NCBI RefSeq assembly: GCF_900155945.1
Contig: NZ_FTMN01000002.1
Location: 1-64,000, forward strand
DNA: 64,000 nt
Origin: Marinobacterium stanieri
Lineage (GTDB): Bacteria; Pseudomonadota; Gammaproteobacteria; Pseudomonadales; Balneatricaceae
Reading direction: 5' to 3'
A program made the position numbers and the translations under genes. This document shows, piece after piece, positions 1 to 64,000 of the stretch. The stretch's first letter is position 1. Each line of letters begins with the position of its first letter. The notes beneath the pieces were generated by a model that saw only the letters and a list, made by a program, of their open reading frames with translations, searched no databases and was not told the DNA's origin.

Positions 1-578
1 AGTTCGACAAAGTCCGCTTCCAGCTCCACGCACAGCTCGATGATGCGGTCGATCCGGTCGATGTTGTGCTTGTGGGTGACGAAGTTGAGCACCATGGGAT
101 AGCCCTGGGCTTTGACTTCGCGGGCCATTTTCAGCTTCTGCTGGAACGCCTTGTCGGAGCCGGCCAGCATATTGTTGACCGTTTCGTCCGAGGCCTGGAA
201 GCTGATCTGGATATGATCCAGCCCTGCTTCACGGAAGGCAGCAATACGGTCCGCGTTCAAGCCGATGCCGGAGGTAATCAGGTTGGTGTAATAGCCTAGC
301 TTGCGCCCTTCGGCGATCAGCTGTTCCAGATCCCGGCGTACCAGCGGCTCGCCACCGGAGAAGCCCAGCTGTGCGGCGCCCATCTTGCGCGCCTGACGGA
401 ACACCTCGATCCATTCGTCAGTAGTGAGTTCTTCGCCGTGGGCAGCAAAATCCAGTGGGTTGCTGCAGTAGGGACACTGCAGCGGGCATTTGTAGGTCAG
501 CTCGGCCAGCAGCCAGAGCGGTTGGCTCTGGTGCTGGGGCGGTGGGGCAGAGGATTGTTCAGACTTGAGCTCAGACAT
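1..578 (-). CDS. pqqE: PQQ biosynthesis radical SAM protein PqqE (partial, N-terminal part)
   Basis: PqqE is the radical SAM enzyme that joins the Glu and Tyr side chains of the PqqA peptide, the first step of pyrroloquinoline quinone synthesis. The window holds about 192 codons of a family usually near 380 residues; the C-terminal part, with the SPASM iron-sulfur domain, lies beyond base 1. The CxxxCxxC cluster motif is visible as KCPLQCPYC, with Cys31, Cys35 and Cys38, and a GGEP motif follows ([12 protein letters not shown]). The ATG overlaps the last 8 bases of pqqD, so the two are translationally coupled. Identification is firm because of the motif and the surrounding pqq genes. Confidence 0.95.
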
Positions 579-849
579 AACCGATCCAATTCTGCTCATG
601 GGCGATGGCCAGAAACTCCAGCACATCCGGCCCCAGTTCACCGGCCTCGGGGAAGCGGGTTTCCAGTGCCTGAATGATAGCGGCACAGTCCTGCTCGCCA
701 TTCACTTCACTGAGGATGGCACCGGCGCTGTCGTTCAGCTTGATCATCCCTTCCGGGTACAGCAACACATGGCAGTTCTGCGCGTCTTCCCACTGGAAGC
801 GGAACATGGCATTCAGCTGGGGTGTCTGGTCCAGCGCCGGTTTAGTCAT
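571..849 (-). CDS. pqqD: PQQ biosynthesis peptide chaperone PqqD
   Basis: A 92-residue protein of the PqqD family. PqqD is a RiPP recognition element that binds the PqqA precursor peptide and presents it to PqqE. Length matches the family. It sits between pqqC and pqqE in the usual order, overlaps pqqC by 8 bases at its start and pqqE by 8 bases at its end. The hydrophobic/acidic pattern ([15 protein letters not shown]) is typical of the winged-helix-like PqqD fold. Identity rests on both this pattern and the operon position. Confidence 0.95.
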
Positions 850-1600
850 TGAACAGTCCTCGATGGTACACCTTCTCCTGCGTCACGGTATGGAACGGCG
901 GGCGCTCCAGTTCGTACGCCATGGTCATGGCATCGAGCATACTCCAAAGCACATCCAGCTTGAACTGGAGGATCTCCAGCATACGCTCCTGCTCGGCACG
1001 GGTGGTGTAATGGTCCAGCGTGATCTGCAGGCCATGCTCCACATCGCGGCGTGCTTCAGTGAGGCGGTTACGGAAGTACTGGTAACCCTCTTCCTTGATC
1101 CACGGATAGTGCGTGGGCCAGGTATCCAGACGGGACTGGTGAATATGCGGCGCAAACAGCTCGGTCAGCGAGGAGCTGGCCGCTTCCTGCCAGGTGGCAC
1201 GGCGGGCGAAGTTCACATAGGCATCCACGGCAAAGCGTACGCCCGGCAGCACATGCTCGTGGGACAGGATCTCTTCGCGTGTGAGGCCCACGGCTTCACC
1301 CAGCTGCAACCAGGCTTCGATACCACCGACGGCACCATCGTACCCGTCATGATCCATGATGCGCTGCAACCACTGACGACGCACGTCACGGTGCGGGCAG
1401 TTGGCCAGAATGGCGGCATCCTTGAGCGGGATGTTCACCTGATAGTAGAAACGGTTGGCGACCCAGCCACGGATCTGCTCCGGCGTGGATTCACCGGCAT
1501 ACATGGCCACATGATACGGATGATGAATGTGGTAGAGATCGCCTTTGGCGCGCAGGGCCTGTTCGAATTCACTGCGGCTCATCGGTTCGGTGTTACTCAT
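842..1600 (-). CDS. pqqC: pyrroloquinoline-quinone synthase PqqC
   Basis: A 252-residue protein of the PqqC/TENA-like oxidase family, which performs the last step of PQQ formation: ring closure and an eight-electron oxidation by O2 without a metal or cofactor. The length is the family norm (about 250). Recognisable segments include [14 protein letters not shown] near the N terminus and the central [16 protein letters not shown]. It lies 10 bases downstream of pqqB and overlaps pqqD by 8 bases, in a tightly packed operon read toward base 1. Confidence 0.96.
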
Positions 1601-1610
1601 GATGCTCTCC

Positions 1611-2531
1611 TCAGAGTTCGATGCTCATGCCGTCAAAGGCCACTTCGATACCATGCTCGGCCAGAACACCCCGCTCGGGTGAGTCTTCGATCAGGATCGG
1701 GTTGGTGTTGTTAATGTGGATCAGCACCTTGCGTGGCTTATCCAGCGTATCCAGGTAAGCGATCATGCCGTTCTCACCGGATTGGGGAAGATGACCCATG
1801 TGCACGCCCAGCTTGTCACCGACACCGGCGTGGATCATTTCGTCTTCACGCCAAAGAGTGCCATCCACCAGCAGGCAGTCCGCGTCTTCCATAATCGGGC
1901 GCAGATGCTCTTCGATCTGACCCAGACCCGGTGCATAGAAGATGGAACGACCGGTGGCGTCATCCTTCAGCAGCATGCCGATGTTATCGCCCGGATGCGG
2001 ATCGTTGCGGTGCGGCGAGTACGGCGGCGCACTGGAGCGCAGCGGTACGGCGGTCAGGGTAATGCCGGGCACTTCCGGGATGGTAAATTCGTTGTAGGTG
2101 TCGGTGCTGGGGATCTGATTCCACACCAGGCCACCGTTCCAGTGCTCCAGCATGTTGAAGACAGGGAAACCGGTGCTCAGATCCTGCTTGACCATGTCGG
2201 TGCAGTAGACCTGATGCGGGCAGCCTTCGCGCAGCATCAGCAGGCCGGTGGTGTGGTCGATCTGACTGTCCATCAAAACGACCGCCGCAATACCGGTATC
2301 ACGTTTACCCTGCTTGGGTTGCAGGGGCTCGAAGCTTTCCAGCTGAGCACGGATGTCCGGTGAGGCGTTAAACAGGATCCAGTCACGTCCGTTGAGGCTG
2401 GCCGCGATGGAGGATTGGGTACGGGCCTTGGCGTTGAGGGTGCCGTTGCGCAGGCCTTTGCAGTTGTCGCAGTTGCAGTTCCACTGCGGAAAGCCGCCCC
2501 CGGCCGCTGAGCCTAAAATCTGTATTTTCAT
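1611..2531 (-). CDS. pqqB: PQQ biosynthesis protein PqqB (metallo-beta-lactamase fold)
   Basis: A 306-residue PqqB. In PQQ synthesis PqqB is a metallo-beta-lactamase-fold protein, reported to act as an iron-dependent hydroxylase on the crosslinked Glu-Tyr intermediate. The N terminus starts [19 protein letters not shown] and carries a cysteine cluster (Cys19, Cys21, Cys24) typical of PqqB. Histidines in the segments [14 protein letters not shown] and [15 protein letters not shown] fit metal binding. It follows pqqA after a short spacer that contains a terminator-like hairpin. Confidence 0.96.
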
Positions 2532-2577
2532 TATTGTATGTTCCGCTGGGGGTAGGATTGCCGAAAGGCAAAAGAAA

Positions 2578-2599
2578 GGGCAGCCCCTTGAGGCTGCCC
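2578..2599 (-). terminator. hairpin attenuator between pqqA and pqqB
   Basis: An 8-bp perfect stem (GGGCAGCC / GGCTGCCC) lies 7 bases after the pqqA stop. On the minus strand it is followed by a T-rich run (TTTCTTTTG), like an intrinsic terminator. It would let pqqA be transcribed in excess over pqqBCDE, as expected when a peptide substrate is needed in larger amounts than its enzymes. Function is inferred from structure only. Confidence 0.6.
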
Positions 2600-2606
2600 G
2601 GTACGC

Positions 2607-2678
2607 TTAGCGGTTTGCGAAGTACATGGTAACTTCGAAGCCGATGCGCAGGTCAGTGTAAGCAGGTTTAGTCCACAT
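2607..2678 (-). CDS. pqqA: PQQ precursor peptide PqqA
   Basis: A 23-residue peptide gene. The translation is [20 protein letters not shown] followed by ANR and a TAA stop. It matches PqqA exactly in size and in the conserved ExxxY core (Glu15 and Tyr19), the two residues that become PQQ. An AGAGGA Shine-Dalgarno lies about 6 bases before the ATG. It is the first gene of the pqq operon. Too short for ordinary gene callers, it is supported by motif and position. Confidence 0.95.
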
Positions 2679-2840
2679 GATGTGATCCTCTTGTTGTTAT
2701 CGATTTGTCACTTTAGACACCTTGATGGTAGGCAACCTGCCCCTGCCCCAATATGGTACTTTGGAACGAATTGAGGGCTGATTTGGTATAGCGACACTTC
2801 CGCCCTACCCTGGCTGGCTGCCACAACACGGCCACCAGAC

Positions 2841-2865
2841 ATAAAAAAACGGCCCGTAGGCCGTT
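2841..2865 (-). terminator. intrinsic terminator of the aldehyde dehydrogenase gene
   Basis: A 7-bp stem AACGGCC / GGCCGTT with a 4-base loop is followed on the minus strand by a run of seven T residues. It lies about 85 bases after the stop of the aldehyde dehydrogenase gene and upstream of pqqA, separating the two transcripts. Confidence 0.8.
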
Positions 2866-2950
2866 AAAGATGTACTGCAGAGCGAAGGCTGCCGGGGCGG
2901 GCAGCCATGGTGTGCACGTCCATGTGCGAGAGCTTCGGAGAAATGCCGGC

Positions 2951-4471
<1,521 letters not shown>

Positions 4472-4479
4472 ATTCTTAG

Positions 4480-4493
4480 CCTCTTGTTGTTAT
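4480..4493 (-). promoter_or_regulatory. leader/RBS motif shared with pqqA
   Basis: The 14-base sequence ATAACAACAAGAGG (minus strand) precedes the start codon of the aldehyde dehydrogenase gene and recurs unchanged at 2687-2700 before pqqA. It ends in the AGAGG Shine-Dalgarno. The CAA-rich part upstream of the ribosome-binding site is typical of well-translated leaders in this group. Confidence 0.55.
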
Positions 4494-4633
4494 TCGCATC
4501 TTGCTCGGCGAGCAGTAACGATTGACGCTATCAATCTTAGCTAGGCTGCTCGATTCCAGAGTATAGTGCCTTGGGCGCGAGAATATGGCTCTTTAGTAGT
4601 AGATATGATGTTCGTCTTAGAGACGGGATGAAG

Positions 4634-4657
4634 AACAGGGGCCCGAAGGCCCCTGTT
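4634..4657 (-). terminator. hairpin downstream of dctM
   Basis: A 10-bp perfect stem AACAGGGGCC / GGCCCCTGTT with a 4-base loop lies 10 bases after the dctM stop on the minus strand. The following sequence is only moderately T-rich (CTTCATCCC). It probably ends the TRAP transporter transcript. Confidence 0.65.
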
Positions 4658-4667
4658 ATAGCGCGTA

Positions 4668-5972
4668 TTACCAGTTGCCGACCACGTAGCCCAGCTTGTC
4701 GGGAAGCCAGAGCGCGATACCGGGTACCAGCATGACCAACAATAGACTGGTCGCCATGGCCGCAATGAACACCAAAGCCCATCCCAGCGTGTGCTCAAGG
4801 CGGATATTGGCTATCCGCGTGGTTACCATCAGGTTCACCGCCACCGGAGGTGTGAACTGGCCAATAGCAATATTCATTGCCAACAGGATACCGAACCAGA
4901 CCGGATTCCAGCCAAAGTGATTCATCAATGGCAACAGGATCGGGATCAGAATCAGGTAGATTGAAACGGCATCCAGCAACATGCCGGCAAAGAGCACCAG
5001 CAACATCACCAGCCCCAACAATACCCAGCCGTTATCAGATAATGACAGCATGCCCTCGGCCAAATGCTGGAAGGTACCCAGGGTGGTACCTGCCCAGGCA
5101 AAAATACCGGCCAGCGCGATAATCAACATGACGACGCCTGAGGTTACCGCCGCTTCTGTAATCAGCTCAAACAGGTCCTTGAAACTGAGATTGCGGTAGA
5201 TAAGGCTACCTACAATTACGCCGTAGGTTACCGCCACCACGGCCGCTTCTGTCGGTGTGAACAAACCGGACCGCAGACCACCCAGGATGATGACCGGGGC
5301 AAACAGGGCCGGCAAGGCCGCCTTGAAGCTCTCCCACAGCGGCGGACGCTCGGTGGCTTCAGGGTCTTCCCAGCCATGCTTGCGCGCCAGCAGGAGCGCA
5401 GGTACCAGCAAGGACAAACCAGCCAGAACGCCCGGAAACAGCCCCGCCGCAAAGAGTGCACGCAGATCGACACCCGGCACCACAATGGAGTACAAGATCA
5501 GGGCAATCGATGGCGGGATCAGAATCGCAGTGGAAGACGAGGCTGCAATCAACGTTGCTGAAAACGGCTGCGGATAGCCTGCCTTACGCATGCTGGGCAG
5601 CATCACCATGGCAACGGCAGCCGCGTCTGCAGGGCCTGAACCACTCATGCCCCCCATAATCAGACACACCAACACGGCAACAACAGCAAGACCACCATGC
5701 CGTGGGCCAATGATTGCCTGGGCAAAGCGAACCAGGCTGGCGGCAACCCCTGCCCGCTCAAATATAAGACCGGTCAAAATAAACAGGGGAATGGCAATCA
5801 GGGGATACTTCGCCACGCTGTTATAGGTGTTGGTGCCCAGCGTTGCCAGCATATCTGGTGACAGGCCAGTCACGATGCCGACAACACCACCCAAACCCAG
5901 CGCAAAGGCAACGGGGACACCGAGCAACAATGCCAGCAGAAAACTGCCGATCATCAGCAGATCAGGACTCAT
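4668..5972 (-). CDS. dctM: TRAP transporter large permease subunit DctM
   Basis: A 434-residue polytopic membrane protein of the DctM family, the transport channel of tripartite ATP-independent periplasmic (TRAP) carriers. Hydrophobic stretches run the full length, about a dozen membrane segments. Family segments include GVPVAFALGLGG near the start, MGGMSGSGPADAAAVAMVMLP, and NIAIGQFTPPVAVNL. It overlaps the small subunit gene by 11 bases and is the last of three genes (dctP, dctQ, dctM). The substrate is probably a carboxylate but cannot be read from sequence. Confidence 0.95.
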   Translation of the reverse strand: MSPDLLMIGSFLLALLLGVPVAFALGLGGVVGIVTGLSPDMLATLGTNTYNSVAKYPLIAIPLFILTGLIFERAGVAASLVRFAQAIIGPRHGGLAVVAVLVCLIMGGMSGSGPADAAAVAMVMLPSMRKAGYPQPFSATLIAASSSTAILIPPSIALILYSIVVPGVDLRALFAAGLFPGVLAGLSLLVPALLLARKHGWEDPEATERPPLWESFKAALPALFAPVIILGGLRSGLFTPTEAAVVAVTYGVIVGSLIYRNLSFKDLFELITEAAVTSGVVMLIIALAGIFAWAGTTLGTFQHLAEGMLSLSDNGWVLLGLVMLLVLFAGMLLDAVSIYLILIPILLPLMNHFGWNPVWFGILLAMNIAIGQFTPPVAVNLMVTTRIANIRLEHTLGWALVFIAAMATSLLLVMLVPGIALWLPDKLGYVVGNW

Positions 5973-6456
5973 GGATCACCTCCTCGTCCTGCTTGCCGCG
6001 CAAACGGTCCACCAGGTTCTGGGTGATACGAATCATGATCGCAGCCGCCATCAACGGGAGCCAGGCAACATAGATCCAGTTGGGCAGACCCAACCCCGGC
6101 GACAGGGATTCCCACTGATATTCTTCCAGCGCAAATATGGCGCCATACCAGCAGGTGATGCCCAATACAATCATGCCAGCCAGCCACTGCAGCACATATA
6201 CAACTTTCAGCAGGCTTTTAGGCAGGTGGTGTTCAACAAGTTCTATACGAATATGCTGATTATGGCGGGCAGCCACAGCCGCGCCGGCAAAGGTCAGCAG
6301 AACCAGAAAAAAAACAGAAAATTCTTCAGTGAAGGCAAAGGAGGCATCGGTGGCATAACGCACAATCACGTTACCCAGACTGATCAAACAGATGGCAATC
6401 AGCGCCAGGGACGCGAGCCAGGCTTCCGGCCTGAACTTGGGTTTTCGGGTAGACAT
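5962..6456 (-). CDS. dctQ: TRAP transporter small permease subunit DctQ
   Basis: A small membrane protein with four predicted hydrophobic segments, the size and topology of DctQ, which pairs with DctM in the inner membrane. I start it at the ATG encoding MSTRKPKFRP (164 residues) because a GGAG Shine-Dalgarno lies 6 bases upstream. A longer reading frame to 6483 exists without such a site. The end overlaps dctM by 11 bases. Family features include the RYATDASFAFTEEFSVFFLV segment after the first membrane helix. Confidence 0.9.
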   Translation of the reverse strand: MSTRKPKFRPEAWLASLALIAICLISLGNVIVRYATDASFAFTEEFSVFFLVLLTFAGAAVAARHNQHIRIELVEHHLPKSLLKVVYVLQWLAGMIVLGITCWYGAIFALEEYQWESLSPGLGLPNWIYVAWLPLMAAAIMIRITQNLVDRLRGKQDEEVIHES

Positions 6457-6513
6457 ATCGGCTCCAGAGGGAGGTGGCGACACCCGCCCGATGTGCGGAT
6501 GTCGCCGAGGCGA

Positions 6514-7521
6514 TTACTTGCGGTTGGCAATGGCGTCCTGTGCCTGCTTCACCAGATCTTCGCCGATACGAGGGGTCCATTTCTCGTATACGGATTGAGT
6601 CGCTTCAACAAAGGCTGCGTGCTGTTCAGGCGTCAGATCAGTGACTTCAACGCCACGCTCCTTGATCTTGGCCAGTGTTTCATCCAGCTCGGCACGGGAT
6701 TTCTTGATTTCCCACTGACCGGCGTCGATAGCGGCCTGTTTCAACAGCTGCTGGTCTTCCGGGGAGAACTGGCGCCATACACGGGTGCTGACAGCAAATA
6801 CCAGCGGGTCAGCCATGTAGCCCCAACGGGTCAGATGCTTCTGACCAACCTGGTCGATACGCGCCACGTCAAACACGGACAGCGGGTTTTCCTGGCCATC
6901 AACAGCACCGGTGGTCAGTGCCGGCTTGGCATCGGCCCAGCTCATCTGGGTCGGGTTGGCACCCAGTGCGGTAAAGGTGTCCTGGAACAGCGGAGAGCCA
7001 ACGACACGCACTTTCATGCCAGCAAGATCAGCCGGCTCATCTACCTTCTGCTTGGAGTTGGACAGCTGACGGAAGCCGTTCTCACCCCATGCCAGGGGAG
7101 TAACACCACGCTTCTCGACAGCCTTGAATACCGCCTTGCCCGCTTCACCCTGGGTGATGGCATCAATGGCAGCATGGTCCGGCATCAGGAACGGCAGGGA
7201 GAACAGGTTCAGTTCCGGTACCTGTGGCGACCAGTTGATGGTAGAGCCTACGGCCATATCGATCAGACCGGAACGCATGGCAGAGAATTCCTTGGTCTGG
7301 TCACCTGACACCAGCTGGGCGCTGGAGTAGATTTTCATATTGATGCGCCCTTCAGAGCGCTCTTTAACCAGCTCTACCCATTTGTCGGCAGCCTGACCCC
7401 AAGGGAATGCAGACGGCAGCACCGTGGAAACGGTGTATTCGGATTTGTATTCAGCCTGGGCCAGCGGACTGAGCAGCATGCAGGCGGTGGCAGCCGCCAT
7501 GAAAGTTCGACGTTTCAACAT
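6514..7521 (-). CDS. dctP: TRAP transporter solute-binding protein DctP
   Basis: A 335-residue periplasmic solute-binding protein of the DctP family. It starts with a signal peptide (MLKRRTFMAAATACMLLSPL, cleavage likely after AQA near residue 23). The conserved region GMKVRVVGSPLFQDTF contains the arginine that usually salt-bridges the substrate carboxylate in this family. It heads the dctPQM operon, 57 bases before dctQ. The substrate is probably an organic acid. Location next to PQQ and aldehyde dehydrogenase genes hints at carboxylates from alcohol oxidation, but that is inference. Confidence 0.93.
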   Translation of the reverse strand: MLKRRTFMAAATACMLLSPLAQAEYKSEYTVSTVLPSAFPWGQAADKWVELVKERSEGRINMKIYSSAQLVSGDQTKEFSAMRSGLIDMAVGSTINWSPQVPELNLFSLPFLMPDHAAIDAITQGEAGKAVFKAVEKRGVTPLAWGENGFRQLSNSKQKVDEPADLAGMKVRVVGSPLFQDTFTALGANPTQMSWADAKPALTTGAVDGQENPLSVFDVARIDQVGQKHLTRWGYMADPLVFAVSTRVWRQFSPEDQQLLKQAAIDAGQWEIKKSRAELDETLAKIKERGVEVTDLTPEQHAAFVEATQSVYEKWTPRIGEDLVKQAQDAIANRK

Positions 7522-7651
7522 CTATCCGTTCCTTATCGTTCTTGTCCAAAAGCCGTTATGGATTTAATTCTGATATTAACGACCGGTTCGGGATTATAAG
7601 GCGTGGATAGAAGGCGACGCAAAGCGATTCTGCATTGCATGTTTTGCAGGC

Positions 7652-7684
7652 AAAAAAAATCCCCGCAAATGCGAGGATTTTTTC
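7652..7684 (-). terminator. intrinsic terminator of clpX
   Basis: The inverted repeat AATCCTCGC / GCGGGGATT (one G-T pair, loop ATTT) is followed on the minus strand by a run of eight T residues. It starts 15 bases after the clpX stop. It ends the clpP-clpX transcription unit where lon would lie in many relatives. Confidence 0.85.
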
Positions 7685-7698
7685 AGAAACAAAACTGA

Positions 7699-8973
<1,275 letters not shown>

Positions 8974-9052
8974 CTTTCTACCTCAAAAAACACTGTACTC
9001 TTTTTATGCGCCCTGATCGGCGATATTTCAACCCCTGAGGGGAAGATCGAGA

Positions 9053-9688
9053 TCAGTCGGTGCCCAGACGGCGATCCAGAACCTCGTCGATCAAACCATA
9101 ATCCGCTGCTGTCTGCGGATCCATGAAGTTATCACGATCGGTGTCACGCGCGACTGTTTCAAAGTCCTGTCCAGTGTGCTCTGCCAGCAGGCGGTTGAGC
9201 TTTTCACGGATAGACAGGATTTCCTTGGTGTGGATTTCGATATCAGTGGCCTGACCCTGATAGCCGCCCAGCGGCTGGTGGATCATTACACGCGCATTCG
9301 GCAGTGCGAAACGCTTGCCCTTGGCGCCACCCGCAAGCAGGAATGCGCCCATGCTGGCCGCCTGGCCGATACACATGGTGCTCACGTCAGGCTTGATGAA
9401 CTGCATGGTGTCGTAAATTGCCATGCCCGCGGTAACGGAACCGCCCGGAGAATTGATATAGAGGTGAATATCCTTGTCCGGGTTTTCGGCTTCCAGAAAC
9501 AGAAGCTGAGCCACAATCAGGTTGGCCATATGATCTTCAACCGGACCCACCAGAAAGATGACCCGCTCCTTGAGCAGGCGCGAGTAAATGTCGTAGGCAC
9601 GCTCACCACGTGAGCTCTGCTCCACAACCATGGGAACCAGACCGGAATTCTGAATTTCACTGGCTTGACCGGTGTAGATATCCGCCAT
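9053..9688 (-). CDS. clpP: ATP-dependent Clp protease proteolytic subunit ClpP
   Basis: A 211-residue serine protease subunit that forms the tetradecameric ClpP chamber. The catalytic triad is visible as Ser112 ([12 protein letters not shown]), His137 ([10 protein letters not shown]) and Asp186. An N-terminal propeptide of about 14 residues is expected by analogy with E. coli. An AAGGAG Shine-Dalgarno lies 9 bases before the ATG. It lies between tig and clpX in the normal order and is separated from tig by a terminator hairpin. Confidence 0.99.
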
Positions 9689-9713
9689 GCACTAAATCTC
9701 CTTACCTGATAAG

Positions 9714-9749
9714 CGAAAAAACGACAGCCAGCGACGCCAACTGTCGTTT
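9714..9749 (-). terminator. terminator between tig and clpP
   Basis: A 9-bp perfect stem AAACGACAG / CTGTCGTTT with a 13-base loop is followed by T residues on the minus strand. It lies about 35 bases after the tig stop. It would reduce read-through from tig into clpP. Confidence 0.7.
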
Positions 9750-9782
9750 CCTTATGGCTTACGCCCTGACCGAGGGTTCGGT

Positions 9783-11123
9783 TCAGGCTTCGCTTTCGTC
9801 TTCGTCAGCTTCTTCTGCCTGCTGAGCCGGCTGAATGGCTTCCTCGTACGGAACCGCCTTTTCAGTGACTGTAGCAGATGCAACCAGATGATCAACTACC
9901 TGGTCTTCCAGCACCAGGCTCTTGATCTGGTTCAGGATCTGGTCGTTGCTGTAGTACCAGTCGATAACCTGCTGCGGATCCTGGTAGGTAGCAGCCATCT
10001 CTTCAACGGTTTCACGTACGCGGTCTTCGTTGGCTTCCAGTTCGTTGGTTTTCACAACTTCCTGAACCAGCAGACCGATGCTTACGCGACGCTTGGCCTG
10101 TTCTTCGAACATTTCCTTCGGCAGCATGTTCGGGTCGATGTTGGCATCCTGACCACCGAACTGCTGGATAGCCTGACGACGCAGGTTGTCGATTTCATCG
10201 TCGATCAGAGCAGCCGGAACGTCGATAGCGTTGGCTTTCAGCAGCTGGTTGAAGACCTGATCTTTCAGCTTCATTTTCAGCGCCTGAGTCAGTTCGCGCT
10301 CCATGTTCTTGCGAACTTCGGATTTGAAACCGTCCAGATCTTTCACTTCGATACCGAAGTTGCCGAAGAACTCTTCGTTCAGTTCCGGCAGTTCCTGAGC
10401 AGAAACAGACTGTACCTTGGTCTTGAATACAGCGGCTTTACCTTTCAGGTTTTCAGCGTGGTACTCTTCCGGGAAGTTAACTTCCAGATCGAACTCTTCA
10501 CCCGCTTTCTTGCCTTCCAGACCGGCTTCGAAGCCCGGGATCATGGAACCGGAGCCCAGCACCAGGTCGTGACCTTCTGCCTTGCCACCTTCAAACGCTT
10601 CACCGTCGATGAAACCTTCGAAATCGATTTTAACGCGATCGCCATCTGCAGCGGCACGGTCAACTTCAACCCAGTTGGCCTGCTGCTTCTGCAGAGTTTC
10701 GATCATTTTGTCCATATCAGCATCCGCGATTTCAGCGGTCTGCTTTTCAATCTCAACACCAGCCAGATCTTTCAGTTCGATCTGCGGGTACACTTCGAAT
10801 GTCGCAACGTACTGAAGATCTTCACCTTCCTTGTCGTTTTTGAATTCGATGCTCGGAGTACCTGCCGGCTGCAGCTCTTCCTGCTGAACAGCAGAGTAGA
10901 AGCTTTCCTGAACGACCTGACCCAGAACGTCCTGGCGAATAGAGCTGCCAAACATGCGCTTGATCACCTTGGTCGGTACCTTACCCGGGCGGAAGCCATC
11001 CAGACGGCGAGTACGCGCCTGCTGAGCTACCAGTTTATCTACGTCCTGGTCGATGCGCTCAGCCGGAACGGTGATAGTCATCTGACGCTCAAGGCCGGAA
11101 GTCGTTTCAACAGAAACTTGCAT
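9783..11123 (-). CDS. tig: trigger factor
   Basis: Ribosome-associated chaperone and peptidyl-prolyl isomerase, 446 residues from the ATG encoding MQVSVETTSG. I prefer this start to a GTG four codons upstream because it matches the family N terminus and has an AGGAT Shine-Dalgarno. The ribosome-docking signature GFRPGKVP is at 43-50. The FKBP-like isomerase domain follows (DRVKIDFEGFIDGEAFEGG and the GSGSMIPGFE loop), then the long helical C domain. The tail is acidic (EEADEDESEA). Confidence 0.98.
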   Translation of the reverse strand: MQVSVETTSGLERQMTITVPAERIDQDVDKLVAQQARTRRLDGFRPGKVPTKVIKRMFGSSIRQDVLGQVVQESFYSAVQQEELQPAGTPSIEFKNDKEGEDLQYVATFEVYPQIELKDLAGVEIEKQTAEIADADMDKMIETLQKQQANWVEVDRAAADGDRVKIDFEGFIDGEAFEGGKAEGHDLVLGSGSMIPGFEAGLEGKKAGEEFDLEVNFPEEYHAENLKGKAAVFKTKVQSVSAQELPELNEEFFGNFGIEVKDLDGFKSEVRKNMERELTQALKMKLKDQVFNQLLKANAIDVPAALIDDEIDNLRRQAIQQFGGQDANIDPNMLPKEMFEEQAKRRVSIGLLVQEVVKTNELEANEDRVRETVEEMAATYQDPQQVIDWYYSNDQILNQIKSLVLEDQVVDHLVASATVTEKAVPYEEAIQPAQQAEEADEDESEA

Positions 11124-11237
11124 GGAGATCCTCACAAATAGTTTGCAGCATGATGTAGCGACCTGCAGGTTCTTTAATTACGCCTGGAAAGTAACCAGGG
11201 ACGACCGACCAGCAGAGCCAAAATAATGAAGCGCAAA

Positions 11238-11266
11238 ATTCTCATGCAAGCGCAGCCATTAGTCAA
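11238..11266 (-). promoter_or_regulatory. candidate tig promoter
   Basis: On the minus strand TTGACT (11261-11266) and GAGAAT (11238-11243) are separated by 17 bases. This fits a sigma-70 promoter with a moderate -10 box, and would start a transcript about 108 bases before the tig ATG. Confidence 0.45.
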
Positions 11267-11359
11267 GCATAACGCCACATTGGAGAACGCAAAAAAAGCG
11301 CAAACAAGCGCCGGGGTAGTAATTAAAACAAGGAGATATATAAAGGGAGGAGAATACAC

Positions 11360-11436
11360 TGGGGTGGACGATGGGGCTCGAACCCACGACCACCGGAATC
11401 ACAATCCGGGGCTCTACCAACTGAGCTACGCCCACC
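11360..11436 (-). tRNA. tRNA-His (GTG), copy 1
   Basis: A 77-base tRNA including an encoded CCA. The anticodon loop TTGTGAT holds GTG inside the stem CCGGA/TCCGG. The acceptor has the extra 5' G paired with C73 (GGTGGGCG with CGTCCACC), the hallmark of tRNA-His. It is the last tRNA of a four-tRNA operon and is identical in sequence to the copy at 11577-11653. Confidence 0.97.
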
Positions 11437-11458
11437 ACATTAGTGTATCGGGTGTACT

Positions 11459-11543
11459 TGGTGCGGACGGAGAGACTCGAACTCTCACACCTTGCGGCAC
11501 TGGAACCTAAATCCAGCGTGTCTACCAATTCCACCACGTCCGC
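11459..11543 (-). tRNA. tRNA-Leu (TAG)
   Basis: An 85-base class II tRNA with encoded CCA. The anticodon stem CTGGA/TCCAG encloses TTTAGGT, anticodon TAG, which reads CUA-type leucine codons. The long variable arm (TGCCGCAAGGTGT) confirms the leucine type. The acceptor stem is GCGGACG/CGTCCGC. Confidence 0.96.
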
Positions 11544-11576
11544 ATCAGCAAATGCTGATGATACTGCTTGAGGTAA

Positions 11577-11653
11577 TGGGGTGGACGATGGGGCTCGAAC
11601 CCACGACCACCGGAATCACAATCCGGGGCTCTACCAACTGAGCTACGCCCACC
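11577..11653 (-). tRNA. tRNA-His (GTG), copy 2
   Basis: A second 77-base tRNA-His with the same sequence as copy 1, with anticodon GTG and the extra 5' G. It lies between the Arg and Leu tRNAs. The order Arg-His-Leu-His upstream of tig is also known from Pseudomonas. Confidence 0.97.
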
Positions 11654-11687
11654 ATAACCTCTTTGTAACTCGACCGGCTAGACGACC

Positions 11688-11764
11688 TGGCACGCCCGGC
11701 AGGACTCGAACCTGCAACCTACGGCTTAGAAGGCCGTTGCTCTATCCGGTTGAGCTACGAGCGC
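11688..11764 (-). tRNA. tRNA-Arg (TCT)
   Basis: A 77-base tRNA with encoded CCA. The anticodon stem ACGGC/GCCGT encloses CTTCTAA, anticodon TCT, reading AGA. The acceptor is GCGCTCG paired with CGGGCGT, with G-T wobbles including the terminal pair. It is the first tRNA after the promoter. Confidence 0.95.
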
Positions 11765-11814
11765 TTTACACGCCGCCTCGCCTTGGGGTGACACCCCGTG
11801 TCGAGGAGGTGCGT

Positions 11815-11843
11815 ATATTAAGTACGCCAAACCTGTTCGTCAA
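11815..11843 (-). promoter_or_regulatory. tRNA operon promoter
   Basis: On the minus strand TTGACG (11838-11843), a 17-base spacer, and TAATAT (11815-11820) form a near-consensus sigma-70 promoter 50 bases upstream of tRNA-Arg. The region just after the -10 is moderately GC-rich (ACGCACC), as in stringently controlled stable-RNA promoters. Confidence 0.75.
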
Positions 11844-11984
11844 CACCCAATTTGAATTTTTTCTGCAGAAACAAGGCTCTGTACACAAGTTGTACGACAA
11901 AAAAGTGCATTGGCCCTGACCCCTAAAGATGAGAAAATCAGGCTATTAACCATATCCAGCTTAGCAAAGGAATATATCCCACTC

Positions 11985-12839
11985 ATGAGCGCACAGATCA
12001 TTGATGGCAAAAAAATCGCTGCGGACGTCCGCCAACAGGTGAAAGCCGGTATAGACGCCCGCCTGCAGGCCGGCAAACGCGCCCCCTGTCTCGCCGTGGT
12101 ACTGGTCGGCAGCGATCCCGCCTCCCAGGTCTATGTCCGCAACAAGAAAAACGCCTGCACCGAAGTAGGCATCGAATCCAAGGCCTACGACCTTCCCGCT
12201 GAAACCAGCCGTGAAGAACTGCTCACACTGATCAACGAACTTAACGCCGACAGCGAAGTGGACGGCATTCTGGTCCAGCTGCCTCTGCCCAAGCATCTGG
12301 ATGCAACTGAAGTACTGGAACAGATCCGCCCTGACAAGGACGTAGACGGTTTCCATGCCTTCAACCTGGGTCGACTGGCACAACGCATCCCGGCACTTCG
12401 TCCTTGCACACCCAAGGGCGTAATGACCCTGCTGCATTCAACCGGCGTTGATCTGCACGGACAGGAAGCTGTTATCGTAGGCGCTTCCAATATTGTGGGT
12501 CGTCCGATGACGCTTGAGCTGCTGCTGGCAGGCTGCACGACCACCACGACTCACCGTTTTACCCGCGATCTCGAAGCCCATGTACGCCGTGCGGATATCG
12601 TCGTGGTCGGCGTGGGTATTCCCGGACTGGTTAAAGGGGAATGGATCAAAGAGGGCGCCATCGTTATCGATGTAGGCATCAACCGCCTGGATGACGGCCG
12701 CCTGGTGGGTGACGTTGAATATACTCCGGCAGCCGAACGCGCAGGCTGGATCACCCCCGTTCCCGGTGGCGTTGGCCCCATGACTGTTGCTACGCTTATG
12801 GAGAATACACTGGAGGCCGCCAACACACTGGCGCCCTGA
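11985..12839 (+). CDS. folD: bifunctional methylenetetrahydrofolate dehydrogenase / methenyltetrahydrofolate cyclohydrolase FolD
   Basis: A 284-residue FolD that interconverts 5,10-methylene- and 10-formyl-tetrahydrofolate using NADP. I start at the ATG of [10 protein letters not shown], matching the family length; upstream in-frame codons lack support. The catalytic Tyr50 and Lys54 lie in [12 protein letters not shown]. The NADP-binding signature [10 protein letters not shown] and the C-terminal [13 protein letters not shown] are clear. It stands alone between the divergent tRNA operon and a sensor gene. The nearest purine-rich element (AAAGGA) is 13 bases from the ATG, a little far. Confidence 0.98.
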
Positions 12840-12845
12840 TTTGCC

Positions 12846-12873
12846 GCTGCCCGCTTTTGCGGGCGGCCTCTTT
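12846..12873 (+). terminator. hairpin after folD
   Basis: A 9-bp stem GCTGCCCGC / GCGGGCGGC (one T-G pair) with a TTTT loop is followed by CTCTTTC. It starts 7 bases after the folD stop and probably ends or attenuates transcription before the sensor gene. Confidence 0.6.
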
Positions 12874-12899
12874 CAACACGGTAAGGATTACCGACGACT

Positions 12900-14744
12900 A
12901 TGGTTCAATTCAGCAGGACGCCGCCGAACCAGCCGGACCCTAAGGACTCCCCTCCCTTCTGGTCCAGCCCCGCACTTATTCTCATTCTTTTTGTTTTGGG
13001 CCTGGCTCTGAGCTTGCTGGTTTCTCACCAGAGCGCCCAAAGCACCCGTGACGCCGTTGATGGACGTTTCAACTCCCGAGCCGATCAGGTAACACACCTG
13101 CTACAGGAACGCGTTGCGCACTTCAGCCTGTTACTTCAGTCTGCCCGAGGCACGCTCCTCAATACTACAGGTTTGGAGCCCCGTCAGCAGTCAGAACACT
13201 GGCATCGCATGTTTGACTCATTTGACCTCGATTTTGCCAGCCTTGGCATAGTCGGCTTGAGTTATACCGCCTATGTACCTGCCGGCCAGCAGGCAATATT
13301 TGCTGCAAGACACCAAATCGATGAACAAGCGCTGGATATTTTTCCACCGCCCTCTATTGCCCGTCCAAGTTTTGTTGTGCTTTACCTGAGCCCGGGATCC
13401 ATTGAACGGCGTATGCGCGGGTATGATATTGCCAGCGGCCCATCGCGCTATAACGCGGCACTTGAGGCACGACAATCTGGCGTGGTGAGTGTTACGCCTC
13501 CTTTGTCACTGCTACCTACTGATGTCAGCTCTCTCGATTACCTTCTGCTGCTTCCGGTCACACACCAGAAACCGGGCGAATCCGAGGAGTTCCTGGGCTG
13601 GACCACACTTGGCTTCAGTATGAGCAAAATCATCACCCAAAGCCTGCAACCTCAGAATGGTCAGATGCAGATTCGTCTCTACGATCCGCGCCAGCCTGAT
13701 CTGGAACCGACATTCGACAGCCATCCAGACCAGACGGAGCTGAATGGCCCTTCAGGCACCCGTTATATTCAGTTGGGCTCAGAGCGAATCCGGCTTGATT
13801 TCCACTCTCTGGACACCCGCATCAATTCCCTGTTCGATCGCCAACTTGACATGAACACACTGGTGGCCGGTCTGGCAGTCACGCTATTTCTGGCACTCAC
13901 ACTGATGTCATTTATCATCGCTCGAACACGCACGGACCGGCTCAATCATAAGTTGTCAGCCCAGGCTGCCGAGGTACATGACCGTTATCGCATCCTGTTC
14001 GAGCAGTGCCCAGAGGCGGTTGTCGTTCATATTAACGGACAGGTCGAGCTTGCGAATACCCATGCAGCCCGACTGTTTGGCTATGAATCCCCTGAAGGGC
14101 TGTACTCAAGGCATGTGCGAGAACTGGTTCATCCTGACAGCATGGACATCGTGAAACAGCGTTCCAGTTCTCGCCAGCCCGGGGAGCCCCTGCCTCCCAG
14201 CGAACAGACACTTGTGCGCCAGGATGGCAGCACATTTGAGGCAGAGGTGACCAGCAGCCTGATTCATCTCAACGGTGAAAACGCTGTCCAGGTCCTGTTC
14301 CGTGACATATCCGCCGAGAAGCAGACTCGACGCGAAGCCGGTATTGCCAAAACACTGATTCTGCAAAACCACGATGCCATCATGGTTACCGATGCAGCAG
14401 GCACTATCGAAATGGTTAATCCGGCATTTGAAGCCATGACCGGCTACACCCGCCAACAAATAATCGGAGAGAACGCCGCCATCATGAATTCAGGGCAGCA
14501 CGGCAAGCCGTTTTTCTTTGAGCTTTGGCGCTCTCTTAAACAGCACGGTCACTGGCAGGGCCACATCATCAATCGCAAACAAGGTGGGGAGCTGTTTGTG
14601 CAAAGCACTGAAATTTCCGCCGTGCGAGATGAACAGCGCAAAACCACACACTTTGTTTGTCTTTTGCAGGATGTAACCAAAGGTACGGCTTCAGAAAACC
14701 AGCAACAACTGATGACTCTGCAGAACCAGCGCAAGCCTGCATAG
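12900..14744 (+). CDS. membrane CHASE-PAS-PAS sensor protein without output domain
   Basis: A 614-residue sensor. A membrane helix at about 23-42 is followed by an extracytoplasmic CHASE-like domain of about 275 residues, a second helix at about 319-343, and two PAS domains (about 359-480 and 488-605). The second contains GYTRQQIIGENAAIMNSG, typical of PAS domains in GGDEF/EAL proteins and chemoreceptors. No histidine kinase, GGDEF, EAL or methyl-accepting region follows; a strong terminator begins within 10 bases of the stop, so the gene appears complete. The function is unknown. It may signal through a partner protein or be a decayed diguanylate cyclase sensor. Confidence 0.8.
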   Translation: MVQFSRTPPNQPDPKDSPPFWSSPALILILFVLGLALSLLVSHQSAQSTRDAVDGRFNSRADQVTHLLQERVAHFSLLLQSARGTLLNTTGLEPRQQSEHWHRMFDSFDLDFASLGIVGLSYTAYVPAGQQAIFAARHQIDEQALDIFPPPSIARPSFVVLYLSPGSIERRMRGYDIASGPSRYNAALEARQSGVVSVTPPLSLLPTDVSSLDYLLLLPVTHQKPGESEEFLGWTTLGFSMSKIITQSLQPQNGQMQIRLYDPRQPDLEPTFDSHPDQTELNGPSGTRYIQLGSERIRLDFHSLDTRINSLFDRQLDMNTLVAGLAVTLFLALTLMSFIIARTRTDRLNHKLSAQAAEVHDRYRILFEQCPEAVVVHINGQVELANTHAARLFGYESPEGLYSRHVRELVHPDSMDIVKQRSSSRQPGEPLPPSEQTLVRQDGSTFEAEVTSSLIHLNGENAVQVLFRDISAEKQTRREAGIAKTLILQNHDAIMVTDAAGTIEMVNPAFEAMTGYTRQQIIGENAAIMNSGQHGKPFFFELWRSLKQHGHWQGHIINRKQGGELFVQSTEISAVRDEQRKTTHFVCLLQDVTKGTASENQQQLMTLQNQRKPA

Positions 14745-14752
14745 AAGCATTA

Positions 14753-14779
14753 AAAAGGGCGCCACTCGGGCGCCCTTTT
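14753..14779. terminator. bidirectional terminator between sensor gene and cysS
   Basis: An 11-bp perfect stem AAAAGGGCGCC / GGCGCCCTTTT with a 5-base loop lies between two converging genes. T runs occur on both strands, so it can serve both. Confidence 0.9.
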
Positions 14780-14808
14780 ACTCTTACCAGTATCAGTCCT
14801 GCAGCCTG

Positions 14809-16200
14809 TTACTCGCGATACCAGTTAGTACCCTCACGACCGTCCTTCAGAACGATACCCTGCTCAAGCAGCTCATCGCGAATGCGGTCCGCTTCCGCAA
14901 AGTTGCGATCCTTACGAGCCTGATTACGCTTATCAATCAGTGATTCGATCGCCTCGGCATCCAGCTCACCTTCAGCAGCCTCACCCTTCAGGAAGGCATC
15001 AGGATCCTGCTGCAAAAGGCCAATCATGCCAGCGAGACGCTTCAGCTCAAGCGCCAACGGCTTGGCAATCGGAAGCTGCTCACGCACCGCCTTATTCAGC
15101 TCGGAAGCCAGCTCAAACAGGACCGCCAGCGCCCGCGGCGTGTTGAAATCATCATCCATGGCTGCAAAAAAACGCTCTTCATATTCGGAGCCCACGCTGC
15201 CTTCAGCGGTAGAGAGGTCGCCAGCCGCTTGCAACGCCTGATAAAAACGCTCAAGCGCACTTCTGGCTTCTTTCAAACCATCTTCGGAGTAATCGATATA
15301 ACTGCGGTAATGAACGCTGGACAGGAAATAGCGCACCACTTCCGCATCATAATGCTCCAGCACATCACGAATGGTGAAGAAATTGCCCAGTGACTTGGAC
15401 ATTTTCTCAGTTCCCATGCGCACAGGACCCGCATGCATCCAGTAATGCACATAGGTACAACCGTTTGCAGCTTCAGACTGAGCGATCTCATTTTCATGGT
15501 GCGGGAACGGCAGGTCAGGACCACCACCATGAATATCAAAGGTTTCACCCAGGCAGCATTTGGACATGGCAGAGCATTCAATATGCCAGCCTGGACGCCC
15601 TTTGCCCCAGGGGGAGTCCCAGCTCACTTCTCCGGGCTTGGCAGCCTTCCACAATACGAAGTCGAGCGGACTTTCCTTGGCCTCTTCCACTTCAACGCGC
15701 GCACCGGAACGCAGGTCTTCAATCACCTTATTGGTCAGGCGGCCATAGTTGGCAAAACGCTCGACCCGGTAATACACATCACCGTTGCTCGCCGGATAGG
15801 CATAGCCCTTCTCTACCAGCGATTGAACCATGTCGATGATATCGCCCATGTGTGCGGTTGCACGCGGCTCCTGATCAGGGCGCAACACGAACAGACGGTC
15901 TTCATCTTCATGCATGGCCGCAATCATGCGCTCGGTCAGCTGATCAACCTGTTCGTCATTCTCGGCCGCACGACGGATGATCTTGTCATCGACATCGGTG
16001 ATGTTGCGCACATAATCAACATCCCAGCCGCGCGCGCGCAGATAGCGTGTAATTAGATCGAAAGACACCATGACTCTCGCATGGCCGATATGACAGTAGT
16101 CATATACGGTCACGCCACATACATACATGCGGATCTTACCGGGCTCTATGGGGGTAAAGACGGTTTTACTGTTTGTCAGAGTATTGTAAATATGAAGCAT
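14809..16200 (-). CDS. cysS: cysteinyl-tRNA synthetase
   Basis: A 463-residue class I aminoacyl-tRNA synthetase that charges tRNA-Cys. The HIGH motif is at 37-40 (YCHIGHARV), the zinc ligand Cys28 lies in YVCGVTVYD, and the KMSKS loop appears in TEKMSKSLGNF near residue 265. The zinc-site segment GGGPDLPFPHHENE is also present. Length is normal. It is separated from the upstream glnS operon by a terminator. Confidence 0.99.
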   Translation of the reverse strand: MLHIYNTLTNSKTVFTPIEPGKIRMYVCGVTVYDYCHIGHARVMVSFDLITRYLRARGWDVDYVRNITDVDDKIIRRAAENDEQVDQLTERMIAAMHEDEDRLFVLRPDQEPRATAHMGDIIDMVQSLVEKGYAYPASNGDVYYRVERFANYGRLTNKVIEDLRSGARVEVEEAKESPLDFVLWKAAKPGEVSWDSPWGKGRPGWHIECSAMSKCCLGETFDIHGGGPDLPFPHHENEIAQSEAANGCTYVHYWMHAGPVRMGTEKMSKSLGNFFTIRDVLEHYDAEVVRYFLSSVHYRSYIDYSEDGLKEARSALERFYQALQAAGDLSTAEGSVGSEYEERFFAAMDDDFNTPRALAVLFELASELNKAVREQLPIAKPLALELKRLAGMIGLLQQDPDAFLKGEAAEGELDAEAIESLIDKRNQARKDRNFAEADRIRDELLEQGIVLKDGREGTNWYRE

Positions 16201-16215
16201 TAGTGTCCGCCGAAC

Positions 16216-16242
16216 TTAAAAAAGAACCGCTTTTAAAGCGGT
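16216..16242 (-). terminator. terminator of the glnS-lipoprotein operon
   Basis: The inverted repeat ACCGCTT / AAGCGGT is followed on the minus strand by TCTTTTTT. It lies just after the lipoprotein gene stop and before cysS. Confidence 0.8.
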
Positions 16243-16245
16243 GTA

Positions 16246-17157
16246 TCAGTAACTGTCATTGCCGGAAATACGTATACGCCCAAGCCAGGCCTGCCCAAGC
16301 AGGCTCGACTCGCGAGTCAGCCAGAGATCACCCTGATGCCAGGTAATAGCTTCCCACTGCCCGGCCGGAGAAACCCAGTGAAAGCGGGCATCCGACCAAA
16401 CCGGTTCTGAGCTTTCTACCGGCAACATCCAAATAAACGGCCTGGGACTCAGTCGACTTTTGGTATAACCCAGCAGTGCCAATGTTTCCGTCTGCTGATC
16501 ATAATCTGCCGCTGTAATCAAACCGTTAACCGGGAAGGATTGCTCACTGAATAAAGCCTGCCGCCCTTCTGCATTGGGGTCAAGCCGATAAAGACGAGTA
16601 TTGAGGTCAGACCAGTTTTTAGTAAACAACCAGATTTCGCCATCAACCCAGGTAGCAGCCTCACAATCATTATCATGCTCATAGGCCGCATGAACCCGTT
16701 CAGCATCTGCGAAACGAAACTCAAGCAGTCGCGAAGGGACCTGCTGCCCGGGACCCAAATCAGACCAACTCAGGGCATATACCTGCATCCATTCTCTATG
16801 GCCGATATTATTACCACAATCAAACACATAGAGATTGGAGTCGGAAGCAGCCATCTCTTCCCAGTCAAGGCTCACCGCATCACGCAGCTCAACTGACTGA
16901 ACCACCTCACCATTGGACGCCAAGCGATATATCGAGGGACCATCCCCGCTGTCATTGTGGGTCCAGAAAGCATCCCGACCGAAAGCCAGGCCGGACGTTT
17001 CGCTGATGGATGCATCCAGCAAGCCCATCTGCTCAACATTCAGCAACTCACCAGCTGGAACAGCCCGCGAGGCTGCACAACCCGATAGCAGGAGCCCCAG
17101 CACGGGCAGCAAGACTGCCGCCCGTAACCGGTTCAAATGCCGTATCCGCTTGCTCAC
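16246..17157 (-). CDS. predicted lipoprotein coupled to glnS
   Basis: A 303-residue protein with an N-terminal charged stretch, hydrophobic core and lipobox LLSGC, so it should be a lipid-anchored envelope protein. The mature part has repeated short beta segments (for example [20 protein letters not shown] and [13 protein letters not shown]), suggesting a beta-propeller-like fold. I recognise no named family. The GTG start overlaps the glnS stop as GTGA, so translation is coupled to that of a tRNA synthetase, an odd pairing. The function is unknown. Confidence 0.8.
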
Positions 17158-18839
17158 TTGCCTTTGATCTTGGCCCAGGAGTCACGCAGCGTCACGGTAC
17201 GGTTGAATACCAGCTGCTCTTCGGTGGAATCCGGATCAACGCAAAAATAGCCAGTGCGTTCAAACTGGTAACGGCTTTCAGCAACAACATGCTTGAGGCC
17301 GATTTCGACACGCGCATTTGGCATGACCTTGAGCGATTCCGGGTTGATGAAGCTATGGAAATCACGCTCCTTGTCACCATCAGGATTAGGCTCGGTGAAC
17401 AGGCGGTCGTACAGACGCACCTCACAAGGCACAGAGTTATCAGCTGACACCCAGTGAATTACGCCATTGGGTTTGTAGTCAGTCGGGTTCTGCCCCTTGG
17501 TGTCAGCATCATAGCTGCATACCAATTCCACAACCTCACCCTGCTCGTTCTTGATCACTTCATCACAACGAACAACATAGGCACCACGCAGGCGCACAGC
17601 ATCGCCCGGCGACATACGCTTCCATTTGCGCGGTTTTTCCTCGGCAAAATCTTCACGCTCAATCAGCAGGTTTCGCGTGAACGGAACCTTGCGCAGCCCC
17701 ATGGACTCGTCCTTCGGGTGTGCAGGCAGTTCGAACCACTCCTGTTCACCATCCGGGTAGTTGCTGATCGTCACCTTGATCGGATCAACCACACACATGG
17801 CGCGCGGTGCATTGGCATCCAGATCTTCACGGATCGCCGCTTCCAGCATGCCCACGTCAACAGTACCGTTGGAGCGGGTAACGCCGATCATGTCACAGAA
17901 GTTGCGGATAGATGCCGGCGTAAAACCACGACGACGCATACCGGAAATGGTTGGCATACGCGGATCATTCCAGCCATTGACCTGGCCTTCATCGACAAGC
18001 AGCTTGAGCTTACGCTTGCTGGTCACCGTGTAGTTCAGGTTCAGCCGCGCAAACTCATACTGGCGCGGCTGAGCCGGTACCGGCAGGTTTTCAATGAACC
18101 ATTCATACAACGGACGGTGATCTTCAAATTCCAGCGTACAGATAGAGTGTGTAACACCCTCAAGCGCATCCGACTGACCGTGAGTAAAGTCGTATGAAGG
18201 ATAGATGCACCACTTGTCACCGGTCTGGTGATGGTGAGCATGACGGATGCGATAGATCACCGGATCACGCAAATTGATGTTCGGTGCGGCCATATCGATC
18301 TTGGCACGAAGCGCACATTCGCCTTCTTCAAAATCACCGTTGCGCATCTTCTCAAACAGGTTGAGGTTTTCCTCAACACTGCGATCACGGTAAGGGCTAT
18401 TCTTGCCCGGCTCCTTGAGCGTGCCACGAAACTCACGCATCTCATGCGCACTGAGGCTATCGACGTATGCCTTGCCTTCCTTAATCAGGTGCACAGCCCA
18501 GTCATACAGCTGATCGAAGTACTCGGAGCTGTACCGGATCTCACCCGCCCAGTCGTAGCCCAGCCAGCGCACATCTTCAACGATGGAGTCGATGTACTCC
18601 TGACTTTCCTTTTCCGGGTTAGTGTCATCAAAACGCAGATTACACTCACCACCAAACCGCAGCGCTGTGCCGAAGTTCAGACAGATTGATTTGGCATGAC
18701 CAATATGCAGATAGCCGTTCGGCTCCGGCGGGAAACGGGTTACCACCTTTCCGCCGTTCTGGCCTTGGGCAAGATCATCTTCAATAATCTGGTGGATAAA
18801 GTTGTTCGGCTTAGTGCTCTCGTTCGTGGTCATATCCAT
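17154..18839 (-). CDS. glnS: glutaminyl-tRNA synthetase
   Basis: A class I synthetase of about 561 residues that charges tRNA-Gln. The HIGH motif occurs in [15 protein letters not shown] and the KMSKS-like loop as VTSKRKL. The N terminus [20 protein letters not shown] resembles the family; I use the ATG at 18839 (MDMTTNES), with the ATG two codons later nearly as likely. A longer frame to 18920 is not supported because it runs into the leader. The last codons overlap the start of the lipoprotein gene. Confidence 0.98.
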
Positions 18840-18890
18840 GTCTTGTCGAAGCTGATAAGGGCCGGCCTGAAGGCCGGAACTGATCCCGGC

Positions 18891-18896
18891 ATTATA
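18891..18896 (-). promoter_or_regulatory. candidate -10 box of the glnS promoter
   Basis: A perfect TATAAT on the minus strand lies 52 bases before the glnS start. No good -35 is visible. A GC-rich hairpin (CCGGCC TTCA GGCCGG, 18862-18877) lies between it and the gene, in the untranslated leader. Confidence 0.4.
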
Positions 18897-18971
18897 ACCG
18901 CAGTTAAGGCCTGCACGCACGCCAACTCAATGCAATAGACGCTTAGAGGATGCACCCGCATAATACTTGAG

Positions 18972-18977
18972 TATAAT
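18972..18977 (+). promoter_or_regulatory. candidate -10 box of the ppiB-lpxH promoter
   Basis: A perfect TATAAT lies 41 bases before the ppiB ATG. The -35 region is weak. It is divergent from the glnS promoter region. Confidence 0.45.
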
Positions 18978-19018
18978 AGCGACACTCATAAGAAACTAAG
19001 AGACACAGGGAACCGGAC

Positions 19019-19522
19019 ATGATCATCCTGCAAACAAATCTTGGCACCATCTCTCTGGAACTGGATCACGAAAAAGCCCCCAATACAGCGGCAAACTTCG
19101 AGCAGTACGTTCGTGATGGCTTTTATGATGGTGTGATTTTCCACCGGGTGATTGACGGCTTCATGATTCAGGGCGGCGGCTTTGAGCCCGGCATGATTCC
19201 CAAGGAAACTCGCGAGCCCATTCAGAACGAAGCTGACAACGGCCTGACCAATGCTGCCGGCACTATTGCCATGGCACGCACCATGGACCCGCATTCTGCT
19301 TCTGCACAGTTCTTTATCAACGTATCCGACAACAGCTTCCTAGACCATACCGCGAAAACAACTGAAGGCTGGGGCTACGCTGTGTTCGGTAAAGTGGTAG
19401 AAGGCATGGACGTGGTCAACAAGATCAAGAAAGCCTCAACCACTATGCGCGCCGGCCACCAGGATGTACCTGCCGAAGATATTGTTATCGAATCGGCACG
19501 TGTCGAGGACGCAGAAGGCTAA
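19019..19522 (+). CDS. ppiB: peptidyl-prolyl cis-trans isomerase B (cyclophilin)
   Basis: A 167-residue cytoplasmic cyclophilin. The active-site arginine region [13 protein letters not shown] and the conserved [11 protein letters not shown] segment are present. There is no signal peptide, which favours PpiB over periplasmic PpiA. The stop overlaps the lpxH start (TAATG), so the two form an operon, an arrangement also seen in other gammaproteobacteria. Confidence 0.97.
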
Positions 19523-20286
19523 TGCTCCGGTATTTCGTTGCAGACCTCCATCTCGACAGCAAACGCCCGGATATCATCCGGGCGTTTGTGCATTTCCTGA
19601 ATGAAAAAGCCGTTCACGGGAACGAACTGTACCTGTTGGGCGATATATTCGAAGCCTGGATAGGTGATGATGCCGCCCCGGACTTCTTGCAACCGGTGTA
19701 TGACGCGCTCACCTGCGCTTCACAATCAGGCGTAAAGATCTATTTTCAGCACGGCAATCGGGATTTTCTGGTTGGACAAGCTTTTATGGACCGCATTGGT
19801 GCAGAGCTACTGCCTGAATGCCAGGTTATCGAAAGCGCACACGGTAAAACCCTTCTCCTCCATGGCGACCAGCTTTGCCTGGATGATATCGACTACCAGG
19901 CTTTTCGAAAACAGGTCAGAAACCCGGAATGGCAAGCCGCCATTCTGAGCAAATCAGTGCCGGAGCGATTGGAATTGGCACGCCAGCTGCGACAGGCAAG
20001 CCAGGAGCAGACTGCGCAGAAGGCACAGGATATTACGGATGTCAGCCCTTCAGCCGTCAGCCAAACGCTTGAACAAGAAGCCGCGCCACTAATGATTCAC
20101 GGCCATACTCACCGCCCTGAAATTCACACCGAGCAATCAAAGACAGGCGGCGTGCGCATCGTCCTGGGTGACTGGGATACGCACGGCTGGTACCTCGAAC
20201 AAGATCAAAAAGGTAGCCGGCTCTATGCCTTTAAGCTGCCGGACGGGCCTGCAGAGCTTCAGGATTATCTAGCAGCGCCTGACTAG
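19522..20286 (+). CDS. lpxH: UDP-2,3-diacylglucosamine diphosphatase LpxH
   Basis: A 254-residue calcineurin-like phosphoesterase of lipid A biosynthesis, which releases UMP to give lipid X. Metal-binding motifs are clear: VADLHLD, LLGDIFE, HGNRDF, LHGDQLC and IHGHTHRP. It is translationally coupled to ppiB. Its last 56 bases overlap the 3' end of the converging miaE gene, and both frames look real there. Confidence 0.97.
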   Translation: MLRYFVADLHLDSKRPDIIRAFVHFLNEKAVHGNELYLLGDIFEAWIGDDAAPDFLQPVYDALTCASQSGVKIYFQHGNRDFLVGQAFMDRIGAELLPECQVIESAHGKTLLLHGDQLCLDDIDYQAFRKQVRNPEWQAAILSKSVPERLELARQLRQASQEQTAQKAQDITDVSPSAVSQTLEQEAAPLMIHGHTHRPEIHTEQSKTGGVRIVLGDWDTHGWYLEQDQKGSRLYAFKLPDGPAELQDYLAAPD

Positions 20287-20887
20287 GTTTGCCGCTATGG
20301 AAACGGAATTCATCGTCTTCTGTACGTATGAGTTCCGCTTCCAACTGGCGGAAATGCTCCACACGATCATCGATCGGCTCACCCGCATACTCGCGTGCCA
20401 ACGAGATATAATCCTGATAGTGACGCCCTTCCGACTTCAGCAATGACCGATAAAAACGGGCAAGCTCGTCATCCAGATCCGGCGCCAGCGCCGCAAAACG
20501 CTCACACGAGCGAGCTTCAATAAACCCGCCAATAATAAGCACATCAATCAAGCGCCCCGGCTCGGAAGTACGCACATCCTTGCGCAATCCTGCGGCGTAG
20601 CGTGCCGGGCTTAGATGGCCATACTCCAGCCCTCGCCCATCCATAATACCCAGAACCTGCTCAAAATGGATCAACTCTTCACGAGCAAGACGAGACATTT
20701 TGTTCAGCAGGTCAGAGCGGTCAACGTACCTGAACATAAGCGTCATCGCGGTAGACGCCGCCTTTTTTTCGCAGTGAGCATGATCCGTCAGCAACAAACC
20801 CAAGGCTTCAGGGCGCGCTGCCAGCTCCAACCACTCACGCGGTGTTTCACAGCCCAAAAAGGCTTTGATTTCGTCAAGTACATCCAT
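20231..20887 (-). CDS. miaE: tRNA 2-methylthio-N6-isopentenyladenosine hydroxylase MiaE
   Basis: A di-iron protein of the MiaE family, 218 residues from the ATG encoding MDVLDEIKAF. The oxygen-dependent enzyme hydroxylates ms2i6A37 in tRNA. Iron-ligand motifs of a ferritin-like four-helix bundle appear as EELIHFEQV and EGRHYQDY, with a further glutamate in GGFIEARSCERF. A frame continuing upstream to 21055 has no family resemblance and would cross a terminator, so I reject it. It converges on and overlaps lpxH. Confidence 0.9.
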   Translation of the reverse strand: MDVLDEIKAFLGCETPREWLELAARPEALGLLLTDHAHCEKKAASTAMTLMFRYVDRSDLLNKMSRLAREELIHFEQVLGIMDGRGLEYGHLSPARYAAGLRKDVRTSEPGRLIDVLIIGGFIEARSCERFAALAPDLDDELARFYRSLLKSEGRHYQDYISLAREYAGEPIDDRVEHFRQLEAELIRTEDDEFRFHSGKPSQALLDNPEALQARPAA

Positions 20888-21013
20888 CTGATTGCTCGCA
20901 TTTAACAGCATGAGGCCAGAACTTTTCAGTAAAGGCCTGCTAAAGAAAGGGTCATTAATAATGGGCGCAAATTCTACAAACTCATTTACGCGAATACCAG
21001 CACGGTACAGCCG

Positions 21014-21040
21014 ATAACAAAAGAGGCGCACTTGGCGCCC
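21014..21040 (-). terminator. terminator of the Roadblock-PAS operon
   Basis: The stem GGCGC / GCGCC with a 5-base loop is followed on the minus strand by TCTTTTGTT. It lies 35 bases after the PhnD-like gene and before miaE. Confidence 0.6.
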
Positions 21041-21073
21041 CTTCCGGTATAACAAACACTATGAACCTTGAAA

Positions 21074-21820
21074 TCAATCAACCAGTGTATCAATCAGGTC
21101 GATCATGAACTCGGTTTGCTCTTCTTCCATAACATCCCAGCCATCAAGCCCCATGCTTTTCAGCACGGGAATTCCTTTGGGATCATGCTCCATATTTACA
21201 AGCCGATCTGTCAATGTATCCATGTGCGCCTGCATGCGAGGCCCCGCTACCAGCGTATGATGGACAACACTGATCTGACTGCTGACCAGGGGCTTCATCT
21301 TGCTGCGCACAAGCTCAGAAAGCTCCTCAAAGCCAGCCTTGAGGAAGAACCCCGCATCGGCATCGCGATTCAGCAGTGCCTTGGCCACCAACACATAACT
21401 ATCCAGCTCTTTAAAGCTGACATTAGTGGCATCCAGGTCAGCTGACTCAAGCATGATCATGCCCATGATATGGACATCAGGATCAGCGGTCGTGGCAACT
21501 TTCAATCCCGGTGCCAGATCTTCTACACAGGTGACTTCATCATCAGCACGTACGGCAATAACCGTTTCGTCAGCGCGATTTCGGGGGCGCACCAGCACCT
21601 TGAACCCAAGTTCACGCACCAACATCGAGGCGTCATAGGGATTGGCGTAAATCAGATCAAGCTTGCCAGCACGAATATCTTCACGCTGCTGCTCGAAACT
21701 GTCATACAGCTCAAGATGAACGCCTTCGCCCAACTGACGCTGCAACCAGGTATTGAAAATAAACCAGCCCGACAAGTGCGTCGGTGGAAAATCAGGACTG
21801 ACTGACAAGTTCAATGCCAT
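21074..21820 (-). CDS. cytoplasmic PhnD-like substrate-binding protein
   Basis: A 248-residue protein resembling PhnD/phosphonate-type periplasmic binding proteins (PF12974-like). Characteristic stretches are DLIYANPYDASMLVRELGFK and the later GLKVATTADPDVHIMG. It has no signal peptide or lipobox, so it should stay in the cytoplasm, and no ABC permease or ATPase is nearby. It is the last gene of a six-gene operon, 12 bases after a PAS gene. It may bind a small ligand as a sensor. The ligand is unknown. Confidence 0.7.
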   Translation of the reverse strand: MALNLSVSPDFPPTHLSGWFIFNTWLQRQLGEGVHLELYDSFEQQREDIRAGKLDLIYANPYDASMLVRELGFKVLVRPRNRADETVIAVRADDEVTCVEDLAPGLKVATTADPDVHIMGMIMLESADLDATNVSFKELDSYVLVAKALLNRDADAGFFLKAGFEELSELVRSKMKPLVSSQISVVHHTLVAGPRMQAHMDTLTDRLVNMEHDPKGIPVLKSMGLDGWDVMEEEQTEFMIDLIDTLVD

Positions 21821-21832
21821 CGCAGAACCTCC

Positions 21833-22294
21833 CTATCTGAGCGTGGCGTACAAGGCTTCACTCTCATTAATCTTGCTGCGTGAGGGCTTACGCCGTACCG
21901 AGGTATAACCGACCAACTGACCATTACGAATATTGGGGATCACGGTCGCTTTTACCCAGTAGTAAGCACCATCCTTGCGCAGATTTTTGACATACCCTTG
22001 CCACTTTTTACCCTGAGCAACCGTATCCCAAAGATCCTTGAAAGCCACTGCAGGCATATCCGGGTGACGCAGAATATAGTGATTGGTTCCGATCAGCTCT
22101 TCACGCGTGTAGCCTGACATTTCAATGAAGGCACGATTCGCATGAGTGATAATACCCTGTGGGTCAGTTCGTGAAACGATTAACTTCCCGTCGGGGTATG
22201 GCACCTCCTGATCGACAATGCTTGCAAGCCGTTCGGTACCATCAAAATACTTGATCAGCACCTCACGAGCGGCAGCCGTATCTTGTTCGGACAT
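21833..22294 (-). CDS. single PAS-domain protein, Aer-like
   Basis: A 153-residue protein consisting almost wholly of one PAS domain. The segment with RHPDMPAVAFKDLW and the later WQGYVKNLRKDGAYYWV closely match the FAD-binding PAS of the aerotaxis receptor Aer, including RHPD and the conserved tryptophans. So it may bind FAD and sense redox or oxygen; that is inference. There is no transmembrane or signalling domain. I start at the ATG of MSEQDTAAAR. A short C-terminal tail follows the domain. It lies between the Roadblock and PhnD-like genes. Confidence 0.8.
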   Translation of the reverse strand: MSEQDTAAAREVLIKYFDGTERLASIVDQEVPYPDGKLIVSRTDPQGIITHANRAFIEMSGYTREELIGTNHYILRHPDMPAVAFKDLWDTVAQGKKWQGYVKNLRKDGAYYWVKATVIPNIRNGQLVGYTSVRRKPSRSKINESEALYATLR

Positions 22295-22357
22295 ACACAC
22301 TCCAAACCGAGTAAGCGGCGCCTGTATGGCAGGCGCACGCCAAACACAGTTAAACGC

Positions 22358-22720
22358 TTATAGAATCTTGCCAATCGCATCCGCAGCACGTTTTACGTCC
22401 AGGAAGATCAGACCCAAACGTGCATTGGTTTTGGCAACCACTGTAAGCACCGACTCAGGGTTGGCGTGCGTCATAAGAATGTAGCCGTCCTTGCCCTTCA
22501 CCAGAACCTGCTCCAGTTCACCACGTGCAAGCTCCTGGGATGTGCGCTCACCCAGCGACAACATCGCTGCACTCATCGCACCTACACGGTCTTCATCCAT
22601 GCCTGCCGGCAGCAGGGAGTCGATCACGAGACCATCCGTGGAAATAACCGCGGAGGCTTCGATTTCAGCCGATGTCCCGTTGAGATCGTTAAGAATTGAG
22701 GTCAACATTTCTGAGCGCAT
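22358..22720 (-). CDS. Roadblock/LC7 domain protein
   Basis: A 120-residue protein of the Roadblock/LC7 family. The hallmark is the central segment EASAVISTDGLVIDSLLP followed by a helix and the VLVKGKDGYILMTHANP strands. Bacterial members such as MglB regulate small Ras-like GTPases. No GTPase gene is in this operon or window. It is the fourth gene of a six-gene operon, with gaps of about 64 bases on each side. Confidence 0.85.
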   Translation of the reverse strand: MRSEMLTSILNDLNGTSAEIEASAVISTDGLVIDSLLPAGMDEDRVGAMSAAMLSLGERTSQELARGELEQVLVKGKDGYILMTHANPESVLTVVAKTNARLGLIFLDVKRAADAIGKIL

Positions 22721-22784
22721 GGTAGTCTCCTTTTAGGCCATTAGCGCTGGTTGTAAATCTGTATAAGGCAGCCAGTCTGCCTCA

Positions 22785-23417
22785 TCAGTAATCCAGGTAG
22801 CGTCGGATCAGAACCGACATCAAATCAACAAAAGGCTGCCTGTTCAGATGAGGCATCCCTTCCAGAATCAGCAGGAACTTCTGTTCACCTACGTGCAGGG
22901 TCCAGAAGCCCAACTCACTTTGACCAACTGCGTCGACCAAAGCCCAAGACGAGCCGTCAAACCCAAGGTGCCGCGCCAGCAAAGACTGATGACGCTCGTG
23001 CAGAGACACAAGGTCAGCAGCCATACCCGCTACAGCTTCAGCTTCGTCAGGATCAAAGCCGGACTGACCCAGGCAGAAGCCCTGGTCGTCGGCCAAAAGC
23101 ACCCGGCCATCCGCCAGGCGAGGAAGATACTCAGGCAACAACTGCTCAATCGTACCACTGGCAATCGGCTCAGGGTTCTCAGGCAGATCAACAAACCCGT
23201 GTTGCACCGCCTTGTCCAACAGCGCATGGGCATCAGCTTCAGGCAGGCCTGTAAGTTTCTGTAGCAGAGCACCCAGATAAGGAATATGGGTATCGGCACT
23301 CAGTAGCTGCAGCAACAACGCCCTGAGGGCATCATTACTGGTTGAAAGCGTGGCGTAATAGGCCCCGCTGGGGGTGACCTGAAAATACCGCGGGGTCTCA
23401 TTCTGATCTTGATTCAC
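22785..23417 (-). CDS. uncharacterised protein, possible second Roadblock-like domain
   Basis: A 210-residue soluble protein. The N-terminal half reads as a helical domain. The C-terminal part (LADDQGFCLGQSGFDPDEAE, then a helix and ALVDAVGQSELGFWTLHVGE strands) follows the order of a Roadblock/LC7 fold, with DDQGFCLG in place of the usual strand-turn. I do not recognise a named family. It lies between the Roadblock gene and the 421-residue gene, on the same transcript. Homodimeric or heterodimeric Roadblock pairing is possible but unproven. Confidence 0.6.
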   Translation of the reverse strand: MNQDQNETPRYFQVTPSGAYYATLSTSNDALRALLLQLLSADTHIPYLGALLQKLTGLPEADAHALLDKAVQHGFVDLPENPEPIASGTIEQLLPEYLPRLADGRVLLADDQGFCLGQSGFDPDEAEAVAGMAADLVSLHERHQSLLARHLGFDGSSWALVDAVGQSELGFWTLHVGEQKFLLILEGMPHLNRQPFVDLMSVLIRRYLDY

Positions 23418-23461
23418 GTTTTAACTCCGAAAGATCCGTGGGTGTGTTGCACACGTTTCGG

Positions 23462-24727
23462 TCACTGACAGTACAGGCCGACGGCGTCCGCTGCCACCAG
23501 GAACGAAAAGACAAAACGTTGAGGAATACTCAACATATCAGCCACATTACGAGCTGACAGCCTCTGACTCTGCCAAAGTTCGGCGATACTGCGCGCATGC
23601 GGTGTTTCCAACAAACGCTCAAAGTCAGGAATCTCAGCCAACAGCAGAGGTTCTTCAGCGGAGAGCGAATCGGACACGCGCCCACGGGCCGTAAACAAGG
23701 CCAGCTGCCACACCAGTTCATCAGCAGCCACCCGTTTGCCTTTGGGCAGTTCCTGGTCAGGCTCTTTATCCAGCAGCGACAATTCATCAAACCCGAAACG
23801 GGTTCGTGTCAGCTGCAGGAGTAGATCGGAGTCCATACCGACCAAAAAAGCCTTCTCTGCCGGCAGATAGAACAAGGCGCCGGGTACGCCTACAATCTGC
23901 TGGATGTTATTTGTTTCATTACCGGTTTTAACGGCACGCAGAATCCAGGGAAGCATCAAGCCATCGAGGCTGAAATAGACACGTCGACGCTCAGTGGCCT
24001 CGTCAAGGTTAACATCCGACAAGCTGCCACAGCACTGGAGGATCATTTCAGCCGACAGCGAGGGTACTTTTGGCGCCTCAGGCTCAGGGGCCACTTCAGG
24101 CTCAGGTGCAGGCGCAATCTTGCCTTCAGCTTCCAGCCTGGCCTGCTTCTCCTGAACCTGCTTTTGCGCTTCAAGAATCAGGCTATTGAGCTCATTACGA
24201 TGAACACTGAAACGACTGTTAAGACCGGCTTCTTCCCGATCTTTATGCTCACCCTGCCAGGACGAAGCGGCTTGAGTGCTACGCTGCTTTCGCGCCTGCC
24301 ACTCGGCAAAGGCTTCTTCACGCGCACGATCACGGTCATTCAGTGGTTTTGAAGGAGCGTCTTTGGCAATTAGCGGTTCAGCTTTTGCTTTCACACCTGA
24401 TTGAACGAGCTTTTTAAGATCGCTCAGCCCCTCCTGCAATGCCTTGATACTGAGAGGCCTTTCAATGTAGACCCCAGCATTGCGGGACGGCTTGTCGGCT
24501 TTACTGTCGACCACTGCGACCCAGGGCTTGCCGGCGTCATTCAACCAGTTCTGCAGGTGTCGCTCGGCCACCTCATCCTTGAGATTAATCATCAGCGCAT
24601 CGGCATCGCCACTGGAAACAAGGTTGTAACCAATAGCATTGCGACCACCGAAGAACACTTCCAGCATTGCCTGCTCTTTGGCAGCGAACCCGGAAGTTGT
24701 AATTGTTAGCTGTTCACTGACCGACAT
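23462..24727 (-). CDS. uncharacterised protein with pseudo-receiver and C-terminal helical domain
   Basis: A 421-residue soluble protein in three parts. Residues 1-105 follow a response-regulator pattern (DALMINLKDE, PWVAVVDSK, then YIERPLSIKALQEGLSDL), but the phospho-acceptor position looks like Asn in MINL, so it is probably a pseudo-receiver. Residues about 110-225 are charged, coiled-coil-like and end in a Pro-Glu linker (EPEVAPEPEAP). The C-terminal part ends in a helical or winged-helix-like region (SAEEPLLLAEIPDFERLLET, LSIPQRFVFSFLVAADAVGL). I know of no assigned function. It is the second gene of the Roadblock operon. Confidence 0.55.
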   Translation of the reverse strand: MSVSEQLTITTSGFAAKEQAMLEVFFGGRNAIGYNLVSSGDADALMINLKDEVAERHLQNWLNDAGKPWVAVVDSKADKPSRNAGVYIERPLSIKALQEGLSDLKKLVQSGVKAKAEPLIAKDAPSKPLNDRDRAREEAFAEWQARKQRSTQAASSWQGEHKDREEAGLNSRFSVHRNELNSLILEAQKQVQEKQARLEAEGKIAPAPEPEVAPEPEAPKVPSLSAEMILQCCGSLSDVNLDEATERRRVYFSLDGLMLPWILRAVKTGNETNNIQQIVGVPGALFYLPAEKAFLVGMDSDLLLQLTRTRFGFDELSLLDKEPDQELPKGKRVAADELVWQLALFTARGRVSDSLSAEEPLLLAEIPDFERLLETPHARSIAELWQSQRLSARNVADMLSIPQRFVFSFLVAADAVGLYCQ

Positions 24728-24748
24728 AACGATTATCTATTACCCCGC

Positions 24749-25222
24749 TCAGTGAAGTTGTTTCTGAATCGACAGTCTGGTGCAACGCCCGTTGCTCAGT
24801 ACCGAATAATCAAGGGGCAAACTGGACAAGAGATCCAACTCACGGGTATCGACAGCCTTGTTCATGGTGATGCGGTGCTCGGACAACAGCAGAGGTCCTG
24901 CTTGCTGGATAAGCCTGTTTACCAGGAATTGACCACGCCCTCTCAGCACCAGCAGGAGATCAATTAACGCCCCGGTCACACGCTCGCTATCAGCACACTG
25001 AATGGACAGGTACACACGGCGAATATGATTGCGAAGTACACGCGGGCGGGCAGCGACAAGCCTGGTCAGGTAACGCAACGCCACAGTAGGCTGAACACCG
25101 ACATAGATGAGTCGCTTGTCCGCCTGAAGGCTGAACATGATCTGCAACTTGCATAGTTCCAGATCTGAACGACTTGGGCGCTCATCCTGTGCCACCTCAG
25201 CCTGACCGACTGCTGGGTTCAT
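24749..25222 (-). CDS. uncharacterised 157-residue protein, first gene of the Roadblock operon
   Basis: A 157-residue protein I do not recognise. It has no signal peptide or clear membrane helix and alternates basic and hydrophobic segments (for example RYLTRLVAARPRVLRNHIRR). There is no P-loop, so it is not the missing GTPase. It begins at an ATG with an AGGAGG Shine-Dalgarno 7 bases upstream and follows a near-consensus promoter, which argues that it is really expressed. Only 21 bases separate it from the next gene. Confidence 0.65.
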   Translation of the reverse strand: MNPAVGQAEVAQDERPSRSDLELCKLQIMFSLQADKRLIYVGVQPTVALRYLTRLVAARPRVLRNHIRRVYLSIQCADSERVTGALIDLLLVLRGRGQFLVNRLIQQAGPLLLSEHRITMNKAVDTRELDLLSSLPLDYSVLSNGRCTRLSIQKQLH

Positions 25223-25258
25223 CTAGGTTACCTCCTACCTGAGATAAAGTGTTCAAAC

Positions 25259-25287
25259 GTTATACGTAGCTTCATACCTGATTTCAA
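25259..25287 (-). promoter_or_regulatory. promoter of the Roadblock operon
   Basis: On the minus strand TTGAAA (25282-25287), a 17-base spacer and TATAAC (25259-25264) form a near-consensus sigma-70 promoter. Transcription would start about 30 bases before the 157-residue gene. Confidence 0.7.
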
Positions 25288-25826
25288 ATACAGCTTCATT
25301 AATATTGACGCGTATCAAACGGCACGTCGCGAAACCAGGCACCCAACACAAACAACTGTAATTACAGCGTTTCGACGTAATAATTTATCCTTTGATCCTA
25401 GGCATTTTTGCGGCAACAGCAAGCCATTTTTCTGAAACAGTACCGAATCGTGATCCACGCCAGTACTCCGCCTCAAAGCCCGTCTCAATTAAGCGTCACA
25501 TACCCTCATTACAGTCAAACAACTATTTAATTAATATCCTCTTTAACACCTCAGCATAGTCAAGTTGACAAGGTATAGACAGTTTTAAACGACACACTGA
25601 GCACGCGTTTTTTTCACCCTTTAAAAAGAGTGGATTTGTCTGCAGCGCTTGCGAGCACTACGCCCCGGCATCATTCTTTAGTTTAGTAATTGTCGACAAA
25701 AACTTAACTTTGCCCCTGCCTTTCGCTAGAATTCGCCCCGCCAATCACCATTCGATACCTAGTCGATACGCCGCTGGCAGAGTTACATCTCGCGAGTTGG
25801 CGGTGAAAACAGATGAGGGCCATATC
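25288..25826. other. long AT-rich intergenic region upstream of acnB
   Basis: About 540 bases between the divergent Roadblock operon and acnB contain no credible gene. They hold a 12-base perfect palindrome CTGTAATTACAG (25356-25367), a lone TTGACA (25565-25570), and the acnB promoter. AT content is clearly higher than in the flanking genes. Regulatory binding sites are likely; a small RNA is possible but I see no terminator that would define one. Confidence 0.6.
25704..25732 (+). promoter_or_regulatory. candidate acnB promoter
   Basis: TTAACT (25704-25709), a 17-base spacer and TAGAAT (25727-25732) resemble a sigma-70 promoter, giving an untranslated leader of about 88 bases before acnB. 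Confidence 0.5.
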
Positions 25827-28424
25827 GTGCTTGAAGCTTATCGTAAACATGTAGAAGAACGCGCTGCAGAAGGCGTCCCCGCGAAGCCGCTTGATCCCGA
25901 GCAGACTTCAGCTCTTGTTGAACTCCTGAAAAACCCGCCGGCTGGCGAGGAAGAGTTCCTGGTTGATCTGCTGTCCAACCGTGTACCGGCGGGTGTGGAC
26001 CAGGCTGCTTACGTAAAGGCAGGCTTCTTGGCAGCTATCGCCAAGGGCGAGGCCTCCTCTCCGCTAGTGGACAAGGTTAAGGCTGTTGAACTGCTGGGCA
26101 CCATGCTGGGCGGTTACAACATCGCGCCGCTGATCGAATGCCTGGACATCGACGAACTGGCACCGACCGCTGCCAAAGCACTGTCTCACACCCTGCTGAT
26201 GTTCGACGCTTTCCACGACGTACAGGAAAAAGCTGAAGCGGGTAACGCTTTCGCCAAGCAGGTTATGCAGTCCTGGGCTGAAGGTGAATGGTTCACCTCC
26301 AAGCCTGAAGTGGCTGAAAAGATCACTGTTACCGTATTCAAGGTACCGGGCGAAACCAACACCGACGATCTGTCTCCGGCTCCGGATGCCTGGTCACGTC
26401 CTGACATCCCGCTGCATGCCAACGCCATGCTGAAGATGGAACGTGAAGGCATCAACCCGGAAGAACCGGGTGTTAAAGGCCCGCTGGCTCAGATTGAAGA
26501 AGTTAAAGCCAAAGGCTTCCCGGTTGCATACGTCGGCGACGTAGTGGGTACCGGTTCTTCCCGTAAGTCCGCTACCAACTCTGTGCTGTGGTTCTTCGGT
26601 GACGACATCCCGCACGTACCGAACAAGCGTGCCGGTGGTTACTGCTTCGGTAGCAAAATCGCTCCGATCTTCTACAACACCATGGAAGATGCTGGCGCCC
26701 TGCCGATCGAAATGCCGGTTGACGACCTGAACATGGGTGACGTGATCGACGTTTACCCGTACGAAGGTAAAGTGTGCAAGCACGGTACTGATGAAGTCAT
26801 CTGCACCTTCGGTCTGAAGACCCAGGTCCTGCTGGACGAAGTACGCGCTGGCGGCCGTATCCCGCTGATCATCGGTCGCGGCCTGACTGAAAAGGCACGC
26901 GAAGCTCTGGGCCTGGGTCAGTCTGACCTGTTCCGCAAGCCTGAGCAGCCGGCTGACACTGGCAAGGGTTACACCCTGGCACAGAAAATGGTTGGTAAAG
27001 CATGCGGCATGGACGGTGTACGTCCGGGCATGTACTGCGAGCCGAAGATGACCACCGTTGGTTCACAGGACACCACTGGTCCGATGACCCGTGACGAGCT
27101 GAAAGACCTGGCGTGCCTGGGCTTCTCTGCTGACCTGACCATGCAGTCTTTCTGTCACACCGCTGCTTATCCGAAGCCGGTTGACGTAAACACTCACCAC
27201 ACCCTGCCGGACTTCATCATGAACCGCGGCGGTGTATCCCTGCGTCCGGGCGATGGTGTAATCCACTCCTGGCTGAACCGCATGCTGCTGCCGGATACTG
27301 TTGGTACCGGTGGTGACTCTCACACCCGCTTCCCGCTGGGCATCTCTTTCCCGGCCGGTTCTGGTCTGGTTGCATTCGCAGCTGCTACCGGCGTTATGCC
27401 GCTGGACATGCCTGAATCCATCCTGGTTCGTTTCAAAGGCAAGCGTAACTCCGGTATCACCCTGCGTGATCTGGTACACGCCATTCCTTACTACGCAATC
27501 AAGCAGGGTCTGCTGACTGTTGAAAAGGCAGGCAAGAAAAACGCTTTCTCCGGTCGCGTACTGGAAATCGAAGGTCTGGAAGAACTGACTGTCGAGCAGG
27601 CGTTCGAACTGTCTGACGCTTCTGCTGAGCGTTCTGCTGCAGGTTGCACCATCACCCTGTCTGAAGATTCCGTTGCCGAGTACCTGCGTTCCAACATCGT
27701 CATGCTGAAGTGGATGATTGCGGAAGGTTACGGTGATGTGCGTACTATCGAACGTCGCATCAAGGGCATGGAAGAATGGCTGGCCAACCCGAGCCTGATG
27801 CGTGCCGACGCTGATGCTGAATACGCTGAAGTGATCGAAATCGATCTGTCCGAAATCAAAGAGCCGATCCTCTGTGCTCCAAACGATCCGGATGATGCGC
27901 GCCTGCTGTCTGAAGTCCAGGGCGAGAACATCGATGAAGTCTTCATCGGTTCCTGCATGACCAACATCGGCCACTTCCGCGCTGCGGGTAAACTGCTGGA
28001 GTCTTCCGGCAAGTCCATCCCGACACGCATGTGGATCGCACCGCCGACCAAGATGGACCAGGCTCAGCTGAGCGACGAAGGCTACTACAACGTGTTCGGC
28101 AAGGCCGGTGCACGTATGGAAATGCCGGGCTGCTCCCTGTGCATGGGTAACCAGGCACGTGTTGCTGCCAAGAGCACTGTAGTGTCTACCTCTACCCGTA
28201 ACTTCCCGAACCGTCTGGGTGACGGCGCCAACGTATACCTGGCGTCTGCCGAGCTGGCGGCTGTTGCGGCTCTGGAAGGCAAACTGCCGACTCCGGCGGA
28301 GTACATGGAATACGCGAGCAAGCTCGACAGCATGTCTGGCGAGATCTACCGCTACCTGAACTTCGACCAGATGGACAACTACGTCGAAAAAGCCGGCAGC
28401 GTTATCCCGACTGTTGAAGCCTAA
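25827..28424 (+). CDS. acnB: bifunctional aconitate hydratase 2 / 2-methylisocitrate dehydratase AcnB
   Basis: An 865-residue aconitase B, the main TCA-cycle aconitase, with a [4Fe-4S] cluster. The length equals that of E. coli AcnB. I start at a GTG ([12 protein letters not shown]) with GAGG 8 bases upstream; a frame extending 39 codons further upstream contains the promoter and is not family-like. Cluster cysteines lie in [13 protein letters not shown] and [16 protein letters not shown] and GDSHTRFP motifs are present. Very strong, regular codon use fits a highly expressed gene. Confidence 0.98.
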
Positions 28425-28460
28425 GACCGGATTAGTCGCTCAAGCGACATGATCCCTACA

Positions 28461-28486
28461 AAACCCCGCCTCGGCGGGGTTTTTTG
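28461..28486 (+). terminator. intrinsic terminator of acnB
   Basis: The stem AACCCCGC / GCGGGGTT with a CTCG loop is followed by a T run. It starts 37 bases after the acnB stop. Confidence 0.9.
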
Positions 28487-28515
28487 TTATCCGGGAACAC
28501 CTTGGCAGACCTAAC

Positions 28516-28524
28516 TGATATAAT
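28516..28524 (+). promoter_or_regulatory. extended -10 promoter of the DUF2185 gene
   Basis: TGATATAAT is a perfect -10 with the extended TGn element, 45 bases before the ATG. No good -35 is needed for this type. Confidence 0.6.
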
Positions 28525-28568
28525 CTGACGCCTGAAACCGTTGTAACAGGCTGCAGACAGGTAATCCC

Positions 28569-28991
28569 ATGAAATCACCAACGCCCGATCAGAACCCGAC
28601 CCCTGAACAGGAAACTGCCCAGACCAAAAACGGCTATCTGGCACTGGTATCACGCCTGCTGCTGGACGAAAAACTGCCGATCCGCTTCATGTACAAGACA
28701 GTCCCCGAGCACTTGAATGACACTGGATGGCGCATGTTTACCGGTTATGAAACCGAAGAGTTTCTGGCTGATGAAATCGTGAATATGGCCCCTATTCCAC
28801 TGGAGCGTATCTGCGAAATTGACCCATCCCTGACAGAGCTGGTCGAATACAATGCCGGCACCGTATGGGAGCGCCCCCCCGAGTCAGATGGCTGGGAACG
28901 TGTCTATGACTTCCGTATCCCCGCTCCCAAGGTTGATGTTGAGATCACCAATGACGTAGACCGCTTTGCTCAGTCCCACGAAGACCTCTAA
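28569..28991 (+). CDS. DUF2185 domain protein
   Basis: A 140-residue protein with a DUF2185 (Imm33-like) domain at about 22-110. Recognisable segments are ALVSRLLLDEKLPIRFMYKT and DTGWRMFTGYETEEFL. The family includes predicted immunity proteins of toxin systems as well as stand-alone housekeeping members; no toxin gene is next to it here, so an immunity role is unsupported. The N-terminal 20 residues are polar and low in complexity. It is a single-gene unit with its own promoter. Confidence 0.75.
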   Translation: MKSPTPDQNPTPEQETAQTKNGYLALVSRLLLDEKLPIRFMYKTVPEHLNDTGWRMFTGYETEEFLADEIVNMAPIPLERICEIDPSLTELVEYNAGTVWERPPESDGWERVYDFRIPAPKVDVEITNDVDRFAQSHEDL

Positions 28992-29003
28992 TCGACCATA
29001 TTT

Positions 29004-29594
29004 TTACTGACCGAGCTCGATACTCTTTTCATCGGGCTCGGAGCAGATCTGTGTCGAATAACGCCATGCCTGCATCAGATCACTGTCCAATTCACCGGAA
29101 GCCATACCTGCCTTTTGCTTCAACGCCTGCATAAAAGCCTCTGGGGTTGTCAGGCTCTGCCATACATCCGGTAGAAAGGTTGCCTGATGATAACCAACCC
29201 GGATCAGTATCCCATCCAGGCCGGGCCTTAACTGCCTGACAAGCTCCGCCTCATTGGCAACATCCATCTCTTCCAGCGGCGAAAGCACCGATACCTTGAT
29301 ACGTATTGGCTCATGCGGCAACAAAGGCTGAAAGCGCGGATCATGCAATGCGGCCTGCACCGCATTATGGCGCACGTCCTCTGCCAGAGTCTGCCGCGCA
29401 TAGAGCGATCCTATACAGCCTCTTAACCGACCGTCGCTTTCAAGGGTTACGAAACTCGCTCGCTCCAATTGCAGCAGGGGCGAATCCAGCTCATGAAGGT
29501 CCAGCGCCGCATATCGATACCGCAAGGCCTTTGCAATTGCCTGGCGCGCAATTGCAAGTAAAGCATTACAGGGAAGCACATCAGTAACAGACAT
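29004..29594 (-). CDS. amrA: AmmeMemoRadiSam system protein A (AMMECR1 family)
   Basis: A protein of the AMMECR1 domain family, 196 residues from the ATG encoding MSVTDVLPCN. The signature RLRGCIGSLYA and the later VSVLSPLEEM are clear. The ATG lies inside the last 14 bases of amrB, so the two are translationally coupled. It belongs to the three-part AmmeMemoRadiSam set with the MEMO protein and a radical SAM enzyme. The reaction is not established. Confidence 0.92.
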   Translation of the reverse strand: MSVTDVLPCNALLAIARQAIAKALRYRYAALDLHELDSPLLQLERASFVTLESDGRLRGCIGSLYARQTLAEDVRHNAVQAALHDPRFQPLLPHEPIRIKVSVLSPLEEMDVANEAELVRQLRPGLDGILIRVGYHQATFLPDVWQSLTTPEAFMQALKQKAGMASGELDSDLMQAWRYSTQICSEPDEKSIELGQ

Positions 29595-30384
29595 AGGCGC
29601 CATACCCCACCACACGAGCTTTATCGCCTGCGGTGTCACCTGAAGTATTTTGTCCCAGACAACGCAGCTCTAACCCGGCCTTGCGCGCGGCAAGCAACAA
29701 GCCATTCAACGCCTGGCAGCCACAGGCCTGCTCAGGTTCAATCACGGACTCCAGGTTCAAGATCTGCCGGGTGGTTTGCGCATCCAGCTGCCGAGCCTCC
29801 TCCCACGGGTGAAAATGACTTAGATCACTGCTGACCAATACCAGCACATCTTCGCGTTGCCACAGCTCCGCTATCAAGGCCGATACGGTTTCGACTGGCG
29901 TATGCCCTACCAGTAGCGGCAGAACCCTTGCCTCGGGTGCAACCTTTTGCAAGAAGGGCAACTGGACCTCAAGGCAATGCTCCAGCTGATGCGCATCCTG
30001 GCGCACAGGCAGATCAAAGCGCGCTTGCAGTAACCGCTCAAGATCCAGGTCGATGGCAACATCACCCAACGGCGTGTGCCAGTAAGTCTCGGCCACACCG
30101 GCAAAACCACTGAGAGGGACCCGATGATTCGGCCCCAGCAGTACAATCTGGCTCCAGCCTGCCAATGGCATCCATCGCTCAATTTGCCGATACACAAGCG
30201 CAGCGATCGGGCCGGAGTAGACAAGACCGGCATGGGGCACGACAAAAGCACGGGGCTGCCGCGGCAATGAAACAGGCTCAGTTGACTGTACCAGTAACTG
30301 ATCCACCAGCTGATTCAAGTCGGTTTCAGTGCCCGGATAAAATACCCCGGCGACGGCAGGCTGTCTCACTGCGGCGTGCATCAT
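29581..30384 (-). CDS. amrB: AmmeMemoRadiSam system protein B (MEMO family)
   Basis: A 267-residue protein of the MEMO family, whose fold resembles non-heme iron ring-opening dioxygenases. Family segments are RQPAVAGVFYPG at the N terminus, VPHAGLVYSGPIAALVY, LLGPNHRVPLSGFA and VLVSSDLSHFHPWEEA; the histidines in these are candidate metal ligands. An AGGAG Shine-Dalgarno lies 8 bases before the first ATG. It is divergent from amrS and coupled to amrA. Its biochemical role in bacteria is unknown. Confidence 0.93.
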   Translation of the reverse strand: MMHAAVRQPAVAGVFYPGTETDLNQLVDQLLVQSTEPVSLPRQPRAFVVPHAGLVYSGPIAALVYRQIERWMPLAGWSQIVLLGPNHRVPLSGFAGVAETYWHTPLGDVAIDLDLERLLQARFDLPVRQDAHQLEHCLEVQLPFLQKVAPEARVLPLLVGHTPVETVSALIAELWQREDVLVLVSSDLSHFHPWEEARQLDAQTTRQILNLESVIEPEQACGCQALNGLLLAARKAGLELRCLGQNTSGDTAGDKARVVGYGAYVCY

Positions 30385-30434
30385 TGGCTTTCTCCTGATC
30401 TATAGTGTGAGTATAGCCAAACAGGTGATTCACG

Positions 30435-31517
30435 ATGGGCGACCCTCATAGCGTTCCTGGGCGTTTCTGGCACCCGCTGGACAACGGTAAACTTCAGTGC
30501 GACCTCTGCCCCCGTTACTGCCAGCTGAACAAAAACCAGCGTGGGCTCTGCTTCGTACGGGGACGTGTGAATGATGAAATTCGCTTACTGAGCTACGGCC
30601 TGTCCAGCGGTTTCTGTATTGATCCGATTGAGAAGAAACCCCTCAACCACTTTTTACCGGGCACCCCGGTACTCTCCTTCGGAACTGCCGGCTGCAACCT
30701 CGCCTGCCGTTTTTGCCAAAACTGGGACATCAGCCGCTCGCGGGAAACCGCACGCCTGAGCGACAGCGCGTCGCCACAGGCACTCGCCGAAGCGGCCTTC
30801 AATCACCATTGCAGGAGCATCGCCTTCACCTATAACGACCCGGTTATCTTCCATGAATATGCCATCGACGTTGCCAGAGCCTGTCATGACAAAGGTATCA
30901 ATAGTATCGCCGTCAGTGCCGGGTATGTGTGCCCGGAACCCAGAGAAGCCTTCTATGCCGAAATGGATGCGGCCAACATCGATTTAAAGGCATTCTCCGA
31001 GCGGTTTTACAAAAGGATTTGCGGTGGCGAACTGGCACCGGTTCTGGACACCTTGAAATACATCCACCATGAAACTGATGTCTGGCTTGAAATCACCACC
31101 TTACTGATTCCGGGCGAGAATGACTCAGACAGTGAAATACTGGCCATGTGTGAGTGGATTCGTGACCACCTTGGCACCGAAGTCCCCCTGCATTTCACAG
31201 CATTTCATCCTGACTGGAAGATGCGGGACCACCCGCGCACCCCGCTGGCGACACTCAGGCACGCGCGCGCACTGGCGCTGCAGCAGGGATTGAAGTTTGT
31301 CTATACGGGGAATCTGCCTGATCAGGAAGGCAACACAACCTATTGCGGTCAATGCGGCGAGGCCTTGATTAAACGCCAGGGCTACACACTGATTGACTGG
31401 CAGCTGGATGCACAAGGCTGCTGCAAGCACTGCAACACCCCTCTGCCCGGGCTATTTGAAGCCGAGCCGGGTCACTGGGGCGCTCGACGCCTACCGGTTC
31501 ACATTGAAGGCCGATAG
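30435..31517 (+). CDS. amrS: AmmeMemoRadiSam system radical SAM enzyme
   Basis: A 360-residue radical SAM protein related to pyruvate formate-lyase activating enzymes. The cluster motif is Cys87, Cys91, Cys94 (GCNLACRFCQNW). Extra cysteine pairs occur at the N terminus (CDLCPRYC, LNKNQRGLCFVRG) and the C terminus (CGQCGEA, CCKHC), probably for further clusters or zinc. It is divergent from amrA-amrB, the usual layout of this system. It converges on dusC, overlapping it by 27 bases. The substrate is unknown. Confidence 0.93.
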   Translation: MGDPHSVPGRFWHPLDNGKLQCDLCPRYCQLNKNQRGLCFVRGRVNDEIRLLSYGLSSGFCIDPIEKKPLNHFLPGTPVLSFGTAGCNLACRFCQNWDISRSRETARLSDSASPQALAEAAFNHHCRSIAFTYNDPVIFHEYAIDVARACHDKGINSIAVSAGYVCPEPREAFYAEMDAANIDLKAFSERFYKRICGGELAPVLDTLKYIHHETDVWLEITTLLIPGENDSDSEILAMCEWIRDHLGTEVPLHFTAFHPDWKMRDHPRTPLATLRHARALALQQGLKFVYTGNLPDQEGNTTYCGQCGEALIKRQGYTLIDWQLDAQGCCKHCNTPLPGLFEAEPGHWGARRLPVHIEGR

Positions 31518-32453
31518 CTCCGAGAGCAGCTGCGTCATCCTCTCGGGCTCACGCTCGGTACGCACCGCATCAAACACAGCTTGTGCCTGAGGGAAATGGC
31601 GCTGCATCATCTTGAGCCATTGCTTGGTACGGCCATTGATATGACGCCGCTCCAGACGCATGGATACCTGCTGGTGATACTCCTGCACCAACTGCATCAC
31701 AGTAGGCCAGGTTGCTTCCGGCCCCAGATCCTTATCAGGTTGAGCAATGGCTTGCGCGAGGAAGGGGTTGGCAATCATGCCACGACCAATCATGACATCT
31801 TCGCAACCACTGATTTCACGACAGCGGTGCAGGTCTTCAACGGTCCAGATTTCACCATTGGCGACAACAGGAATCGACACTGCTTCACGAATGCGGGCAA
31901 TCCACTCCCAGTGCGCCGGTGGCTTGTAACCTTCAAGTTTGGTTCGCGCATGCACGGTTACGCGTATGGCGCCAGCTTCTTCGATAGCCTGTGCGTTCTC
32001 AAGCGCCAATGACTTGTCATAGAAACCCAAGCGCATCTTGGCGCTTAAGGGCACCTCATCCGGCAAGGCATCGCGCACCCCGCGAGTGATGCTGTAAACC
32101 TCCTCAGGATCCTTGAGAAGAATTGCTCCACCCCGGCTTTTATTGACGGTTTTGGCAGGACAACCAAAATTCAGATCGATTCCCTTGGCACCCAGCTCCG
32201 CAGCACGCACCGCATTTTCACCCATTGCAGCCGGGTCATTCCCCAGCAGCTGCACCAACACAGGTACTCCGCTAGGCGTGTGCGACCCCTGCTCCAGCTC
32301 GGGCGCCAGACGGTAGAACACGGAGCGCGGCAGCAACTGTGTGGTAACACGAATAAATTCGGTGACACAGATGTCGATACCGGGCATGCGGGTTAACAGA
32401 TCACGCAGAGTGTGATCCAGAACCCCTTCCATTGGTGCCAGATGTATTTGCAT
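31491..32453 (-). CDS. dusC: tRNA-dihydrouridine(16) synthase DusC
   Basis: A 320-residue FMN-dependent tRNA-dihydrouridine synthase. The N terminus MQIHLAPMEGVLDHTLRDLL is typical of the DusC subgroup, which reduces U16. The catalytic cysteine is Cys98 in DLNFGCPAKTVNKSRGG. FMN-binding segments such as VTVHARTKLEGY and VANGEIW follow. It stands between amrS and metZ; its 3' end overlaps amrS by 27 bases. Confidence 0.95.
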   Translation of the reverse strand: MQIHLAPMEGVLDHTLRDLLTRMPGIDICVTEFIRVTTQLLPRSVFYRLAPELEQGSHTPSGVPVLVQLLGNDPAAMGENAVRAAELGAKGIDLNFGCPAKTVNKSRGGAILLKDPEEVYSITRGVRDALPDEVPLSAKMRLGFYDKSLALENAQAIEEAGAIRVTVHARTKLEGYKPPAHWEWIARIREAVSIPVVANGEIWTVEDLHRCREISGCEDVMIGRGMIANPFLAQAIAQPDKDLGPEATWPTVMQLVQEYHQQVSMRLERRHINGRTKQWLKMMQRHFPQAQAVFDAVRTEREPERMTQLLSELSAFNVNR

Positions 32454-32472
32454 GGGTACAGGAGTCTACAGA

Positions 32473-32494
32473 GGCCGGGGAAGGCTCCCCGGCC
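32473..32494 (-). terminator. strong hairpin after metZ
   Basis: A 9-bp perfect stem GGCCGGGGA / TCCCCGGCC with a 4-base loop lies 9 bases after the metZ stop. No T run follows on the minus strand, so it may stabilise the transcript end or act as a factor-assisted terminator. Confidence 0.5.
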
Positions 32495-32503
32495 GGGCAG
32501 GGA

Positions 32504-33730
32504 TTAGCCTTTCAGCGCGTCGAGGCCACGCTGAAGGTCAGCTTTGAGATCGGCAATGGATTCAAGGCCAACCGAGAAGCGGATCAAGCCCTCACGAATA
32601 CCCGCCGCCTCGCGCTCTTCGACACTCATACGACCATGAGTCGTCGTGGCAGGATGCGTAATGGTGGACTTAACATCGCCCAGATTACCGGTAATAGAAA
32701 CCAGTTCGGTGGCATCAATAAAACGCCAGGCCTCTTCACGCTCACCTTCTACTTCGAAGGCCAGCACACCACCAAACGCACTCTGCTGCTTGCAGGCCAG
32801 TGCATGCTGGGGGTGATCTTCAAGACCGGAGTAATACACCTTACGCACACCCGGCTGAGTTTGCAGCCAGCGGGCAATTTCCAGCGCGCTTTCGCTGTGC
32901 GCCCGCATACGCAGCGGCAGAGTTTCCAGGCCCTTAAGGAAGACCCAGGCGTTAAACGGGCTCATGCAGGCACCGCCGGTACGCACCAGACCAAAGACCT
33001 CTTCCATCTCCTTGTCACGCCCAACCAGCACCCCGCCAACACAACGGCCCTGACCGTCGATGTATTTGGTAGCCGAATGCATGACTACATCGGCACCAAA
33101 ATCCAGCGGACGCTGCAAAGCAGGTGTCAGGAAACAGTTATCTACGACAACCAACGCATCATGACGATGGGCAATCTCGGCAATCGCACTGATATCACTG
33201 AGCTCTGCCAACGGGTTCGACGGCGTCTCCATGAAGAACATGCGCGTATTGTCAGTGACCGCCGCTTCCCAGGCTGCCGGATCAACCGGATCCACAAAGG
33301 TGGTGGTGATACCAGCACGGGTGAAGTACTTGTTGAACAGGGAAACGGTAGAACCGAACACACTGCGGGAGCACACAACATGGTCGCCCTGCTGCAGCAG
33401 GGCAAGTCCCAGATTCAGAATCGCTGCCATGCCGGATGCAGTTGCAACAGCACGCTCACCACCTTCCAGAGCAGCAATACGCTGCTCAAAGGCCTGTACC
33501 GTCGGGTTGGTGAAACGGGAATAGATATTACCCTCTTCATCACCACCAAACCGCGCAGCGGCTTCACGCGCAGACGAAAAGACAAAACTCGAGGTGGGGA
33601 AGATGGCATCGGAATGCTCACCTTCCGCAGTACGGTTCTGACCCGCACGCACAGCCAAGGTGTCGACTGACAAATCCTGTTCGGCTGTAAAGTGAATTCG
33701 GGCTTCGCGCTCAAAGCTGGACTGAGTCAT
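32504..33730 (-). CDS. metZ: O-succinylhomoserine sulfhydrylase MetZ
   Basis: A 408-residue PLP enzyme of the Cys/Met metabolism family that makes homocysteine directly from O-succinylhomoserine and sulfide. The PLP lysine is in HSATKYIDGQG. The N terminus with VDTLAVRAGQNRTAEGEHSD matches Pseudomonas-type MetZ rather than MetB. It is placed 9 bases after purF, as in Pseudomonas. The alternative, cystathionine gamma-synthase, is less likely on this context. Confidence 0.93.
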   Translation of the reverse strand: MTQSSFEREARIHFTAEQDLSVDTLAVRAGQNRTAEGEHSDAIFPTSSFVFSSAREAAARFGGDEEGNIYSRFTNPTVQAFEQRIAALEGGERAVATASGMAAILNLGLALLQQGDHVVCSRSVFGSTVSLFNKYFTRAGITTTFVDPVDPAAWEAAVTDNTRMFFMETPSNPLAELSDISAIAEIAHRHDALVVVDNCFLTPALQRPLDFGADVVMHSATKYIDGQGRCVGGVLVGRDKEMEEVFGLVRTGGACMSPFNAWVFLKGLETLPLRMRAHSESALEIARWLQTQPGVRKVYYSGLEDHPQHALACKQQSAFGGVLAFEVEGEREEAWRFIDATELVSITGNLGDVKSTITHPATTTHGRMSVEEREAAGIREGLIRFSVGLESIADLKADLQRGLDALKG

Positions 33731-33739
33731 CGGCCCTCC

Positions 33740-35266
33740 TCAATCAATCTTGTTATGCAGGTCAGCGGACTCGTTACCGTCCTCGGCATCGCTCGGATCT
33801 GCCTGCTTGGCATCATCATTTCGCTTGGCATCCACACGGGCCAGGTAAGCCTGATCCACAGTGCCGGTCACGTACTGGCCATCAAACACGCAAGTATCGA
33901 ACTCGGTGATCTCGGGATTGAAGGCACTGACAGAGTCCTTCAAATCCTGCAGGTCCTGGTACATCATCCAGTCACAACCGATGTACTCACCCACTTCATC
34001 CGCAGTACGGCCATGAGCGATCAGCTCGGTGGCCGACGGCATGTCGATACCGTACACGTTGGGAAAACGTACTTCAGGGGCTGCAGAGGCGAAGTACACC
34101 TTACGCGCACCCGCTTCACGTGCCATCTGCACGATCTGCTTGGAAGTGGTACCACGCACAATGGAGTCATCTACCAGCATGACAACCTTGTCACGGAACT
34201 CAGCCTGGATCGGGTTCAGCTTCTGGCGAACGGATTTCTTACGCTGGGTCTGACCCGGCATAATAAACGTACGGCCAATGTAGCGGTTCTTGATAAAGCC
34301 TTCACGGAAAGTCACGCCCAGAGAATTGGCCATCTCAAGCGCAGCAGTACGGCTGGTATCAGGAATCGGAATGATGACATCGATGTCGTGCTCCGGCATG
34401 ACACGTCTCACCTTGTCAGCCAGCTTAACACCCATCTCCATGCGAGAGTGATGGACGGACACACCATCAATGATGGAGTCGGGACGCGCCAGATAGACAT
34501 ATTCGAACAAACAGGGCGCAACCTTGCTGGTTGCGGCACACTGACGGGTTGAGACCTTGCCTTCAATATCGATAAAGATCGCTTCACCCGGGATCAGGTC
34601 ACGTACCATCTCAAAGCCGGCTGTATCCAGCGCAACGCTCTCGGATGCGACCATGTACTCCTCTTCACCCTGCTCGTTCACGCGCTTGCCGTACACTACG
34701 GGGCGGATACCACAGGGGTCACGGAAGGCAACAATGCCGTATCCGGTAATGATGGCGACAACTGCATAGCCACCCTGGCAACGGCTGTGAACCTTCTCGA
34801 CCGCCTGGAAAATATCGTCGGCACTGGGCTGAAGCTTGCCGATCTGCTGCAGCTCGTGTGCAAAGATATTGAGCAGCACTTCGGAGTCAGAGGTGGTATT
34901 GATGTGACGCAAATCCGAGCGGAAGATCTCGTCAGCCAACTGATCCGCATTAGTCAGGTTACCGTTATGAGCCAGGGCAATACCGTAGGGAGAATTGACG
35001 TAAAACGGCTGCGCTTCAGCGGAGCTGGAACTGCCCGCTGTCGGATAGCGCACATGACCGATGCCCATATTGCCATTGAGCTTTTTCATGTGACGAGTGC
35101 GAAAGACCTCGTTAACCAGCCCGTTATCCTTGCGCAGGAAGAAGCGGTTGCCTTCACAAGTCACCATACCCGCGGCGTCTTGACCACGATGCTGAAGCAC
35201 GGTGAGTGCATCAAAGATTGTCTGATTAACGTAAGACTTGGCAACAATGCCGACGATACCGCACAT
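33740..35266 (-). CDS. purF: amidophosphoribosyltransferase PurF
   Basis: A 508-residue enzyme for the first step of purine synthesis, moving glutamine amide nitrogen to PRPP. The class II glutaminase nucleophile Cys2 is exposed after Met removal ([10 protein letters not shown]). The phosphoribosyltransferase motif [17 protein letters not shown] is clear. It lies between cvpA and metZ. The C-terminal tail is polar and variable. Confidence 0.98.
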
Positions 35267-35319
35267 TCAATCCACCTCAGAAGGATGTCACTAAAAAAGT
35301 AGCCCTGAGCACTTCAGTC

Positions 35320-35814
35320 TCAGCGGCCGATATTCCAAATCGCTTCACCAACGTCACTCGCCACCTGGCGAGTCCAGTCTTCCAGCAGTACAAAGTGTGG
35401 AATGAGTTGCGACTCACTCCACCAGTAATCCTGCACCGCAGGGGTCATCCCCAGCAGCGCAACAATGACAACCACTACCAGTCCGCCGCGCACGGCACCA
35501 AATCCCATCCCCAACACGCGGTCAGAGCTGGTTAGACCAGTAGCATCCACCAACGCCGAAAACAGCGCCCCAACCAGAGCACCGGCAATCAGTGTGATGA
35601 CAAACAGAATAGCAAAGGCCGTCAGCAATCGAAGTGACGGCGTCGCAATATAGGCGTCCAGAAGGACACTCAGGGAAGGTGAAAACAGGCGGGCCAGTAC
35701 AAAGGCCGAGACCCAGGTCAGAAGTGATATCGCTTCCTTCACAAACCCTCGCTTGAGGCTCATGAGGCTAGAAACCGCGATAATGGCAATAATGGTCCAG
35801 TCAGCCCAATTCAT
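35320..35814 (-). CDS. cvpA: colicin V production protein CvpA family
   Basis: A 164-residue membrane protein with four hydrophobic segments, of the CvpA family. The N terminus MNWADWTIIAIIAVSSLMSL and the RVLGMGFGAVRGGLVV segment are characteristic. The gene lies directly before purF as in E. coli and Pseudomonas. The family is linked to envelope tolerance to bile and other stress; the precise role is unclear. Confidence 0.93.
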   Translation of the reverse strand: MNWADWTIIAIIAVSSLMSLKRGFVKEAISLLTWVSAFVLARLFSPSLSVLLDAYIATPSLRLLTAFAILFVITLIAGALVGALFSALVDATGLTSSDRVLGMGFGAVRGGLVVVVIVALLGMTPAVQDYWWSESQLIPHFVLLEDWTRQVASDVGEAIWNIGR

Positions 35815-35881
35815 TCTCGTCGCCCGTACCCAAACAGCGTCGCATTCTAACAGAGCCCCAGCGGCAACCCAATGGGGGATT

Positions 35882-36433
35882 TCACTGCGTTGTAAAGCGC
35901 ACGATCATGCCTTCAAGGGCATAATCCTTCTTCAAGCGCGCCTGCAGTGATTCGAGTCGGGAACGCTGCATATCCGGCCCGACAAAGACCCGCACCAGAT
36001 CAGGCCCATTACGGATATACACCTTGTAGCCCCCATCAATCAGCTCCGAGCGCAGTGACCGCGCGTTGGCTTCGTCACGGAAGCTGGCAAGCTGAAGCGT
36101 CCAGGCCACCGGTACCTGCTGCTCATCAAGGCGCGGGGTATCTTCACTGGCATCGATACTGGGCTCCGCCGCGGCTACGGCTTCCTGCAAGGGAGGAGCC
36201 GGTACTGCGACCACCGCCGGCTGTGCCGGCGGTGCCACTTCAGAGGTATCAGGCAGCGCAGTTGACTGAGGCTCAATTTGAGCCAATTCGGGCATATCGG
36301 GTGCAGGCGGGATACGGTCCTTCAGGTGACGCTCACGATAGCCGGATCCATCCAACAGCAACGGAAAAAGCACCAGTGCCGAGATCAGTACTGCGGCCAG
36401 ACCGACCAGTTGCTTCTTGTGCTGCTCTTTCAT
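35882..36433 (-). CDS. dedD: SPOR domain protein, DedD-like
   Basis: A 183-residue protein with an N-terminal membrane anchor (about residues 9-27), a Pro/Ala-rich linker, and a C-terminal SPOR domain (about 108-183) that binds denuded septal peptidoglycan. The SPOR pattern WTLQLASFRDEANARSLRSE and KVYIRNGPDLVRVFVGP is clear. Position between folC and cvpA equals that of dedD in related genomes. The role is cell division. Confidence 0.88.
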   Translation of the reverse strand: MKEQHKKQLVGLAAVLISALVLFPLLLDGSGYRERHLKDRIPPAPDMPELAQIEPQSTALPDTSEVAPPAQPAVVAVPAPPLQEAVAAAEPSIDASEDTPRLDEQQVPVAWTLQLASFRDEANARSLRSELIDGGYKVYIRNGPDLVRVFVGPDMQRSRLESLQARLKKDYALEGMIVRFTTQ

Positions 36434-36436
36434 GTT

Positions 36437-37720
36437 CTATCCTTCAGTGATGCACGCCAATGCATCAGCAACGGTAAAAAATGAGCCTGCGACCACAACC
36501 TGCCCTTCCACCCTTTCAGCTGACAGCTTACGCAATACCTGCGCAACACTCTCAGCCGAATGTACCTGAGCGGCTTGAATACTGGCCTGAGACAGATAAT
36601 CGGCCAGCTGCTGTGCTGAAGTGCCACGCGGCACATCCAGACTGACCGGATACCAGTGATCAACCACATCGCTCAGCGCGTCAATAACAGAGCCTATGTC
36701 CTTGTCATGCAGCATACCCAGCACCAGATGCACTGGCGCTTCAGAGCCAGCCAGCTGTGATGAAAGGTACACAGCCGCTTCGGGGTTATGAGCCACATCC
36801 AGCAGCAGGTCAAGATTCTGCCACTGACAGCGCTGCATGCGCCCGGTCAACTGCACAGACGCCAACCCGGCTCGAACAGCCTGCTCCGAAACTTGCCAAG
36901 GCATCAGCTGTAGCGCCTGCAACACCATGGCCGCATTAGCCAGTGGCAAACCGGGATTAGGCAGCTCTGTCAGAGAAACAGGGCCAGCTGCACCCTGCCC
37001 CTGCCAGTGCCAGCTATCCGAATGAGCTTCTAAGTCGAATGCCTGGCCACGTGCATACAGCTGAGCACCCAGCTGCTCTGCATGAGCAAGCAACGATTGC
37101 GGTGGCTCAGGATCACCACAGAGTGCGGGCTTACCGGCACGATAAATGCCGGCTTTTTCAAAGCCTATGCTTTCGCGATCAGGCCCAAGCCAGTCAGTGT
37201 GATCCAGGGCAACTGTTGAGACTAGTGCCAGGTCAGCATCAACGATATTGACGGCATCCAGTCGCCCCCCCAGCCCCACCTCGAGCAGCATCACATCAAC
37301 GCCAGCTTCCGACATGATCAGCAGCGCCGCAAGGGTACCGTACTCAAAGTAGGTCAGCGGGATATCGCCACGCGCCTGTTCAATGGCAACAAAGGCACGA
37401 CAAAAAGCGGCGTCCTCAGCAGGCTCGCCATTGAGCAATACACGCTCGTTGTAGTGCAGAAAGTGCGGCGAACTGAAACGCCCTGTGGTTTTGCCACTGG
37501 CCAGCAGAACAGCATCCAACATGGCAAGGGTTGAACCCTTGCCATTGGTGCCGCCCGCAACCACCTTGAATGTGCTATCGAGTTTCAGCTCAAGCCGGTT
37601 GGCTACCTGCTGCAGTCGATCGAGACCCAGCTCGATCTCGGCGGGATGGCAGGCCTCTATGCGCTCCAGCCATTGCGGCAACGTAAGCTGCTTAAAATCA
37701 GCCGTGTCAGGCGTCTGCAT
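36437..37720 (-). CDS. folC: dihydrofolate/folylpolyglutamate synthase FolC
   Basis: A Mur-ligase-type enzyme of 427 residues from the ATG encoding [10 protein letters not shown]. It adds glutamates to folates and glutamate to dihydropteroate. The ATP-binding loop [15 protein letters not shown] is present. The ATG lies within the last 14 bases of accD, giving translational coupling; a longer frame upstream lies within accD and is not credible. The stop is 3 bases before the SPOR gene. Confidence 0.95.
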
Positions 37721-38627
37721 CTTGTTCAGCCGGCGCCTCAACTTCAACAGGTTCTTCTTCAACAACATCCTGAGCCGGCAAGTTGTTCAACTTGCGCAGA
37801 ATGGAGGCGATACGAGTCGGCATCTCGCCACGGCTGATAATCATATCGACCTGGCCATGTTCCAGCAGGAATTCACTGCGCTGGAAACCTTCCGGCAGTT
37901 TTTCACGCACGGTCTGTTCGATGACACGCGGGCCGGCAAAACCGATCAAGGCATTGGGCTCGGCGATATTCAGATCACCCAGCATGGCAAGAGAAGCCGA
38001 AACGCCACCATATACCGGATCAGTCAGTACCGAGATGTAAGGGATACCGGCCTGACGCAGTTTTTCCAGTGCAGCACTGGTTTTTGCCATCTGCATCAGC
38101 GAGATCAACGCTTCCTGCATACGAGCACCACCGGAAGCGGCAAAACAGATCAGGGGGATACCCTCTTCCAGAGAGATGCGAGCAGCACGTACGAAACGCT
38201 CACCTACTACCGCACCCATGGAACCACCCATGAAGTTGAACTCAAAGGCAACGGCAACCACTGGCAGGCCCTGGACCTCACCCTTCATGGCAATCAGCGC
38301 GTCCTTTTCGCCCGTAGCCTTCTGAGCTGCGCTCAGGCGATCCTTGTATTTTTTGGAATCACGGAACTTGAGACGATCCACCGGTGTGACTTCGCTGCCC
38401 ACCTCATGGGTCGTGTTCTCATCCAGAAACATTTCCAGCCGACGACGCGCGTTGATACGCATATGGTGGTCGCACTTGGGGCAAACATTCAGGTTTTTCT
38501 CAAGTTCCGGGCGATACAGAATAGAGTCACACTTCGGACACTTCTTCCAAAGCCCTTCAGGAATGTTGGTACGCTTCTTTTCATTGCGCACCAGAGAGGG
38601 AACAATTTTTTCCAGCCAGTTACTCAT
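37707..38627 (-). CDS. accD: acetyl-CoA carboxylase carboxyltransferase beta subunit AccD
   Basis: A 306-residue subunit of the carboxyltransferase that makes malonyl-CoA. The N-terminal zinc ribbon shows Cys30, Cys33, Cys49 and Cys52. The oxyanion region [19 protein letters not shown] is present. It lies between trpF and folC, as in Pseudomonas. The acidic C-terminal tail ([17 protein letters not shown]) is typical of the group. Confidence 0.98.
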
Positions 38628-38694
38628 GTTACTCGTTCCTGTCAGTACCGGTCGTTCATAACGACCGTGAAAGCTGTAATTCTATTGAATACGG

Positions 38695-39315
38695 TCAGGC
38701 AGCAGTCTTGGCTGCCTCGACAAACGCCGATACCTTGGCGCCATCTTTTTGGCCGGGTGCTGCTTCAACACCACCCGACACATCAACTGCATAGGGCCCT
38801 ACAGCGGCAACTGCACGCGCCACATTGGATGCATCCAGGCCGCCGGCCAGGGTAATCGCACCGGCAATTTCATCTGGAATCAGATCCCAGTCAAACACTT
38901 CTCCGGTACCACCCGGCACGCCGGGACGGTATGCATCCAGCAGGATACCGCGAGCATCTGGATAAGCGCTGAACGCCTGCATCAAATCCAGATCAGGCTT
39001 GACCCTGAGCGCCTTGATAAAGGGACGCCCGAAACGCACACAGTCAGCGTTACTTTCATCACCGTGGAACTGCAGAAGATCAAGCTGCGCTGTTGCCAGC
39101 ACCGACTCCACAAAATCCACATCAGCGTTCACGAACAAACCCACCGTAGTGACAAACGGTGGCAGCTTGCGGATGATTTCGCCAGCCTGCTCAGGTGTCA
39201 CATAGCGCTTGCTGGGCGCATAGAATACGAATCCCAACGCATCCGCGCCGGCTTCAACAGCAGCAAGCGCATCGCCAAGATTGGTAATCCCGCAAATTTT
39301 TACCCGCGTACTCAT
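38695..39315 (-). CDS. trpF: phosphoribosylanthranilate isomerase TrpF
   Basis: A 206-residue TIM-barrel isomerase of tryptophan synthesis. The N terminus [12 protein letters not shown] has the catalytic Cys in KICGITN, and the later Asp-containing VNADVDFV region follows. The C-terminal [16 protein letters not shown] phosphate-binding motif is clear. It is free-standing, not fused with trpC as in enterobacteria. It lies between truA and accD. Confidence 0.97.
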
Positions 39316-39367
39316 GGATTCTCCCGATCTATCAAGCCGCTAATAGTATCAGAGCCCCTCGCCAGCG

Positions 39368-40210
39368 TCAGTCTGACGAAGGCAGAAAGTGCGGCCCCAA
39401 AGGCGCCTGTGGCAGATTGAACAGCTCTGGGTAACGCACATCCACGAAATACAGCCCATCCGGTGGCGCTGTCACGCCTCCCTGACGACGATCCCGCGCT
39501 TCGAGCACTTCCCTCGCCCACTCTGTTGGCCGCTCACCGGCACCAACGGACATCAGAACACCTGCAATATTGCGGATCATGTGGTGCAAAAAGGCATTGG
39601 CGCTAACATCAATCACTACCAGCTGCCCTGTACGGTAAACATCCAACCTGCGAATTTCGCGAACCGGACTTTTAGCCTGACAGCCCACCGCCCGATAGGA
39701 TGTGAAGTCATGCTCACCCAACAGATGCGCTGCAGCCTCTTGCATCAACTCCACATCCAGATGACGGTGTGTCCAGGTGACGCCGCCCGCCAGGATGGCC
39801 GGCCTTGAGGGTGAAGTATAGATAAGATAGCGATAACGCCTTTCCTTGGCGGAAAAGCGAGCATGGAAGCAGCCCGGGACCTCTGTTGCCCACTTCACGG
39901 AGATATCATCCGGCAAGTGCACATTGGTGCCCAGCACCCATGCACGTTCGGGGCGCTCCACCCAGGCATCAAAATGTACCACCTGATGACTGGCATTTAC
40001 CCCGGCATCGGTGCGACCGGCACACACAACCTGAACAGGATGGTTGGCAATCACGGACAGCGCCCGCTCAACTTCTGCCTGAATGGTGGGAACCTTATCA
40101 AAGGCCTGCAGCTGCCAGCCCCTGTATGCAGCGCCGACATATTCAATGGCGAGCGCATAACGAAAAGGGGCGATAGAAATCGCCCCGTCGGTCGTGTTTT
40201 CTTGTGTCAT
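39368..40210 (-). CDS. truA: tRNA pseudouridine(38-40) synthase TruA
   Basis: A 280-residue pseudouridine synthase. The catalytic aspartate is Asp68 in VCAGRTDAGVNA. The C-terminal FLHHMIRNIAGVLMSVG motif is characteristic. It follows fimV by 9 bases, the same order as in Pseudomonas. Confidence 0.98.
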   Translation of the reverse strand: MTQENTTDGAISIAPFRYALAIEYVGAAYRGWQLQAFDKVPTIQAEVERALSVIANHPVQVVCAGRTDAGVNASHQVVHFDAWVERPERAWVLGTNVHLPDDISVKWATEVPGCFHARFSAKERRYRYLIYTSPSRPAILAGGVTWTHRHLDVELMQEAAAHLLGEHDFTSYRAVGCQAKSPVREIRRLDVYRTGQLVVIDVSANAFLHHMIRNIAGVLMSVGAGERPTEWAREVLEARDRRQGGVTAPPDGLYFVDVRYPELFNLPQAPLGPHFLPSSD

Positions 40211-40219
40211 TAACGTTTA

Positions 40220-42865
40220 TCAGCCAAGCGTATCCAGAAGTTTCTGTGCCTGCTCCCTCTGACTTTGGGAGCCTTCACTGGTAATTTCCTGAAGGATATC
40301 ACGTGCGCCCTCTCGATCATCCATTTCCAGGTAAGCGCGTGCCAGATCCAGTTTGGTTTCGGTTTCATCCGTACCGCTGAGCAGATTCATCTTGTCGAGG
40401 ATCTCAACCGCTTCATCATTACGCTCTTCGCTCAACTCGATTTCATCGTCTGTGCTGTTGAGCATCTCGTCGACTTCAGAATCGAGATCCATTTCGAGGT
40501 CATGCGAAATGTTAGACGTAAGCTCCTCTTCCACCGGATTACGCAGCTGGAGTTCATCTGCTCCATCGTCCTCAGACACAGGGTCAAAGTCAGCCAGCAG
40601 GCTATCGAGGTCATCTTCTGCGGAGTCCGCTTCAAAACCTGACAGGTCTACGGCGTCATCTTCGTCATCATCCGCTGAGCCTGCGAGCATGGCATCCAGT
40701 TCGGAGTCGATTTCGTAATCATCATCCGCCAACGGCTCTACAGTTTCATGCAGCGTAGAATCGGCAACCGGATTGTCATCTTCATCGGCTGCCGCTTCAA
40801 CGCGCGCCTCTTCAGAGCTGGCACCGAAAAGTGCTTCCAGCTCATCATCACCGTCGATGGTCTCATCAGTGGCTTCGGTCGGCTGATCGTTATCAACGAG
40901 CATGAAGTCAAGATCGTCAGAGGTATCATCACCACCAAGCAGTGCATCCAGATCGGAATCCTGGTCTTCCTCTGCGGACAAAGGTGCAACCTTGAACTCC
41001 AGCTCTTCGTCTACATCTGCTACTGGCTCAGACGTTTCTTCAGTGTTGGCAGTCGGGAATTCCAGAGCATCGTCTTCAGCGTTCATGTCTGCTTCAGATG
41101 CTTCAGGCTCCTCTACACCCAGATCAAATTCGGCCGCATCCAGCTCACTGACCGTATCAGACAGGTTGTCATCCACATCGTCCTGTGCATCAAGATCATC
41201 CAGATCGAGATCCATATCCAGATCCAGGCTCTGCAAATCATCACCCAGATCAGCCTGCTCCTCTTCCGGCGCAAGAGACTGCATGGCGGGACGCGTAAAG
41301 TCATCATCCTCTTCATCAGACAAGGGGGCGTGTTTTGGCAGCTCATCGCTGTCGTCATCATCAGCAGCCAGGGCAGCACCCGCGGCAACACCTGCTGCAC
41401 CGGCAGCAACAGCAGCGCTCGGCACTTCAGGCTCATCACGCTCCTTGAGGTTATCCGGCACATTGACCAGATCAGGCTTGGATTTTTCCGGCTTATCCGC
41501 GCCACGACGACGCAGCGCCAGCCAAAGGCCGGCCAGAATTGCCAGGGCACCCGCACCTATACCGCCCAACAGAGTCGGGTTTTCCATCACGGTATCGAGC
41601 GGGGATTGCGACTTGGCAGCCTCATCCTGACGGCTCATTTCAGCCTGCAGAGTTGCCATCTGCTGGGACTGGAGCTCCAGCATGCGGGTCTGGGATTCAA
41701 GCTGTTCCAGAACGGAGTTCAGCTTGTCATTGAGATCGGCGTTCTCACGCTCGAGCACATCGATTTTTTCCTGAGCGACCAGCACTTCATTCTCGAGCTG
41801 GCTACTCACATCCGTGATGGTTTGCTCGGTATCCTGCGCTGCAGCACCCTCTTCGGCGCTACTATCAACACTTTCCCCTGCCGGGGCACTGGCGTCAGAC
41901 TCGGATGCCTGCTCATCAGGGGCAACAATGGTCAGCTTACTCTGCTCGCCTGCGTCAGTTACACTTGCGTTAGCGCTGGCATCACCACCCTCATCCGCTG
42001 TGGCGCTATTATCCGCAGCTTCACCATTCTGCGCTGGCTGTTTACTGACATCCACTGGAGCAGGCTTACTAATCATACCCGCTTTACCGTCACGCCAGAG
42101 CTTCATCTGACGCGCAACTTCGGCCACAGCCTCTCGGTGGGAAAGTACCCCAGCCTCAGCTTTGTTCGGCACATCCATTACAACGCCTGCCTTCATGGCA
42201 TTGATATTGCCAGAAGGGAAAGCCTGAGGGTTTTTACGCATCAGTGCCAACATCATTTGATGCTCAGTCACACCGGCGGGTTTGTTTCGTTTTGCAAGGT
42301 CCCACAGCGTGTCATTAACACCCACGTAAACCTGACCTTCACCGGCTCGCGTGCGAGCGTTATTGGCATTAACGGCTGGAGAGGCAGGCTTAAGTTCGGG
42401 CAGCGCGGTTTCAGTAACGGAGACGGAAGCCGAAACGGCAGGTGATGTGCGCACTGTCGGCGCAGTATCGAAGACCGGAGGATCCAGCAGCAGTGTATAT
42501 TCACGCACCAGACGACCACTGGGCCAGTTTACTTCCACCATAAAGTTCAGAAACGGTTCTTGCACCGGCTCTGAAGAACGCAACAAAATACGTCCAGCCC
42601 CCTCTGGTGAAACCAACACTTGGAACTGAATATCCCTCAGATACCGCCCCAACTCACTACTACCTACAGAGTATTCATCCAGCGATGCCATACGTGGCTG
42701 GATCTGCAGAGGGGACAGATCGCGAACCTGCGTCAGCCTGATTTCAGCGTCCAGAGGCTCATTCAGCGCGGAGTTCACTCGTATCTCGCCCAAACCCAGG
42801 GCATTTGCGTGCGATACCCCTAGGGCTGCTGAGACCGCAAGACTTAAGGCTAGTTTACGCAGCAT
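40220..42865 (-). CDS. fimV: pilus assembly protein FimV
   Basis: An 881-residue inner-membrane protein that links type IV pili and polar organisation. It starts with a signal sequence (about 1-22), has a periplasmic FimV domain with LysM (VYVGVNDTLWDLAKRNKPAG near 180), a coiled coil (about 355-410), and one membrane helix (about 430-450). The cytoplasmic part is extremely acidic, rich in DDLD-type runs. It ends in a conserved TPR-like FimV motif (ETETKLDLARAYLEMDD, about 835-875). It fits pilU elsewhere in the window. Confidence 0.95.
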   Translation of the reverse strand: MLRKLALSLAVSAALGVSHANALGLGEIRVNSALNEPLDAEIRLTQVRDLSPLQIQPRMASLDEYSVGSSELGRYLRDIQFQVLVSPEGAGRILLRSSEPVQEPFLNFMVEVNWPSGRLVREYTLLLDPPVFDTAPTVRTSPAVSASVSVTETALPELKPASPAVNANNARTRAGEGQVYVGVNDTLWDLAKRNKPAGVTEHQMMLALMRKNPQAFPSGNINAMKAGVVMDVPNKAEAGVLSHREAVAEVARQMKLWRDGKAGMISKPAPVDVSKQPAQNGEAADNSATADEGGDASANASVTDAGEQSKLTIVAPDEQASESDASAPAGESVDSSAEEGAAAQDTEQTITDVSSQLENEVLVAQEKIDVLERENADLNDKLNSVLEQLESQTRMLELQSQQMATLQAEMSRQDEAAKSQSPLDTVMENPTLLGGIGAGALAILAGLWLALRRRGADKPEKSKPDLVNVPDNLKERDEPEVPSAAVAAGAAGVAAGAALAADDDDSDELPKHAPLSDEEDDDFTRPAMQSLAPEEEQADLGDDLQSLDLDMDLDLDDLDAQDDVDDNLSDTVSELDAAEFDLGVEEPEASEADMNAEDDALEFPTANTEETSEPVADVDEELEFKVAPLSAEEDQDSDLDALLGGDDTSDDLDFMLVDNDQPTEATDETIDGDDELEALFGASSEEARVEAAADEDDNPVADSTLHETVEPLADDDYEIDSELDAMLAGSADDDEDDAVDLSGFEADSAEDDLDSLLADFDPVSEDDGADELQLRNPVEEELTSNISHDLEMDLDSEVDEMLNSTDDEIELSEERNDEAVEILDKMNLLSGTDETETKLDLARAYLEMDDREGARDILQEITSEGSQSQREQAQKLLDTLG

Positions 42866-42999
42866 CGGATACTCCCTTTTATATTCATCTGCCCCTCCCT
42901 TCTTCTATGCTATGAATCAGGGGGTTACGGCTCCATCAAAGTGATTGCAAGTATTATGTATAAGTTGATGGCCGGTCAAGCAACCACGACCATTGAGCA

Positions 43000-44001
43000 C
43001 TATTTCAGCACCAAGCGCTGTGCGACCTGCAATGCCATTAGCGCACCACCAAGCCCCAAATCGTCGCCAACTGCTTGCAGCGCAAAGCCGCCGCTTTCTT
43101 CAGCATCCTGACGAATTCGGTGCACAACCGCCACATCCTGACCAACGGCATCACTCACCGGACTCGGCTGCTTCTGCGCCTGATGGTCATAACGTACTGC
43201 ATCGGCCCGATCCATGATCTCTTGAACCTGATCCATCTCGACAGCCTTGCGCGTTTCAGCCTGAGCCGTAACCAGGTTGCCGTAAAACGCAGGCACACGC
43301 ACTGTGCTCACTTCAACTTCAAGATCTTCACCCAACAGAACCTGCAGTTGCTCGCGCAACAATTGCTCGCTGCTGGTCTGACCGCTGGACTGAATATCGC
43401 CGACATCAGGCAGCATATTGAACGCCAACTGCTGGCCAAAGAAGCTGGCCTCAGCCTCACGGCCATTCATCAATCGAGCTGTCTCCTGCGCCAGCGACTC
43501 AACACCCTCGCGTCCACTTTCAGATGCAGCTACCAAGGCTGTCAGGTTGACCTTGAGGAGTTCATAGGCTTCATGCAGCGGATACAGTGCCAAGGCTGCC
43601 GTAATAGTAGCCGATCCTGGAACACCGATAACACGACCTGGGTCAAGCGATGTCAGCGTCGCACCATTGATTGCAGGCAAACACAGGAAAACATCAGAAT
43701 CCGTGTATCTTTCCGGATACAGATCAATCACATACCCTTTAGACTGACCTTGCAACTTTGCCTGAACACCAGGCGCCAGCTCAGCATCAGCAACGAAAAC
43801 CAGTTGTTGCGCATCAGGGTCAAAATCAGCATAGGCACGTGTGCGTGACGCATGCCCACGAAACATCAGACTGCGACCGGCCTGGTCTTCATCTTCGAAA
43901 AGCTGAATCTGATCAATTTCCAGTTCGGACTCATCCAGTAATTCAAGCAGTTTTTCACCCTTGAGGCTGGCAGGGCCCAGCAATGCCACATTCAATGTCA
44001 T
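43000..44001 (-). CDS. usg: USG-1-like protein (catalytically degenerate aspartate-semialdehyde dehydrogenase)
   Basis: A 333-residue relative of aspartate-semialdehyde dehydrogenase. The position of the catalytic Cys is Ser130 here (GVPGSATI), so normal dehydrogenase activity is not expected. The N-terminal MTLNVALLGP keeps a Rossmann start. It lies just after the real asd, as USG-1 genes do in Pseudomonas and E. coli relatives. The function is unknown. Confidence 0.88.
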   Translation of the reverse strand: MTLNVALLGPASLKGEKLLELLDESELEIDQIQLFEDEDQAGRSLMFRGHASRTRAYADFDPDAQQLVFVADAELAPGVQAKLQGQSKGYVIDLYPERYTDSDVFLCLPAINGATLTSLDPGRVIGVPGSATITAALALYPLHEAYELLKVNLTALVAASESGREGVESLAQETARLMNGREAEASFFGQQLAFNMLPDVGDIQSSGQTSSEQLLREQLQVLLGEDLEVEVSTVRVPAFYGNLVTAQAETRKAVEMDQVQEIMDRADAVRYDHQAQKQPSPVSDAVGQDVAVVHRIRQDAEESGGFALQAVGDDLGLGGALMALQVAQRLVLK

Positions 44002-44016
44002 TTTATCCCGTTCTCA

Positions 44017-44045
44017 AATCAAAACAGCCCGACATAAGTCGGGCT
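44017..44045 (-). terminator. terminator of asd
   Basis: The 8-bp stem AGCCCGAC / GTCGGGCT with TTAT loop is followed on the minus strand by GTTTTGATTT. It lies 29 bases after the asd stop and before the USG-1-like gene. Confidence 0.75.
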
Positions 44046-44074
44046 GAGGTCTTGCCAAATATGACGCTGATCAA

Positions 44075-45190
44075 TCAGCGTTCCAGCAGAATGCGCAGCA
44101 TGCGACGCAGCGGTTCGGCAGCGCCCCAGAGGAGCTGGTCACCTACGCTGAAAGCGTTGAGGTAATCAGGGCCCATCTTCATCTTGCGCAGACGGCCAAC
44201 CGGCACACTCAGAGTACCTGTTACCTTGGTCGGCGAAAGATCGCTGATAGTGGCCTCACGCTCATTCGGGACAACGCTTGCCCAGTCATTAGCTTCGGCG
44301 ATCATCTGCTCGATCTCATCCAGCGGCAGATCCTGCTTCAGCTTCACGGTGAAGGCCTGGCTGTGGCAGCGCATGGCGCCGATACGTACGCAGGTACCGT
44401 CGATGGGGATCGGGTTGTCGGACAGACCCAGGATCTTGTTGGTTTCAACGTAGCCTTTCCACTCTTCCTTGCTCTGACCATCGGCAACGGCTTTGTCGAT
44501 CCAGGGGATCAGAGAGCCGGCCAGCGGTACACCGAAGTTATCAGTGGCAAAGGCATCAGCACGCATGGTGTCGACGACCTGACGGTCGATATCCAGAATG
44601 GCAGAAGCAGGATCAGCCAGCAGCGCTTCGGAACCGGCATGAATCTGGCCCATCTGGGTGATCAGTTCACGCATGTTCTTTGCACCGGCGCCGGATGCTG
44701 CCTGGTAGGTCATGGACGAGATCCACTCAACCTGACCCGCCTTGAACAGGCCACCCAGCCCCATCAGCATAAGGGATACGGTGCAGTTACCGCCAACGAA
44801 ATTCTTGATGCCAGCATCGATGCCTTTCTCAATGACATCCATGTTGACCGGATCCAGTACGATCAAGCTGTCGTCTACCATACGCAGGGTAGAAGCAGCA
44901 TCGATCCAGTAACCATCCCAGCCGGATTCACGCAGCTTCTGGAACACTTCGGTGGTGTAGTCGCCGCCCTGACAGGAGACAATGGCGTCCATCTGCTTCA
45001 GCTCGTTAATATCACGCGCATCTTTCAGCAGCGGAATATCCTTGCCGATGTCGGGTCCAGCCGCTCCGGCCTGAGATGTGGTGAAGAAAACCGGCTCCGC
45101 AATATGATTGAAGTCGTTCTCTTCCAGCATGCGCTGCATCAGAACCGAGCCGACCATACCACGCCAGCCTACAAAACCTACACGTTTCAT
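44075..45190 (-). CDS. asd: aspartate-semialdehyde dehydrogenase
   Basis: A 371-residue NADP enzyme of the lysine/methionine/threonine pathway, starting at the ATG for [16 protein letters not shown]. The catalytic Cys136 is in [12 protein letters not shown]. The length matches the gammaproteobacterial Asd. It lies downstream of leuB on the same strand but across a 121-base gap. Confidence 0.98.
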
Positions 45191-45311
45191 TCGTGCCCCC
45201 AAATTGATGGATTTCTGTAAATCATGTCTCTGAATACGACAAAGCGGATACCCGAAAACCGGATACCCGCCGTTGCGGGTCTTGCCCGCACACTATGCAC
45301 TGATCAAGGGA

Positions 45312-46394
45312 TCAGGCATTCAAGGCTGCTACCACTGCATCGCCCATTTCGGCGGTGGTGACTGCTTTCATACCTTCGGACATGATGTCCGGAGTACGCA
45401 GATCCTGGTCCAGCACCTTGCTGACGGCCGCTTCAATCTGATCCGCAGCTTCACCTGCATTCAGAGAGTAACGTAACATCATAGCGACTGAGAGGATGGT
45501 TGCCAACGGATTCGCCTTGCCCTGGCCGGCAATATCCGGCGCAGAACCGTGACAGGGTTCGTACATGCCCTTGCCATTTTCATCCAGAGAAGCGGACGGC
45601 AGCATACCGATAGAGCCGGTCAGCATGGCTGCTGCGTCGGACAGAATGTCACCGAACATGTTACCGGTAACCACCACATCAAACTGCTTGGGCGCACGCA
45701 CCAACTGCATGGCGGCGTTATCCACGTACATGTGGCTAAGTTCTACATCCGGGTATTCTTTCGCCAGGTCTTCCATGATTTCGCGCCAAAGCACGGTCAC
45801 TTCCAGTACGTTGGCCTTGTCGACAGAGCACAGGCGCTTGTCACGGGCACGAGCAGCCTCAAAGGCAACGCGACCGATACGACGAATCTCATTTTCGTCG
45901 TACACGTAGGTGTTGAAGCCTTCGCGAATACCACCTTCCTTCTCACGCACACCGCGCGGCTGGCCGAAGTAGATACCTCCAGTCAGCTCGCGCACGATCA
46001 GGATATCCAGACCCGACACAACTTCCGGCTTCAGCGTGGACGCATGCGCCAGCTGCGGATACAGGATTGCAGGGCGCAGGTTGCCGAATAGCTCCAATTG
46101 AGAACGAATGCCCAGCAGGCCCTTTTCCGGACGGATAGCGAAATCAGGATTGGTATCCCATTTCGGACCACCTACAGCACCCAGCAGAATGGCATCAGCA
46201 GCTTTGGCAGCAGCCAGCGTCTCGTCGGGCAGAGGTACACCCGTGGCGTCGATCGCCGCGCCACCGACCAGCGCTTCGTTGATTTCCAGGCCAAGGCCGT
46301 GTCGCTCGTTTACCAGCTCAAGCACCTTGCGCGCTTCAGTTACAATCTCGGGACCGATGCCGTCACCCGGCAATACCAGTACATTTTTAGCCAT
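45312..46394 (-). CDS. leuB: 3-isopropylmalate dehydrogenase LeuB
   Basis: A 360-residue enzyme of leucine synthesis that oxidatively decarboxylates 3-isopropylmalate. The segments [25 protein letters not shown] and [14 protein letters not shown] are diagnostic. It is third in the leuC-leuD-leuB operon, 29 bases after leuD. Confidence 0.98.
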
Positions 46395-46423
46395 GTGTTT
46401 ATAATTCCTTCAGCTTGAATCGG

Positions 46424-47074
46424 TTACTTGATGGCATCGAACAGCCAGGGAGCCGCTTCACGACGACGGGCCTCGTAGGCCTTGATTTCGTCAGCGTGCT
46501 GCAGCGTCAGGCCAATATCATCCAGACCGTTCAACAGGCAATGCTTACGGAAACCATCGACCTCAAAGGCAAACTCTTCACCGCTTGCGGTCACAACCAC
46601 CTGGCGTTCCAGATCAACGGTCAGCTGATAGCCTTCGGTAGCCTCAACTTCCTTGAACAACTCATCTACCTGCGCTTCAGGCAAAACAATTGGCAGCAAC
46701 CCGTTCTTGAAGCAGTTGTTGTAGAAAATATCGGCGAAGCTTGGTGCAATTACGACACGAATACCGAAATCATCCAGCGCCCAGGGCGCGTGCTCACGGC
46801 TTGAGCCGCAACCGAAGTTTTCACGGGCCAGCAACACGCTGGTTCCCTGGTAGCGCGACTGGTTCAGTACGAAATCCGGGTTCAGCGGACGGCCGGCACA
46901 ATCCTGGTCCGGCTGACCTTCATCCAGGTAACGCAATTCATCAAACAGGTTGGGACCAAAACCCGCGCGCTTGATCGATTTCAAAAACTGCTTGGGGATG
47001 ATCATGTCGGTATCGACATTGGAACGATCCAGCGGTGCAGCAATACCGGTGTGTTGGGTAAATTTTTTCATCAC
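46424..47074 (-). CDS. leuD: 3-isopropylmalate dehydratase small subunit LeuD
   Basis: A 216-residue subunit of isopropylmalate isomerase. The segments [14 protein letters not shown] and [18 protein letters not shown] are diagnostic of the swivelling aconitase-type domain. It follows leuC by 8 bases. Confidence 0.98.
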
Positions 47075-47082
47075 AGGTCTCC

Positions 47083-48501
47083 TTACTGCATCAATTCGCG
47101 CACATCGACGAAATGGCCGGTAACCGCAGCAGCGGCTGCCATGGCCGGGCTCACCAGGTGGGTACGCCCACCAAAGCCCTGACGGCCTTCAAAGTTACGG
47201 TTGGAGGTAGACGCACAATGCTCGCCCTGACCCAATTTATCCGGGTTCATCGCCAGACACATGGAGCAGCCCGGCTCACGCCATTCCAGACCGGCTTCGA
47301 TGAAGATCTTGTCCAGACCTTCAGCTTCCGCCTGAGTTTTCACCAGACCCGAGCCCGGCACTACAAGTGCCTGCTTCACATTGTCTGCAACCTTGCGCCC
47401 TTTCACCACTTCAGCAGCGGCACGCAGGTCTTCAATACGCGAGTTGGTGCAGGAACCGATAAAGACACGATCCAGCTTGATATCGGTGATTTTCTGATCT
47501 GCCTGCAGACCCATGTACTGCAGGGCGCGGCGAATACCATCTGCCTTGACCGCATCGTTCTCGGCATCGGGGTTTGGCACCAGTGCACTGACAGGCGCAA
47601 CCATTTCCGGCGATGTACCCCAGGTGACCTGCGGCTGGATATCTTCAGCCTTGATTTCGACGACGGTATCAAACTGCGCATCATCATCAGATACCAGCTG
47701 CTTCCACGCAGCAGCAGCCGCATCCCACTGCTCCTCGCTCGGCGAGAAGGGACGACCACGGAAGTATTCGATGGTGGTGTCATCAACAGCTACCAGACCA
47801 ACACGGGCACCCGCTTCGATCGCCATGTTACAGATGGTCATACGGCCTTCCATGGAGATGGAACGCATGGCCGTACCGCCAAATTCAATGGCGTGACCCG
47901 TGCCACCGGCGGTACCAATCACGCCGATGATGTGCAGCACTACATCCTTGGCGGTTACACCCGCACCCAATTCACCATCAACACGCACCAGCATGTTTTT
48001 CATTTTCTTGGCGATCAGACACTGAGTCGCCAGCACATGCTCAACCTCAGAGGTACCGATACCATGTGCCAGCGCACCGAAGGCACCGTGCGTAGAGGTA
48101 TGAGAGTCACCACAGACCACCGTAGTACCCGGCAGCGTCATACCCTGCTCAGGCCCCACCACGTGAACGATGCCCTGACGCTGGTCGTTCATTTTGAACT
48201 CGGTGATACCAAATTCGTCACAGTTGCTGTCCAGGGTTTTCACCTGAATGCGGGATACCGGGTCAGCAATCTGGTCGACACCGGCGGAGCGCTCGGTAGT
48301 CGGCACGTTGTGGTCAGGCGTCGCCAGGTTGGCGTCGATGCGCCAGGGCTTGCGGCCCGCCAGGCGCAGACCTTCAAAAGCCTGTGGTGAAGTAACTTCG
48401 TGCAGGATCTGGCGATCAATATAGATCAGCGCACTGCCATCTTCATTCTGACGAACGAGATGATCATCCCAGAGCTTGTCGTAAAGTGTTTTGCCAGCCA
48501 T
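47083..48501 (-). CDS. leuC: 3-isopropylmalate dehydratase large subunit LeuC
   Basis: A 472-residue aconitase-family subunit carrying the [4Fe-4S] cluster. Cluster cysteines occur in [14 protein letters not shown] and [30 protein letters not shown] is also present. It is the first gene of leuCDB, divergent from a LysR gene. Confidence 0.98.
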
Positions 48502-48549
48502 GCTTCTCTCCCCTGTATTCGTGCAGCACCTTGGCGTAATTTGGGGTCC

Positions 48550-48578
48550 ATCCTAGTGCAGCCACCTCAAATAAACAA
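48550..48578 (-). promoter_or_regulatory. candidate leuCDB promoter
   Basis: On the minus strand TTGTTT (48573-48578), a 17-base spacer and TAGGAT (48550-48555) give a weak sigma-70 promoter, as expected for one that needs an activator. Confidence 0.45.
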
Positions 48579-48600
48579 ATTCATATTTTTTATCTTTTGG

Positions 48601-48615
48601 ATTCCTGCCAGGAAT
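48601..48615. promoter_or_regulatory. LysR-type inverted repeat (T-N11-A)
   Basis: ATTCCTG C CAGGAAT has perfect 7-base arms and contains T-N11-A. It lies between leuC and the lysR gene, centred about 65 bases before the predicted leuC transcription start, the usual site for a LysR regulator. It probably serves the adjacent regulator. Confidence 0.6.
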
Positions 48616-48653
48616 GCTAGTCTAAACCCAAGCTTTCAAGACAGGATACTGCC

Positions 48654-49523
48654 GTGGATACTGCCGGTCTTACCGCCTTTGTTACCGTCGTTGACAGCCA
48701 CTCTTTCTCACAGGCGGCCCAGAAACTCTTTCTAACCCAGTCCGCCGTCAGCAAGCGCATCGCCCTGCTCGAAGATCAATTGGACTGTCGCCTGTTTGAC
48801 CGCATCGGGCGCCAGGTAGTTCTGACCGAAGCCGGAAGCCGATTGTTACCCAAGGCACGTGACATTTTGCACGCGCTCGAAGACGCAGAAAAACTGATCA
48901 AGGAAAATGCCGGCGAGGTAACGGGCAAGCTCACACTGGCTGCCAGCCACCACATCAGCCTGCACCGCTTACCCCCTGTGCTTAAAGCGTTCATCAACCG
49001 CTTTCCCGAGGTTGAGCTTGATCTCCGCTTTGCCGCGTCCGAGTTTGCCTATGAAGGCGTTCTCAAAGGTGATTTTGAATTGGCCCTGATCACGCTGGCA
49101 CCGGAAGCTGATGATCGCATTCTGGCTCGCACGCTCTGGTCGGATCGTCTCCAGTATGTGGTAGCCAAAACGCACCCGCTCGCCAGCGCCGCCCAGGTAA
49201 GTCTGGATGAACTGAACCGTTACCCGGCCATTTTGCCCGGCACTGATACCTTTACTCATCAGCGCGTGCGACAACACCTGGCACTGCAAGGCCTCGAACC
49301 CAATCTTGGGATGAGCACCGACTATATGGACACCATACGCATGATGGTGAGTGTTGGGCTGGGCTGGAGCCTGCTGCCTGAAACCATGATTGATCAAAGC
49401 CTGCATCGACTGGAAACCGGCACTGAAGCGGTCTACCGTCCATTGGGCTGCATTCACCATCGGAACCGAACTTTGAGCAATGCCGCCCGTGAGCTGTTGA
49501 ACATGCTGCCGGAGGCCGTTTAA
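48654..49523 (+). CDS. LysR-family transcriptional regulator
   Basis: A 289-residue regulator starting at GTG, with ACAGGA 7 bases upstream. The N-terminal winged helix-turn-helix (about 1-60, HSFSQAAQKLFLTQSAVSKR) is typical; the rest is a LysR substrate-binding domain. It is divergent from leuC and probably regulates leuCDB, perhaps responding to a leucine-pathway intermediate. The ligand is not deducible. Confidence 0.92.
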   Translation: MDTAGLTAFVTVVDSHSFSQAAQKLFLTQSAVSKRIALLEDQLDCRLFDRIGRQVVLTEAGSRLLPKARDILHALEDAEKLIKENAGEVTGKLTLAASHHISLHRLPPVLKAFINRFPEVELDLRFAASEFAYEGVLKGDFELALITLAPEADDRILARTLWSDRLQYVVAKTHPLASAAQVSLDELNRYPAILPGTDTFTHQRVRQHLALQGLEPNLGMSTDYMDTIRMMVSVGLGWSLLPETMIDQSLHRLETGTEAVYRPLGCIHHRNRTLSNAARELLNMLPEAV

Positions 49524-49583
49524 CTGCCTGACAGCTTCGTTTAAGATGGGCGAAACGCCCCCTGAACCTGCGGAGACCCCGTT

Positions 49584-50450
49584 TTGTCCGAGTATTTCCG
49601 GAATGCACTGCAACAATGGCTTGACCAGCTCGAGCAGCAGTCCAGCGACGGGGCCAGCTGGTTACAGCAGTGGCAGTCAACACTTGATCGCATTCCCGAG
49701 CACTCCGAGCCCCAGGCCGTCGACCTGCTGCAGCAAATGACGCGGCTCAACCAGCGATTTGAAAATCTGGCCCAGTCTCTGCTCGAACAAAGCAACGATG
49801 GCCAGCTGTCACGTCAGCAGCTTTTGGACAGCTACCGCCAGCATCTGGATGGTTTGTGTCATGACTGGATCAATTCCAGCTGCTTCCTGCCGGACCAGCT
49901 GGCGTTGCTATCCCCGTTCCTGAGCCGCTCACCTGATCCTGCCAAGCAAAGCAGTGATATTGAATCCTTCCTGCAACGCATACAGCAACTGTCCAGCCTG
50001 CCACGCACACTGCTGCAGCACAGCCAAAACCTGTTGAGCAGCCTGATTCTGTTTCAGCAGGCACAACACGCGCATCAGCAGCAGCTCAGCCACATAAACC
50101 ACGCATCCCTTAATGAGCTGGCAGATCACCTTGAATCAGAAGGCGTTAACGACATTCAGTCCCTTCACACACTTTGGGTCGATATTTTCGAAGCACGTTT
50201 CAATAACGCGCTAAGACAACCCGACTTTATTGCGAGCTTCAATCAACTGGTTGACGCAGGCAGCCGCGTGCGAGCGGACTGGCAAGCCTTGACCGACCAC
50301 CTGTGCACACGCTTTGGTCTGGTGAGCCTGGCAGAGTATGATGAGCTAAGCCTCAAACACCAGACTCTGCAGGACCGCGTCTGGCAACTGGAACAACAGA
50401 TGCTGGCTATGCAAAGCATCATTCAAGGCTCTGACCGTGATAAACACTGA
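49584..50450 (+). CDS. phaE: class III polyhydroxyalkanoate synthase subunit PhaE
   Basis: A 288-residue protein of the PhaE type, rich in Gln and Leu with long coiled-coil-like helices, the partner of PhaC in class III PHA synthase. It starts at a TTG (MSEYFRNALQQW) supported by GGAG about 8 bases upstream. The last 14 bases overlap phaC. Sequence similarity to textbook PhaE is modest, so the call leans on its position. Confidence 0.75.
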   Translation: MSEYFRNALQQWLDQLEQQSSDGASWLQQWQSTLDRIPEHSEPQAVDLLQQMTRLNQRFENLAQSLLEQSNDGQLSRQQLLDSYRQHLDGLCHDWINSSCFLPDQLALLSPFLSRSPDPAKQSSDIESFLQRIQQLSSLPRTLLQHSQNLLSSLILFQQAQHAHQQQLSHINHASLNELADHLESEGVNDIQSLHTLWVDIFEARFNNALRQPDFIASFNQLVDAGSRVRADWQALTDHLCTRFGLVSLAEYDELSLKHQTLQDRVWQLEQQMLAMQSIIQGSDRDKH

Positions 50451-51504
50451 TGCCGACGCACTGAGCAGGAACCTTGCGCAGGAACGCGAACAGCTGCGAC
50501 GCTCAGCCACACCCCTGCTCAACACACAATGCCAGCACCATTACTCCAGCCACCAGATCATCTGGCAGAACGAAGGGGTTTGCTTGCGCGCGTTTATCCC
50601 TGAACGCCCTCGCCATAAGCGCCCATTAGTGCTCTGCTATGCATTGGTCAATCGCCCCTGGATTCTGGATCTGGCCCCCGGCAGTTCGCTCATTGAAGCA
50701 CTGGTTACTCAGGGTTTCAGTGTGTATCTGATAGACTGGGGACAGCCCGAACGCTGCCAGCGCTTTCGTGGGCTTGAGCATTACGTAGACCAGATCATGC
50801 ACGCCTGCATCCAGGCCGCTGCCAGCCACGCCGACAACCCCCGGGTCAACCTGGCCGGCATCTGCCAGGGAGGCGTATTCAGCCTCTGCTATGCCTCCAT
50901 ACACCCGGAGCTGGTTAACCGACTGGTCACCCTGGTCACGCCGGTCGATTTCCATGCCGCCGACTTTACCCTGAGCCAGCTGTACCGCGGGGTCGACATT
51001 CAGCAGCTGGTGAGCGCATACGGCAATATTCCCGGTCCACTGGTCACTCAGGTTTTCTCCGGACTACAACCCATGCGGCTGGGCCAGCTGAAACACCTGA
51101 CAACAGCACCACGTCTTGTTGAAAAACCTGATTCGGTTGCGCAATACATGCTGATGGAACGCTGGTTAAACGACTGCCCGGACCTGGCAGGAAGGGCTTT
51201 GCAGCAGTTTGTTGAGCTGTTTTTCCAACACAACCGCCTGCTGGATGGGAAGTTCGATTCAGGAAACTTTAAAGTCGATATGAGCCGCCTTGCCGCACCT
51301 GTTTTGAACATCTACGGCAAACACGACCACCTGGTACCGCCCAACGCATCACGCGCACTGGAGCAGATTTGCAAGCGGGGACACTACCAGTCACTGGAAA
51401 TCGGTGCCGGCCATATCGGCACACTGATGGGAAATAAGGCCCTGAAATCAGTTCCTGCAGCCATACAAGACTGGCTACAAGAAACAGACCAATCAGAGCC
51501 TTGA
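50437..51504 (+). CDS. phaC: class III polyhydroxyalkanoate synthase subunit PhaC
   Basis: A 355-residue catalytic subunit with an alpha/beta hydrolase fold that polymerises 3-hydroxyacyl-CoA. The length is that of class III PhaC (about 355), shorter than class I. The nucleophile is Cys143 in a lipase-box-like GICQGG, with Asp297 (GKHDHLVP) and His326 (GAGHIG) completing the triad. The start is GTG, overlapping phaE. It converges on phaR. Confidence 0.93.
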   Translation: MINTDADALSRNLAQEREQLRRSATPLLNTQCQHHYSSHQIIWQNEGVCLRAFIPERPRHKRPLVLCYALVNRPWILDLAPGSSLIEALVTQGFSVYLIDWGQPERCQRFRGLEHYVDQIMHACIQAAASHADNPRVNLAGICQGGVFSLCYASIHPELVNRLVTLVTPVDFHAADFTLSQLYRGVDIQQLVSAYGNIPGPLVTQVFSGLQPMRLGQLKHLTTAPRLVEKPDSVAQYMLMERWLNDCPDLAGRALQQFVELFFQHNRLLDGKFDSGNFKVDMSRLAAPVLNIYGKHDHLVPPNASRALEQICKRGHYQSLEIGAGHIGTLMGNKALKSVPAAIQDWLQETDQSEP

Positions 51505-51513
51505 TCATTAATA

Positions 51514-52062
51514 TCAGGACTTGGGCTTATCGTCCTTGGCTGCATCATCTGCAGGCGTATCTTTTGCCTCTTCAGAGGCCTTCTCTTCTGCCTCCGGTGC
51601 CGATTCACCCGGCTTGGGCGCAAACATGTTCCACACCGCCATGTTCTGGTCGGCAAAACGACCCATCATGGTGAGCGGGTTGGCTGCCCCCATCATGGTC
51701 TGCATCTGTTCGCGGATACGGTCCTGGTGCTCCAGAAAAGCTGCAATACTCTGCTCAAGGTACTGGCTCATCATGCCCTGCATGCTATCACCATAAAAAC
51801 GGATCAACTGCTGCAGCACCTGATTGGTCAATAGTGTGCCGTGCCCCTCGGCTTCCTGCTCACTGATAATCTGGAGCAGAATATTCCGGGTGAGATCATT
51901 GCCGGTTTTGGAGTCCTGAACCTGAAAATTTTCGCCATTGAGTACCAGCTGCTTTACGTCCTCAAGGGTCACGTAACAGCTGCGCGAAGTATCATATAGT
52001 CGACGGTTGGTATACTTTCGCAGAATCCGCACGCCTGCTTCTCCTGATCCATTCTGGCTCAT
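51514..52062 (-). CDS. phaR: polyhydroxyalkanoate synthesis regulator PhaR
   Basis: A 182-residue PHA regulator. The DNA-binding N terminus RILRKYTNRRLYDTSRSCYV is diagnostic, followed by the accumulation-associated domain. It ends in an acidic, Ala/Asp-rich tail. The family binds both DNA and nascent PHA granules. It lies 9 bases from the converging phaC and after a small gene. Confidence 0.93.
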   Translation of the reverse strand: MSQNGSGEAGVRILRKYTNRRLYDTSRSCYVTLEDVKQLVLNGENFQVQDSKTGNDLTRNILLQIISEQEAEGHGTLLTNQVLQQLIRFYGDSMQGMMSQYLEQSIAAFLEHQDRIREQMQTMMGAANPLTMMGRFADQNMAVWNMFAPKPGESAPEAEEKASEEAKDTPADDAAKDDKPKS

Positions 52063-52091
52063 CTAATCAAACTATCCATTCAGTCGGCCAT

Positions 52092-52346
52092 TCAGTCGGC
52101 GTCGCGACCGCCTTTTCCATACTGGTTCATCATGCCGAACATCAGCTTCTGGAAGGCTTCCATCGAACCGAGACCATTATTGAGGTAAGGCTTGAGCAAC
52201 GTCAGCGGGTCATAACCTTCAGCCCCCGCCTCCATCTGCTCCCTGACCTTGTCGATCATATCCTGCTGCAATGCAGAAACATCCGGTAACCCCAATGCCC
52301 TGCGCAGCTCTTCCGGTGTCATTTCGACATCAATCTTGAAGTTCAT
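52092..52346 (-). CDS. small PHA-locus protein, possibly DUF6489-like
   Basis: An 84-residue protein upstream of phaR on the same strand. The sequence MNFKIDVEMTPEELRRALGL and the tail YLNNGLGSMEAFQKLMFGM resemble short proteins seen beside PHA genes; I think of the DUF6489 family but am not certain. There is no signal peptide. A granule-associated or phasin-like role is possible. Confidence 0.7.
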   Translation of the reverse strand: MNFKIDVEMTPEELRRALGLPDVSALQQDMIDKVREQMEAGAEGYDPLTLLKPYLNNGLGSMEAFQKLMFGMMNQYGKGGRDAD

Positions 52347-52410
52347 GACTACCCCGACTCATCAACATGTCATTTGTTTCATACTATAGCAACTGCAGTG
52401 CAAAACAACT

Positions 52411-53565
52411 TCATCGATCAAAGGGTTGCCATAGATCGGGCTTGATCCAGACCCAAGCCAGGCCAAAGGCAATCAGCGCAGCCAAGGACGCCACCAGAAA
52501 GGTGTACTGCCCCAGCGATTCCCACATGAGACCACTGACCACTGCACCGATGGCACCACCTGCACCAAAGCCCAGGCTTGAGAACAGCGCCTGACCTCGC
52601 CCGCTGGTAGCTGGCGTGAAATAGTGTTGCACCAGAGCAATCCCGACCGCATGCAAACAGCCAAAGGTCGCCGCATGCAGAAGCTGTGCAAACAGCATGA
52701 CACCCAGCGACTCTGGCAGTACCGCGATCAGCCCCCAGCGCAACACGCAAAGCAGCAGACTGATCAGCATCAGACTCCGCAGACCCAGCCCTTCCAGTAA
52801 ACGCGGCATGAGCAGAAAAATACCCACTTCGGCCAGCACACCCAGCGCCCAGAGCAAACCAATTGCGGTCCGACCATAGCCCAGATCCTGCATCAACACG
52901 CTGTAAAAGGTGTAATAGGGCCCATGCCCAAACTGGACCAGAAAGCAGACTGCAAAAAAGGCAGCCACCTGGGGCTGTCGCAGGATATGCCAAATACCAA
53001 CGCCATCCATTGGCCGCTCTGCGGAACCTGCAGCCCCCATGTTGATCAGCAGGGTATTCAGCCAGATCAGCGCCAGCAGCCCCAACACCACCCAGGGCAC
53101 CCAGGCCACACCAATAAGGTCCAGCAACCCGCCCACAGCAACAACCGCACAGATAAACCCGATAGAGCCCCACACGCGAACACGGCTGTATTCGTGAGAT
53201 GCCTTGCCCAGGTGCTGCAGGGTAATCACTTCGAACTGAGGCAACACCGCGTTCCAGAAAAAGCTGAACCCCAGCATCACCAACCCGACACCCAGCGCCC
53301 CCTGTTGCCAGAAAATCGGCACGAAGCAGAGCGTCGCCGCCAGCGCACCAAAACGCACAATACGAACCCGCTGACCCGTTCTGTCTGCCAACCACCCCCA
53401 CAAATTAGGCGCCAGCACGCGCGTCAGATGCAACATCCCCATCAGCAGACCTATAACCTCAGGTCCGAAACGGAGTGATTCCAGGTACAGCGTCCAATAG
53501 GGAACAAGCACACCCAGGAGCGCAAAGTAAAAGTAATAAAAGCCTGAAAGTCGTACGTATGGCAT
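52411..53565 (-). CDS. MFS transporter, HcaT / PPP family-like
   Basis: A 384-residue, 12-segment transporter from the ATG encoding MPYVRLSGFYYFYFALLG, which matches the usual start of HcaT-like (phenyl propionate permease-like) proteins and has GGAA 8 bases upstream. An ATG five codons earlier (53580) directly follows the speE terminator and lacks a clear Shine-Dalgarno. The family takes up aromatic acids or nucleoside-like solutes; the substrate here is unknown. Confidence 0.85.
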   Translation of the reverse strand: MPYVRLSGFYYFYFALLGVLVPYWTLYLESLRFGPEVIGLLMGMLHLTRVLAPNLWGWLADRTGQRVRIVRFGALAATLCFVPIFWQQGALGVGLVMLGFSFFWNAVLPQFEVITLQHLGKASHEYSRVRVWGSIGFICAVVAVGGLLDLIGVAWVPWVVLGLLALIWLNTLLINMGAAGSAERPMDGVGIWHILRQPQVAAFFAVCFLVQFGHGPYYTFYSVLMQDLGYGRTAIGLLWALGVLAEVGIFLLMPRLLEGLGLRSLMLISLLLCVLRWGLIAVLPESLGVMLFAQLLHAATFGCLHAVGIALVQHYFTPATSGRGQALFSSLGFGAGGAIGAVVSGLMWESLGQYTFLVASLAALIAFGLAWVWIKPDLWQPFDR

Positions 53566-53581
53566 CTGTATTTCCGACATG

Positions 53582-53605
53582 AAAAAGCCGGCACATGGCC
53601 GGCTT
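53582..53605 (-). terminator. intrinsic terminator of speE
   Basis: The 8-bp stem AAGCCGGC / GCCGGCTT with a 5-base loop is followed by T residues on the minus strand. It lies between the speE stop and the MFS gene. Confidence 0.85.
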
Positions 53606-53626
53606 GGGTATTCAAAACAGCGGGGG

Positions 53627-54484
53627 TCAGGCTTCGCTCAGTGCATCCAGTACATATTGAGGCAGTGCAAAGCTGGCCGCATGCAGCGCCGGATTATAGT
53701 AACGGGTACGTATGCCGCTTTGCTCATAGCGTTCAGCCAGTGTCTTCACATCCAGCTCACGCAGGTCAGCGTTATCGCTGGCCCAGGCAAAGGTCATCAC
53801 ACCACCAACATAGGTCGGCACCGCCGCATTGTAGAAGCTCTGATCAGCAAAATACGGAGACAAACGCTGACGGGTAGTGATTACTTCATCCTGCTGCATG
53901 AAGGGCACACCGTTCTGGGCCACAAACACGCCACCCGGATTCAGGCAACGCTTGCAACCTTCATAGAAACGGCTGCTGAACAGCACCTCACCCGGACCGA
54001 TAGGATCGGTGCAGTCAGAGATGATCACATCAAAGCGATCCTGACACTCACTGACAAAGTCCACGCCATCGGCAATAACAATATTGGCACGCGGATCGTC
54101 AAAGGCACCAGCAGAGTGGTTGGGCAGATACTGTTTGCACATGTCGATCACGGCCTGGTCAATCTCGACCTGGGTGACATGCTCAACGCTATCATGGCGC
54201 AGCACCTCACGCAGAATACCGCCGTCACCACCGCCAATGATCAGCACACGACGTGCCGCACCATGGGCCAGAATCGGCACATGCGTCATCATCTCGTGGT
54301 AAACAAACTCATCACGCTCGGTGGTCTGGATAATACCATCCAGCGCCATCACCGTGCCGAAGTCACGGTTGCGGAAGATAATCAGTTCCTGATGTTCAGT
54401 GCGGTGCTCAAACAGCACCTCATCAAGAGTAAAGCTCTGGCCGTACCCCTCGTACAGCCCTTCACGAAAAATAGTCGTCGTCAT
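53627..54484 (-). CDS. speE: spermidine synthase SpeE
   Basis: A 285-residue aminopropyltransferase that makes spermidine from putrescine and decarboxylated S-adenosylmethionine. The segments [17 protein letters not shown] and [16 protein letters not shown] are diagnostic. The start overlaps speD by 23 bases, so expression is coupled with the enzyme that makes the aminopropyl donor. Confidence 0.97.
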
Positions 54485-54959
54485 CGATGCTTACCTTGCC
54501 TCGCAGAATTTCTTCGACATCTACCTGATCAGGCGAGAATGCCGCTTCCAGAACCGGAATCGCCTTGGCGGGCTCGGACTCACCACACATGAACACATCA
54601 AATGCAGCGAAATTGCGTTCAGGCCAGGTATGCACACTGATATGCGATTCGGCCAATACCGCCACACCGGAAATACCACCGTTAGGGGTAAAATGGTGAA
54701 GGTGGATATGCAGCAGTGTCGCCTTGGCCGCCTTGATGGATTCGCGCAGGGCTTTCTCCATCACCTCCAGATCATCCAGACGCGAAGCGCCGCGCAGATC
54801 AATGATCAGGTGAGTACCGGCGTAACGATGACCGTCACGCTCGATGAAGAAGTCCAGGCGCTCTTCATCGTCACCCTGGGTGTAGGCGGGCCAATCAGCC
54901 ACACTGCCTGGCGTCTCTTGGTCGATCACTTCGGACGACAGGTCTTTCGCTTCTTGCAT
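54462..54959 (-). CDS. speD: adenosylmethionine decarboxylase SpeD
   Basis: A 165-residue proenzyme that cleaves itself to create a pyruvoyl cofactor. The cleavage site is Glu104-Ser105 in [16 protein letters not shown], with His110 and Cys125 as catalytic residues. It is the short class 1B (Bacillus/Thermotoga-like) form rather than the longer E. coli type. An N-terminal extension of about 30 residues precedes the domain. It overlaps speE. Confidence 0.95.
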
Positions 54960-55211
54960 GGGCGATAACTCCAGACAAGTCTGTTTTCACAGAGTTTAAA
55001 AAGAAAAAACCCAACCTTCCGGGCCACACCAGCGTCAGAGCAGCGGCACATTGATACTCGGGAATCCCTCATACCCTGTTCACTGCCAGACCCGATGCAC
55101 CCCAAAGGGTTGGGACTGATCAAATTTCTGCGAATTTAAACCGCGTTTTGCTCAAAATTCAAGCTAAAACAACAGGCCTTGCAGAAAATCCTTACATACT
55201 GGACAGGTGAA

Positions 55212-56324
55212 TTAATCACCCTGGGTCGGTACATCTGCCAGCACCGGCAAATCCGTCGTCACATCCGCATTCTGACCGCGATCACGCATCAGGTGGTCCA
55301 GCAGTACGATAGCCATCATCGCCTCGGCAATAGGCGTAGCTCGGATGCCGACACAGGGGTCATGACGGCCCTTGGTCACCACTTCAATCTCTTCACCTGA
55401 AGCATTGATACTGCGACCCGGCAGACGCAGGCTCGAAGTCGGCTTGAGCGCAATATGAGCACTGATCGCCTGACCCGTCGAGATTCCGCCCAGAATGCCG
55501 CCGGCATGATTGGACAGGAAGCCCTCCGGCGTCATCTCGTCACGGTGCTCGGTACCCTTCTGGTTAACAACCGCAAAGCCATCACCAATTTCTACGCCTT
55601 TGACAGCATTAATGCTCATCAACGCATGGGCGAGGTCTGCATCCAGACGGTCGAAGATCGGCTCACCCAACCCTACCGGAACACCCGTGGCCTCAACAGA
55701 GATGCGCGCACCGATGGAATTACCTTCCTTGCGTAACGCATCCATGTACTCCGCCATCTGCTCCGCAGCTTCGGCATCCGGGGAGAAGAATGGATTGCGA
55801 CCAACCTCATCCCAGTCGAAACGGGCCTGATCAATGGCAATCGGACCCAGTTGAGACAGATAGCCACGAACCTGGACGCCTTTGTCTGCCAACACTTTCT
55901 TGGCAATGGCACCGGCAGCAACGCGCATGGCCGTTTCACGTGCCGATGAACGCCCGCCACCACGATAATCACGGAACCCGTATTTGTGCGAATACACGTA
56001 ATCGGCATGGGCCGGACGGAAGGTCTCCGCGATATTGGAGTAATCCTTGGAGCGCTGATCGGTGTTCTCGATTAATAGCCCGATCGACGTACCCGTAGTA
56101 CGGCCTTCAAATACACCGGACAGAATACGCACTTCATCAGGCTCGCGGCGCTGCGTCGTATGACGCGAGGTACCGGGTTTGCGTCGATCGAGATCAGCCT
56201 GCAGATCAGCTTCGCTCAGCTCGATTCCCGGAGGGCAGCCATCAACGATACACCCCAGTGCAGGGCCATGGCTCTCACCGAACGTAGTGACTGTAAACAG
56301 TTTTCCAAAGCTGTTACCGGACAT
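55212..56324 (-). CDS. aroC: chorismate synthase AroC
   Basis: A 370-residue FMN-dependent enzyme for the last shikimate step. The diagnostic parts are [20 protein letters not shown] at the start and the [20 protein letters not shown] region. It follows prmB by 48 bases on the same strand, as in Pseudomonas. Confidence 0.98.
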
Positions 56325-56372
56325 CTATCTTCTCTGATTCAGTTCAATGACCGGCGAAGCCAGCCATTGGGG

Positions 56373-57290
56373 TTATAACAAATCGGCGTGAGCGCGCAGC
56401 TCTTCGGCCGTAATCACGAAAATACCGTTACCGCCCTGCTCCAGCTCAACCCACACCAGGGGCAGCTCAGGAAGGCTTTGCATCAGATGGACTTCGCTAT
56501 TGCCCACCTCGACCACCAGCAGACCCTCGGGCGTTAAATGCTGTGCAGCCATCTGCAGGATACGGCGTGTAATATCGAGCCCGTCAGGCCCTGAACCCAG
56601 TGCCAACGCAGGCTCATGGCCATACTCTTCAGGCATGCTGGCCAGATCATCCGCATCGACATACGGCGGATTGCTGACGATAAGGTCATAGGTTTCACCC
56701 TCAACCGCCGCAAAAAGATCGCCCTGACAGGCACGTACTCGATCTTCCAGAGCATGTCTGGCGATATTAGCCTGGGCTACCTCAAGCGCGTCGGTCGAGA
56801 TATCCGCAAGGTCCACTTCAGCCTCTTCAAACGCATAGGCACAGGCGATACCGATACAGCCGCTGCCAGTGCAGAGATCAAGGATACGGTTAACCGGCCC
56901 CGGACGCAGCCAGGGCTCAAAACCGGCAGCGATCAGCTCCGCCACAGGAGAACGGGGAATAAGCACCCGTTCATCCACATTAAAAGGCAGCCCCATAAAC
57001 CAGGCTTCACCGGTGATGTATGGCAAGGGCTTGCGCTCAAGCGTCCGCTGGGACACGAAATCGACCACACGGGCTTTCTCTGCCTGAGTCAGACGCCCGT
57101 CCAGCACCGCCGGATTGGTATCCCAGGGCAGATCAACGGCATTCAACACCAGCTGCGATGCTTCATCCCAGGCCTCGGCATGTCCGTGACCAAAAAACAC
57201 CTGGTGACGACTGAACTCGCTCAATGCCCAGCGCATAAAGTCCCTGAGGGTATGCAATTCAGAAATAACAGCGGCTTGATCCGACTTCAT
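56373..57290 (-). CDS. prmB: ribosomal protein L3 glutamine methyltransferase PrmB
   Basis: A 305-residue SAM-dependent methyltransferase. Motif I is DLCTGSGCIG (138-147) and the glutamine-binding NPPY is at 207-210. The N-terminal helical part with HTLRDFMRWALSEFSRHQV marks PrmB rather than PrmC, and the adjacent aroC agrees with known PrmB loci. Confidence 0.95.
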   Translation of the reverse strand: MKSDQAAVISELHTLRDFMRWALSEFSRHQVFFGHGHAEAWDEASQLVLNAVDLPWDTNPAVLDGRLTQAEKARVVDFVSQRTLERKPLPYITGEAWFMGLPFNVDERVLIPRSPVAELIAAGFEPWLRPGPVNRILDLCTGSGCIGIACAYAFEEAEVDLADISTDALEVAQANIARHALEDRVRACQGDLFAAVEGETYDLIVSNPPYVDADDLASMPEEYGHEPALALGSGPDGLDITRRILQMAAQHLTPEGLLVVEVGNSEVHLMQSLPELPLVWVELEQGGNGIFVITAEELRAHADLL

Positions 57291-57353
57291 GTATCGCCTG
57301 ATAATAGATTGCTAATGAGGGCAGCATGTTACTTAAAACCAACTTTGAACGCT

Positions 57354-57929
57354 ATGTCTTATAACTCTGACCAAGACCACGACGACGATCTCGACTTTGG
57401 CGATGCCATGCAGGGAGTAACGCCCCTCAAGCATGACCGCCATCACGACCTGGGCCAGGCTCCTGCGCGCATCAAACCGCGACAGGATAATGCCAGCCAT
57501 TACCGCCGTCAGGCAGCCGAGCGTGAAGTCGAGCGTGTCATTGATGGCCTGTCCTCCGAAGCGAAAGACATTCTCGATTCCAACGATGAGCTGCTGTTTG
57601 CTGCCCCCGGCGTGCAGTTCGCCACATTGAAACGCCTGCGCAAGGGACATATTCCCTGGGAGGGAGGCCTGGACCTGCATGGATACAGCGTAGACCAGGC
57701 ACGCGATGAGCTCAGTCTGTTCATTCGTGACGCCTGCCGTCAGAACCTGCGCGCTGTACTTGTCGTGCACGGCAAGGCCTACACCCAACCCGGTCAGCCA
57801 GCCCTGCTCAAATCCTGCGTCAATGACTGGTTACGGCAGCTCAATAACGTACTGGCATTCTGCTCGGCACAGCCCCGTGACGGAGGAACTGGAGCAGTCT
57901 ATGTACTACTGAAAAGACAGGCATCCTGA
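57354..57929 (+). CDS. smrA: Smr-domain protein, SmrA/YdaL-like
   Basis: A 191-residue protein with a C-terminal Smr domain (about 105-190), starting at the ATG for MSYNSDQDHDDD. The DLHG motif (GGLDLHGYSVDQARDEL) and the VVHGKAYTQPGQPALLK segment are visible; the usual HGKG is HGKA here. Smr domains are endonucleases acting on mRNA or DNA. The C-terminal FCSAQPRDGGTGAVYVLL resembles YdaL (SmrA), not SmrB. It is divergent from prmB. Confidence 0.88.
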   Translation: MSYNSDQDHDDDLDFGDAMQGVTPLKHDRHHDLGQAPARIKPRQDNASHYRRQAAEREVERVIDGLSSEAKDILDSNDELLFAAPGVQFATLKRLRKGHIPWEGGLDLHGYSVDQARDELSLFIRDACRQNLRAVLVVHGKAYTQPGQPALLKSCVNDWLRQLNNVLAFCSAQPRDGGTGAVYVLLKRQAS

Positions 57930-57980
57930 TCATTTCCGACTATCCTTAAACAGCCTGAAACGTCTGATTAGGGATAGAGC

Positions 57981-59048
57981 ATGGTCGACTTGAACAAGTA
58001 CCTCCAAATGATGGCCGAAACCGAGGCCTCGGACCTTTTCTTCAGTAGCTACACCCCCATTCAAATCAAGAATCAGGGCATTATCAAATCAGCCGATGAC
58101 ACCGAGCTGATGCCCGACGATATCGACAAGCTGGCGCACAGCCTGATGAATGAACATCAGGCACAGCAATTCCGTGACGAAATGGAATTGAACTTCGCCT
58201 ATGAGATCAAAAGCATTGGCCGCTTCCGTGTCAACGTCTACCGACAACGTGGTGATGTAGCCATGGTAATCCGCATGATCCGCCACCAGATCCCATCGGT
58301 GGACTCACTGCGTCTCCCCAAGGTATTGGAAAACCTCATCATGTTACGCAGCGGCCTGGTTTTGATGGTCGGCGCCACCGGCTCGGGTAAATCAACCGCC
58401 CTGGCCTCCATGATCGAACACCGCAACCAGCGTACCGCCTGCCACATTCTTACCGTGGAAGATCCGATCGAGTTCCTGCACACAAACAAGCGCTCCCTGA
58501 TCAACCAGCGCGAGGTCGGCGTGGATACCCTGTCCTATGACAACGCCCTCAAGAACGCCCTGCGTGAAGCACCGGATGTAATCATGATAGGGGAACTGCG
58601 CGACAAGGACACCGTCGAGCACGCCATGCGCTACTCCGAAACCGGTCACCTTTGCCTTTCGACCCTGCACGCAACCAACGCAGTACAGGCAGTCGAGCAC
58701 CTGACCAATTTCTACCATGAGAACAGCCGCCACAAGATCAACGCTGATCTCTCACTAAACCTGCGTGCTATCGTCGCGTTGCGCCTTATCCATGATGTGG
58801 ATGGCAACTTCATCCCGGCCACAGAGGTATTGATCAATACCCCCTACATCAACAAGCTGATCGCCAGAGGCGAGTATTCCCGCATCCGTGAAGCAATTGA
58901 TCAAAGCAGCAGCACATCAGCCCATACCTTCGATACCTGCCTGCTCAACCTGTATGAAGCCGGTAAAATCACCATTGAAGAAGCACTGCAGAACGCTGAA
59001 TCACGAACCAACGTGGCATTGAAGCTGAAACTTATGGGCGGATTATGA
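57981..59048 (+). CDS. pilU: type IV pilus retraction ATPase PilU
   Basis: A 355-residue GspE/PilT-family ATPase. The Walker A is GATGSGKST (131-139), with GELRDKDT (Walker B-like) and the His box HLCLSTLHATNA. The pattern fits PilU, the accessory retraction motor, better than PilT. No pilT is next to it, unlike Pseudomonas. It complements fimV in this window. Confidence 0.92.
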   Translation: MVDLNKYLQMMAETEASDLFFSSYTPIQIKNQGIIKSADDTELMPDDIDKLAHSLMNEHQAQQFRDEMELNFAYEIKSIGRFRVNVYRQRGDVAMVIRMIRHQIPSVDSLRLPKVLENLIMLRSGLVLMVGATGSGKSTALASMIEHRNQRTACHILTVEDPIEFLHTNKRSLINQREVGVDTLSYDNALKNALREAPDVIMIGELRDKDTVEHAMRYSETGHLCLSTLHATNAVQAVEHLTNFYHENSRHKINADLSLNLRAIVALRLIHDVDGNFIPATEVLINTPYINKLIARGEYSRIREAIDQSSSTSAHTFDTCLLNLYEAGKITIEEALQNAESRTNVALKLKLMGGL

Positions 59049-59150
59049 CTGGACCAACAGCACCAACGGGTGCTGGCTCTTTACCCGAGTGTCATATTCA
59101 AGTAATTTACGCCGTTTTTAGCCCGTTGCCGCGACAGTCGAGGAACCACG

Positions 59151-59690
59151 ATGGAAACAGCCTACTCCCAGATCATCGAACAGCTTGGAGAGGACCTTGA
59201 GCGAGAAGGACTGAAGGACACGCCCGCACGTGCCGCCAAGGCAATGAAGTTCCTCACGCGTGGCTACACCCAGACGCTGGATGAGGTCGTTAATGACGCC
59301 CTGTTCCCGTCTGATAACAGCGAGATGGTGCTGGTACGCAACATTGAGCTTTACTCCCTGTGCGAACACCACCTGCTTCCGTTTATCGGCAAGGCACATG
59401 TAGCCTACATCCCTCAGGGCAAGGTCGTGGGCCTGTCCAAGCTGGCACGCATCGTCGACATGTATGCCCGCCGCCTACAGATTCAGGAAAACATGACCAA
59501 GGAAATTGCTGAGGCGATTCAGTCAGTCACTGGCGCTGCCGGCGTTGGCGTTGTGATTGAAGCCCAGCACATGTGCATGATGATGCGCGGCGTGGAGAAG
59601 CAGAACGCATCCATGACTACCTCAATGATGCTGGGCTCCTTCCGCTCCAGCGAGGCAACTCGTAACGAATTCCTGTCGCTGATCAAGTAA
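59151..59690 (+). CDS. folE: GTP cyclohydrolase I
   Basis: A 179-residue zinc enzyme that makes dihydroneopterin triphosphate for folate. The zinc and catalytic segments [20 protein letters not shown] and [14 protein letters not shown] are clear. It is single, 102 bases after pilU. It converges on a DUF4892 gene. Confidence 0.97.
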
Positions 59691-59706
59691 GCCTTCGCAA
59701 TACTGA

Positions 59707-59734
59707 AGAGAAGTGAGGCATGCCTCACTTCTCT
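59707..59734. terminator. convergent-gene hairpin after folE
   Basis: A perfect 28-base palindrome with arms AGAGAAGTGAGGCA / TGCCTCACTTCTCT lies between the ends of folE and the DUF4892 gene, overlapping the latter's stop. No T run follows, but the position suits bidirectional termination. Confidence 0.5.
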
Positions 59735-60579
59735 TGCATCATCACCACCGCGACACTGCTCCGACTGCCAAGCACACTGGGCACCAGCGCACCGACACCA
59801 CGCGCATCAATCCTGTCCGGTGAAGCCCCCTTCTCAACCAGAGTACGCTTCAAACGGTCCGCCGCTTCCTGTGACTGTGTCATTGAGAGATCCAGGTCTC
59901 GACTGCGCCAGTGCACCACCAGCACCATGTTTCGGGACGGGAACTCCGCCAACAGATCCTGTAACGACTGAACGGCGATATCACGAGACTCCGGCCACTG
60001 TACTACCTGCGCATACCCCCTTTGACGCACAAGCTCAACCAGCTCCGTAGCGGCAAGGTTATCATTGGTCAGCAGATCCATGTGCAGATAGACCCGACCG
60101 TTACCGCGCCGCACAGCATAGAGCGCCACATGCCCCTGATCCAGCTCCAGTGCCGCATAAAACTGGGAACTATCGACACCATATAGTCGTGCCTGCTTGA
60201 AGATCTCATTGGCCCAGAGATTACTGGGACCGCATTGACGGCCAGCACATTCGAACAAGACTCGACCGCCCTTATCCATCAACTGCTTGCGCATGAAGTT
60301 GAAACCGGACTCGGGAGAGTAGCCGGAAGGCAGCTGCCAGGTGGTTCTGAGCAGATTGGCATTCAGACGCTGTTCACGATCGCTTCGAATAAGGCCATTG
60401 ATTTTGATGATACCCCCCAACATCAGGCGGTAATCGGGGTCGGATCGCTCCGTTTGATTGATCTCGCTTGCAAGCGGGAAAGGATCAAGATTAAGCGGGG
60501 TTTCTGCCCGCAGGGAGTGCGTGGCCAGTAGCCAACAGGCCATTACCGAAAACAGCCGTGTAAGGGTCAATCTCAACAT
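59725..60579 (-). CDS. DUF4892 domain protein, predicted periplasmic
   Basis: A 284-residue protein with an N-terminal signal peptide (hydrophobic core about 8-22, ending near LRAE). The body resembles DUF4892 proteins of Pseudomonas. The C-terminal part (SQEAADRLKRTLVEKGASPD, then a GVGALVPSV turn) looks like an OmpA-type peptidoglycan-binding segment, but is short. The function is unknown; a cell-envelope role is likely. Confidence 0.75.
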   Translation of the reverse strand: MLRLTLTRLFSVMACWLLATHSLRAETPLNLDPFPLASEINQTERSDPDYRLMLGGIIKINGLIRSDREQRLNANLLRTTWQLPSGYSPESGFNFMRKQLMDKGGRVLFECAGRQCGPSNLWANEIFKQARLYGVDSSQFYAALELDQGHVALYAVRRGNGRVYLHMDLLTNDNLAATELVELVRQRGYAQVVQWPESRDIAVQSLQDLLAEFPSRNMVLVVHWRSRDLDLSMTQSQEAADRLKRTLVEKGASPDRIDARGVGALVPSVLGSRSSVAVVMMQEK

Positions 60580-60593
60580 CGAAGCACTCCTGT

Positions 60594-61445
60594 TCAGAGT
60601 CCGCGATAGAACTCCATGATTGTGTGCGCAATTGTCTGCGCGGGTTCCTGCTCCATATGCAGGTGGTGATTACCAGGCAAGACCAGTCTTTGCAGCCCCT
60701 TTACTTCAGACGCACGTGATTCCAGAAGTTCATTGGCGATACCTTCTTCGCCCAGCACCAACAGTGCAGGAGCAGTGATCGCACGCAAAAAGGCACGGAT
60801 CTGGTCTTCACTCAAGCGCAACACCGAGGGTAATACCAGAGCCGAATCGCTGCGCCATCGAAACCCCTTGGCAGTATGGACGACAGACCGCTCTACAAGC
60901 CAGCGAGCCGCTTGCTTACCCACGGGAAAACGGGCATTCATTCGCGCCTCTACTGCAGCGTCCATACTGTCATAGTAGCGTAGGGGCCTTGAAGTACGCT
61001 GATGCCGGCGAATGGCTTGCGCCATTTTCTGTGGCAGGTCCTCAGGCGCATCAGCAAGTGGAGCAAGCCCTTCAATCAGCACCAGGCTCAATACGCGCTC
61101 CGGCATGGCTCCAGCCAACAGAGACGAAATACCTGCCCCCATGGAGTGGCCCAGCAGATGAAACTGCTGCCAACCCAGCTCATCAGCCACTGCAACCACA
61201 TCGGCAACGTTATCCCAGATATAGTAGGGAACTGCCTCAGGGCGGTGCGCCGAAAAGCCATGCCCCATCAAATCAAGAGCCACCAGCCTGATGCCATCAA
61301 GAAATGGCTCCAGAGCCTTGAAGGTGGCGGCATTATCCAGCCAACCATGCAGTGCGAGTACTGGAATGCCATCTTCAGGTCCCAATGCCCTCGCCGCCAT
61401 CAGATGGCCATTCACTTCAAAACGCAGCTCATCTACAGATTGCAT
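60594..61445 (-). CDS. alpha/beta hydrolase
   Basis: A 283-residue serine hydrolase. The nucleophile is Ser101 in LLGHSMGAG, the oxyanion segment is LALHGWLDNAA, and a C-terminal PGNHHLHMEQ carries the likely catalytic histidine. I start at the ATG for MQSVDELRFE (AAGG 10 bases upstream). It is similar to the serine hydrolase/MhpC-like class. The substrate is unknown. It lies downstream of sixA. Confidence 0.85.
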   Translation of the reverse strand: MQSVDELRFEVNGHLMAARALGPEDGIPVLALHGWLDNAATFKALEPFLDGIRLVALDLMGHGFSAHRPEAVPYYIWDNVADVVAVADELGWQQFHLLGHSMGAGISSLLAGAMPERVLSLVLIEGLAPLADAPEDLPQKMAQAIRRHQRTSRPLRYYDSMDAAVEARMNARFPVGKQAARWLVERSVVHTAKGFRWRSDSALVLPSVLRLSEDQIRAFLRAITAPALLVLGEEGIANELLESRASEVKGLQRLVLPGNHHLHMEQEPAQTIAHTIMEFYRGL

Positions 61446-61457
61446 ACGCAACACACC

Positions 61458-61922
61458 TTAATCCGGATTCGGCGACAGCCAGCGCGAGCGAAGCGCCAAA
61501 CCGGCAGCAGGCCAATCCAGCTCCAACCAGGCACCGCAGCATGGCGAAACAGACAAGCCAAGATCGCGACCATCAACAAGCCAGTTGACCAAACGACCAC
61601 AGAGTGGCTGATGCGTCACAACCACCAATACTCCGTCATCTTGCCAAAGCGGCTCAAGAGCACCGGCAACACCTTCTGGACTTCCCACGGGTGTTAGCTC
61701 AGGCAAGGTAGAAACAGACGCACCCAAAGCTACTGACAGCTGCTCGGCCGTCTGACACGCGCGCAACCAGGGACTGGCCACAAGACGCACCTGATCAAAA
61801 CGCGCGGCCAACAACTGCCCCATCACCTGTGCCTGCTGCAGCCCGCGCGTGGTCAACGGGCGATCCGCATCCAGGTCATGCCCAGGCACGGCCTCGGCAT
61901 GTCGCAGCAACACCAGCTGCAT
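61458..61922 (-). CDS. sixA: phosphohistidine phosphatase SixA
   Basis: A 154-residue histidine phosphatase of the SixA type, with the RHG-like motif as LLRHAEAVPG (catalytic His8) and a second histidine in VVVTHQPLCGRLV. SixA removes phosphate from His-containing phosphotransfer proteins such as PtsN pathway members. Its start overlaps the gpsA stop (TAATG). Confidence 0.93.
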   Translation of the reverse strand: MQLVLLRHAEAVPGHDLDADRPLTTRGLQQAQVMGQLLAARFDQVRLVASPWLRACQTAEQLSVALGASVSTLPELTPVGSPEGVAGALEPLWQDDGVLVVVTHQPLCGRLVNWLVDGRDLGLSVSPCCGAWLELDWPAAGLALRSRWLSPNPD

Positions 61923-62950
61923 TATGATTCCTGCCTGGGAAGCACAAATTCAACATCTGTGCTCTGGGTGTTGAGCATCATCCCGCGTGCGACCTCTTTT
62001 ACCGGTGCATGATTGAACACCACCTCATAAAGACCGCTCACCAAGGGCATGTAAATATCCATGCTCTCAGCTTTTTCCTTTACCAGGCGCAAGGTATTCA
62101 CCCCTTCAGCCACTTCCCCTAAGGCGTCCACTGCCTGCTGCAGGGTCTTACCCTCACCCAATGCGAAGCCGACTCTGTAGTTTCGGCTCAAGGGCGACAT
62201 GCAGGTGACAATCAGATCACCCACACCGGCAAGGCCGAGGAACGTGAAAGGGTTGGCACCGAGACTCACGGCAAAGCGGCTCATTTCCGCCAGGCTGCGC
62301 GTCATCAACATGCTCTTGGTATTTTCACCCATCCCCAGCGCGGCGCTGAGGCCCGCAGCAATGGCGTAAATATTCTTGAGCGTGCCGCCCAGCTCAACAC
62401 CATAAGTATCGGAACTTGCGTAGACACGAAAATAAGAGGTATGCAGAAGTGCCTGAACCTGTTCACGCGCCGTTTCATCGGTACTGGCAATAACGGTAGC
62501 CGTCAGCTGCTTAGCTGCGATTTCCTTGGCAAGATTGGGACCGCTAAGTACTCCAAAGCGTGCATCCGGGCATTCCTGCTGGATGATTTGACTCATCAGG
62601 CAGAAAGTTCCGGCTTCAATACCCTTGGTGGTGGACACAAGAATTTGCTCGGGTGTTAACAGGGGAACCGCCTGACGCAGAACCTCCCGAAACCCGCTAC
62701 TGGGAATTGCGACGAAAACCACCTCAACCCCGGCCAGAGCCTCCGACAAATCGGTGGTCGCCTGCAAAGAGGGCGCAAGCGTAATGCCCGGCAGATAATG
62801 AGTGTTATGACTGGTTGCGTTAACCTCGGCAACGGCCTCGGCATTTCGCATCCATAGACGGACAGGCAAGCCCTTTTCCGCCATCAAGTTTGCAAGAACG
62901 GTACCGAAGCTACCGCCTCCCAGCACCGCAACCGGCGTTTGTGCGTTCAT
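61922..62950 (-). CDS. gpsA: glycerol-3-phosphate dehydrogenase [NAD(P)+]
   Basis: A 342-residue enzyme that supplies sn-glycerol-3-phosphate for phospholipids. The Rossmann motif [16 protein letters not shown] and the [20 protein letters not shown] segment are diagnostic. An AGGGAG Shine-Dalgarno lies 5 bases before the ATG. It is coupled to sixA. Confidence 0.97.
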
Positions 62951-62990
62951 GAAATCTCCCTAGGCGGCATCACCCACCGCCAGCGAACAC

Positions 62991-63203
62991 TCAGGGGGAA
63001 TCTATTTTATCCAGCAAACGACTAATGCCGGCAAACAGGAACTTTACGATCGCGAACGCAAGCACAGCGATCACCAGAAAAACCAGCAACTGGTTCATAT
63101 CACCGGTACGTTGATACCCGGCAATGGCGATCGCGGCAAAGAAGGCACTGGCCACAATGGCCAGCACCGTACTGATTCGCTGAAGATTGTGTTTGTCAGC
63201 CAT
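62991..63203 (-). CDS. small membrane protein
   Basis: A 70-residue protein from the ATG for MADKHNLQR with two hydrophobic segments (about 9-29 and 37-59). It lies 13 bases after the rhlB-like gene and 40 bases before gpsA on the same strand. I do not recognise a family. The frame runs upstream through the rhlB repeat as repeated KLS, which is not a real extension. Confidence 0.7.
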   Translation of the reverse strand: MADKHNLQRISTVLAIVASAFFAAIAIAGYQRTGDMNQLLVFLVIAVLAFAIVKFLFAGISRLLDKIDSP

Positions 63204-63216
63204 GACGAACCCGATC

Positions 63217-64000
63217 TCAGGATACTTTGTTCTCGGTTGTTTCAGCTTGCTCAGCTTGCTCAGCTTGCTCAGCTTGCTCAGCTTGCTCAGCTTGCTCAGC
63301 TTGCTCAGCTTGCTCAGCTTGCTCAGCTTGCTCAGCAGAGTCTGCCGCCGGAGCGGAAACGGATACAACCTCTGCTGCTTCAGCCTTATCAGCATCAGCT
63401 GCAGTGTCAGCATCGTCATTAGACTTGGCTTCAGCTACCTGAGCAGGTGCCGGTTCCAGAGCTCGCTCATCAGACTGCGCCAGCATTTCAACAGGTGCAG
63501 CTTCGTCAGACACTGTATCTTCTGCGGGTGCAGCGACTGCTTCACCACTATCGGCAACCGCTTCAGGGGCGGATTGAAGCAGTTCGCTGGCCTTGGCCTC
63601 GCCAATCGAAGTCGCTGCAGCCACCTGCTCTTCCTCACCAGTCTCTTCGGTCGCAGCAGCCTCGGTCGGTTGGACAGAGTCTGAAGACTTTTGCTCTGCC
63701 TCGATGACCGCCTCATCAAACGAATCACCAGCTTGCTCCGTGGCTTCAAGCTCCTGCTCGGAGGCTTTATCTGCAGCCTTGCCTTTAGCGGCCTTGGCAG
63801 CAGCATCCAGCGGTTTCACCAGTTCAGCGTCAGGGTGAATACACTCCAGCTTAACGCCGGTTTCCTTCTCGATATCCGGGATAAGGAAGGAATCATCTTC
63901 ACAGGCGAAGCAGATTGACGTGCCGGTTGCGCCAGCACGACCTGTACGGCCGATACGGTGCACGTAATCATCCGCATCTTCCGGCAGCTGATAGTTGATC
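63217..64000 (-). CDS. rhlB: RhlB-like DEAD-box RNA helicase (C-terminal part; start beyond the window)
   Basis: The 3' end, about 261 codons, of a DEAD-box helicase read from beyond base 64000. The last helicase motif VI ([15 protein letters not shown]) is present, followed by RhlB-like [13 protein letters not shown]. An unusually long acidic, Ala/Glu-rich tail of about 190 residues follows. It ends with ten tandem Ala-Glu-Gln repeats and the terminus TENKVS. The tail may mediate RNA or protein contacts, such as the RNase E complex; this is inference. Confidence 0.85.
63243..63332. repeat. 10-copy 9-bp tandem repeat in the rhlB-like gene
   Basis: Ten exact copies of CAGCTTGCT (plus strand) encode Ala-Glu-Gln repeats in the minus-strand rhlB-like gene. 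Being a multiple of three, changes in copy number leave the frame intact. It is a perfect microsatellite-like array with no sequence variation, indicating recent expansion or slippage. Confidence 0.97.

Follow-up and report, generated by a model that had tools for sequence, protein, structure and literature searches.

In the window, by which we mean the whole 64-kb stretch of DNA that was analysed, six ORFs lie in one direction on the minus strand between positions 21074 and 25222 (Table 1). An earlier note on this DNA, made from the sequence alone, had read them as a single operon with its own promoter, Shine-Dalgarno sequence and terminator, and all of these elements were recovered.

Table 1. 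Features of the operon in the window
Feature	Position	Strand	Basis
Intrinsic terminator, hairpin and T-run	~21018..21047	-	Fold -18.6 kcal/mol, z -3.5
Gene 6, 248 aa, leaderless PhnD-like binding protein	21074..21820	-	Pfam PF12974, E 4.9e-38
Gene 5, Aer-type PAS protein	21833..22300	-	Pfam PAS, E 3.8e-18
Gene 4, 120 aa, Roadblock/LC7 protein (MglB-type)	22358..22720	-	Pfam, E 5.7e-17
Gene 3, 210 aa, N-terminal part and probable Roadblock domain	22785..23417	-	Sub-threshold Pfam Roadblock match
Gene 2/gene 3 junction, GTPase site in other families	23418..23461	-	Locus comparison
Gene 2, 421 aa, N part like a degenerate receiver, conserved C part and a variable linker between them	23462..24727	-	Alignment of 39
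Gene 1, 157 aa, all-helical, family not recognised	24749..25222	-	Pfam/NCBIfam, AlphaFold
Sigma-70-like promoter, TTGAAA-17-TATAAC	25259..25287	-	Score 10/12

Genes and expression signals of the operon

Counting both strands, the whole window has 4 sites of this promoter quality (10/12). The standard promoter scan misses this one because it demands a T as the final base of the -10 box, which TATAAC lacks. The distance from TATAAC to the ATG is identical in the window and in 6/6 Marinobacterium loci, and the -35 box is TTGAAA in five of these seven sequences (window included) and TTGAAT in two. Gene 1 is preceded by the Shine-Dalgarno sequence AGGAGG. Its product, called unrecognised in the earlier note, has no match in Pfam or NCBIfam; the AlphaFold model (pLDDT 86) yields only weak, TPR-like structural matches.

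Gene 2 likewise has no Pfam match. In the window its putative acceptor Asp is replaced by Asn and the Lys by Arg, consistent with the earlier description of a pseudo-receiver, the receiver fold itself being putative. The acceptor Asp is kept in 10/11 rows from loci with a GTPase gene and in 8/28 from loci without, and a basic C-terminal tail found in 30/30 GTPase-bearing relatives is absent from gene 2 of the window. The proposal that gene 3 encodes a second Roadblock-like protein fared less well. A profile match to CvnB5 (3leq, E 0.0017) and a Pfam Roadblock match below threshold (E 0.006, 16.7 bits against a cut-off of 23) speak for it, but hhalign of gene 3 was negative against gene 4 and gave 0.4% probability with the Roadblock profile, and we regard the assignment as doubtful.

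Gene 4, by contrast with gene 3, is a clear Roadblock/LC7 protein, with a PDB match to 7f8m (E 3.9e-29), and is the sole Roadblock above the Pfam cut-off in the window's genome. Within Marinobacterium dN/dS is far below 1 for all six genes and lowest for gene 4, at ~0.005-0.016 with synonymous sites near saturation (pS 0.51-0.72); these rates indicate strong purifying selection on the operon Roadblock. Its Asp29-Gly30 pair is invariant across 29 sequences from GTPase-bearing and 50 from GTPase-less loci.

The best PDB match of gene 5, which may start at ATG 22294 instead of GTG 22300, is the PAS domain of Escherichia coli Aer (8dik, E 1.3e-36, 124 residues without gaps). The equivalents of the Aer FAD-contact residues, taken from PMC9668731, are all present: H53, R57, W70, N85 and R115, conserved in 74, 77, 77, 77 and 75, respectively, of the 77 distinct PAS rows that share at least 50% identity with that of the window. 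Gene 5 therefore probably binds FAD. Gene 6 aligns position 2 of the PF12974 profile at residue 6, that is, it begins directly at the mature domain, and therefore no leader peptide was seen on reading the sequence. The earlier labels of an Aer-like PAS protein and a leaderless PhnD-like protein thus both stand.

GTPase position in relatives

Neither ORF reading nor Pfam finds a GTPase among the six genes, in agreement with the earlier note. Among the best 80 of 336 relatives, gene 3 adjoins the Roadblock gene in 80/80 loci, so the linkage holds outside the window. A gene for a ~180-aa MglA-type GTPase lies directly upstream of gene 3 in 29/29 of these loci from other families and is missing from that position in 51/51 from the window's family. 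The insertion point is identical in several families and in beta-proteobacteria. Downstream of the Roadblock gene, the same 80 loci carry PAS and PhnD genes in 62 cases, PAS alone in 1 and neither in 17, and a detached Roadblock-PAS-PhnD triad occurs at one locus (L176), which indicates that the PAS and PhnD genes are linked with Roadblock.

In an alignment of 15 of the relatives' GTPases, GTPGQ is invariant, G4 lacks Lys and G5 reads DxR, with A at the middle position in at least 90%. These are the motifs given for Group 3 MglA, namely GTPGQ in G3, G4 without Lys and DAR in G5 (PMC4316618). Of 40 further Roadblock-bearing genomes in the class, 32 have the GTPase within ~2 kb, 1 (G461) has a degenerate one and 4 lack it; 3 are at contig ends and were excluded from judgement. 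Moreover, a distant relative (G592) retains a decayed GTPase remnant between an intact gene 2 and Roadblock.

On an operon tree of 69 rows, from which 24 rows of the window's family had been thinned out and in which L195 is scored as GTPase-bearing although its GTPase-like ORF lacks GTPGQ, absence of the GTPase amounts to 5 changes, 4 of them forced by starred branches. GTPase-less lineages are scattered among GTPase-bearing ones. The grouping of relatives left two rows out, and the trees are unrooted with their deepest placements on long branches. On the GTPase tree the main operon clade has a support of 89, with the operon GTPases of L162 and L173 outside it.

GTPases elsewhere in the genome and family

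The earlier note had supposed that the output GTPase could be encoded elsewhere. For the window's genome a search for a distant MglA-like GTPase gave 0 matches at E<=10, in an assembly of which ~1% is missing and with a profile that a very divergent GTPase could escape; nor is there an Arf-like match in ORFs under 265 aa. The same search recovers a GTPase in 41/116 genomes of the window's family, all 41 of which also have the operon Roadblock. This unlinked relative is present in 41/62 operon-bearing and 0/54 operon-free genomes (Fisher 9e-16, kinship ignored), and within genus g15 in 10/13 and 0/4, respectively. For sister genera the supposition is therefore possible, and the distribution fits action in trans. 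In the loci examined, the unlinked GTPases are mostly fused to a Roadblock-like segment; on the GTPase tree the family's 13 fused GTPases and 2/3 of its lone ones group together (97), next to the main operon clade. The remaining 21/62 operon-bearing genomes have no GTPase and include 7/8 of the window's genus, the eighth (G005) having a distant GTPase that comes with its own separate partner gene.

Neighbouring genes were also surveyed. A FimV/HubP-like gene lies downstream in 12 Thiotrichales loci (family model run on one, E 3e-18); such neighbours are confined to Thiotrichales, with none near the window. At one locus (G090) CheW and receiver genes come after the operon. PilT is present in 60/62 operon-bearing and 37/54 operon-free genomes of the family, but 15 of the PilT-less genomes belong to a single genus, and presence and absence lend no support to a link with type IV pili.

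Origin and possible function

Prokaryotic Roadblock proteins are understood as regulators of GTPases. The locus comparisons support descent of the operon from a Group 3 MglA system and the absence of its GTPase. We give a probability of roughly 55% to the reading that the GTPase was lost while the Roadblock protein was kept as a GTPase-independent scaffold for redox or ligand input. The GTPase gene between genes 2 and 3 would have been lost before the window's family diversified, a related GTPase surviving elsewhere in sister genera and being undetectable in the window's genome. We infer the scaffold role, the direction of signalling and the output: a homodimer of the gene 4 Roadblock, probably joined by the Roadblock-like part of gene 3, would receive a flavin redox signal through gene 5 and a cytosolic small ligand through gene 6, and would pass the signal to gene 2, whose most likely targets are transcription or machinery at the cell pole or surface, such as FimV/HubP and type IV pili. 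A broader version, which we offer tentatively, is that the Roadblock-PAS-PhnD triad is an autonomous redox- and ligand-gated sensor hub to which the GTPase is dispensable, and therefore the GTPase could be lost repeatedly while Roadblock stayed nearly frozen.

An unlinked GTPase, fused to Roadblock in sister genera, might still be the output, with a divergent one in the window's genome having escaped detection. Its restriction to operon-bearing genomes, within g15 as across the family, and the clade that it forms next to the main operon clade both favour this. However, the empty search here, the 21 operon-bearing genomes without a GTPase and the separate partner of the GTPase in G005 make it rather unlikely for the window. 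That the GTPase was instead gained in other lineages would be compatible with unrooted trees whose deepest placements are on long branches, but we consider it improbable in view of the common insertion point, the scatter of GTPase-less lineages and the remnant in G592. Least credible is a decaying operon without function. Loss of the GTPase and the poorer retention of the gene 2 acceptor Asp in GTPase-less rows would be expected of it, yet the genes are intact, the promoter is conserved and selection is evident in all six.

Taken together, the loci form a natural series in which the GTPase is in the operon, moved and fused, decayed or gone, with Roadblock extremely constrained. Since Roadblock is so strongly conserved despite the disappearance of the GTPase gene, such regulators may work without their switch. 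GTPase-independent Roadblock function thus becomes directly testable in marine bacteria that are culturable and non-pathogenic, with two likely sensory inputs named.

Comparison with known systems

The earlier note could match the gene set to no described system. This holds for the operon as such, with its GTPase absent, but genes 2-4 correspond to partners of the Group 3 MglA GTPases of beta- and gamma-proteobacteria (Wuichet and Sogaard-Andersen 2014, PMC4316618). In that account the GTPase gene is coupled to one or two MglB and to a protein with a receiver-like N part, a variable linker and a winged-helix C part without Pfam match. Gene 2 has the conserved ends, the variable linker and no Pfam match, its fold being putative, and gene 4, above the Pfam cut-off, has the Asp-Gly pair conserved in Group 2-5 MglB (PMC4316618). 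The relatives' GTPases sit mid-operon and carry the Group 3 motifs; the window differs in having none in the operon and none found in the genome at E<=10, and gene 1 and the PAS and PhnD genes are additional to the main-text description in PMC4316618.

Actinobacterial conservons (Group 2, CvnA-D) are likewise conserved signalling operons of several genes that include a Roadblock protein, and some have lost mglA, leaving an orphan MglB; at the time of that account no orphan MglB had been characterised (PMC4316618). In contrast, Pfam finds no CvnA-type histidine kinase or CvnC among the six proteins, and the GTPase loss described here is fixed in a whole family, with further occurrences in other families. 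The orphan MglB-3 of Snodgrassella, which affects gut colonisation with type IV pilus effects proposed, is likewise a Roadblock protein apart from a GTPase, but that genome has an mglA operon elsewhere (PMC11112851) and none was detected in the window's genome. The MglA/MglB/MglC/RomR polarity module of Myxococcus resembles the operon in that a small GTPase is accompanied by Roadblock proteins and a protein of the receiver type; there, however, the GTPase is of Group 1 and essential to output, and the module as described contains no PAS or PhnD protein.

Gene 6 differs from the periplasmic PhnD of an ABC importer in having no leader and, by ORFs and Pfam, no ABC permease or ATPase gene among the six. 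Gene 5 differs from E. coli Aer in being a stand-alone protein of ~155 aa without membrane anchor or signalling domain, but it shares the FAD-contact residues and natively carries Gly and Val at two of three sites where substitutions stabilise Aer-PAS (PMC9668731).

Make-up and conservation of the operon

All six genes proposed in the earlier note are genuine and correctly placed (see table). The promoter and terminator proposed with them were also borne out. The promoter upstream of gene 1 occupies the same position in the window and in six Marinobacterium loci, with a single change in the -35 element in two of these sequences, and the terminator at the operon's end folds well. Family searches identified gene 4 as a clear Roadblock protein, gene 5 as a PAS protein and gene 6 as a PhnD-type protein; gene 3 gave a weak Roadblock match and genes 1 and 2 returned no matching family.

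Relatives were gathered with the gene 4 Roadblock as query, one genome per species, and the best 80 of 336 were kept. Gene 3 adjoins the Roadblock in 80/80 of these loci and gene 2 lies within 4.5 kb of it in 78/80, whilst PAS and PhnD were found in 63/80 and 62/80, respectively. Gene 1 was near in 57/80 loci by the same search and in 69 by ORF clustering. This linkage across the 80 loci shows that the operon is old and conserved.

Coordinates of the operon, its neighbours and related features
Feature	Location	Remarks
Six-gene operon	window 21074-25222	minus strand
MiaE-like gene (presumed)	window 20231-21055	downstream of operon, same strand; still downstream in part of relatives
PilT-family gene	window 57990-59009	above curated cut-off; one of four in Marinobacterium stanieri genome
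GTPase-like ORF lacking GTPGQ	L195:3903-4862	G461, family f112; fused to additional N-terminal part; between gene 2 and Roadblock
Decayed GTPase remnant	L196:4485-4906	G592, family f112; between gene 2 and Roadblock
GTPase plus Roadblock-like fusions, about 320-340 aa	L150-L160, L180	several genera of window's family; small Roadblock-like gene after; 1-4 GTPases per genome
FimV/HubP-like polar landmark gene	L083, L085, L088-L090, L092-L094, L097, L098, L100, L106	after operon, Thiotrichales
CheW-like and two receiver-domain genes	L170:1556-3755	G090; where PAS and PhnD would be
Second Roadblock-PAS-PhnD triad	L176:2825-4484	G098; detached, without genes 1-3

Probable loss of the GTPase

ORF clustering revealed a P-loop protein of ~180 aa between genes 2 and 3. 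By protein search this GTPase lies directly upstream of gene 3 in 29/29 loci from other families (Thiothrix, Cocleimonas, Leucothrix, Methylococcaceae, Sphaerotilus, Leptothrix and others), against 0/51 from the window's own family. The earlier note's observation that the operon has no GTPase stands.

A search of the Marinobacterium stanieri genome for a GTPase encoded elsewhere gave no match at E<=10, and every Arf-like match there falls in an ORF of at least 265 aa. Across the family, the GTPase was matched in 41/116 genomes, all within the 62/116 carrying the Roadblock, and none lay near the Roadblock among the coordinates listed. The family loci read mostly hold a single ORF joining the GTPase to a Roadblock-like segment, followed by a small Roadblock-like ORF; the one Roadblock-like part tested scored below the Pfam Roadblock cut-off (E 0.0067). 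A clade (97) of thirteen fused and two lone GTPases sits next to the main clade of operon GTPases. This suggests, without proving, that the GTPase exited the operon, fused to its own Roadblock domain and subsequently disappeared from some genera, among them 7/8 genomes of the window's genus. In the remaining genome of that genus (G005), a more distant GTPase adjoins its own partner gene.

GTPase loss is not unique to this family. Within family f36, one locus (L162) retains gene 2 and the GTPase, and two (L174, L175) lack both. In a wider draw, the Roadblock occurred in 41/369 genomes of the class; following up the unlinked cases revealed operons without the GTPase (G541, G496, G711) and a decayed remnant (G592), and a search of these four genomes at 1e-25 found no GTPase matches. 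The operon tree needs five changes in GTPase state, starred branches accounting for at least four of them, with long branches leaving some placements unsure.

Constraint, likely inputs and possible output

Despite this loss the Roadblock is nearly frozen: its dN/dS, the lowest of the six genes, is 0.005-0.016 in six comparisons within Marinobacterium, values to be read with synonymous saturation in mind. Its Asp-Gly pair, singled out in PMC4316618, is invariant in 29 sequences from loci with the GTPase and in 50 from loci without, and so is not retained for GTPase contact alone. The receiver-like part of gene 2, unlike the Roadblock, has drifted where the GTPase is missing.

The gene 5 PAS aligns gap-free with Aer-PAS and conserves the FAD contacts reported in PMC9668731, making it a candidate feed into the Roadblock operon through predicted FAD binding. 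PAS and PhnD genes go together, with both present in 62/80 of the best loci, PAS alone in one and neither in 17. In G098 a second triad of Roadblock, PAS and PhnD (L176) stands apart from genes 1-3, and the main operon (L177) has neither PAS nor PhnD.

Twelve Thiotrichales loci have a FimV/HubP-like gene 3′ of the operon, which in the five from Thiothrix is the gene directly after PhnD, and a bactofilin gene lies nearby in 11 of the 12. In G090 (L170), CheW and receiver genes stand in for PAS and PhnD. Such neighbours hint at polar or surface organisation as the output; the presence of PilT is not decisive.

Comparison with Group 3 MglA systems

What stands out is that the GTPase has been lost repeatedly whilst the Roadblock, under high constraint, has been retained together with its sensor partners. 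The earlier note could match the operon to no described system; the Group 3 MglA systems of PMC4316618 provide one. In that paper, the GTPase is marked by GTPGQ, a Lys-free G4 and DAR, all present in the relatives' alignment, and the operon combines MglA and one or two MglB with a protein of receiver-like N-terminal part, variable linker and winged-helix C-terminal part. Genes 2, 3 and 4 would fit this description. Together, motifs and gene content argue that the window carries a Group 3 operon from which the GTPase is missing.
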